From Helicobacter sp. (GTDB taxonomy: Bacteria > Campylobacterota > Campylobacteria > Campylobacterales > Helicobacteraceae): a stretch of DNA of 37,796 bases. The notes under the pieces are model-generated. The model did no database searches and had not been told where the DNA came from. It saw only the letters and a list, made by a program, of their open reading frames with translations. How positions within the stretch are numbered: position 1 is the stretch's first letter; each line of letters opens with the position of its first letter. The position numbers and the translations under genes were made by a program. Below, piece after piece: positions 1 to 37,796 of this stretch. The stretch spans positions 1 to 37,796 of the forward strand of contig JARHYT010000079.1 of assembly GCA_029264775.1 (NCBI GenBank), given 5' to 3'.

Positions 1-109
1 TTTAATAAAATTACTTTGAATACTAACTTATAAAATTAAATAGTAGTATTGTAAAATACAAAATAATTTTACCAAAAAATATATTAAATTTTAGTAATTT
101 CATTTTTTC

Positions 110-948
110 TTTAATTAATATGTAGATTTTGTCCAAGCCATAAATTATTCTTTAGTTATATCACTAATGCTTCTATACCTTTTTCTATTACTTCTTATAA
201 AGCACTGCAATAAGTTCTACAGGTGAGACTGCATAAGGGTTTAAAGCACTAAGCTAACTTCTCCATGCTATGCGTCTTGATATTGCTTTCACTCCAAATG
301 ATTGTGCTATTATATTTCCATTGTATTCTTTTGCAATAGTTGTAATATCTGCCCCTATACTTTGTTGTCCGCCTTTGTTTTTATCAAGTGGAATATTTAA
401 GCAAAGCCTAGCCTAATCTTTTGCTTATATATAATAATTTGCAATCCATTGTTTAGAAAATTCTAAATAACTTTCATAAGAATTAGAATTTTCATTTGAA
501 TTATATTAATCCCTATATTATAAGGTGGAGAAGTGATAATTAAATCAAAAAAGTTTTCCTTAAAGCAATCAGTATGTAGCACATCACTTTAAAAAACAAT
601 TATTGCATTGATAATAAGGATATGATTTTATGCTTGGTTTTATCATATCAATTTCTTTAAATTGCTAAGTAAAGATTCTATCCCTTTAGTCTTATTGCTT
701 TTATCAAAATTTAAATAACCAATTCTAAACTTCTACTAAATTACACTAACTCATACTTGTCTAGCCTTTATAACTAATACCTCATCTGTATATCCCATAT
801 TTTTTAATTCTTTAATTTTTATATCATAAAATTCTTGTTTTTGGTTTCAAAAATTTCTTTATCTTTGTATATGAAATACCACTATATTTTGCTAAAATGA
901 TTTAAAATTATTAACTACTATTTCATATGATTTGATTACTTTTTTCAT
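110..948 (-). pseudogene. Decayed type II DNA methyltransferase remnant
   Basis: Reading the minus strand gives recognisable methyltransferase fragments broken by several stops and frameshifts. Around 600-530 it reads DVLHTDCF...FFDLIITSPPYNIGI, the catalytic (D/N/S)PPY motif IV of amino-methyltransferases. Around 400-370 it reads LNIPLDKNKGGQQSIGAD, then RRIAW, ALNPYAVSPVELIAVLYKK, and near 150 SDITKE. This order is typical of beta-class type II m6A/m4C methylases. An ATG at 946-948 (MKKVIKSYEIVV) may be the original start of this or of a separate decayed gene, so the upper limit is uncertain, and the 3' limit may reach the window edge. No enzyme can be made from this copy. No intact restriction endonuclease partner is visible. 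Confidence 0.75.
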
Positions 949-1548
949 ATTTTATTTAACCTTTAATTTTTTTAAAATATTATATTAATATATTTTGCAA
1001 TTCTATTAAAAACTAAAAAATTTTATATTAAAATTTATAATTGTTTTTAAAACTTTACAAACATCATAATATTATTATGTGTGTTTAATGCTTCAAAAAG
1101 TCTTAAAAGTTTCTAGTAAAAAAACACTTATGGTCAAAATCCAATTGTTTAAAACCTTACAATTTCTTCTAAAAGTATATGGTTATATTGTAACTATATT
1201 AATGAGAAATAAGTAACAAGGTCGGTTATATTCTAACTGTTGCTCATGAAATTATACCAATAAAATCTTCTTACTATATGGTTAATTTTTCAAAATCTTC
1301 AAATCGCTTCCATAATCTAAAAATTCATATTCTTTAATATACTACAAAATGCTATTAAATATTTAATTTCATCTTTTACAATAATTTTCCATTGCATAAC
1401 ATAGTAAAAATATTGGTTTAACTCATAAAAAATTTTAAATTAACATTCACATTGCAAATTTTACTTATCGCGATAAATTGAATAATAAAGATTATTTATT
1501 GGTTATTAAAACAATAAAATTATTAAATTGTTGAAATCTTCTATAAAA
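949..1548. other. 600-bp AT-rich gap, no gene seen
   Basis: Very AT-rich sequence between the decayed methylase and the ATP-grasp gene. No open frame with a plausible start and ribosome site was found on either strand. A short protein-like stretch on the minus strand near 1400-1290 has stops and is probably debris. One perfect 12-bp palindrome, TTATCGCGATAA, lies at 1465-1476, downstream of the ATP-grasp stop. Confidence 0.5.
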
Positions 1549-2502
1549 TTAAAAAGTAAGCCATTTGGCAATACTTCCTGATATATCTAAACCTGTTAAA
1601 TTTTCTATCCATAGCCACTGTCCAAAGCAATTTATCTCTAAAAATATCCATTCATCTTGTGGTGTAACAATAAAATCTAATGCACCATATACTAAACCCA
1701 TTTTTTCCATTAACGCATCAACTTTTTCTACTATTTGTGTTGGTGGTGTTAAGACTAAGTGCGGAGTGTTTGCCAAATCATACCGTCGCCAATCTATATT
1801 GGCAACTTTAGAATCTTGTGAGTTTATTTGACATACGAAATGTTTGTTGCCAACTACAATCCAACGCACTTCAAATTTTTTCTTAACATATTCTTGCAAA
1901 ACTATAGGGTTTTGAGTTCCACTAAATTTATATTTTAAATCATTGATGGTAATTTTATTTGTATATACACCCTTTAATACATCATTCTCTACATAAATAT
2001 TTTGATTGTATAGTTTAAAAATTACTTCTCCTTGCTCAATAATAAAGTGTTCTAAAGCTATATAATCATTGCTTACAATGGTAGTTGGAGTATTTAAACC
2101 CACTTGTTTTGCGATTTGTGTTTGAAAAAACTTATTTTCTCCAATATAAGCATTCTTTAGTGAATTAAATGCTTTTGTTGACCTTAGACTAAACCATAAT
2201 CCATTTAAAACGGCATTAAATTCATTTTTAAAGATCTTAAAATTAATATTATGCTCTAAACTTATTTCTTCAATACTTAATTCTAAAAATGCTCGACGAA
2301 AATATATACATGAAATTTCATTGTGTCTTATGGAGTTTTTACCTACAACAATGGTCCAAATATTATTCTTAAAGCTAAGAGTTGTGTTTGAAATAGCATT
2401 CAAATCTAAATTAAGTCTAAAAGTTTTCTTTCCTGCTTCTTGAATTTTTTTTTCCACAAGATCTGCATGAGCATCAAAATGATCACTAACTATTAGTATC
2501 AT
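1549..2502 (-). CDS. MvdD-type ATP-grasp peptide maturase (graspetide ligase)
   Basis: Predicted ATP-grasp ligase that would form side-chain ester or amide cross-links in a ribosomal peptide, using ATP to activate Asp/Glu carboxyls. The protein (317 residues from ATG at 2502) shows family landmarks in order: an N-terminal segment MILIVSDHFDAHADLV, a central NPIVLQEYVKKKFEVRWIVV strand region, DWRRYDL, and near the C terminus GALDFIV...FLEINCFGQWLWIE followed by LTGLDISGSIAKWL. The EIN...GQWLWIE stretch holds the Mg/ATP-binding Glu and Asn and is characteristic of the MvdC/MvdD branch rather than RimK or Ddl. The frame could extend to a TTG at 2535, but the ATG better fits the family start; its ribosome site is weak, so coupling to the upstream peptide gene (48 nt away, same strand) is likely. 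Family assignment is strong; the chemistry performed is inferred. Confidence 0.85.
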   Translation of the reverse strand: MILIVSDHFDAHADLVEKKIQEAGKKTFRLNLDLNAISNTTLSFKNNIWTIVVGKNSIRHNEISCIYFRRAFLELSIEEISLEHNINFKIFKNEFNAVLNGLWFSLRSTKAFNSLKNAYIGENKFFQTQIAKQVGLNTPTTIVSNDYIALEHFIIEQGEVIFKLYNQNIYVENDVLKGVYTNKITINDLKYKFSGTQNPIVLQEYVKKKFEVRWIVVGNKHFVCQINSQDSKVANIDWRRYDLANTPHLVLTPPTQIVEKVDALMEKMGLVYGALDFIVTPQDEWIFLEINCFGQWLWIENLTGLDISGSIAKWLTF

Positions 2503-2550
2503 TACTAATACTCGTTTAAATCCAATAATATACAAACAATTGTTCTGTAT

Positions 2551-2766
2551 TTATGCAATTTTCATGCCCTCATTTGGTCTATCACTATCTCCTCTATTGT
2601 CGGTTTCTCCTGCATATGTGCTTTGTTGAGTGCTGGTAGGTGCACCACTAGCATAAATGTCTTTTACATCATTCGCAGGTTTCCAGATCCATTCGCCTTT
2701 TATGCTATTATCCACATGTATAGACTCTAAATAATATCCTGCAAAGATTTGATTGAAATTTTGCAT
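2551..2766 (-). CDS. Candidate graspetide precursor peptide
   Basis: A 71-residue protein immediately upstream of the ATP-grasp ligase, with a good ribosome site (AAGGAA, 7 nt before ATG) and its own TATAAT box. The N-terminal half is leader-like: IFAGYYLES at residues 7-15 resembles the FFARFL helix that MvdC/MvdD enzymes bind in microviridin leaders. The C-terminal third looks like a core: T44, S45, T46, S49, T50, Y51 followed by E54, D56, D60, D62 and E66. Hydroxyl donors thus come first and carboxylates follow, the order expected for omega-ester cross-links. The microviridin KYPSDW signature is absent, so this would be a different core type. No Cys, no export signal and no GG cleavage site are seen. 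The role is inferred from position, size and composition; the sequence was not recognised as a named family. Confidence 0.72.
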   Translation of the reverse strand: MQNFNQIFAGYYLESIHVDNSIKGEWIWKPANDVKDIYASGAPTSTQQSTYAGETDNRGDSDRPNEGMKIA

Positions 2767-2794
2767 TTATGTTCCTTTCAAATAATTTATTTTA

Positions 2795-2800
2795 ATTATA
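2795..2800 (-). promoter_or_regulatory. -10 box for the peptide/ATP-grasp pair
   Basis: On the minus strand a perfect TATAAT lies 29-34 nt upstream of the precursor start codon, which would give a leader of roughly 20 nt containing AAGGAA. No clear -35 box is seen, which is usual for Campylobacterota sigma-70 promoters. Confidence 0.5.
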
Positions 2801-2922
2801 CACTAGAATTACATAAATTATTTGAAATATAAATGATTTTTTCTAAACTAGTATTTATCTTGTTACAATAGGTAATTTATGCCCATAAGAATTACCATTA
2901 ATTTTTAGCTTGTTTTATTATT

Positions 2923-4082
2923 TTATATAATTAATTTATATAAAGATTTTTTAATTTTTGAATTTTCATAATGCACACCCAATAAATATTTAAAATACTG
3001 CAAAATTTTGGGACTTAGAATCTTAGTTTCACTTTTATTTATAAAATAAGATTCTAAAGCTTTAAATTGTTGAAAATCAGTCATAATATCATAATTTCCA
3101 AAATAAATAAGGAATATGTGGTAAAAACAATTTAAACACATCGACATAGCAATACAAACTATATTGATCATCAGGGACATAAATTGTATTTGTGTTTGCT
3201 CTATTTATAAAAGTTTTTGATCTTACAAGAGCATTGATATCGCACATTGTGTAAAACACTGCCTTGATTTGAGAATTTGTGATGCGTTTTTTTTGTTAGG
3301 ATATTTATCAATATATTTACCGACTTAATCAAAATCATTTATATAAAAAATCCTACCCTCTATTGTTGTGAAATTAAAATTACAAATATACTTATAATCC
3401 ATTCCCACATTATTTTTTTATACAAAGCAATAATCATTGGAAAATGCCCCTTAGAGTCCTTGCAAAATTCTTTTGAGCTAATGATTGTAGAATCAAAAGC
3501 CTATAATCCTTTGCAAAATTTTTTAGTGCACTAAAGTTTGTTTTTTAATCAGATATGAAAGTGGGTGTAGAACACAGATAAAATTTGCTTTTAACTTATC
3601 ATAAGAGCGTAAAACGCTTATGCCTATATATCTAGATTGCAAGGTAGAATCTATTTGCATAGATTCTTTATTTTTTAATGAGCTTTGCATGATAGAGGTT
3701 CTTTCATTGTAAGGTGGATTACCCATGATGATAAGTCTGCAAGATTCTGTAATACTAAAATTATCTCTCGTAACATTATATAGTGCATTTTTATGAAGCA
3801 GTTTTACCTTAGAATCTAGTGTGCTTTTTGCTATATGTAAGGCTGTTTTATCAATATCAACTCCTATGATTTTAGTAAAGCTATTTTATTAAATCCATTT
3901 TCAATAATCGCATTTGTGCGTAAGAAATTACCACTTCCACATGAACTATCAAACAACACATAGCCATTAGAATCTATATGTTTTTGGAGCATAGTATATA
4001 CTTCATTAACCAAAAAATCAGAAGTATAAAAACTACCAAGATTGATTTTTTCTTTTGTGTCTAAATGCGTTGATTCTATCGT
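2923..4082 (-). pseudogene. Decayed adenine-specific DNA methyltransferase (Eco57I/N6-type)
   Basis: Minus-strand fragments can be joined into one methyltransferase. From just after the purB stop it reads HLDTKEKINLGSFYTSDFL, then FDSSCGSGNF (motif I, SAM binding), after a frameshift near 3890 TKIIGVDIDKTALHIA, then LIIMGNPPYNERTS (motif IV, NPPY) at about 3720. Beyond the stop at 3523 other frames give SSKEFCKDSKGHFPMIIALY, EGRIFYIND and finally an open stretch ending at 2923 (YFGNYDIMTDFQQFKALESY). At least three frameshifts or stops break the frame, and no start codon was found after purB; the pseudogene continues in the purB frame straight past its TAA. It is clearly inactive. Confidence 0.85.
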
Positions 4083-5411
4083 TTATCCAAACACTCTTTT
4101 AAAGATAGAATCCACATTTTTAGTGTAATAGCTGAACTCAAAACACTTACGCACAGCATCTTTACCAATCAAATCTATGAGTTCAGAATCTGCTAAAAGA
4201 TATTGCAAATATAAGCTTTCACCTTTATCATTTAATGCACTTTTTCCCTCTTGTAAATCCTGCCATACCCTCATAGCATTTCTTTGCACAATCTTATAAG
4301 CATTTTCGCGACTAACACCCATTTTTGGCAATTCTAATAAGATTCTTTGCGAAAATACAAGTCCTCCTGTTAAATTTAGATTTTTCATCATGTTTTTTGG
4401 ATAAACCACAAGCTTATCTAGTAGTCTAGTAAGTCTTGCTAGCATAAAATCTGTTGTGATAAAACTATCAGGCAATATAAACCTCTCAACGCTTGAATGG
4501 CTAATATCCCTTTGATGCCATAATGCCACATTTTCCATAGCTGGAAGTGCATAGCTTCGTATCATTCTGCAAAGCCCCGTTATATTCTCGCTTAAAATAG
4601 GGTTTCGCTTATGTGGCATGGCAGAACTACCCTTTTGCCCTACCTCAAAATATTCCTCTGCTTCATAAACCTCTGTTCTTTGTAAATGCCTTATTTCTAC
4701 TGCAATTTTTTCACAGCTACTAGCAAGTAGGGCTAAATCACTTATAAGTCTTGCATACCTATCTCTTTGAATCACTTGATTGCTAATAGGTGCTGGTTTT
4801 AAACCTAATTCATTGCATACTAGAGTTTCTAGTTTCATTGGTGTGTGTGCTAGATTTCCCATAGCACCACTTAATTTACCAACACTTATAACTTCAAGTG
4901 TAGATTCTAATGCTTTTAAATGCCTATTTAATTCGTCATACCATATAGCACAAACAAGCCCAAATGTAATTGGTTCTCCATGTATGCCATGACTCCTGCC
5001 AACCATCAATGTATGTTTGTGCTCATACGCCCTATTTTTAATCACTGCTTTTAAGTCTTGTAAGTCTTTCAAAATAATTTTTAAGGAATCTCGCATCTGC
5101 AATGCTACTGCCGTATCAATACAATCACTTGAAGTAATGCCATAATGCACCCATCTTGACTCCTCGCCTAAACTCTCACTTACACTTGTAGTAAATGCTA
5201 TTAAATCATGTTTTGTAACCGATTCTATTTCATCAATTCTAGCAATATCAAATTTTGCATTTTTACAAATTTTTTCACAATCACTATCAGGGATTAATCC
5301 TAATTTATTCCAACCTCTAACTAACGCTTTTTCTACTTCAAGCCATGCACTATATTTAGCGTTCATATCCCAAAGCTTTTTCATCTCTTCTCTTGCATAT
5401 CTCTCTACCAT
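4083..5411 (-). CDS. purB: Adenylosuccinate lyase
   Basis: Cytosolic purine-synthesis enzyme that releases fumarate from SAICAR and from adenylosuccinate. The 442-residue protein has the fumarase/ASL superfamily signature GSSAMPHKRNP (about 261-271), with the catalytic serine in the flexible loop, and GRSHGIHGEPITFG (138-151) with the general-acid histidine. N-terminal MVERYAREEM and full length match the bacterial family. ATG is preceded by a perfect AAGGAGG. It is the last gene of the M48-prmC-mscS-purB run, 57 nt after the channel gene, and its stop abuts the methyltransferase pseudogene. Confidence 0.96.
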   Translation of the reverse strand: MVERYAREEMKKLWDMNAKYSAWLEVEKALVRGWNKLGLIPDSDCEKICKNAKFDIARIDEIESVTKHDLIAFTTSVSESLGEESRWVHYGITSSDCIDTAVALQMRDSLKIILKDLQDLKAVIKNRAYEHKHTLMVGRSHGIHGEPITFGLVCAIWYDELNRHLKALESTLEVISVGKLSGAMGNLAHTPMKLETLVCNELGLKPAPISNQVIQRDRYARLISDLALLASSCEKIAVEIRHLQRTEVYEAEEYFEVGQKGSSAMPHKRNPILSENITGLCRMIRSYALPAMENVALWHQRDISHSSVERFILPDSFITTDFMLARLTRLLDKLVVYPKNMMKNLNLTGGLVFSQRILLELPKMGVSRENAYKIVQRNAMRVWQDLQEGKSALNDKGESLYLQYLLADSELIDLIGKDAVRKCFEFSYYTKNVDSIFKRVFG

Positions 5412-5468
5412 AAAACCTCCTTAAATTATATTGGAATCTATTTTGAAATTTTTTAAAAAACAATAAGC

Positions 5469-7385
5469 TCACAAAGTATTGTTTGCTGTATTAAAATTTT
5501 TTGGCAATGTTTCTACATATAGGCTTTGACTAGGAAATGCAAAATCAAGTTCGCAATTTTTTACAATTTCCATAATTTTAAATATAACATCTTCTTTTGT
5601 TTCAAGAAATTCTCTTTTTGTAATACCTTCCACAAAGCAATCTACTAATATATTAATGGAGCTATCGCCAAGCGATTCCAAACATACATAAATAGAGCTT
5701 TTATAGCCAAAGAAATCATCATAAGATATAATATCTTTTTTTAATGCAATCTTATATTTATCTTCCTCGCCGTATTTTGACTTAGTTGCAATATTTGGGT
5801 GTTCCAACAACATTTTATTAATTTCTTGAATACATTTTTTTAATTTGTCTTCTGTTGCACTATAGGTTACTCCAATACTCATTTTTATTCTTCGTCCAGC
5901 CTTTCTGCGACTCCAATTTTGTATGACTTTGCCAGCTAATTCAGAATTTGGAACAAATAATAAAGAATTATCAGCTGTTCTTATTGTAGTTCTCCTTAGC
6001 CCAATTTCTACAACAACCCCCTCTATACCACCACATTCAACCCAATCACCTTGTGAAAATGAATTGTCAAATAACAACATAACAGATGCAAAGAAGTTCG
6101 CTAATGTATCTTTTATGGCTAACGCAACTGCTAAACCACCAAGTCCAAGCGATGCAATGATTGCAGAAATATTGAACCCAAGATTTTTAAGAATCAATAA
6201 TCCCGAAACAATTAATATCATAGTATCAAGCAATTTTAATATAAGATTAATAATTTCTTTTCTAAAATCACTATTAGATTTTTGTAATAAATTAGCTAGT
6301 ATTGCTGTGCCATAACTATTTGTAGCCGCTATCAAAAACCATGCGGCATTTATTATATACAATATATTAAACCATGAAGAAATCTTATCTGGTTGCAGTT
6401 CTGGATAATATAATACACCTATACAAACATGCAAACTCCAAACAAATAAAAACAAAGATATTGGACGCAATAAATCCTTTTGCATCATTTCATGTAAATC
6501 TTTATCTTGATTTGTTAAGTGTATTGCAAGATTCATAAAATATATGATAATCCTTGTAATTAATTTTCTATAAACCCACAGAATCAAAAAACATATCAAG
6601 GATAAGATTATTTTGATAATTAAAATATTATGATGTCCAACAGGTAAAAAATGAGATAGTTCTTGCAATGTTATGCGTATCATTGCATGCAATATCGTAT
6701 CTTGAGGCACAAAATCTCCAGCATGCCATTCAAGGTATGTAACCAAATCAATAGCAGTTGATAATCTATTTCTATATCTTGATATTTCTAGGTCGGCATT
6801 TTTTCTTTGAGTTTTCGTTAATATGTCTAAATTGTCAAAATCCTTTGGCATTTCATTTAAATCGTTCAAAGTAGGTTTAATAATATCTGTAACTTTTTGT
6901 TTCTGTGAAAAAAAATCAATCTGCTTTCTGAGATTCTGAAAAAGTGTGAATATTTTGTAATCTATATCAAGCATATAAATTGCAATTTCATTGTTAATTG
7001 TCGCATAAGCATCTTTTTGAATCTTAGAATCAGAAAGCATCATTGTTTGCTTCATTCTATCGTTTTTGTTGTCATCAAAGTTAAATCCCAATTCTTTGTT
7101 TTTATCTCTAACTTCTTCTATAAACAATTGTAATAAGTCATTTTTTTGTGTTATTAACGATTCTTTTTTATTAAAGTCATTGTTATTTTCTGAAACTAGA
7201 TGCAATTGCCATGCAACATCATTAAGATAGGCAAAAAGTTCCCTTATACTCAAATATTTAAAAGATATGCTTTTGTTTAAATCACTAGTTTTTGTATCTA
7301 ATATGCCTATATTACTTTTTGCAAATAAGAAAAAACATACACATATTATAAAAATTGCATATCCAAGATACCCAAATTTTTTCAC
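5469..7385 (-). CDS. MscS-family mechanosensitive channel
   Basis: Large (638-residue) small-conductance mechanosensitive channel relative, expected in the inner membrane as an osmotic release valve. An N-terminal membrane segment (about 10-24) precedes a long periplasmic-type helical, charged region (about 35-245). Several membrane segments follow around 250-420. The MscS core then comes: AIIASLGLGGLAVALAIKDT (pore-lining TM3 and following helix, about 410-430), FDNSFSQGDWVECGGIEGVV (beta domain) and VFVPNSELAGKVIQNWSRR. Start is GTG with AGGA 6 nt upstream; only 15 nt separate it from prmC. Helicobacter pylori has a similar-size relative (HP0415). Ion selectivity cannot be told from sequence. 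Confidence 0.92.
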   Translation of the reverse strand: MKKFGYLGYAIFIICVCFFLFAKSNIGILDTKTSDLNKSISFKYLSIRELFAYLNDVAWQLHLVSENNNDFNKKESLITQKNDLLQLFIEEVRDKNKELGFNFDDNKNDRMKQTMMLSDSKIQKDAYATINNEIAIYMLDIDYKIFTLFQNLRKQIDFFSQKQKVTDIIKPTLNDLNEMPKDFDNLDILTKTQRKNADLEISRYRNRLSTAIDLVTYLEWHAGDFVPQDTILHAMIRITLQELSHFLPVGHHNILIIKIILSLICFLILWVYRKLITRIIIYFMNLAIHLTNQDKDLHEMMQKDLLRPISLFLFVWSLHVCIGVLYYPELQPDKISSWFNILYIINAAWFLIAATNSYGTAILANLLQKSNSDFRKEIINLILKLLDTMILIVSGLLILKNLGFNISAIIASLGLGGLAVALAIKDTLANFFASVMLLFDNSFSQGDWVECGGIEGVVVEIGLRRTTIRTADNSLLFVPNSELAGKVIQNWSRRKAGRRIKMSIGVTYSATEDKLKKCIQEINKMLLEHPNIATKSKYGEEDKYKIALKKDIISYDDFFGYKSSIYVCLESLGDSSINILVDCFVEGITKREFLETKEDVIFKIMEIVKNCELDFAFPSQSLYVETLPKNFNTANNTL

Positions 7386-7400
7386 ATATATTCCTATACA

Positions 7401-8381
7401 TTAATTTGTAAGCATTGCTACAAAACCTCTATCAAAACCAGAATAATCTTGATAGAAATTAGCCTCATATCCAAATTTCATTAACACTTCATGCACACTT
7501 TCTCTTTGATCATAACCAATCTCACAGACTAGAAATTTAACCCCTCTCTCACTAGCTTGCAAAATCAATCTTTTTAATATCTCATCTCCCTTGTATCCAC
7601 CAAATAATGCTATGTGGGGTTCATGCAAAACTTCTTGATTTAATGGGTAGTTATTTGCAATATATGGCGGATTAGACAGCAACAAAGGGCATTGTTGAAG
7701 CATTAAATAAGGAGATTGTAAAAGATCAGATTCCACAAAATCACATCTATTGTCCATATCTAACCTTTGTGCGTTGTGTTTAGCTATATTTAATGCTTTC
7801 TTGCTTATATCTGTTGCAATTGCACAAGTTTTGTCTGTATTGTTTAATATCGAAAGACTAATAGCTCCACTTCCAACACCAACTTCAATAAAATTAGTAA
7901 TCCCATAGGTTTTAATAATATCTAATGCTTTTTCTACCAAAATCTCCGTTTCTGTTCTTGGTATCAACACATTTTCATCAACATAAAATTCCATATCATA
8001 AAAGTACGCACGATTTGTTAAATATTCAAGAGGCATGCCATTTTTACGCATTGCTAGAAGCTTAAAATATCTCTGTTTATCAAAGTCAGATACCTCTTTT
8101 TTTGCATTAATATGTAAATCTGTGCGATTCATATTCAATATAAAGCATAGTAGCGTCTCTGCCTCATATCTGGGACTTACGATATTAAAGCTTTGTTGAT
8201 TGTCAATTTTTGAATAGATGCCACCATATTTTGGCAAATCCTTTGGCAATTTATCTGTTTCAAAACTATTAATGTCTGTTAGTAGAAATGAGGTTTCATA
8301 CACAAGTTTTTTAAAATCATCAAGATTGACATCTTTTAAAAACGCTATTGCTATACGCAATAATAGATCAATTTCTATCAT
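7401..8381 (-). CDS. prmC: Release factor glutamine methyltransferase
   Basis: SAM-dependent methyltransferase that modifies the GGQ glutamine of peptide release factors 1 and 2. Recognised by the SAM-binding stretch FIEVGVGSGAISLSIL, the LIPRTETE segment (RPETE in most homologues) and the catalytic NPPYIA. The N-terminal domain (about 1-110) is divergent and longer than usual, including NMNRTDLH. I chose ATG at 8381 (326 residues), preceded by GGGGG, over an in-frame TTG at 8393. The start overlaps the 3' end of the M48 gene by 14 nt, so translation is probably coupled. Confidence 0.93.
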   Translation of the reverse strand: MIEIDLLLRIAIAFLKDVNLDDFKKLVYETSFLLTDINSFETDKLPKDLPKYGGIYSKIDNQQSFNIVSPRYEAETLLCFILNMNRTDLHINAKKEVSDFDKQRYFKLLAMRKNGMPLEYLTNRAYFYDMEFYVDENVLIPRTETEILVEKALDIIKTYGITNFIEVGVGSGAISLSILNNTDKTCAIATDISKKALNIAKHNAQRLDMDNRCDFVESDLLQSPYLMLQQCPLLLSNPPYIANNYPLNQEVLHEPHIALFGGYKGDEILKRLILQASERGVKFLVCEIGYDQRESVHEVLMKFGYEANFYQDYSGFDRGFVAMLTN

Positions 8382-9579
8382 GTAAGCCCCCAAGAGCTTT
8401 TAATCTGTCAAGTAATGGTGGATGAGAATAGTAAAAGAATATATATGCCGGATGAGAATATGGAAAGGCTTTGTTTTCATTTACCAATCTTATTAAAGCC
8501 TCTCTTAAGGCATTACTGCTAGCACAAGACGCACCGAATTTATCCGCCTCATATTCCGCCTTACGACTAAAATAGCTTTGAAGCGGCATGAATAAAAAAG
8601 AAAAAACGGGTAAAACAAGCATTGCTAAAATCAATATACTACCATGTGTTGGTTGTAACCCTATATACAGGCAAATAGACTTAAAATATAATCCAACAAC
8701 AGCGAAGATAAAAAACAATATAAAACCGCTAATAACGATATTTCTTGATATATCTTTATGTTTAAAATGTCCTAGCTCATGCCCTAATATCGCTATCAAA
8801 CCATCATCGCTGATTTTTTCTAACAATGTATCAAATAAGACAACTCTTTTGGAGTTGCCAAATCCACCAAAATATGCGTTTAGCCTACCATCTCTTCTAC
8901 TTGCATCCATTACATAAATACCATTGCTTTTAAATCCCACTCGCTCTAGTAATATTTGAATCCTGCTTTTTAAACATTCATCTTTTAATGGCGTAAAATT
9001 ATTAAACATAGGGGCTATAATAGTAGGATAAATTAATTGTATAAGCACAATAAAACAGAATATTAAAACAAATCCCACTAACCACCATAATTTTATAGTC
9101 TCCATAGTCCATAACAATAAGGCAAACACAATGCCCAATAATATACCAAGTATGAACAACATTTTTACACAATCAAGTAAAAATTCCTTCATACTTTGCT
9201 TATTGAATCCATAATCTAAATCAATCTTTCTTGCCAATAAATTTAAGGGAAAATGTAGCAATGCGTTCAAACCTATAAAGGACATAAGCATTAACCAATC
9301 TAAACCAAAACTACTAATTGTTTGCATACTAAAAGTATTAAGCAAAAAAACAATTCCATATTGTAACCAAAAAACAAGCACAACAAAATCAAGTATATAA
9401 GAAACTATAGATAGCTTAAGTTTTGATATAGTGTAGTTTGCAGCAATTTTATAATCTTCTTTATTTAGAATAACAGCTTTTTGTTTTGAATATACCTTAA
9501 CATATCTCATTTGTAAAATATCCAATACAAAAGATGGAATGATATACAAAATTAAATACGCTAAAACAACGACATACAA
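8368..9579 (-). CDS. M48-family (Ste24/CAAX-type) membrane metalloprotease
   Basis: Integral inner-membrane zinc protease of 403 residues. The catalytic motif ILGHELGHFKHKD (HExxH) sits in the C-terminal half, with the downstream zinc ligand in SRKAEYEADKFGA. Multiple hydrophobic segments flank it (about 1-16, 60-85, 100-120, 145-190, 280-330), the arrangement of Ste24-like CAAX proteases. In bacteria such enzymes degrade misfolded or damaged membrane proteins; there is no prenylation here, so CAAX only describes the fold. Start is TTG with a strong AAGGAG 6 nt upstream. It heads the run with prmC, mscS and purB; a similar neighbour of prmC exists in H. pylori (HP0382). Confidence 0.92.
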   Translation of the reverse strand: MYVVVLAYLILYIIPSFVLDILQMRYVKVYSKQKAVILNKEDYKIAANYTISKLKLSIVSYILDFVVLVFWLQYGIVFLLNTFSMQTISSFGLDWLMLMSFIGLNALLHFPLNLLARKIDLDYGFNKQSMKEFLLDCVKMLFILGILLGIVFALLLWTMETIKLWWLVGFVLIFCFIVLIQLIYPTIIAPMFNNFTPLKDECLKSRIQILLERVGFKSNGIYVMDASRRDGRLNAYFGGFGNSKRVVLFDTLLEKISDDGLIAILGHELGHFKHKDISRNIVISGFILFFIFAVVGLYFKSICLYIGLQPTHGSILILAMLVLPVFSFLFMPLQSYFSRKAEYEADKFGASCASSNALREALIRLVNENKAFPYSHPAYIFFYYSHPPLLDRLKALGGLHDRN

Positions 9580-9602
9580 TGCAATCTCCTTTTGCGATAA
9601 AT

Positions 9603-9671
9603 CCTAGGCTTTAGATAGTTTATTATATCTTTTTAAATAATATATTAATTTCATATATAATTTAGCCTAGG
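9603..9671. repeat. 8-bp inverted repeat around an A+T-only spacer
   Basis: CCTAGGCT (9603-9610) and AGCCTAGG (9664-9671) are perfect inverted repeats around a 53-nt spacer that is almost purely A+T. They lie between the secretin stop and the M48 start, both on the minus strand. The M48 -10 box is inside the spacer, so the arms bracket the promoter. The arms may be a weak terminator for the secretin transcript or an operator; the long loop argues against a classical terminator. Confidence 0.4.
9622..9627 (-). promoter_or_regulatory. -10 box for the M48-prmC-mscS-purB run
   Basis: Minus-strand TATAAT lies 43-48 nt upstream of the TTG start at 9579. No convincing -35 box. It is the only good -10 in the 103-nt gap before this gene run. 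Confidence 0.45.
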
Positions 9672-9682
9672 TGTAAAGCAAT

Positions 9683-11548
9683 TCAATAAATTATGCTTGG
9701 CGTTATAATTATTATTAGTTCCTCTGTCCTTTGTATATTGTTTGTCTTGCCAAATATTCTATTAAACCACCTATTTTCTCCAATCTTTGGAATCATTTGT
9801 CCTGTATCTTGTGTAACATTATTTATTAAACCGCCTATTATAACTCTTTGTCCATTCATGAGTTTGACAATAGACGATAATTGATTTGTGCTAAGATTTG
9901 GTGGTGAGGATAGAGCTTGAGAAGCATTCTCTAGCTCTGGATCTTTTGTTTTAGTTATAGATGGATTAATGCGTAAGATTATAGAATCTTTGTTGATTGA
10001 TGGCGTAATATCAAGCAAGATTCCTGCAAATACGCTAGGATATTGTGTGCTTGTATTCTGTATTGCTGTATTTGTATTATTGGATTGAAAAACGAAGTTT
10101 TGGGTGTATCTTAGCACAGAACCAACACTGATTATTGCTGGTTGATTGTTTAGTGCCATTATTTTTGGATTGCTAAGACTTCTCAATTCCCCGTATGTTT
10201 TTAAAAGATTAAATATGCTATTTAAATCTGCTACATCATTTCTTATAGTCAAGCTAGCAATTCCACTTCCAAAAGAAAGGTTTAATTGAGAGTTATTGGG
10301 ATTTAATATAGAAAATATTGATTGCCAATCTATTCCAACATTACTTGTTTTAAAATGCGTAAGAGATAAAATCTCAACATCAAGCAATACTTGTAGATTC
10401 ATCTTTTCTTCAAGTTGGGTTAAAAATCTTTTTACTTCCTTCATCTTTGCCTTTGTAGTCCATACAGAAATTAAACCAGCACCTTTATCAATCATAAATT
10501 TATCGCCACTCTTAGAATCAAGCATTATCAATAATTTAGATTCTATATCTGCCCAAAAATTTATTTCATCAATAGAGTATATTTTTGTCCCACTTTTTCC
10601 AAATCTAGAATTTGCATTGCTCATTTGACTTCGCAATTGATTTCTTAATGATAAATTATCTAAATAACCGGAGATATTATTGTTTTGTGTTACATTATTT
10701 TGAGCATAGCTCACATTGTTATTTAAATAATTGTTATATCCTGTTGTATAAAATCCACCATAAAAATTATCTTGTTGTTCTTGTGAAAATAATACATCCG
10801 TATTGCTTTGAGCCATTCTAGTGCTTGAGATATAATTCATATCAAATATTTGCATATCAATATCTTTTATTATAAGCTTATTGGATTCTATACTATAAAA
10901 ACTATCATGCAATAAAATAGGTATTATAAAGTCAAGCTTTTTATTTTTAATATTTATCATATTAACATTATTTGTATTTGATTGAAACTTACTGCTTTGT
11001 TGGTATTGAATTGAAAAATTACATTCCTTTGCAAGTGCATATAAAATTTCTTTATTGCTTAGCCTCACTTCTTTTTTTATATTAAACCTTCTATTTTCAC
11101 ATTGTGGAGATAACATAGCAATATTTAATTTATTATCATTTCTTTGCTTTTTTATCTGCTTATTTTGTATCCCTTTTATATCATGATTAGGTGTTAGTGC
11201 TTTAGATTCAATGGCTTTTAGTTGTTTGGAATCTATCTCTAAATAATTTATATCAAAACTATTTATGTTGTATTTTAATGTGTCTAATTCACAGCATGTA
11301 TCAATAGAATCTAAAAAGGATTTGTAACTATCAAATCGATTTATCTGTATATTTTCTCTTGCCAAAAATTCATGATAATTTATATCTGCATATGAAAATG
11401 TTTCAAAAGACAACCTCAAATCATCTATTATTGAGTACCGATTGGCGTTGTTTTTATTAGAGATTGTGTGTGAGGCATTGCTTAATTGGTTTGCAAAACC
11501 ATATTGAATTAAAATATTTATTGAGATTAGAACTAAATATTTAAACAT
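9683..11548 (-). CDS. Secretin of a type II secretion/type IV pilus-like system
   Basis: Outer-membrane ring protein (621 residues) through which pseudopilus, DNA or protein substrates pass. A signal peptide is visible (MFKYLVLISINILIQYGFA). The middle (about 80-340) is low complexity and Asn-rich, including FYGGFYTTGYNNYLNNN. An N1/N3-like domain (VWTTKAKMKEVKRFLTQLEE) precedes the secretin domain from about 395, which contains SLSNPKIMALNNQPAIISVG and ends GGLINNVTQDTG...RTEELIIIITPSII, the conserved C-terminal gate signature. It resembles MshL/PilQ and Campylobacter CtsD more than the H. pylori repertoire. It is 35 nt downstream of the trpB fusion and probably cotranscribed with it. The ribosome site is poor. 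The partner ATPase candidate lies at 33655-35217. Confidence 0.88.
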   Translation of the reverse strand: MFKYLVLISINILIQYGFANQLSNASHTISNKNNANRYSIIDDLRLSFETFSYADINYHEFLARENIQINRFDSYKSFLDSIDTCCELDTLKYNINSFDINYLEIDSKQLKAIESKALTPNHDIKGIQNKQIKKQRNDNKLNIAMLSPQCENRRFNIKKEVRLSNKEILYALAKECNFSIQYQQSSKFQSNTNNVNMINIKNKKLDFIIPILLHDSFYSIESNKLIIKDIDMQIFDMNYISSTRMAQSNTDVLFSQEQQDNFYGGFYTTGYNNYLNNNVSYAQNNVTQNNNISGYLDNLSLRNQLRSQMSNANSRFGKSGTKIYSIDEINFWADIESKLLIMLDSKSGDKFMIDKGAGLISVWTTKAKMKEVKRFLTQLEEKMNLQVLLDVEILSLTHFKTSNVGIDWQSIFSILNPNNSQLNLSFGSGIASLTIRNDVADLNSIFNLLKTYGELRSLSNPKIMALNNQPAIISVGSVLRYTQNFVFQSNNTNTAIQNTSTQYPSVFAGILLDITPSINKDSIILRINPSITKTKDPELENASQALSSPPNLSTNQLSSIVKLMNGQRVIIGGLINNVTQDTGQMIPKIGENRWFNRIFGKTNNIQRTEELIIIITPSIIY

Positions 11549-11583
11549 CTATCAATCGAAATCTATACGCAAAAAATCTAAAT

Positions 11584-14412
11584 TTATGATTTTAAAGACT
11601 TACCAACAATTTTGCTAAATTCTGGAGTTGTTTCAAACACACGGAATTGTGCTTGTTCTGATACTCCATCTTTAATGTTTCCCTTTGATTCCAATGCATC
11701 ACTTAAACCATAGTTATCTGAAATTCCAAATGATTCATAACCATCAACATCTTGAATTTGCATATCTAAATCACTGGCTAGGTTAATATCACTATTATCA
11801 TTTTGACTTGACGATTGTGCATCTATTAGATAGTCCATGTTAGAATCTTTTGATTCTATCCCTAACAAGCTATCAAACTCGCTAGTGTAATTACTGCTAT
11901 CGCTTATATCCATGCCATCTGGATAAGCCTCTTGTAACTCCAACGAATCATCTAATGTCGGCAGTAGTTTATCTGAATCTTGCATAATGTTTTCTTCATT
12001 GTTTGAATGCTCTTCTATATCTTGTTCATAGTTTGTTTGATTATCCAAAGATAAATTGTTAGTATCTTGACTTAATTTCTCATCATCTAAGGCTTCATCA
12101 AATAAAGATTCTAGTGAAAATAAATCATCATCAATAGGTTTAGGTTCTTTGCCTTCTTCATTGGCTAATTTTATTGAATCTGTAGTTTCTGTAGAATCTG
12201 CGTTATCTAGATTTTTTGAAATATCTTGTAAAAAATCTAGTGAAGTATCTTGTGTATCTTTTATTGCATGCTCTGAAGCATCTAGTTTCTTAATATCCTC
12301 TATATCGTGCAATGAATCTATATCTATATTTAATTTGTTCAATTCTGTTTGCAATTCTCCAAACAATGTTTTGCCTTTACCAATATTTGATTCTGCACTA
12401 TCTTGCATATGTTTATCACTGATACTATTATGTTTTAAATCAAGATCTATTGCTTTATTATCTTCATCATTTAAAAACTCAAGCGGAGAAAATCCTTGAT
12501 ATTCATCTCCTTTAGTTAAGTTATCTACCCCATTAGTATTTAAATCGCTAGTTTTATGCGATTCAGTAGCTTCTTGTGTATCTGCAGATTCTGTTGAATC
12601 TTGAGTGCTTTGCGTATTGTCTGTATCTGCGTATAGAAAATCTAAAATATTGTCTGTATTTTGCGTATTGTCATGATTTGAATCTGTTTCACTAGGTTGC
12701 TTATCAAGTGGCTGCGAATCTTTTGAGTTTATAGAATCTAGTGTATTTGAGAGATCCAATTCACTATCTAACTCATTATTAATCACTTCTTGTGTATCTG
12801 CAGATTCTGTTGAATCTTGAGTACTTTGCGTATTGTCTGTATCTGCGTATAGAAAATCTAAAATATTGTCTGTATTTTGCGTATTGTCATGATCTAAATC
12901 TGTTTCACTAGGTTGCTTATCAAGTGGCTGTGAATCTTTTGAGTTTATAGAATTATTACTTAATGTAGTTGAATTATTTGTTGTACCCGTGCTTATATTT
13001 GTATCACTTTGCCTAAGATCTAAAAATTCTAAATCTTTATGGCTTAAACTCTGTAAAGTTTGTTTAAGCTCTTCCATATTTTTACCTGTTTCTTCTTGTA
13101 TCACTTCTTCTTCTTGGGCAGTTTCTTGCTGTTTTAGCTGTTTTTCTGTACTCTGTAGCTCTAATGATAAAAAGTCTCTCCATTCATTAGGATTTATTTT
13201 TTTTGCAGTGATAAATATATCTTTATCTCCTCTACCACTTACATTAACAACTATAATCTTACCTCTTTGCTCCTTTGTTATCTGTATAACTCCCGCTAAA
13301 GCATGACTTGATTCTAACGATGCCAATATGCCTTCATGACGGGCAAAAAATTGCATTGCCTCTAACGCCTGATCATCACTAACCGCAAGGAATTCCGCTC
13401 TATTTATGTTAGCTAAATGTGCTAATTGTGGTCCAACTCCTGCATAATCAAGCCCAGCACCAATTGAATGCGTATTTTGTATTTGCCCATGTTGATCTTG
13501 TAGAAAATATGATTTAAAACCTTGTGCTATGCCAATTCTAGCCCCACTATTTTCACTCAAACACATTGCATTTTTATTTGGTAGAAAGTTTTCACCACCA
13601 GCTTCTATCCCCAATAGTTTGACTTCCATATTATTCAAAAAAGCACTAAATGCACCGATAGCATTACTTCCACCACCAACAGACGCTATGATATAATTTG
13701 GTAAAATAATATCCATATTTTTACTCAAAGCTTTTATTATTTGCTTTTTAATCTCATATCCAACGATAGATTGTGCTTCTCTTACTATATCAGGATATGG
13801 ATATGGTCCCACTGCTGAACCAATTACATAAAAATACTCATTAGGAGAGCTACTCCACTGCTTCAAAGCCTCATTAATTGAATCTTTTAAAACTTTGGTG
13901 CCACTTTCTACGCTAACTACTTCAGCACCAAATTGTTGCATGATAAATACATTTGGTAGATGTCTTTGCCTATCTGCCTCACCTATAAAAATAGTACATG
14001 GCATTTTTAAAAATGCACATGCACTAGCCACAGCGATGCCATGTTGCCCAGCCCCAGTCTCTGCTATAATGTGTTTTTTATTCATTTTTTTTGCTAACAA
14101 AACCTGTGCTAACGCATTATTTATTTTATGAGAACCAGTATTTGCTAAACCATCAAATTTTATATATATATCATTGCATAATATCTCAGAAGCATTTTTT
14201 GCATAAATTAATGGTGTTGGTCTGCCAGCAAATGTTTTAAATAAGCGTTTTAATTCTTTTCTAAAACTCTTTGTTTGAAAAATTTGCTTATATGCCTTCT
14301 GCAAATCATGTAATGGGGCATATAAAATTTCTGGCACAAAGCAACCACCAAAACTATTATCACCCTCTCCAAAAAATCCTTTTTCACTTTCTAAAAATAT
14401 CTTCTTTTCCAT
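11584..14412 (-). CDS. trpB: Tryptophan synthase beta chain fused to a long acidic tail
   Basis: Residues 1 to about 405 are a complete TrpB, the PLP enzyme that joins indole and serine: PTPL (66-69), the PLP lysine in TGSHK (K96), AETGAGQHG (117-125, catalytic Glu118), the phosphate loop GGGSN (246-250), GLDY (320-323) and SGRGDKD (392-398). The segment before the lysine reads KFDGLA instead of the usual KREDL. Residues about 410-942 form an extra region not found in TrpB: Asp/Glu/Ser/Gln/Asn-rich, predicted disordered, with a duplicated block (487-542 and 559-614). It ends in a more ordered-looking piece, FRVFETTPEFSKIVGKSLKS. No trpA or other trp gene is nearby. A single uninterrupted frame supports a real fusion. 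The tail function is unknown. Confidence 0.88.
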   Translation of the reverse strand: MEKKIFLESEKGFFGEGDNSFGGCFVPEILYAPLHDLQKAYKQIFQTKSFRKELKRLFKTFAGRPTPLIYAKNASEILCNDIYIKFDGLANTGSHKINNALAQVLLAKKMNKKHIIAETGAGQHGIAVASACAFLKMPCTIFIGEADRQRHLPNVFIMQQFGAEVVSVESGTKVLKDSINEALKQWSSSPNEYFYVIGSAVGPYPYPDIVREAQSIVGYEIKKQIIKALSKNMDIILPNYIIASVGGGSNAIGAFSAFLNNMEVKLLGIEAGGENFLPNKNAMCLSENSGARIGIAQGFKSYFLQDQHGQIQNTHSIGAGLDYAGVGPQLAHLANINRAEFLAVSDDQALEAMQFFARHEGILASLESSHALAGVIQITKEQRGKIIVVNVSGRGDKDIFITAKKINPNEWRDFLSLELQSTEKQLKQQETAQEEEVIQEETGKNMEELKQTLQSLSHKDLEFLDLRQSDTNISTGTTNNSTTLSNNSINSKDSQPLDKQPSETDLDHDNTQNTDNILDFLYADTDNTQSTQDSTESADTQEVINNELDSELDLSNTLDSINSKDSQPLDKQPSETDSNHDNTQNTDNILDFLYADTDNTQSTQDSTESADTQEATESHKTSDLNTNGVDNLTKGDEYQGFSPLEFLNDEDNKAIDLDLKHNSISDKHMQDSAESNIGKGKTLFGELQTELNKLNIDIDSLHDIEDIKKLDASEHAIKDTQDTSLDFLQDISKNLDNADSTETTDSIKLANEEGKEPKPIDDDLFSLESLFDEALDDEKLSQDTNNLSLDNQTNYEQDIEEHSNNEENIMQDSDKLLPTLDDSLELQEAYPDGMDISDSSNYTSEFDSLLGIESKDSNMDYLIDAQSSSQNDNSDINLASDLDMQIQDVDGYESFGISDNYGLSDALESKGNIKDGVSEQAQFRVFETTPEFSKIVGKSLKS
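12571..12953 (-). repeat. 167-bp direct duplication inside the TrpB acidic tail
   Basis: 12571-12737 and 12787-12953 are nearly identical (about four mismatches by eye), with a period of 216 nt, exactly 72 codons. Both copies encode the peptide block SKDSQPLDKQPSETD followed by NTQNTDNILDFLYADTDNTQ. The high DNA identity implies a recent in-frame tandem duplication. Confidence 0.92.
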
Positions 14413-14531
14413 GCAAAACCTTCTTAAATATTAAGAATACAAGATCACTTTCTTAAGAGTTTAGATTCTATCATATTTATTGATTTTTATCTTTATATTT
14501 GACAATAATATAATGTTTATTACATATTTTA

Positions 14532-15401
14532 CTATTCAAATATAGAATCTAAAAGTCCCTCTATAAATTCTTTCTCATCAAATGGTATTAGTTCATTTTC
14601 TTTTTCACCAATTCCCAAAAATATAATTGGCAACTTAAACTCGTATATAATACTTAATATGGAGCCACCTTTACTTGTACCATCCATCTTTGTGATAATT
14701 ATTCCATCTAGCCCCAATGATTCATGAAAGATTCTTGCTTGTTCTATACTAGAGCTACCTTGTGTTCCATCCAACACAAGTATCTTGTGAAATGGTCTCT
14801 CATCAATAGCCTTAGAGCATGTTTTAGATATTTTTACAAGCTCATTTTTAAGGTTTGTTTGGTTTGGTAACCTACCAGCAGTATCAATTATTGCATAATC
14901 CATGTTTCTAGCCTTAGCTGCATTAATTGTGTCAAATGCTAAAGCACTTGGATCATGTGCATGTTTTGTAGTGATTATATCAACTCCTATTTTATCGCTC
15001 CAAAGCTGCAATTGCTCGATTGCAGCAGCCCGAAATGTATCGCCAGCGCCTAAAATAACCTTTTTATTGTTATCCTTAAATCTCTTTGCAAGTTTTGCAA
15101 TGGTGGTTGTTTTGCCTGCACCATTAACGCCAAAAATAAGATACACTATTGGAGTTTGTTTTAATTCCTGAAACCTCACTTTATCATAATAACTTTCACC
15201 GCGAAAAAATCTCTCGATAGCGACACGCAATTCATCTTTACTTACATTATCACCTAAATTATCAAGTATCTTCATAACGATGTCATAGTTAATATCACAT
15301 TCGATTAATATCTCCTCAAGCACATCTTTTGATATTTTTTTCTTTTTTTGCCCTAGAAACCTAGTTATATTTTCAGAAGTCTTTTTTAGAAATGAAAACA
15401 T
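14532..15401 (-). CDS. ftsY: Signal recognition particle receptor FtsY
   Basis: SRP receptor GTPase that docks ribosome-SRP complexes at the inner membrane. The NG domain is complete in 289 residues: N-domain helices (about 1-70), G1 [10 protein letters not shown] (91-100), [11 protein letters not shown] (121-131), G3 [10 protein letters not shown] (173-182), G4 [10 protein letters not shown] (237-246) and the FLGIGE closing motif. There is essentially no acidic A domain, as is usual for Helicobacter FtsY. ATG has a good AAGGAG. It begins 13 nt after the thioredoxin-like lipoprotein stop, forming a two-gene unit. Confidence 0.96.
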
Positions 15402-15414
15402 TAAATATCTCCTT

Positions 15415-16077
15415 TTATTGCTTTTGTTCTTTATTAATATCTGAATCTTCTAATTGAACGGAGGATAAAATTTCACTAACATCTTTTTCAAAAATTTCCT
15501 CCAATATAGCACCTTCATAACTTCTAACAACATTGTTATTATTGTCAATCAAAAGGAATAATGGTGATTTAAAATCTTTAATTTCTATATTCAATGCTCT
15601 TTTTACTGAATCTATAAAAAACTCAAAATCCTTATTGGACGCAATTAGGTTCGGAAACCTTGGGCTTGATTGAGGTAAAAAATCCTTATATACTTTTGTA
15701 TTAATCATAGATTGGCTAAGCACTACCACCTTTAAACCCCTTGTTCTTGAGGCAAGATTGCTTAAATGAATTAAAGTAGGGATACACATGCTACAATCTT
15801 GTGGAAAAATGGCAAGTATTTTTGCATCATTTCTGCCATCTAATATATTATTTTTTGTAGTCTCATTAATTATTGGTATCTGTATTTCATTGCCATTTTC
15901 TTTTATTTCAATTGCGAATTTGTCTGCATTGGATGTGAATATATATAAATCTTTCTTGTCGTCCTTATTAGCTACATCTTGTTTATCATCGCTACAATTG
16001 GTAAAGACCAAACAAAAGGCAACTACAATAAACATAACTTTTTTGTGGAATAAAAAACGAATAATATTAAAAAACAT
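15415..16077 (-). CDS. Thioredoxin-like lipoprotein
   Basis: Predicted envelope thiol-disulfide protein of 220 residues. The N terminus has a positively charged start, a hydrophobic stretch and a lipobox-like FTNC (Cys at about 28); the -1 Asn is atypical, so lipidation is likely but not certain. A thioredoxin-like fold is suggested by [12 protein letters not shown] (a CxxC motif), the cis-Pro-like [15 protein letters not shown] and GAILEE. The C terminus is charged and probably flexible. It is the first gene before ftsY with its own TATAAT box. Partner proteins and redox direction cannot be told. Confidence 0.78.
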
Positions 16078-16113
16078 AGAAATCCTAAATTTATAATGTG
16101 TTGAAAGATACTA

Positions 16114-16119
16114 ATTATA
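16114..16119 (-). promoter_or_regulatory. -10 box for the lipoprotein-ftsY unit
   Basis: Minus-strand TATAAT lies 37-42 nt upstream of the ATG at 16077, within the 141-nt divergent gap. Confidence 0.5.
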
Positions 16120-16165
16120 CATTAAAAATATAGTACATTTGATTTAAAAATTAAAGAACTTATCA

Positions 16166-16174
16166 TGTTATAAT
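16166..16174 (+). promoter_or_regulatory. Extended -10 promoter for permease-yidD-yidC-jag-mnmE
   Basis: TGTTATAAT is a textbook extended -10 (TGnTATAAT), about 45 nt before the GTG start of the permease. It is the plus-strand half of the divergent gap. The genes from 16219 to 21568 are close or overlapping enough to be one transcript. Confidence 0.6.
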
Positions 16175-16218
16175 GTTCGTTGAATATTGCGAGTTAGTAT
16201 GAAATTTAAGGGTGTTGT

Positions 16219-16884
16219 GTGCTTGAGTTTTTTAATATTTCTGTTTTTATGCGTATTTTAGAGGGTGTTTATACTCTTTTGTCTGTTGCATTAATAAGCA
16301 TAATATTTTCCATAATCGGCGGTCTTATTATGGGGCGACTTATGATTGCAAAAAACATAATTGTAAAATTCATATGTAAGATTTTTCTTGAAAGCATACG
16401 CATTATACCGCTAATAGCCTTATTATTCATTGTTTATTATGGAATCCCTAGTGCATTTGATATTCATATTAGCGGCATATTAAGCGGTATTATCGTATTC
16501 AGTTTATGGGGCATTGCTGAAATGGGGGATTTAGTCCGCTCAAGCATATTGAATATACCACGACATCAAAGGGAGTCTGCTCTAGCCCTAGGATTTAATA
16601 CTATGCAAATTGAATTTTTAATTATATTTCCACAGGCATTAAAAGCATTAGTTCCATCAAGCATAAACCTATTTGGCAGAATCATTAAGACAACTTCATT
16701 ATTACCATTAATTGGCGTAGTGGAATTATTAAAGGTAGGACAGCAATTGATTGAAGTGTTCGGCAGACATGATACAAATATAAACTTTATTGTATATGGG
16801 ATGATATTGTTTATTTATTTCATTTTATGTTATCCATTTTCATATTTTGGTAATAAACTTGAGCGTAAATTTACTACTCAATAG
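16219..16884 (+). CDS. Amino-acid (polar/glutamine-type) ABC transporter permease
   Basis: Inner-membrane permease of the HisM/GlnP family, 221 residues with about five hydrophobic segments. The EAA loop that contacts the ATPase is clear: RESALALGFNTMQIEFLIIF followed by PQALKALVPSSINLF. ESIRIIPLIALLF is the usual amino-acid permease segment before it. Start is GTG with TAAGGGTG upstream. No binding protein or ATPase gene lies beside it, so it must pair with subunits encoded elsewhere. It occupies the place where rpmH-rnpA normally precede yidD, whose start lies 16 nt downstream. Confidence 0.9.
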   Translation: MLEFFNISVFMRILEGVYTLLSVALISIIFSIIGGLIMGRLMIAKNIIVKFICKIFLESIRIIPLIALLFIVYYGIPSAFDIHISGILSGIIVFSLWGIAEMGDLVRSSILNIPRHQRESALALGFNTMQIEFLIIFPQALKALVPSSINLFGRIIKTTSLLPLIGVVELLKVGQQLIEVFGRHDTNINFIVYGMILFIYFILCYPFSYFGNKLERKFTTQ

Positions 16885-16900
16885 CAATATGCAGGTGTTA

Positions 16901-17314
16901 ATGAAGTTTTTAGATTCAATATTTGAGTTATTCTCTGCATTAGCCATTAAATTAGTTAAATTTTATCAGAAGTTTATATCTCCACTGACACCACCTAGTT
17001 GTAGATATTATCCCACATGCTCATCATACGCATTAACACTTCTAAGGTTTGATAATATATTTTTTGCTTGCATAAAAATATGCTTTAGAATCTTATCTTG
17101 TAATCAGTTTTTTTCTGGAGGATATTCACCACCATTTGTTTTTTTATCCCAAAAAAAAATTAATATGTTTAAAAAATATATGTATAGTCAAAAACATTTT
17201 CTATCAAAACCAGTAATACAAAAACCACAAAAACACGCATATTTTTTTGTAAATGCTGATTCTAAATTGATTAAATTGCAAAAATTTTATATAATTTCGA
17301 TTCATTTAATTTAA
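16901..17314 (+). CDS. yidD: Membrane protein insertion efficiency factor YidD
   Basis: Small peripheral membrane protein that assists YidC/Sec insertion. The family core is complete: FYQKFISPLTPPSCRYYPTC followed by SSYALTLLRF and FSGGYSPP, with the conserved cysteines. I chose ATG at 16901 (137 residues), preceded by AGGTG; an in-frame upstream start inside the permease gene is less likely. A basic, aromatic tail of about 50 residues follows an A9 tract at 17151-17159, giving a longer C terminus than usual and a possible slippage site. It lies 13 nt before yidC. Confidence 0.93.
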   Translation: MKFLDSIFELFSALAIKLVKFYQKFISPLTPPSCRYYPTCSSYALTLLRFDNIFFACIKICFRILSCNQFFSGGYSPPFVFLSQKKINMFKKYMYSQKHFLSKPVIQKPQKHAYFFVNADSKLIKLQKFYIISIHLI

Positions 17315-17327
17315 AAGGGTTTTTTTA

Positions 17328-19058
17328 GTGGATAAACAAAGTAATTTAAGGTTGATTTTAGCTGTTGCTATTTCTTTTGTTATAATCGTTATATGGTCCA
17401 AATTTTTTGCACCTGAACCAACCAATCAAAATGCAACAAACAAAAATAATACAAGCATCTCTAAGCAAGTCAGTACAGCAAATGAGGCGATACCTCAAAG
17501 CACATTGAATGCTACGAATAATCAGGATTCTATACAAAATATAGATACTACAAATAGCATGAAAGGTGTTCCAGCATACACACCTATACACAAAGAAAAT
17601 TTAGTTAAGATAGAATCAAAAGAATTTGATATGGATATAGATGTAAGCGGTGCTATAACTCAAGTATATCTAAAAGCAGATAAATACACACAACCTCATC
17701 AAGAGGGTATATTTACACATATAGGAAGGTTATTTGGTTTTGTCAGCGGCGAAAATAAAAAGCTTGATAAGTTACCATTGTTTGCTGATAATGTCCCGCT
17801 TTACCCATTGCAAATGATATTTGTTGATAATAATTATAGAGAGAAAGCAAATACTACAAAATACATAGCAGATAGGAGTCATATAGTAATAAGTGATAAA
17901 CCAGAAATATTAACTTTAACACAAGATTTGGGGGATTTGCAAATTCAAAAAATCATTACGATAAATCCAAATATGACTTATAAGGTTGAGATTAAATTAA
18001 GTAAGCCTGTTCATTATATAATAAGCAATGGTATGCGTCCTAATGCAGATTCCGAAGCCTATGTATTCCATGGTGTATTATTGCAGAAAAAAAGTGGCAC
18101 TATAGAAAAAATAGAAGATGGAGATGCAGAAGAAGCAGGACAAAACTTTAATGATGCACTATTTATCGCGAGTGTTGATAGATACTACACAACTCTCTTA
18201 TTTAACACAGAGAAACCATTATCAATTACTATTGGTGCTTTTGGGAAAGGGCTACCAAAACCTTTTATAAATGTTACTTCCAGTGAAGAAATATTGCATG
18301 GATATGTGGGACCAAAAGATCATAAATTATTAAAATCAATTAATCCTGATCTAACTAGTGTTGTTGAATATGGGAGAATCACATTTTTTGCTAAATATAT
18401 TTTTAGCCTACTAGACTTTTTATACAAGTATATAGGCAATTGGGGTATTGCCATTGTGCTATTAACGATTATCATTAGAATCATATTGTTCCCTCTTAGC
18501 TTTAAGGGAATGGTTGGCATGCAAAAGCTAAAGGATTTAGCACCAAAAATGAAAGAATTGCAAGCAAAGCATAAGGGGGATCCACAAAAACTTCAAGCCG
18601 CGATGATGGAATTATATAAAAAGCATGGTGCAAATCCACTTGGTGGTTGCCTGCCTCTGATTCTGCAGATTCCAGTATTTTTTGCTATTTATCGCGTTTT
18701 GTATAATGCAGTAGAATTAAAAAATGAACCATTAATGTTTTGGGTGCATGATTTAAGTGTAATGGATCCATATTTTGTGCTACCTATTTTAATGGGCTTA
18801 TCCATGTATTTACAGCAATCATTGACACCTACAAATTTTACAGATCCTATGCAAGAAAAGGTGTTTAAATGGTTGCCAGTAATCTTTACATTATTCTTGA
18901 TAACATTCCCAGCAGGACTTATATTGTATTGGACGGTAAATAATATCATATCTATAATACAGCAATTGGCTATAAACAAAATGCTTGACGCTAGAAAACA
19001 GAGAGAAATTGAAGCACATAGTCATAAAAAACATTCTCATAAGAATGAAACTAAGTAA
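17328..19058 (+). CDS. yidC: Membrane protein insertase YidC
   Basis: Inner-membrane insertase (576 residues) acting alone or with SecYEG. It has an N-terminal membrane anchor (about 7-24), a large periplasmic beta domain (about 60-330) and the conserved C-terminal core: IRIILFPLSFKGMVGMQKLK, the cytoplasmic loop PKMKELQAKHKGDPQKLQAA, GGCLPLILQIPVFFAIYRVL and FPAGLILYWTVNNIISIIQQ. The C terminus is basic and His/Lys-rich (HSHKKHSHKN), as suits ribosome binding. Start is GTG. The yidD-yidC-jag-mnmE order is the H. pylori HP1449-HP1452 order. Confidence 0.97.
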   Translation: MDKQSNLRLILAVAISFVIIVIWSKFFAPEPTNQNATNKNNTSISKQVSTANEAIPQSTLNATNNQDSIQNIDTTNSMKGVPAYTPIHKENLVKIESKEFDMDIDVSGAITQVYLKADKYTQPHQEGIFTHIGRLFGFVSGENKKLDKLPLFADNVPLYPLQMIFVDNNYREKANTTKYIADRSHIVISDKPEILTLTQDLGDLQIQKIITINPNMTYKVEIKLSKPVHYIISNGMRPNADSEAYVFHGVLLQKKSGTIEKIEDGDAEEAGQNFNDALFIASVDRYYTTLLFNTEKPLSITIGAFGKGLPKPFINVTSSEEILHGYVGPKDHKLLKSINPDLTSVVEYGRITFFAKYIFSLLDFLYKYIGNWGIAIVLLTIIIRIILFPLSFKGMVGMQKLKDLAPKMKELQAKHKGDPQKLQAAMMELYKKHGANPLGGCLPLILQIPVFFAIYRVLYNAVELKNEPLMFWVHDLSVMDPYFVLPILMGLSMYLQQSLTPTNFTDPMQEKVFKWLPVIFTLFLITFPAGLILYWTVNNIISIIQQLAINKMLDARKQREIEAHSHKKHSHKNETK

Positions 19059-19111
19059 TAATATGTTACAATATAGTAAATAGAATATAACAATATAAGT
19101 AAGGATACAAA

Positions 19112-20218
19112 ATGAAAAGATTTACTGCAACTACTCTTGATAAGGCATTACTTGAGGCATCTAGATATTTTGATTGCTCCATTACCCAACTTGAATATGA
19201 GATTATACAAAATCATAGCGATGGATTATTTGGCTTATTTAAAAAAGAAGCAATTATTATTGCTACAAAAAAACAGGTTGATATAGAATCTAATAAAACG
19301 GATTCTAATAAAGTAGATTCAGATAATGTGCAATCCATGCAAACAAATGAAATTAACACAAATACGAAAGAAACTATAAAAAATGATATAGATTACCCAA
19401 AAGATAATGAAGTAACAAAGAAAACTTGCTGTCAAGTAAAAGACAACAAAGAAAATGATCTGCAGGCAAACGAATGTAAAAGTGAAGCTTCTAAAAATCA
19501 ACAAAATAGCTTTGAATGCAAGTCAAACATAGATCATAGCAATAATGCCGAAACCAATAAAGTAGAAATAGAAAAAAATAAAGACAACGAAAAACCTTTT
19601 ATTGAATTTAAAAGTAAAACAGAAAGTGATTTTGATGTCGTATTTTACGATAAAGAATCTACTATACCATGGCAAGATTCAGATGAAATGCGTGATGTAA
19701 TGAAATCTAAGAATATGGAAGAAATATGTGATGAAGTTCAAAAAGAGTTATCTGAGTTAATGCGATTTTTACCACTTAGTTTAAATAAAATTGAAGTTAG
19801 CGTATATGACGATCATACGCTATTCATACTTATAGATGGACTTGATGCTGCATTATTAATAGGTCAAAAAGGATATAGATATAAATCTTTAAGCTATTTG
19901 CTTTTCAATTGGATTAATACCTGTTATGGTTATGGTGTTAGACTTGAGATAGCACAATTTTTAAAAAATCAGGAGGAAATGATTAGAACATACCTTGAGC
20001 CAATTATAGAATCTGCAAAGATAAATAGCAAGGCGCAAACAAAGCCTCTTGATGGCGTTTTGACGCATATAGCATTAAAGATTCTAAGAGATGCTCTCCC
20101 AAATAAGTATATTGTATTTAGAGAAAATACAGATGGTGAAAAATATATTACAATCAGTGATTTTTTAGGCTCAAATAATAATCGTAATAATGGATTTGGA
20201 AACTTTCCAAAGTATTAA
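19112..20218 (+). CDS. jag: Jag-family KH-domain protein (HP1451-like)
   Basis: RNA-binding-type protein of 368 residues. Residues 1 to about 55 are the Jag-N domain (FDCSITQLEYEII, GLFGLFKKEA). Residues about 55-190 are a Lys/Asn/Glu/Ser-rich linker, probably disordered. The C-terminal part has a KH fold with the loop LIGQKGYRYKSL and ends LKILRDALPNKYIVF followed by GEKYITI; the R3H histidine usual in Jag proteins is not evident. The H. pylori homologue HP1451 is known to bind and inhibit the VirB11 ATPase HP0525, so an RNA-only role should not be assumed. The stop codon is directly followed by the mnmE ATG. Confidence 0.88.
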   Translation: MKRFTATTLDKALLEASRYFDCSITQLEYEIIQNHSDGLFGLFKKEAIIIATKKQVDIESNKTDSNKVDSDNVQSMQTNEINTNTKETIKNDIDYPKDNEVTKKTCCQVKDNKENDLQANECKSEASKNQQNSFECKSNIDHSNNAETNKVEIEKNKDNEKPFIEFKSKTESDFDVVFYDKESTIPWQDSDEMRDVMKSKNMEEICDEVQKELSELMRFLPLSLNKIEVSVYDDHTLFILIDGLDAALLIGQKGYRYKSLSYLLFNWINTCYGYGVRLEIAQFLKNQEEMIRTYLEPIIESAKINSKAQTKPLDGVLTHIALKILRDALPNKYIVFRENTDGEKYITISDFLGSNNNRNNGFGNFPKY

Positions 20219-21568
20219 ATGGATACAATAGTAGCTATCTCAACAGCACAATCAAGAAGTGCAATTAGTATAATACGACTTAGCGGGAGTAATGCCTTAG
20301 ACATTGCTTTAAGGCTTATTGGCAGTGATAGCATAAAACTTCAACCTAGAATTGCGAAATTATGTTTTATTTATAATAACAATGGTGATGTACTTGATAA
20401 GGTTATAATGATATATTTTAAAGCACCATATAGCTTTACAGGTGAAGACATAATAGAAATACAATGTCATGGTGGAATTCTAATAACTCAAGAAATTTTA
20501 AAAACTTGTATTGTTTTTGGTGCAACATTAGCAAAAGCCGGTGAATTTAGCATGCGTGCTTTGAGAAATGGCAAAATGGATTTGGTGGAGATTGAAACAA
20601 CACTTGCCTTAATAAATAACACAAACACAAATCTAACAAAGCTTTTAACAAGAAATCTTAAAGGAGAATGCTCAAAACTTTTAGAATCTATTAGATTAAA
20701 AATAGTAGAGATTATCGCACAAATTGAAGTAAATATTGATTATAGTCAAGAAGATATAGACGATGATATATTATATCATTCTATAAAAACATTGATTTTT
20801 ATAACAAATAAATTTAATTCAATCTTAGAATCTACGAGGCATTATAATAAATTGCAACATATCAAATTGTGTATTTTAGGAAAACCAAATGCAGGCAAAA
20901 GCTCACTTTTAAATATGTTGCTTATGAAGGATAGGGCTATTGTTAGTGAGTATGCAGGGACTACTAGGGACGCCATAAGTGAAATGTTGGATATAAATGG
21001 CAATATAGTTTATATAACAGATACAGCAGGCATAAGGGATAGTAAAGATTCTATAGAAATGCAAGGCATAGAAAAAAGTTTTGAATACGCAGAAGATAGT
21101 GATTTTTTGCTATGTGTATTTGATTTATCTATGCCTATGGATTCTGATGATTTTAAGATAATTGAATTTATAGAATCAGACAATATAAAGGATAAATTCA
21201 TACTAATTGTGCTAAATAAAGATGATTTAGAAATAAAAAATAGATATGATTTTTCACATTTTAAAACCATTACTTTAAATACAAAAAATGCCGACAACAG
21301 ACAATATTTAAAGGATGCAATAGAACAATTTCTTACAATGAATATCGATAAGGATACTTTAATTTTAACTAGCACATCACAAGCTATGCTACTAGAATCT
21401 ACGCAAAACAATTTATATGAGGCAATAAGACTATTAAAGCAAGGAATAATAGAGTTAGCAAGCTATGAATTAACACAGAGCCTTAATAATATTTCACAGA
21501 TGACAAAACCATATAATGTTGAAGAAATTTTAGATTCTATGTTTTCTCAATTTTGTGTAGGTAAATAA
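20219..21568 (+). CDS. mnmE: tRNA uridine-5-carboxymethylaminomethyl GTPase MnmE
   Basis: Cytosolic GTPase that, with MnmG, modifies the wobble uridine of several tRNAs. The N-terminal formyl-THF-binding domain starts MDTIVAISTAQSRSAISIIR and contains PYSFTGEDIIEIQCHGG. The embedded G domain has GKPNAGKSSLLN (G1), the TTRD switch, DTAGIRDS (G3) and LNKDD (G4). The protein ends FCVGK, matching the catalytic C-terminal C(I/L)GK cysteine motif. 449 residues is normal. It starts immediately at the jag stop. Confidence 0.97.
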   Translation: MDTIVAISTAQSRSAISIIRLSGSNALDIALRLIGSDSIKLQPRIAKLCFIYNNNGDVLDKVIMIYFKAPYSFTGEDIIEIQCHGGILITQEILKTCIVFGATLAKAGEFSMRALRNGKMDLVEIETTLALINNTNTNLTKLLTRNLKGECSKLLESIRLKIVEIIAQIEVNIDYSQEDIDDDILYHSIKTLIFITNKFNSILESTRHYNKLQHIKLCILGKPNAGKSSLLNMLLMKDRAIVSEYAGTTRDAISEMLDINGNIVYITDTAGIRDSKDSIEMQGIEKSFEYAEDSDFLLCVFDLSMPMDSDDFKIIEFIESDNIKDKFILIVLNKDDLEIKNRYDFSHFKTITLNTKNADNRQYLKDAIEQFLTMNIDKDTLILTSTSQAMLLESTQNNLYEAIRLLKQGIIELASYELTQSLNNISQMTKPYNVEEILDSMFSQFCVGK

Positions 21569-21891
21569 CCTTATTTAATTCTAATAAATTGCACTATTAA
21601 TATAAAGTTAGTACCATTAGTAAAACAAAATTTACAGATTGCATGAAAACTTAAAATACGATCAATTTATCTGCAAAATACATATTAAACATATAATAAG
21701 CCCACAAGCAATAACAATAAAAACATAAAAGAATTGAATAGAAACATAGCGTAATGTATCTACTCTAATAAGGTTATATGTTTCAAATATATTTTGTGAT
21801 AAATTACAAGTACAAATGTATTATATTAAGATTACTTTGTAAAACTTTGTTAGAATTTCATAACTCAAAGAGTTTTAAAAGGATTAATTTT
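21569..21891. other. 323-bp gap before ileS
   Basis: AT-rich. An in-frame upstream extension of ileS to 21778 exists but has no homologous-looking sequence and no good ribosome site. On the minus strand near 21795-21675 a hydrophobic frame (about VDTLRYVSIQFFYVFIVIA) lacks a start codon and may be gene debris. No T-box or clear terminator is seen. Confidence 0.45.
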
Positions 21892-24711
21892 ATGGATATA
21901 GATTATAAAGACACACTGATTTTGCCAAAAACAGATTTTCCAATGAAAGGCGATTTAGCGAAGAAAGAGCCATTAAGATATAAAAAATGGCAGGAATATG
22001 CCTATAAAACTATAAGTAAAGCAAATAATGAAGGACAACAATTTAACTTGCATGATGGACCGCCTTATGCAAATGGGCATTTACATGTGGGGCATGCATT
22101 AAACAAAATTTTAAAAGATTTTATTCTAAAATACCATTATTTTCAAGGCAAACAAGTATTTTTTACGCCCGGTTGGGATTGTCATGGATTGCCAATAGAG
22201 CAACAGGTAAGCTCAAAAATTGAAGAAACTAATAATGCAAATCCAGACAATAAAGCAAATAAGATTAAAATAAGACAGGCTTGCAGGGAGCATGCAAACC
22301 ATTTTATAGATATTCAAAGGGATGAATTTTTGTCTCTAGGTATTGTTGGTGATTTCACAAATCCATATATTACAATGAAATATAGATTTGAGGCAGATAT
22401 TTATCGTGCTTTGGTAAAAGTAGCAAAAGAAGGATTATTAACGCAGAGAAGTAAGCCTATTTTTTGGAGTTGGGCAGCTAAAAGTGCATTAGCAGAAGCA
22501 GAAGTAGAATATAAAGATAAAAAATCAGATTCTATATTTGTAGCCTTTGAGCTTAAAAATGAAACAATTAAAACATTACAATTAGAAACTATTGATACAA
22601 GTAAAACGCCGTTTATAGTGATATGGACAACCACGCCTTGGACACTACCTAGTAATGTTGCAATAGCACTAAAACCAGAAGAATACTATGTTTTAACAAG
22701 TGAGGGTGCTATTGTAGCAGAAAAAAGATATGAAGTTTTAAATCAAAAAGGTATTATAAATGGAAACATTGTAAAAAAAATAGAATCAAAATTATTTGAG
22801 AAAATGCTTGCAATAAATCCACTTAATGGAAGAGACTCTATGTTATTGCTTGCAGATTATGTTAGCATGGAAGATGGTAGCGGTGCTGTTCATAATGCAC
22901 CGGGACATGGTGAAGATGATTATTTTACTTGTTTGAAATATGATTTACCAGTTATTATGCCTGTTGATGATGGCGGGCATTTTGATACTAGTATAAAAAC
23001 ATTGGGGCTATTTGATAAACATATTGTTAATGAATTTATAGGTATGCATATCTTTAAAGCACAAAAAAGAATCTTAGAGATTCTGAGAGATAAAGAATCT
23101 CTATTGTTTCACGAGGAGATAACACACTCATATCCACATTGTTGGCGAACCAACAAGCCTGTTATATTTCGTGCCACAAAACAATGGTTTATACTCATGG
23201 ATAAACCATATCATGATGGTAAAACGCTTAGAGAAATCGCATTGCAAGAAATTGAGAAAACTACATTCTATCCAAAAGTAGGCATAAATAGAATTAAGAG
23301 TATGATTGAAAATAGACCTGATTGGTGTATATCAAGACAAAGAGAATGGGGAGTACCTATTGCATTTTTTATAGACAAAGACAGCAAGGAAGCCGTATTT
23401 GATGATGTTTTAATGGAGCATATAGCAAACTTGTTTGAAAAGCATGGTTGTGATATTTGGTGGGAAAAAGATATTAATGAATTATTGCCAGATAGCCATA
23501 AAATGAATGCAGATAAATATATTAAAAACATGCATATATTAGATGTGTGGTTTGATAGCGGTAGCACTTGGTATGCAGTATTACAAAATGATGAATATAA
23601 TGCAGGTGATTACCCAGCCGATCTGTATTTAGAGGGAAGCGATCAGCATAGAGGTTGGTTTCAAAGCTCCCTTTTAATAAGTTGTGCAATTAATTATAAA
23701 GCACCATTTAAAAGCATTGTTACGCATGGTTTTACAATAGATGAAAAAAGTGAAAAAATGAGTAAATCAAAAGGCAATGTATTGGCACCAAATAAGATTA
23801 TAAGTGAATATGGCAGTGAAATATTGCGTCTATGGGTTGCATTATCAGATTATCAAAATGATATAAAAATATCGCAAAATATTCTTAAACAGGCAAGTGA
23901 AAATTATCTAAAGCTAAGAAATACAATTAGATTCTTGCTAGCAAATACACAAGGGCTAAATAAACTATGTTTTGATAATTTAAGCCCTATTGATATGTGG
24001 GTACTACATGAAGCAAAAGATACTTTTAAACAAATTCATACATATTTCAGTGAATATGATTTTTCAAAAGGATTCCAAGTTTTAAATGGATTTATAACAG
24101 CAACTTTAAGTGGGATATATTTAGATATTTGCAAAGATAGTCTATATTGTGATAGTAAGGATTCTAAAAAGAGGATTGCAATTCAAAGCGTTTTTGGAAT
24201 CTTAGCCAATAATATACTACATTTGTTGTCGCCATTTTTAACATATACAATAGATGAGGCATTAGAATATGCAGAAGAAGTAATCAAAAATAATGCAAAT
24301 AATGTATTTGAGCTTAAAAAGATTGATTTTCCAAAAATTTTGGATAATTCTTATAAAAAAGAAGATTTTATATTTTTAATAAATTTGAGAAACATATTTA
24401 ATGAGAATGTGGATAAACTTAAAAAAGATAAAGTCATTAAATCAAGTCTAGAGTTAGAAATACATGTACCAGAATCTTATGATAACAAACGCAATATCAT
24501 AGCCGATTTTTTAATGGTAAGTCAATGCTCTTGTGTTAAAACAAGTAATACTTCAGGTGATATTAACAGCGTTTTTGAAATATCGTTGGATTCTACTACA
24601 TTTTTTGTAAGCAAGTCATGCAAGGAGAAATGCCCTAGGTGCTGGCAGTTCAAAGTGGATTCTAAAGATAATGTCTGTGATAGATGCAATAATGTTTTGT
24701 CTGTTAAATAG
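21892..24711 (+). CDS. ileS: Isoleucyl-tRNA synthetase
   Basis: Class I synthetase charging tRNA-Ile, with CP1 editing domain. 939 residues from the ATG at 21892, which follows AAAAGGA and begins MDIDYKDTLILPKTDFPMKG as in the family. HIGH-type motif PPYANGHLHVGHALNK around residue 63; editing-domain WTTTPWTLPSN and GSGAVHNAPGHGEDDY; GSDQHRGWFQSS; KMSKS at about 622; and a C-terminal zinc site CPRCWQF...CDRC, typical of the bacterial form. Stand-alone promoter region is not obvious. Confidence 0.97.
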   Translation: MDIDYKDTLILPKTDFPMKGDLAKKEPLRYKKWQEYAYKTISKANNEGQQFNLHDGPPYANGHLHVGHALNKILKDFILKYHYFQGKQVFFTPGWDCHGLPIEQQVSSKIEETNNANPDNKANKIKIRQACREHANHFIDIQRDEFLSLGIVGDFTNPYITMKYRFEADIYRALVKVAKEGLLTQRSKPIFWSWAAKSALAEAEVEYKDKKSDSIFVAFELKNETIKTLQLETIDTSKTPFIVIWTTTPWTLPSNVAIALKPEEYYVLTSEGAIVAEKRYEVLNQKGIINGNIVKKIESKLFEKMLAINPLNGRDSMLLLADYVSMEDGSGAVHNAPGHGEDDYFTCLKYDLPVIMPVDDGGHFDTSIKTLGLFDKHIVNEFIGMHIFKAQKRILEILRDKESLLFHEEITHSYPHCWRTNKPVIFRATKQWFILMDKPYHDGKTLREIALQEIEKTTFYPKVGINRIKSMIENRPDWCISRQREWGVPIAFFIDKDSKEAVFDDVLMEHIANLFEKHGCDIWWEKDINELLPDSHKMNADKYIKNMHILDVWFDSGSTWYAVLQNDEYNAGDYPADLYLEGSDQHRGWFQSSLLISCAINYKAPFKSIVTHGFTIDEKSEKMSKSKGNVLAPNKIISEYGSEILRLWVALSDYQNDIKISQNILKQASENYLKLRNTIRFLLANTQGLNKLCFDNLSPIDMWVLHEAKDTFKQIHTYFSEYDFSKGFQVLNGFITATLSGIYLDICKDSLYCDSKDSKKRIAIQSVFGILANNILHLLSPFLTYTIDEALEYAEEVIKNNANNVFELKKIDFPKILDNSYKKEDFIFLINLRNIFNENVDKLKKDKVIKSSLELEIHVPESYDNKRNIIADFLMVSQCSCVKTSNTSGDINSVFEISLDSTTFFVSKSCKEKCPRCWQFKVDSKDNVCDRCNNVLSVK

Positions 24712-24757
24712 TGCATAATAAGGAGACTTTATAAGAGTTAAATAGATTAAGGTAGAT

Positions 24758-25462
24758 ATGGTGAAATTTTTAAAGCAGAATCTAAAAAGCATTATTGTTC
24801 TTTGCCTAGTTGTTGCATGTGCTATCGCATTATATATATACGCTAAAAAGTCGAATTTCTCTTTTGAGGAAACAATTAAAGTACTATGGGAAACAAATGT
24901 AGAGGAATGGGGTTATGTTATATTGTTTTGTTGGAGTATTTTAGAAGGCGAATGGGGACTTTTATTGGCGGGTATAGCGTCTCATCAAGGCTATCTTAAT
25001 GTGTATTGGTGTATTTTCATAGCTGGGCTTGGCGGTTTTACAGGAGATCAAATATATTTTTATATAGGTAGGCTAAATAAAGATTATGTCCAAAAGAAAT
25101 TTAGAAGTCAGAGGCGTAAATTTGCCCTTGCAAGCAGACTTATGCAAAAGTATGGTTGGCCCATTATCTTCGTGCAGCGTTACATGTATGGATTAAGAAC
25201 TATTATACCAATAAGTATAGGGCTAACTAGATATTCTGCGGTTAAATTTGCCATAATAAATCTATTGTCTGCATGGATTTGGGCTTCTATTACAATTATA
25301 CCTGCATGGTATTTTGGACAAGAAATACTTAACTTTATGTCCGACCTTTTGTTAAAAATAAAACAAAATCCGACGCTACTTGTCATTTTATTAGCTATAA
25401 TTGTATCAGTTGTCATCGTTTTAATATGGTGGCGGAGAAATTCTAAAAACAAGGAAATGTAA
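24758..25462 (+). CDS. DedA/VTT-family membrane protein
   Basis: Inner-membrane protein of 234 residues in the DedA (SNARE-associated/VTT) family, whose members include lipid scramblase-type undecaprenyl-phosphate and phospholipid carriers. Landmarks: SILEGEWGLLLAG with the conserved acidic pair, GGFTGDQIYFYIGR, and the arginine motif QRYMYGLRTIIPISIGLTR (usually RF.P..R...P..AG). There are N- and C-terminal membrane segments and a short basic end. The stop overlaps the pepA ATG (TAATG), so the two are coupled. Which lipid it moves cannot be told. Confidence 0.88.
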   Translation: MVKFLKQNLKSIIVLCLVVACAIALYIYAKKSNFSFEETIKVLWETNVEEWGYVILFCWSILEGEWGLLLAGIASHQGYLNVYWCIFIAGLGGFTGDQIYFYIGRLNKDYVQKKFRSQRRKFALASRLMQKYGWPIIFVQRYMYGLRTIIPISIGLTRYSAVKFAIINLLSAWIWASITIIPAWYFGQEILNFMSDLLLKIKQNPTLLVILLAIIVSVVIVLIWWRRNSKNKEM

Positions 25463-26919
25463 TGCTAGACAATAAAACAGAAAAACTACAAGTTCAATTA
25501 AATATAAGCAAAGAGGAAAAAGGTGCGAAGATTCTATTTGTTAATAAAGAGTTATTTAAAGGCAGTAAAGACAGCAAAAATATACCAGATTTTAATCTCT
25601 TGAAAGAGCTAGGTTATAAAGGTGTTGGTAATTTCTTTGCACAGACTAGTAAAATCCTGTATGTTGGTTTAGAGGACAATAAAGAAGAGACTTACTCTAC
25701 TGCTACTAGCAATGCACTTAAGATGCTTAAGAATCTTAGAATTTTAGAATCTAGTTTATCATTTAAGAATCTAAATGAAAGCATCCAAATGGCAATATTA
25801 CAAGGATTTTTATTAGGTGATTATGAATTTGAGGGATACAAGCATAAAAAAGAAAAAGAGGAAATAAAACCTGTTGTAATTAATTGTATTGGTGTAAAAG
25901 AAGCATTATTAAAAAAAGCAGAAATTGTTTGCAATAATGTAAATTTTGTGCGTGATGTTGTGAATACGCCACCAAATATTGCAAACTCTGTATATTTGTC
26001 AGAGTTAGCACAAGATAAAGTAATGAAGCTTGCTAAAAAACATAAAAATGTAGATATAGAAGCTAAGATTAGAAGTAACTCATATATGGAAGAACAAAAA
26101 ATGGGGGCATTTTTAGCAGTGAATCAGGCGTCAAATTTTCCTGCCTTTTTAACCCACCTAAGCTATAAACCAAAGAAACCAAAGAAAAAAGTTGTAATAG
26201 TTGGTAAAGGGCTTGTATATGATACAGGTGGATTAAGTTTGAAACCAGCGGATTATATGACTACAATGAAAGCGGATAAGGGCGGAGCATGTGCTGTGCT
26301 TGGTGCTTTTCTATCTACAATAGAATTGGGGCTTGATATAGAATTACATGCAATTATGGGTATAACAGATAATGCAATTGGTAAAAATGCGTATCGTCCC
26401 GATGATGTATTAATATCTCGCGAGAAAAAAAGCATAGAAGTAAAGAACACAGATGCTGAAGGTAGGCTTGTGCTTGTCGATTGCCTAAGCTATGCTCAAG
26501 ACTTGGAAGCAGATTTAATTATAGACTTTGCAACATTAACAGGTGCATGTGTTGTAGCACTTGGCGAATACACAAGTGGTGTTATGGGCTTTAATGAAGA
26601 GCTTAAAAATAAATTTGTAGAATCTGCATTAAAATCAGGTGAATTAGCACACACATTGCCTTTTAACTCACATTTGAAAAAGCTCATAGAATCTAAAATA
26701 GCAGATGTTAATAATGCCTCTAGCTCAAGATATGGTGGGGCAATTACTGCGGGATTATTTTTAGCTGAATTTATAAGAGATGAATACAAAGATAAATGGC
26801 TACATATTGACATTGCTGGACCAGCATATGTTGAAAAAGAATGGGGAGTGAATCCATATGGAGCAAGCGGTATAGGTGTGCGTTCGTGTGTAGAATTTTT
26901 GAGTCATTTAGCTAAGTAA
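25462..26919 (+). CDS. pepA: Leucyl aminopeptidase (M17)
   Basis: Cytosolic two-metal aminopeptidase, 485 residues, forming hexamers in its family. The C-terminal catalytic domain has VGKGLVYDTGGLSLKPAD (metal and catalytic Lys region), KADKGGACAVLGA, and the signature NTDAEGRL starting at residue 329. The N-terminal macro-like domain is more divergent. AAGGAAATG precedes the ATG. In H. pylori PepA also supports thiol/redox-related peptide turnover, but the substrate here is not shown by sequence. Confidence 0.96.
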   Translation: MLDNKTEKLQVQLNISKEEKGAKILFVNKELFKGSKDSKNIPDFNLLKELGYKGVGNFFAQTSKILYVGLEDNKEETYSTATSNALKMLKNLRILESSLSFKNLNESIQMAILQGFLLGDYEFEGYKHKKEKEEIKPVVINCIGVKEALLKKAEIVCNNVNFVRDVVNTPPNIANSVYLSELAQDKVMKLAKKHKNVDIEAKIRSNSYMEEQKMGAFLAVNQASNFPAFLTHLSYKPKKPKKKVVIVGKGLVYDTGGLSLKPADYMTTMKADKGGACAVLGAFLSTIELGLDIELHAIMGITDNAIGKNAYRPDDVLISREKKSIEVKNTDAEGRLVLVDCLSYAQDLEADLIIDFATLTGACVVALGEYTSGVMGFNEELKNKFVESALKSGELAHTLPFNSHLKKLIESKIADVNNASSSRYGGAITAGLFLAEFIRDEYKDKWLHIDIAGPAYVEKEWGVNPYGASGIGVRSCVEFLSHLAK

Positions 26920-28557
26920 TTACATATTTATAAGGATTGTTTGGATGCAGAATATATAAAAATTTACATGAATTAAACAATTCTTGCATAGAAAACATTA
27001 AAATCAGATTCCAAGAAGTGGATATTTTGGTATAAAGATAACATGTGATATATAAAATTATAGTAGATTATATGAATATTTAGATACATCTTAAATATTT
27101 TAAATTGCATAAGCTTTCAAATATCTTAGTTATATAAATCATATTTTATTATATCAATTGAGTTTTTTATAACACTTATATCAATATATGCAATAAGTAA
27201 GATAATGTAAAAATGATGAAATTCAAGATCTGTATTTACATTTATCTAAATTAAACATAGCCACAAAATAATGTCTATAATTATTTTGTGGCTATGTTTT
27301 ATTATATTGATAGCCTTGATTGTAGTTTATTTGCAAACAATATTATTTAATTACACTATTGCTTAAAAAATATCAAATATATATAGCCTAGTTTATAGTG
27401 CAAAATTAACTACAAGGGGAATGGTAAATTTGCAGTTGGATAAACCTATTGCAATATTTATGCCCTGTTTATGCCGGCAAATGAACTCAAGCCATATAAA
27501 TCATGCCTAATTAAAATTTATCAAAAAAATGCTTAAAGGCATAAAGTCTTGAATACATTTTTTTGTGCTTAAAGAATATTTATGTGCATCATATCAACAT
27601 TATAGTGTAGTAAAAACTCCCTAAAATAGATTTTATAAATCTTAAATAAATCAATTAAGGTTTATATTTTAATCTAGTTAGTTACTTGTAAGCAATTAAA
27701 AAAACTCTTGTATAGTCTTTTAGCTATTATAATAGTTTTCTTAAAAATGCCACCATTTCTTTGCTGTATTATTAATGCTTTCAAAATATGATAAGTGAAT
27801 TCTCTAAAAAAGTAGCTACTACAGATAATATATTTCTAATGGCTGGTATTATATTGGAAATGAATCAAGTATGGCTGACTATATATTCTAATGCTATGTT
27901 TGAATTTTCTTTATAAATTTAAAATGATATGTAAATATAACCTTGTTTATTTATAATCCTTGCTGTTAAAAAGATTGCTATTTGGTGTTAAAACTCTATG
28001 GTATAGCATTTTGTACCAAAAGCATAATGCAATTTGCTTATTAAATTACTATTTCATTGCATTTGTATTATTTTCTATAGTACTTTAGTCTTAGCTATCA
28101 ATTATATTTATTTGTGCTTCTCTAAATAAATGGATTATGCTTGTAATATGAATCTAAATTTGCGTTGATTGTAATAAATATATCTTAAAATCTTTCAAAA
28201 AACTATCTAGCATATTGAATATACTTAGTATTGTCTGCATTTATAATGTTTGAAATAATAGACAGGATTTATACAAACATCATGTTATTTTCATAAAACC
28301 CATTTGTATAACAAAAATATAATGCTATTATTGCAATTTGGAGTTAATAAACTTATTCAAAGAATTTCAATGTTTATTGGTAAAATCAATATTTAACAAT
28401 TGTACACATAAAATAAACAGATATTTTATCTATACAATAAAGATAACATACTTCTTGTATATAAACTATGAAAAAACTAGAAGAAGTCTTTATGTCTAAT
28501 AATCGCGTATATGTTGCGTATCATGCAATGTAGATCAAGCAAAATATAATTAAACCT
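26920..28557. other. 1.6-kb gene-poor stretch
   Basis: No open frame with a convincing start and protein-like sequence was found on either strand. Protein-like fragments with stops suggest decayed genes. Examples are the minus strand near 27500-27410 (reading ICRHKQGINIAIGLSNCKF) and the plus strand at 27789-27917 (MISEFSKKVATTDNIFLMAG, 42 codons, no ribosome site). A 13-codon frame, MSNNRVYVAYHAM, at 28492-28533 has an AGAAGAAG site and may be the 5' end of a lost gene. A perfect hairpin is at 27253-27299. Confidence 0.5.
27253..27299. terminator. Perfect 20-bp hairpin, terminator-like
   Basis: A 20-bp stem with no mismatch: AAACATAGCCACAAAATAAT at 27253-27272, loop GTCTATA, and the exact reverse complement at 27280-27299. 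On the plus strand it is followed by TTTATTATATTG, a modest U tract. It lies 334 nt after the pepA stop, further than expected for the pepA terminator, so it could end a non-coding transcript or be a remnant of a mobile element. Confidence 0.55.
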
Positions 28558-28818
28558 TTATATATTCATGCCATTGTATATTTTAGCTGCATCCTCTCGT
28601 GCATCATGTTCTTGTAGCTTATCTTTTACTATTTGACTTATTTCATCGTATTTTCTTGCCTTCTCATAATTTTCTAACCAACTATCAACCCATTCAGGAG
28701 TAGAACCTCTAGTATTCCAGCCAACAACACCTGTGTATCCTGCATTTACCATAGCGGCAAATTCCTTCTTCTTAAGTTTGAGCATTTTTAGTTTGCTTTC
28801 AAAAGTTTCAATTGTCAT
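28558..28818 (-). CDS. Small helix-turn-helix (XRE/Cro-like) protein
   Basis: 86 residues. LKLKKKEFAAMVNAGYTGVV followed by GWNTRGSTPEWVDSWL has the pattern of a Cro/XRE helix-turn-helix as found in Campylobacterota phage-type regulators, though the recognition helix is not canonical. The rest is a charged helix (YEKARKYDEISQIVKDKLQE), perhaps a dimerisation coiled coil. The ribosome site AAGAGGTG is strong. It stands alone at the edge of the gene-poor region, suggesting a relic of a mobile element or a toxin-antitoxin/phage regulator. No toxin gene is adjacent. Target unknown. Confidence 0.6.
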   Translation of the reverse strand: MTIETFESKLKMLKLKKKEFAAMVNAGYTGVVGWNTRGSTPEWVDSWLENYEKARKYDEISQIVKDKLQEHDAREDAAKIYNGMNI

Positions 28819-29168
28819 AATTCACCTCTTCCAAAAATATTATTGTTTTCCTTATGATTACTTGTATAAATAATACATGAAAACTATACTTGATTGTAAT
28901 AACCTTTAATTAATTGTTTGTTAATTGTTGCTAAAAGTTATAAAATTTTGAAGCAAAAGTTACAAAAAAATACAATTTTTAATCAGTTTCTTTCAATTAT
29001 ACTTAACATAGCTATAAAATATTAGAGTATTTTATAGCTATATACAAATATTTTTCATCAATTATCATTATATATTATATTTTGTATGTATTGTAGTTTT
29101 AATGTAGCAACTTGTGAAATATTTTGTCGGCAGTATTTATAGTTAAGCCTTTATTTATCGGCTTGCTA
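28819..29168. other. 350-bp gap between ribD and the HTH gene
   Basis: Very AT-rich. It contains a perfect 14-bp hairpin (29008-29041) and, just upstream of the HTH gene, candidate AT-rich promoter sequence including the short inverted repeat TGTATAAATAATACA. No coding frame. Confidence 0.5.
29008..29041 (-). terminator. Hairpin downstream of ribD
   Basis: ATAGCTATAAAATA (29008-29021) pairs exactly with TATTTTATAGCTAT (29028-29041), loop TTAGAG. It sits about 130 nt after the ribD stop on the same strand. There is no T run on the minus side, so termination is uncertain; the stem is mostly A-T. Confidence 0.35.
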
Positions 29169-30395
29169 TTATTTATTGTTTTTGGTAAATAAATAATATA
29201 ACATGTTTGTATTACTATTATTTTTTTTATAACTACTGCATTTATGGTTTTTCTTTATTTGATTATCCCAAAAATTATTGAGATTTATACTATGTGCTAA
29301 ATAAAAATTATTTAAATCGTTGTTGAAGTAATAACTTTCGTGCCAATTGCTAAGTGTTGGGGATATATAGCCCATTATGCAATCAATTTCCACACAATCT
29401 ATTTGATTTTCCTTTAATGTTGAAATATTATGTATTACTGAGTTTAGGAAGCTAAATCCCCCTTCAATTATCTTTAATCCATGTTTTGGAATCTTAGACA
29501 TACAATCAATTATTTCTACCTCTCTGTTTCTAATATTGTATTGTGATAAATCATTTTTTTGTAAAGTTCTGCTAATTATTAGAATCTTCGGATATTTATT
29601 TTGTTTATTGTTTTTGTAAAAGCCAGATGCAAAACGCACATCAAGCAATGGATTATCATTTCTCAATGTTTCCCCAGAAATTATAATATAATCAGCAATA
29701 CAACGCATATTGTGTGTAAAGATCCTTGAATTTTCATTGCTAATAAAACCACCTTTATGATTCCCATTTAAATGATGTGCTATCTTAAATATAGTGAAAC
29801 CATTATTTTTTTGCCATTGTGTAAAAGGGAATATTATAGTTTCTGCCTCATTTTTTAGAATACCTTTTTTTGTTGAAATGTTTGATTTTAGTTTAATATT
29901 GCTGTTACTTTTCAGTGTTTTATCCTTATTTGCTATTACAATCCTTTTTGGTTTTATTGCATTTAATAAATTTATACATGGCGGTGTTTTTCCATAGTGA
30001 TTACACGGTCCAAGTGTTATAAAAAAAACACATTGCTTAAACACATTGCTATGATACTTTTTTATAATTTCATGCAATTCATTAGCGTCCTGTGTATTTT
30101 TTATATGTTCTTTTATGCTCTTTAGTGAAACCAGTTTATCTTTTTGTTTCTTAATTGTTTTTATAACTAATTTTTTAGATTTTTTATCATTTTCAATAAG
30201 ATATAAAAATGCTTCCTTGCATGCTAAAACCTCTGCATGTGGAGTTCCAGCTTTTTTATGTGCTTGCAATGCAATAATGGTATTTTTCCATAATACTAAT
30301 GTTGCCACCGCAGGATTTGGCAGTGTTAATATTTGAAAATTCCACGCATAATCTATTGCGATACGCATAAATATAGAATCTGAATCATGGGACAT
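29169..30395 (-). CDS. ribD: Bifunctional riboflavin deaminase/reductase RibD
   Basis: Second and third steps of riboflavin synthesis: a zinc-dependent pyrimidine deaminase then an NADPH-dependent reductase. Deaminase motifs: HAEVLAC (about 53-59) and LGPCNHYGKTPPC (about 129-141), giving the zinc ligands. The reductase half shows GGFISNENSRIFTH and ISGETLRNDNPLLDVR. The two zinc motifs are about 75 residues apart, against roughly 25 in E. coli RibD; the extra is Lys-rich (KKSKKLVIKTIKKQKDK). Length 408. GGAGAAG precedes ATG. The C terminus is Asn/Lys-rich. Divergent from ppk across a 339-bp gap. Confidence 0.92.
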   Translation of the reverse strand: MSHDSDSIFMRIAIDYAWNFQILTLPNPAVATLVLWKNTIIALQAHKKAGTPHAEVLACKEAFLYLIENDKKSKKLVIKTIKKQKDKLVSLKSIKEHIKNTQDANELHEIIKKYHSNVFKQCVFFITLGPCNHYGKTPPCINLLNAIKPKRIVIANKDKTLKSNSNIKLKSNISTKKGILKNEAETIIFPFTQWQKNNGFTIFKIAHHLNGNHKGGFISNENSRIFTHNMRCIADYIIISGETLRNDNPLLDVRFASGFYKNNKQNKYPKILIISRTLQKNDLSQYNIRNREVEIIDCMSKIPKHGLKIIEGGFSFLNSVIHNISTLKENQIDCVEIDCIMGYISPTLSNWHESYYFNNDLNNFYLAHSINLNNFWDNQIKKNHKCSSYKKNNSNTNMLYYLFTKNNK

Positions 30396-30421
30396 AAACT
30401 TCTCCGTATATTATATTATGT

Positions 30422-30436
30422 AAGTTATCATAACTT
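30422..30436. promoter_or_regulatory. 7-1-7 palindrome upstream of ribD, Fur/PerR-box-like
   Basis: AAGTTATCATAACTT is a perfect 7-1-7 inverted repeat, the geometry of Fur-family operators (PerR consensus TTATAATNATTATAA). It lies 27 nt before the ribD ATG and contains the minus-strand TATGAT, a possible -10, so a bound repressor would block ribD. Riboflavin genes respond to iron through Fur in related bacteria. The match to a Fur or PerR site is by geometry only. Confidence 0.35.
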
Positions 30437-30708
30437 TAATATATTCATTTAGCTTTAAATTGAGTTGTGTATGATAGCTTTTTTGCTAGTCATGAAAATT
30501 ATAACAGAATATTTTTAATTCTATATAGTTATTAATATAGCTATTGTTATGTGTTAATTTGCAAAATTGTTGAAAGATAACAAACAAGATATTGCTCTAT
30601 GATTCACACAAAATATTTATTGATTTAAAACAATATTTTATATGATGTCATAAACCAATCAAATTTATATAAAAAATGCTATGAAACTTAAAAATTAATG
30701 TAGAATTT

Positions 30709-30714
30709 TATAAT
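30709..30714 (+). promoter_or_regulatory. -10 box for ppk
   Basis: TATAAT 21-26 nt before the ppk ATG. Transcription would start only about 14 nt upstream of the ATG, just before the AAGGAG ribosome site, so the leader would be very short. Confidence 0.4.
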
Positions 30715-30734
30715 ATATTTAATAAGGAGTAGTT

Positions 30735-32858
30735 ATGTCGCAAAAGGAAAGCATTCAATCATATGGTGTTAAAAAAGAGGTATTTTTTAATAGGGAGTTG
30801 AGTTGGTTAAGGTTTAATACTAGGGTTTTAAATGAGGCTAAGAATACAAAGTTGCCTCTCCTTGAAAGATTAAAGTTTCTAGCAATCTATAGTACAAATT
30901 TAGATGAATTTTATATGATAAGAGTAGCTGGATTACAAAGGCTTTTTGCAAATGGCGTTATTGAGAGCGGTGCAGATAAGATAACGCCATTTGAACAATT
31001 GACAGAGATAAGGGAATACATTACAAGAGAAAGAAAGATTGTAGAATCTTTATATAATGATATTAAAAAGTCTCTTATAAAAGAGCGACTTTTAATAAGG
31101 AATTTTGATGAATTAGATTCAAAAACAAAGCAAGAAATGCAAAAATATTTTATAGATTATTTATATCCAATCATTGTTCCGATAGTTATTGATTCTACTC
31201 ATCCATTTCCACATTTAAATAATCTTAGTTTTGGTATAGCACTTACTTTGAAAAGTAAAGACACAGGTGAAATTAAATATGGAATGATTAGAATACCAAG
31301 GGTGTTAAAACGCTTTTGTGCCAATAATGATTCTTTTGTGTTCATAGAAAGTATAATAGGTGAGTTTGCATCTGTCTTATTTGAGGGATTTGAAACTATT
31401 GCATATATGCCATTTAGAGTAACTAGAAATGCTGATATGGAGATAGAGGAAGATGAAGCAGATGATTTTATTGCCTTAATGAGTGAGGGGCTTAGGGCAA
31501 GAAAAAAGGGTGAAATAGTTAGACTAGAGGTTAGCAATGCAAATAAAGAATCTGAATATAAAAACTTACTAGAATTTGTTAATACACAATTAAAAGTTCC
31601 AAAAGATGATGTATATGAATATCAATCTCCAATAGGTATGAATTGTTTTTGGGAATTAGTAGGATTAAAGGAGTATGCCTGTTTAACATTGCCTCAATAT
31701 GTTGCAAAGATATTGCCTCCGTTAGAAGATTGTAGAGATATATTTGATTGCATAGAAAAAGAGGATATATTGTTGTTTCATCCGTATGAAAGCTTTGATC
31801 CTGTTGTGCAGTTTATACAGCAAGCAGCAAAAGATCCAGATGTGTTATCTATTCGCATGACACTTTATAGAGTTGGCAGCAAATCTCCTATAGTCAAAGC
31901 ATTAACAGAAGCAGCAGAAAATAAACAAGTAACGGTGCTTGTAGAATTAAAGGCAAGATTTGATGAAGAGAATAATCTACATTGGGCAAAATCTTTGGAA
32001 TCTGCTGGTGCTCATGTTATATATGGTGAATCAAACTTAAAAGTTCATGCAAAAATTGCTCTTGTTATAAGAAAGAAAGGGGACAAGTTACAACATTATG
32101 TTCATTTAAGCTCGGGTAATTATAATGCACAAACTGCAAAAATATATACAGATGTAAGCTTATTGAGTGCTAATCATGCTTTTACAAAAGATGCAATAAA
32201 GTTTTTCCATTCATTATCCACGGGTAGCTCAAAAAAAGTTATGCTTGATACTTTATATACTGCACCCACACAAATCAAAGGTAAATTGCTAGAATTAATA
32301 CAAAATGAGACGGCACAAAAAGAGCAGGGTAGAATCATAATGAAGGCAAACGCTTGCGTTGATGTAGATATTATAAATGCCTTGTATAAAGCGTCTAAAG
32401 CAGGCGTGAAAATAGATCTAATTATACGCGGTATTTGTTGTCTTAAACCCGGTATTGAAGGCGTAAGCAGCAATATACATGTTTATTCTATTGTTGGTAA
32501 ATATCTAGAGCATGCAAGGATATATTATTTTAAAAATGCAAAGCCAGATATTTATTTTGCAAGTGCTGATATTATGCCAAGAAACCTTGAGAGGAGAGTG
32601 GAGCTATTAACGCCAGCAGTAGAAAAACATGTGGCAGAAAAACTTATGCAAATTCTTACTTTGCAATTAAATGACACAATGCAACGATATGAGCTTAAGA
32701 GTGATGGAGAATATTATAAGGTTTCAGCAAAAGATGGCGAGCTATCTTCTCAAAACGAGTGGGAGAAAATAACAAATCAAATTCACAACGAAAATGCTAA
32801 TAAAAAAGTGAATGAAAAAATAAAAAGATTAATCAATAAGATGATGAGTGAATCCTAA
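30735..32858 (+). CDS. ppk: Polyphosphate kinase 1
   Basis: Makes inorganic polyphosphate from ATP reversibly; membrane-associated homotetramer in its family. The 707-residue protein has the N domain opening (FFNRELSWLRFNTRVLNEA, NLDEFYMIRVAG), the HPYESFDPVVQFIQQAAKDP catalytic segment, the autophosphorylated histidine in LKVHAK (H438), VHLSSGNYNAQTAKIYTDVS, and the second conserved histidine in KYLEHARIYYF. AAGGAG is 5 nt before ATG. The 3' end overlaps the convergent outer-membrane gene by 4 nt. Confidence 0.97.
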   Translation: MSQKESIQSYGVKKEVFFNRELSWLRFNTRVLNEAKNTKLPLLERLKFLAIYSTNLDEFYMIRVAGLQRLFANGVIESGADKITPFEQLTEIREYITRERKIVESLYNDIKKSLIKERLLIRNFDELDSKTKQEMQKYFIDYLYPIIVPIVIDSTHPFPHLNNLSFGIALTLKSKDTGEIKYGMIRIPRVLKRFCANNDSFVFIESIIGEFASVLFEGFETIAYMPFRVTRNADMEIEEDEADDFIALMSEGLRARKKGEIVRLEVSNANKESEYKNLLEFVNTQLKVPKDDVYEYQSPIGMNCFWELVGLKEYACLTLPQYVAKILPPLEDCRDIFDCIEKEDILLFHPYESFDPVVQFIQQAAKDPDVLSIRMTLYRVGSKSPIVKALTEAAENKQVTVLVELKARFDEENNLHWAKSLESAGAHVIYGESNLKVHAKIALVIRKKGDKLQHYVHLSSGNYNAQTAKIYTDVSLLSANHAFTKDAIKFFHSLSTGSSKKVMLDTLYTAPTQIKGKLLELIQNETAQKEQGRIIMKANACVDVDIINALYKASKAGVKIDLIIRGICCLKPGIEGVSSNIHVYSIVGKYLEHARIYYFKNAKPDIYFASADIMPRNLERRVELLTPAVEKHVAEKLMQILTLQLNDTMQRYELKSDGEYYKVSAKDGELSSQNEWEKITNQIHNENANKKVNEKIKRLINKMMSES

Positions 32859-33640
32859 AGTTTATAACTATATGCTATATATGGGTTATAGTCTGCTACT
32901 ATGCCATCTTCTGGTATGCTTAAAGATTGTGTTGGTAGAAATTTAACTCCCACTTCTACTCTATGTCTATACATGAAAACAGCACTAAATCCACCTTGCA
33001 CCAAGACATTTCCGCTAGCATTATATTTAGATGATTCATGTGAGCTTACAATAGGTGTTGTTGTATCGAAATATATAAATGCTCCAGCACCAACACCCAT
33101 AAAAAAACCTATGGTATTTTTATAATTTTTATCAACAAAGAAGTCAATCATTATATCTAAGCCCAAACTTATCATTAAGAAAGTTCCATTGTAATTGTGT
33201 TGTTGTGGCAATAATGATAACTTGTCGTTTGTGAAGTCAAATGCGAAGTAACCACGCATGCCTATGTAATTATCTAAATAACTTATAACACCTGTTCTAA
33301 TGCCAGCACCCATACTATAATTGTATATTTCTTTGTTGTTTGCTGCCCTTCTTATAGGTATTACATTAGCAGTAACCATCACATAAACACCATTTCTTTG
33401 GATATTTGCTTGTTTTAGCGACAATAATTGTTGTTTGCTTAGTGTATTTGATTGTGGTTTTGCAACAGCTTCCACATCTGTTTGTAATTGCGATGTGCTT
33501 GGTGTTTGTAAAAAGCCTGATTCACCATCTTTTGCGAAAGAAACAAAATCATTTGCCAAAATAGCATTATATCCCATAAATATGCAAAAAAGTAATACAT
33601 ATATATTTATTTGTTTATTATAAAAAATATTTGCCAACAT
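32855..33640 (-). CDS. Helicobacter-type outer-membrane beta-barrel protein
   Basis: 261 residues. A signal peptide precedes a likely cut in NAILA-NDF (about residue 30). The mature part starts with a Gln/Ser-rich stretch (TPSTSQLQTDVEA), then alternating strands such as GVYVMVTANVIPI, GAGIRTGVISY, FLMISLGLDIMIDFF and HRVEVGVKFLPTQSL, ending NPYIAYSYKL; a terminal aromatic/hydrophobic strand is typical of Helicobacter outer-membrane families. The specific family was not recognised. It is 14 nt downstream of the GspE-type ATPase and may be cotranscribed, but a functional link is not shown. Confidence 0.78.
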   Translation of the reverse strand: MLANIFYNKQINIYVLLFCIFMGYNAILANDFVSFAKDGESGFLQTPSTSQLQTDVEAVAKPQSNTLSKQQLLSLKQANIQRNGVYVMVTANVIPIRRAANNKEIYNYSMGAGIRTGVISYLDNYIGMRGYFAFDFTNDKLSLLPQQHNYNGTFLMISLGLDIMIDFFVDKNYKNTIGFFMGVGAGAFIYFDTTTPIVSSHESSKYNASGNVLVQGGFSAVFMYRHRVEVGVKFLPTQSLSIPEDGIVADYNPYIAYSYKL

Positions 33641-33654
33641 GTATAACCTTTATT

Positions 33655-35217
33655 TTAAAACAAACTTTCTTCGTAGCTAATTATACCCTGTCTTAAAAGT
33701 TCTTGTGCTTGTTTTTTAATTGTTGGTATATTGCAAAAACATGATTCTAAGGATTCCAAACAATCATATTTAAATAAATTAAAATCTATATTATTGTTGC
33801 AGAAATCCATTATTTCTTGCAATAAGATTCTGTGTCCATGCCCCTGATTGTAACATTTGTAACAGCCATTTGCTTTACACATACCATTATGCTCAACCTT
33901 ACAAAATGGGCATAATGTTTGCACAAGTCTTTGAGATATTATTAATCGAAGTGTTGCTTTTAGTACATAATCTTTTGCACCTAGATCTCTAAGCCTTGCC
34001 ACACTAGATATACAATCGCTTGAATGAATACTTGCTAAAACTAAATGCCCTGTTAATGCAGCACGCATGGCAATTTCCAATGTATCGTAATCCCTTATTT
34101 CACCTATCATTATTATATCTGGATCTTGTCTTAACATATATTTTAATGCCCTTGCAAATGTTAGATCTAAATCTTCATTTATTTGACATTGCACAATACC
34201 ATTTATTTCTTGCTCTATTGGATCTTCTATGGTTATTATCTTTTTTGTTCCATTATGTAAAAATCTCAAACAATTATATAATAATGTGCTTTTAGCGCTT
34301 CCTGTTGGACCGCTTATAATTATTAACCCGCTTTTGGTTAGCAATGATTTCTTTAAAATATTAAGTATGTAGGGATTAAGATTCAATGTGTCAAGACTAA
34401 AAAACCTTTTATTTGCATTTGGTATTCTTAAAACAATACTTTCTCCATTTGGTGTTGGAAAAAATGAACTTCTAATATCACATATTTCATTCTTAGAATC
34501 TCCATATGCAAAACCATCCATTCTAAAATGCCCATCTTGTGGGATTCTGTTTTCGTTAATATCAATTTGACATAAAAGCTTTAATTTTTGTGATATTTTT
34601 ACAAATAATTCCTTGCTAAATTCCAAAAAATTTATTAGAGAACCATCGATTCTTAAAATACAATTTGCTTTATCATTTTGTAAAAACAAATGTATATCAC
34701 TCGCATTTATTCTTATTGCAAACTGCAATAAAGAAAATATTAAAGAGTTATGTAACACCTCACTTTTAAAGTAATTTTGTATTGTTATTGATAATGTTAT
34801 TTCGTTAAAAAAATCTTGCTTGCATATGTAAAATTTTACATTGTTATTGTATAACGCCCTTATTTGTTCTATCATATTTACTTTATATGCTTGATTAAAT
34901 GGCTCGTATATAATCACCTCAACATGCTCTTTTACGCTAAATATTATATTTGGTAGAAAATCTTGTTTGATTTTCATTGATTCGTTAATAATACTATAAC
35001 TATTATCTAGTAAATGAATATCTTTTGGTAATAAATTATTGGATATTATATAATCTTCAAAGAATGGATGAGATTCTAAAAATCTTGCAAAAATGATTGT
35101 TTTTTTAGTAACAATTTCATACAATGATTCTAAAAACTTATTTCTTTTGTAGTCATCAAGTTCATTGTAATATGCTTGTGAATAGATATATGGATTTTCT
35201 TGTAATTTATCTATCAT
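33655..35217 (-). CDS. GspE/PilB-type secretion ATPase
   Basis: Hexameric traffic ATPase of type II secretion/type IV pilus-like systems, cytosolic face of the inner membrane. 520 residues. The N-terminal 150 residues are divergent. The ATPase core has INASDIHLF, RIPQDGHF, Walker A GPTGSAKST (303-311; Ala for the usual Gly at 308), ITIEDPIEQ (Asp box), Walker B PDIIMIGEIRD (366-376) and the His box HLVLASIHSSD. The zinc tetracysteine (C436, C439, C452, C455, with an extra C447) marks it as GspE/PilB rather than VirB11. It overlaps thyX by ATGA. The secretin at 9683-11548 is a plausible partner; Campylobacter CtsE/CtsP are comparable. Confidence 0.9.
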   Translation of the reverse strand: MIDKLQENPYIYSQAYYNELDDYKRNKFLESLYEIVTKKTIIFARFLESHPFFEDYIISNNLLPKDIHLLDNSYSIINESMKIKQDFLPNIIFSVKEHVEVIIYEPFNQAYKVNMIEQIRALYNNNVKFYICKQDFFNEITLSITIQNYFKSEVLHNSLIFSLLQFAIRINASDIHLFLQNDKANCILRIDGSLINFLEFSKELFVKISQKLKLLCQIDINENRIPQDGHFRMDGFAYGDSKNEICDIRSSFFPTPNGESIVLRIPNANKRFFSLDTLNLNPYILNILKKSLLTKSGLIIISGPTGSAKSTLLYNCLRFLHNGTKKIITIEDPIEQEINGIVQCQINEDLDLTFARALKYMLRQDPDIIMIGEIRDYDTLEIAMRAALTGHLVLASIHSSDCISSVARLRDLGAKDYVLKATLRLIISQRLVQTLCPFCKVEHNGMCKANGCYKCYNQGHGHRILLQEIMDFCNNNIDFNLFKYDCLESLESCFCNIPTIKKQAQELLRQGIISYEESLF

Positions 35218-36140
35218 AAATTATCATTTCTTTTAACAAAACCTTCATACAAATATTTATGCTCTTTTGGTAAATTCAAAAATATTTGAAGTCCTAAATC
35301 TCTAATTTCTTTTAATGCTCTTTTATCTGTTCTTAGTGATAAAAAGTTTTGCAAGCTACGCCCATTTATAGTCCATACTAAGCTAGTTTTGTAAGACTCT
35401 GGCAATACATATTTAGCCTTATCATTTGGTATGCCCTCCTGAATTGATAACCTTAAGTTCTCCAATGTGTCTAATTGTCGTTTTATATGCCTTAAATCAT
35501 TTAAATCATTAAAAACAATGTATTTTTTAGCTCTATTTACAAGTTTGTAAATATTTTCGTTAGAAAATCTATCTCTATTTATGATTTCATAAATATTTTT
35601 GTTAGAAAAAGTTTCATGATTTGTATTACAAATATTCTCATTAGAGAATCCATTTTCATTAAAAAATTTATCTCTATTTGTTTCACAAATATTTTCATTA
35701 CTTACTAGATTTGCTTCGCAAATATTTTCTTTAGAAAATTTATCTCTGCAAGTTTTTTCATGATTTGCTTCGCAAATATTTTTATTAAAAAATCTTTCGT
35801 TAGAAAAACTATCATTATCATCTGTAATCTCAATATCACAAAAAAAAGACTCCTCTTTATTTAATTCTTTTAATGTGTATCTTGTGCTTTTAACTGATAA
35901 ACTTGCTATTCTATGTCTTGCTAACTCTTGCAAGCATGCTCTACTTATACCTATAATCTCAAAACTATATACTAAATGTTCTAAAGTAGATTTATGCTTA
36001 TTGACATTACCTATCCTATGTATCAAGTCTTTGTCAATATCCCCGCCATTATCACTTTTTGAATGACTATCCCAACATGTGCGTATCGCCCTAGCACAAA
36101 CATATAAGGGGGTATAGTGTAATAAGTTTATTTTCATCAT
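35214..36140 (-). CDS. thyX: Flavin-dependent thymidylate synthase with in-frame repeat insertion
   Basis: Makes dTMP from dUMP using FAD, NADPH and methylene-THF. N part: HYTPLYVCARAIRTCW, GNVNKHKSTLEHLVYSFEI, and the ThyX motif RHRIAS (75-80) within RHRIASLSVKSTRY. C part: YVLPESYKTSLVWTINGRSL followed by QNFLSLRTDKRALKEI. Between them, residues about 110-203 are not ThyX: degenerate 11-19-residue repeats around FSNENICEANRDK. Without them the protein would be about 215 residues, the family size. The insert falls after KELNKEESFF, where the family has a short surface loop, so activity may survive. Six cysteines fall in the insert. Start ATG at 36140; the next in-frame ATG is the second codon. 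First gene of thyX-gspE-omp. Confidence 0.92.
   Translation of the reverse strand: MMKINLLHYTPLYVCARAIRTCWDSHSKSDNGGDIDKDLIHRIGNVNKHKSTLEHLVYSFEIIGISRACLQELARHRIASLSVKSTRYTLKELNKEESFFCDIEITDDNDSFSNERFFNKNICEANHEKTCRDKFSKENICEANLVSNENICETNRDKFFNENGFSNENICNTNHETFSNKNIYEIINRDRFSNENIYKLVNRAKKYIVFNDLNDLRHIKRQLDTLENLRLSIQEGIPNDKAKYVLPESYKTSLVWTINGRSLQNFLSLRTDKRALKEIRDLGLQIFLNLPKEHKYLYEGFVKRNDNL
35535..35793. repeat. Array of palindromic repeats inside thyX
   Basis: Six degenerate units, each with two adjacent hairpins separated by no bases. Plus-strand hairpin 1 starts at 35535, 35577, 35619, 35676, 35709 and 35763. In the last two it is ATTTGC-TTC-GCAAAT; in others ATTTGT/ACAAAT, ATTTATG/CATAAAT or ATTTACAA/TTGTAAAT. 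Hairpin 2 is ATTTTC-NTTA-GAAAAT (35553, 35724), ATTCTC/GAGAAT (35634) or ATTTTT/AAAAAT (35778); it is broken in the unit at 35676. Stem changes are compensated on the other arm. Coding-strand hairpin 1 contains GCGAAGC, a sequence known to form an unusually stable DNA mini-hairpin. The units are in frame and translated. Confidence 0.88.
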
Positions 36141-36923
36141 TGAATTATCCTAATTTATTCTAGTATGAGCACTAAGTTCTAACATGTTTGTATATTTTTA
36201 ATATTTACAACATGAAAATACTTATGTTTCTTAAATCTTTGTATGTATTTTACTTTGATTCTAACATACTTGTATATATTTACGATTTAATTTTATAAAG
36301 ATTTATGATATTTAACAGCATAATTGATTGGACAATCACTTATTAACTTTTAACCATGTATAGATACAATTGTCTTTTATATTGACAAATTATTTTATAA
36401 AAATAGCCATCCGAAGCTATGTTTATAAAATTATATGCACTATACATTTTTTCATACTTTTAGTGTATTTTATTTTTGTAATTTTTATATTTATTAATTT
36501 GTAATATCAAAATATTTATTTTTCTGCATTTGTAATTATTATTTTTATTTATATATTTATTTTATTGTTTATATGTTATTAAATTATGTAATTACGAAGT
36601 TATAAGTATAAAATATTTTATGGTATAAAACTCATTATTAATATATTTATAAAATGTGTTAATAATTTCAATATGTAATCTTTTAAATAAATATATTTAT
36701 TTTTAGAAATTTTGTAACTTTTTTTAATATATTAATAAGATATAAAAGCAATTATTCAATAAAATTAATGTTTAGTTATGAAACATATATAAAAAATAGT
36801 GATATTTTTTACTTTTTTACATTGAATCTATTTATATGTTTTTATTTTTATGCTTTTATATTAGGTAAGGGGGAGATAAATATTCCTCTTGTTTAATCAC
36901 AATTAAATACTAAGGAGAGGTTC
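36141..36923. other. 783-bp AT-rich divergent gap thyX-acxA
   Basis: No coding frame on either strand. It must hold the thyX promoter and the acxA promoter; several TATA-rich candidates exist and none stands out. It contains a near-perfect hairpin at 36393-36430 and an A+T-only 18-bp palindrome, AAATAAATATATTTATTT, at 36685-36702. Confidence 0.6.
36393..36430. terminator. 15-bp hairpin in the thyX-acxA gap
   Basis: TTTTATAAAAATAGC (36393-36407) pairs with GCTATGTTTATAAAA (36416-36430) with one mismatch; loop CATCCGAA. No known gene ends here on either strand, so if it is a terminator it ends an unseen transcript or acts on a long leader. Confidence 0.35.
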
Positions 36924-37796
36924 ATGGGCAATGAAGTGAAAGTTATGGGCATTGATGCTGGTGGCACAATGACAGATACCTTTTTTGTGAAAGCAAATGG
37001 TGAATTTGTCGTTGGCAAAGCACAAAGTAACCCACAAGATGAGAGTCTAGCTATATATAATAGCTCTCAAGACGCATTAGCACACTGGGAGAGTAATGTT
37101 GATGAGGTGTATCCGCAACTTGTTACTTGTGTGTATTCTGGAACAGCTATGTTAAATAGAGTTGTGCAAAGAAGAGGACTTGAGGTTGGGCTTATTTGTA
37201 ATAAAGGATTTGAGCAAATGCATGCTATGGGTAGAGCCTTGCAATGTTATTTAGGCTACGCATTAGAAGAGAGATTGCATTTAAATACACATAAATATGA
37301 TGAACCTTTAGTTCCTTTAAATAGGATTAGAGGTGTAACAGAAAGAACCGATGTTCAAGGTGATATTGTTATACCTGTGAGAGAGCAAGAAGTAAGATTG
37401 GTTACAAGAGAGCTTATTGATGCAAAATCAAAGGCTATTGTAATTTGTCTATTGCAATCTCATACTAACCCACAAAGTGAAAGAGAAGTAAGAGATATTG
37501 TTAAAGATGAATTAAAAAAACTTGGTAAGGAAGATGTGCCTGTATTTGCAAGTGTAGATTATTATCCATCAAGAAAAGAATCGCATAGAATGAACACAAC
37601 TATTCTTGAAGCCTATGCAGCAGAACCATCAAGACAGACTTTACAAAAAGTAAGTGATAGATTTAAAAAACATGGTGCAAAATTTGATTTACGCGTTATG
37701 GCAACACATGGCGGGACAATTAGCTGGAAAGCAAAAGAGTTAGCAAGAACCATTGTATCTGGACCTGTTGGTGGTGTAATTGGCTCTAAATTATTA
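36924..37796 (+). CDS. acxA: Acetone carboxylase beta subunit/hydantoinase A family (partial)
   Basis: First 291 codons of a gene that runs off the window; AAGGAGAGG precedes ATG. It has the HyuA/oxoprolinase N-terminal nucleotide-binding fold: MGIDAGGTMTDTFF (phosphate loop), TCVYSGTAMLNRVVQRRGLE, then SRKESHRMNTTILEAYAAEP, MATHGGTISWKAKELA and TIVSGPVGGVIGS. In Helicobacter this family (H. pylori HP0695) belongs to the acxABC operon, which carboxylates acetone to acetoacetate with ATP. The downstream acxB/acxC genes lie outside the window, so acetone carboxylase versus another HyuA enzyme rests on resemblance to the Helicobacter protein. Confidence 0.88.
   Translation, partial: MGNEVKVMGIDAGGTMTDTFFVKANGEFVVGKAQSNPQDESLAIYNSSQDALAHWESNVDEVYPQLVTCVYSGTAMLNRVVQRRGLEVGLICNKGFEQMHAMGRALQCYLGYALEERLHLNTHKYDEPLVPLNRIRGVTERTDVQGDIVIPVREQEVRLVTRELIDAKSKAIVICLLQSHTNPQSEREVRDIVKDELKKLGKEDVPVFASVDYYPSRKESHRMNTTILEAYAAEPSRQTLQKVSDRFKKHGAKFDLRVMATHGGTISWKAKELARTIVSGPVGGVIGSKLL

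Follow-up and report, generated by a model that had tools for sequence, protein, structure and literature searches.

Within the window, the 37,796-nucleotide stretch of Helicobacter sp. DNA analysed here, a gene for a 71-residue peptide (positions 2551–2766, minus strand) is followed after 48 bases by an intact gene for a 317-residue ATP-grasp ligase (1549–2502, minus strand; ATG at 2502, stop at 1549), which NCBIfam and Pfam matches, together with sequence and fold matches in the PDB, identify as a graspetide synthetase. Both open reading frames (ORFs) are intact and lie where an earlier annotation made from the letters alone, here the sequence-only reading, had placed them. The peptide divides into a leader of about residues 1–41 and a core of about residues 42–71. 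Just 5′ of its gene (2767–2805, minus strand) are a ribosome site, AAAGGAA, and a TATAAT element some 33 bases from the ATG. Both had been read as signals of the gene's own expression. The ribosome site stands, a GGA-type site preceding the precursor gene in 6/6 Campylobacterales genomes compared; the TATAAT is weak evidence for a promoter, because sigma-70-like sites are no commoner in the stretch than in its shuffles (14 found, 14.5 expected). Neither a second ligase nor an obvious RiPP partner appears in the window's ORF list, as expected of a stand-alone pair, and the genome search with the ligase as query gave a single match across the entire assembly, which comprises 100 contigs and is 87% complete. 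The genus grouping of the genome search places this genome with H. didelphidarum, in agreement with its earlier description as Helicobacter-like.

The ligase falls in the graspetide synthetase branch of the ATP-grasp enzymes. Three NCBIfam maturase models match it, TIGR04185 (E 2.9e-53), TIGR04187 (E 1.7e-52) and TIGR04184 (E 4.7e-50), with 170–181 bits, all far short of the curated cut-offs of 350–475 bits. The best, TIGR04185, reaches 181 of 425 bits and TIGR04184 reaches 171 of 475 bits, so that the MvdC/MvdD equivalog cut-off is not attained, and the second-best, TIGR04187 (TgmB type), scores half of its cut-off. The PF21068 MvdD pre-ATP-grasp domain is recognized above the Pfam cut-off. 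The suggestion that 1549–2502 would match ATP-grasp maturase models was therefore right as to the family, with no model above its curated threshold, and the label ‘MvdD-type’ attached to the enzyme proves too narrow; because its scores lie so far under the cut-offs, its sequence places it on a separate branch among graspetide maturases. Its only PDB sequence relatives at E ≤ 0.01 are 5ig8 (MdnB), 5ig9 (MdnC), 7m4s (AMdnB), 7mgv (CdnC) and 9bou, the last named PruB by the fold search. That search, run with a model of moderate confidence (pLDDT 72), ranked AMdnB, MdnC, CdnC, MdnB, PruB and PsnB at the top, with RimK and ArgX below them. The EINCFGQWLWIE signature that had first singled out the enzyme is indeed kept near-identical across its homologues, and K163, R213, D276, E289 and N291 are invariant in the ligase alignment.

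The enzyme might instead be RimK-like, adding amino acids to a host protein or otherwise modifying it, with the small gene an unrelated or regulatory neighbour. It does match TIGR00768 (41 bits) and PF08443, RimK structures are present lower in the fold search, and a homologous ligase on a viral contig (L020, described below) matches phrog_2599, a family whose annotation is ribosomal protein S6 modification. However, the scores of the graspetide maturase models are four times as high, every fold match above RimK and ArgX is a graspetide macrocyclase, and ligase and small gene are inherited together as a strict pair, all of which makes a RimK-like function very improbable.

The peptide has six homologues, 44–59% identical to it, each encoded beside a homologous ligase or its remains, and on these grounds its sequence identifies the gene as more than a chance ORF. 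Changes in the core codons are concentrated at third positions; the precursor is therefore under protein-level selection. An alignment of the seven precursors delineates a putative leader recognition motif at residues 7–15 (I-F-A-G-Y-Y-L-E-S in the window; 2722–2748, minus strand), with the family form V-F-A-x-[RKS]-F-L-E, or I/V-F-A/S/G-x-x-F/Y-L-E across all seven, in which F8, L13 and E14 are invariant (7/7). Aligned without gaps, this segment resembles PFFARFL, the microviridin leader motif, which has a role in that leader (PMC8939145), and the window family does without the proline that is common in graspetide leaders (PMC8939145). Between the leader motif and the core lies a W26-x-W28-x-P30 segment (2677–2691, minus strand), invariant in 7/7 precursors.

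The core block itself, residues 39–67 (ASGAPTSTQQSTYAGETDNRGDSDRPNEG; 2566–2652, minus strand), spans 29 residues without insertion or deletion in 7/7 precursors and has the consensus ASGxxTxT..STY....DN..D.DRPNEG. T44, T50, Y51, D56, D62 and R63–G67 are invariant, T46 and D60 are each kept in 6/7, and S/T49 and E66 are likewise conserved. The block, which would carry the cross-links, thus has the order of a graspetide core, Thr/Ser/Lys donors (here T44, T46, S/T49 and T50) and then Asp/Glu acceptors (D56, D60, D62 and E66). A search for membership of a known precursor family came back empty: Pfam and NCBIfam precursor models give no credible match for any of the seven members, the one stray Pfam match, in a single member, being to a fimbrial domain (E 0.03), and no PDB chain matches the precursor. 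Neither is the microviridin core motif present in the seven aligned cores, nor does any curated microviridin precursor model match. Disorder is expected of a RiPP precursor, and the model of the window peptide appears disordered apart from a weak, low-confidence leader helix at residues 5–15. With a pLDDT of 47, very low confidence, this model is too uncertain to count as evidence of a hairpin.

Searches with the ligase and the peptide covered the order Campylobacterales, the window's family, a Campylobacter-like genus and its family, the class and the phylum; ‘Campylobacter-like’, applied to genomes G254, G424 and G409, reflects their gene content and separate family. Besides the window, five Campylobacterales genomes proved to have the pair: H. 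didelphidarum (L007/L015, G449), two other Helicobacteraceae genera (G460 and G487) and two Campylobacter-like genomes (G424 and G254). In all Campylobacterales copies the precursor gene lies 5′ of the ligase gene, side by side with it. A profile scan of viral contigs added IMG/VR 3300021398_000104 (L020/L042), in which the order is reversed, with the precursor 3′ of the ligase. Intact ligase homologues are 45–55% identical to the window ligase, and every intact or near-intact ligase of at least 45% identity has a homologous precursor beside it. In a tree, the seven precursor-bearing ligases form one clade (support 100/99). At about 30% identity, on Herpetosiphon, Pedobacter, Sinorhizobium and Legionella plasmids and at L021–L023, no similar precursor was found among the ligases inspected, and plasmid and viral ligases at this level have other small genes beside them or none.

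The precursor is thus adjacent to the ligase and co-inherited with it. A conserved small gene beside ligase homologues, predicted by the sequence-only reading, occurs at six other loci, and the contrary outcome that it had named in advance, homologues lacking any such gene, was not seen at this level of relationship. The related idea, that the pairing in a Campylobacterota host might be new, needs revision: the pair does occur in several Campylobacterales, but as a scattered cassette that is not peculiar to the window's host. We conclude that the two genes very probably constitute a minimal graspetide cassette, in which a single precursor is paired with a single ATP-grasp graspetide synthetase; the graspetide reaction itself we infer from the family.

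Several features make this cassette, of two genes only, look like a mobile, dispensable trait. First, its flanks are unrelated in each of the six genomes compared. No conserved neighbourhood with a protease or transporter was found around it; the flanks differ from genome to genome, with one site shared by G254 and G409. Second, its distribution is sporadic, the precursor being present in 4/121 genomes of the window's family and in 2/49 genomes of the Campylobacter-like genus. Third, the tree points to transfer: the ligase of G460, a member of the Helicobacteraceae, is closest to that of the Campylobacter-like G254 (67% identity over a fragment; support 96/91), and this grouping across families suggests that the cassette has moved between them. 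Fourth, it decays repeatedly. The ligase gene is broken in G254 (L008), with the precursor intact, and in G409 (L031), where it shares most of the G254 lesions and the precursor is mostly deleted; in G460 (L016), the ligase gene loses its frame by one base within a run of T at about codon 5 (near 8200), a lesion that is either real or an assembly error. These lesions argue that the trait can be dispensed with. G254 and G409 are close Campylobacter-like genomes with one common site, and in G254 the precursor has outlasted its ligase.

Restriction-modification or abortive-infection genes lie beside the cassette in 3/7 loci. The window pair is flanked by decayed DNA methyltransferase remnants (257–588 and 2923–4082, minus strand) with the motifs SPPYNIGIN and NPPYNERTS, one piece matching the Eco57I family (E 4e-5), and from its sequence the site reads as a worn-out restriction-modification spot. 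In G424 (L018, 8858–10824), an HTH regulator, a transposase remnant and a split cytosine methyltransferase lie just 5′ of the pair. The L020 contig encodes a serine recombinase, a VapE/BT4734-type primase, a putative AbiC protein and a type I specificity subunit (HsdS), a gene set that marks it as probably a Bacteroidota mobile element. The precursor had no match in plasmid and phage collections, and models of known defence systems gave none either. Given such surroundings, the window pair could be a decaying relic, intact yet no longer expressed or functional. The methyltransferase remnants on its flanks, the breakage of the same pair in G254 and G409, and an assembly of 100 contigs at 87% completeness would accord with this; however, both window genes are full-length and keep their conserved residues, and change in the core is biased to third positions, so we regard a relic as unlikely.

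For a functional cassette, the following sequence of events can be proposed. In the 71-residue precursor, the synthetase would bind the helical segment of the leader, VFAxRFLE in its family form; with ATP it would phosphorylate Asp side chains in the C-terminal half, and Thr side chains would then attack the activated Asp residues to form omega-ester cross-links, with 18 Da lost per link. Three nested links, T50–D56, T46–D60 and T44–D62, would be formed along the same face of a hairpin, and S/T49 and E66 may be additional partners. The window precursor with Met1 has a calculated monoisotopic mass of 7938.72 Da, which three links would lower by 54.03 to 7884.69 Da. A protease encoded outside the cassette would then cut off the leader, perhaps close to the conserved ASG, a position that we infer from the sequence pattern only. 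The cassette as a whole would travel between genomes as a unit and often be lost.

The nested topology is a tentative assignment, to which we give slightly less than an even chance. It is suggested by the position sums of T44/D62, T46/D60 and T50/D56, all of which equal 106, a constancy that corresponds to cross-strand geometry. T46 and D60 are further indicated as partners by the G487 precursor, which has lost both (T46 to A, D60 to S), a covariation resting on one sequence; under the nested model, this precursor would lose 36 rather than 54 Da. We rejected the equal-sum pattern as proof of the rings, since it arises by chance with a probability of 0.04 for a three-by-three choice of residues and of 0.50 when the choice is widened to four donors and four acceptors. 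The product has about an even chance of being a graspetide with another ring pattern, with overlapping links, links through S49 or E66, or two or four rings. S/T49 and E66 are conserved too, and the links of microviridin are staggered and overlapping (PMC12291112), but nesting is favoured, weakly in both cases, by the joint loss of T46 and D60 in G487 and by the constancy of the sum at 106.

Set against known systems, the locus resembles microviridin (MdnA with MdnB/MdnC) in the fold and active site of the ligase, which is about 25–27% identical to MdnB and MdnC in structural alignments, in its short leader-plus-core precursor and in the helical leader motif, PFFARFL in the one and VFAxRFLE in the other. 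Unlike microviridin, it has one ligase rather than two and neither acetyltransferase nor transporter, and its core has no microviridin motif and no Lys donor between T44 and E66. The proposed rings come closest to those of the stem-loop graspetides, fuscimiditide/graspimiditide (ThfA–ThfB, group 13) and OEP6-1, in which Thr–Asp links are likewise nested with a constant sum. Nested links number three in OEP6-1 and four in amycolimiditide, and fuscimiditide has the nested esters Thr3–Asp22 and Thr7–Asp18, with a sum of 25 (PMC12291112). The four-residue spacing of T46/T50 and D56/D60 in the window equals that of Thr3/Thr7 and Asp18/Asp22 in fuscimiditide (PMC12291112), whereas the window loop would be 5 residues long rather than the 10–12 of fuscimiditide and OEP6-1, and the third, outer pair would lie only two residues away. 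The fuscimiditide system also includes a methyltransferase, ThfM, for which the window locus has no counterpart; an aspartimide is therefore not predicted. With about 30% identity, TgmB/GRASP_SAV_5884-type ligases of Streptomyces (TIGR04187) rank with the best relatives found on plasmids, but the window precursor matches none of the Pfam/NCBIfam precursor models. Groups 27, 28 and 35 of an updated survey are similar in that they are described as consisting of a synthetase and a precursor only (PMC13097080).

The same survey reports 21,584 predicted graspetides, with some groups of two genes only (PMC13097080). The window family may already sit in a published graspetide network, its comparison with groups 25–43 (PMC13097080) having been by description only. 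A literature search that paired graspetides or ATP-grasp RiPPs with Helicobacter or Campylobacter, and that did not reach the two main earlier surveys, returned no such locus. The chemistry is thus of a known kind, and in the literature searched we did not find the precursor family or its occurrence in Campylobacterales described.

For the graspetide class, the role usually assumed is that of an exported inhibitor or antagonistic peptide. A bolder reading, which we think unlikely in its entirety, is that the cassette represents an undescribed graspetide family: a tricyclic, nested Thr–Asp hairpin with a 5-residue loop, made by a bare two-gene mobile cassette that has spread through host-associated Campylobacterales and into one or more further phyla. 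Its peptide might then serve in competition or phage defence and not as a classical secreted inhibitor. That role is raised by the restriction-modification or abortive-infection genes adjoining the cassette. The family offers a clean system for studying how a single ligase makes nested rings: it has two genes, its core is free of indels, and one natural variant lacks a proposed ring. It could also yield a small cross-linked peptide that host-associated bacteria make and that plays a part in their interactions with host or microbes.

Elsewhere in the window (11584–14412, minus strand), a TrpB-like tryptophan synthase beta chain continues into a long acidic, repeat-bearing region, an odd fusion of 942 residues in one frame.
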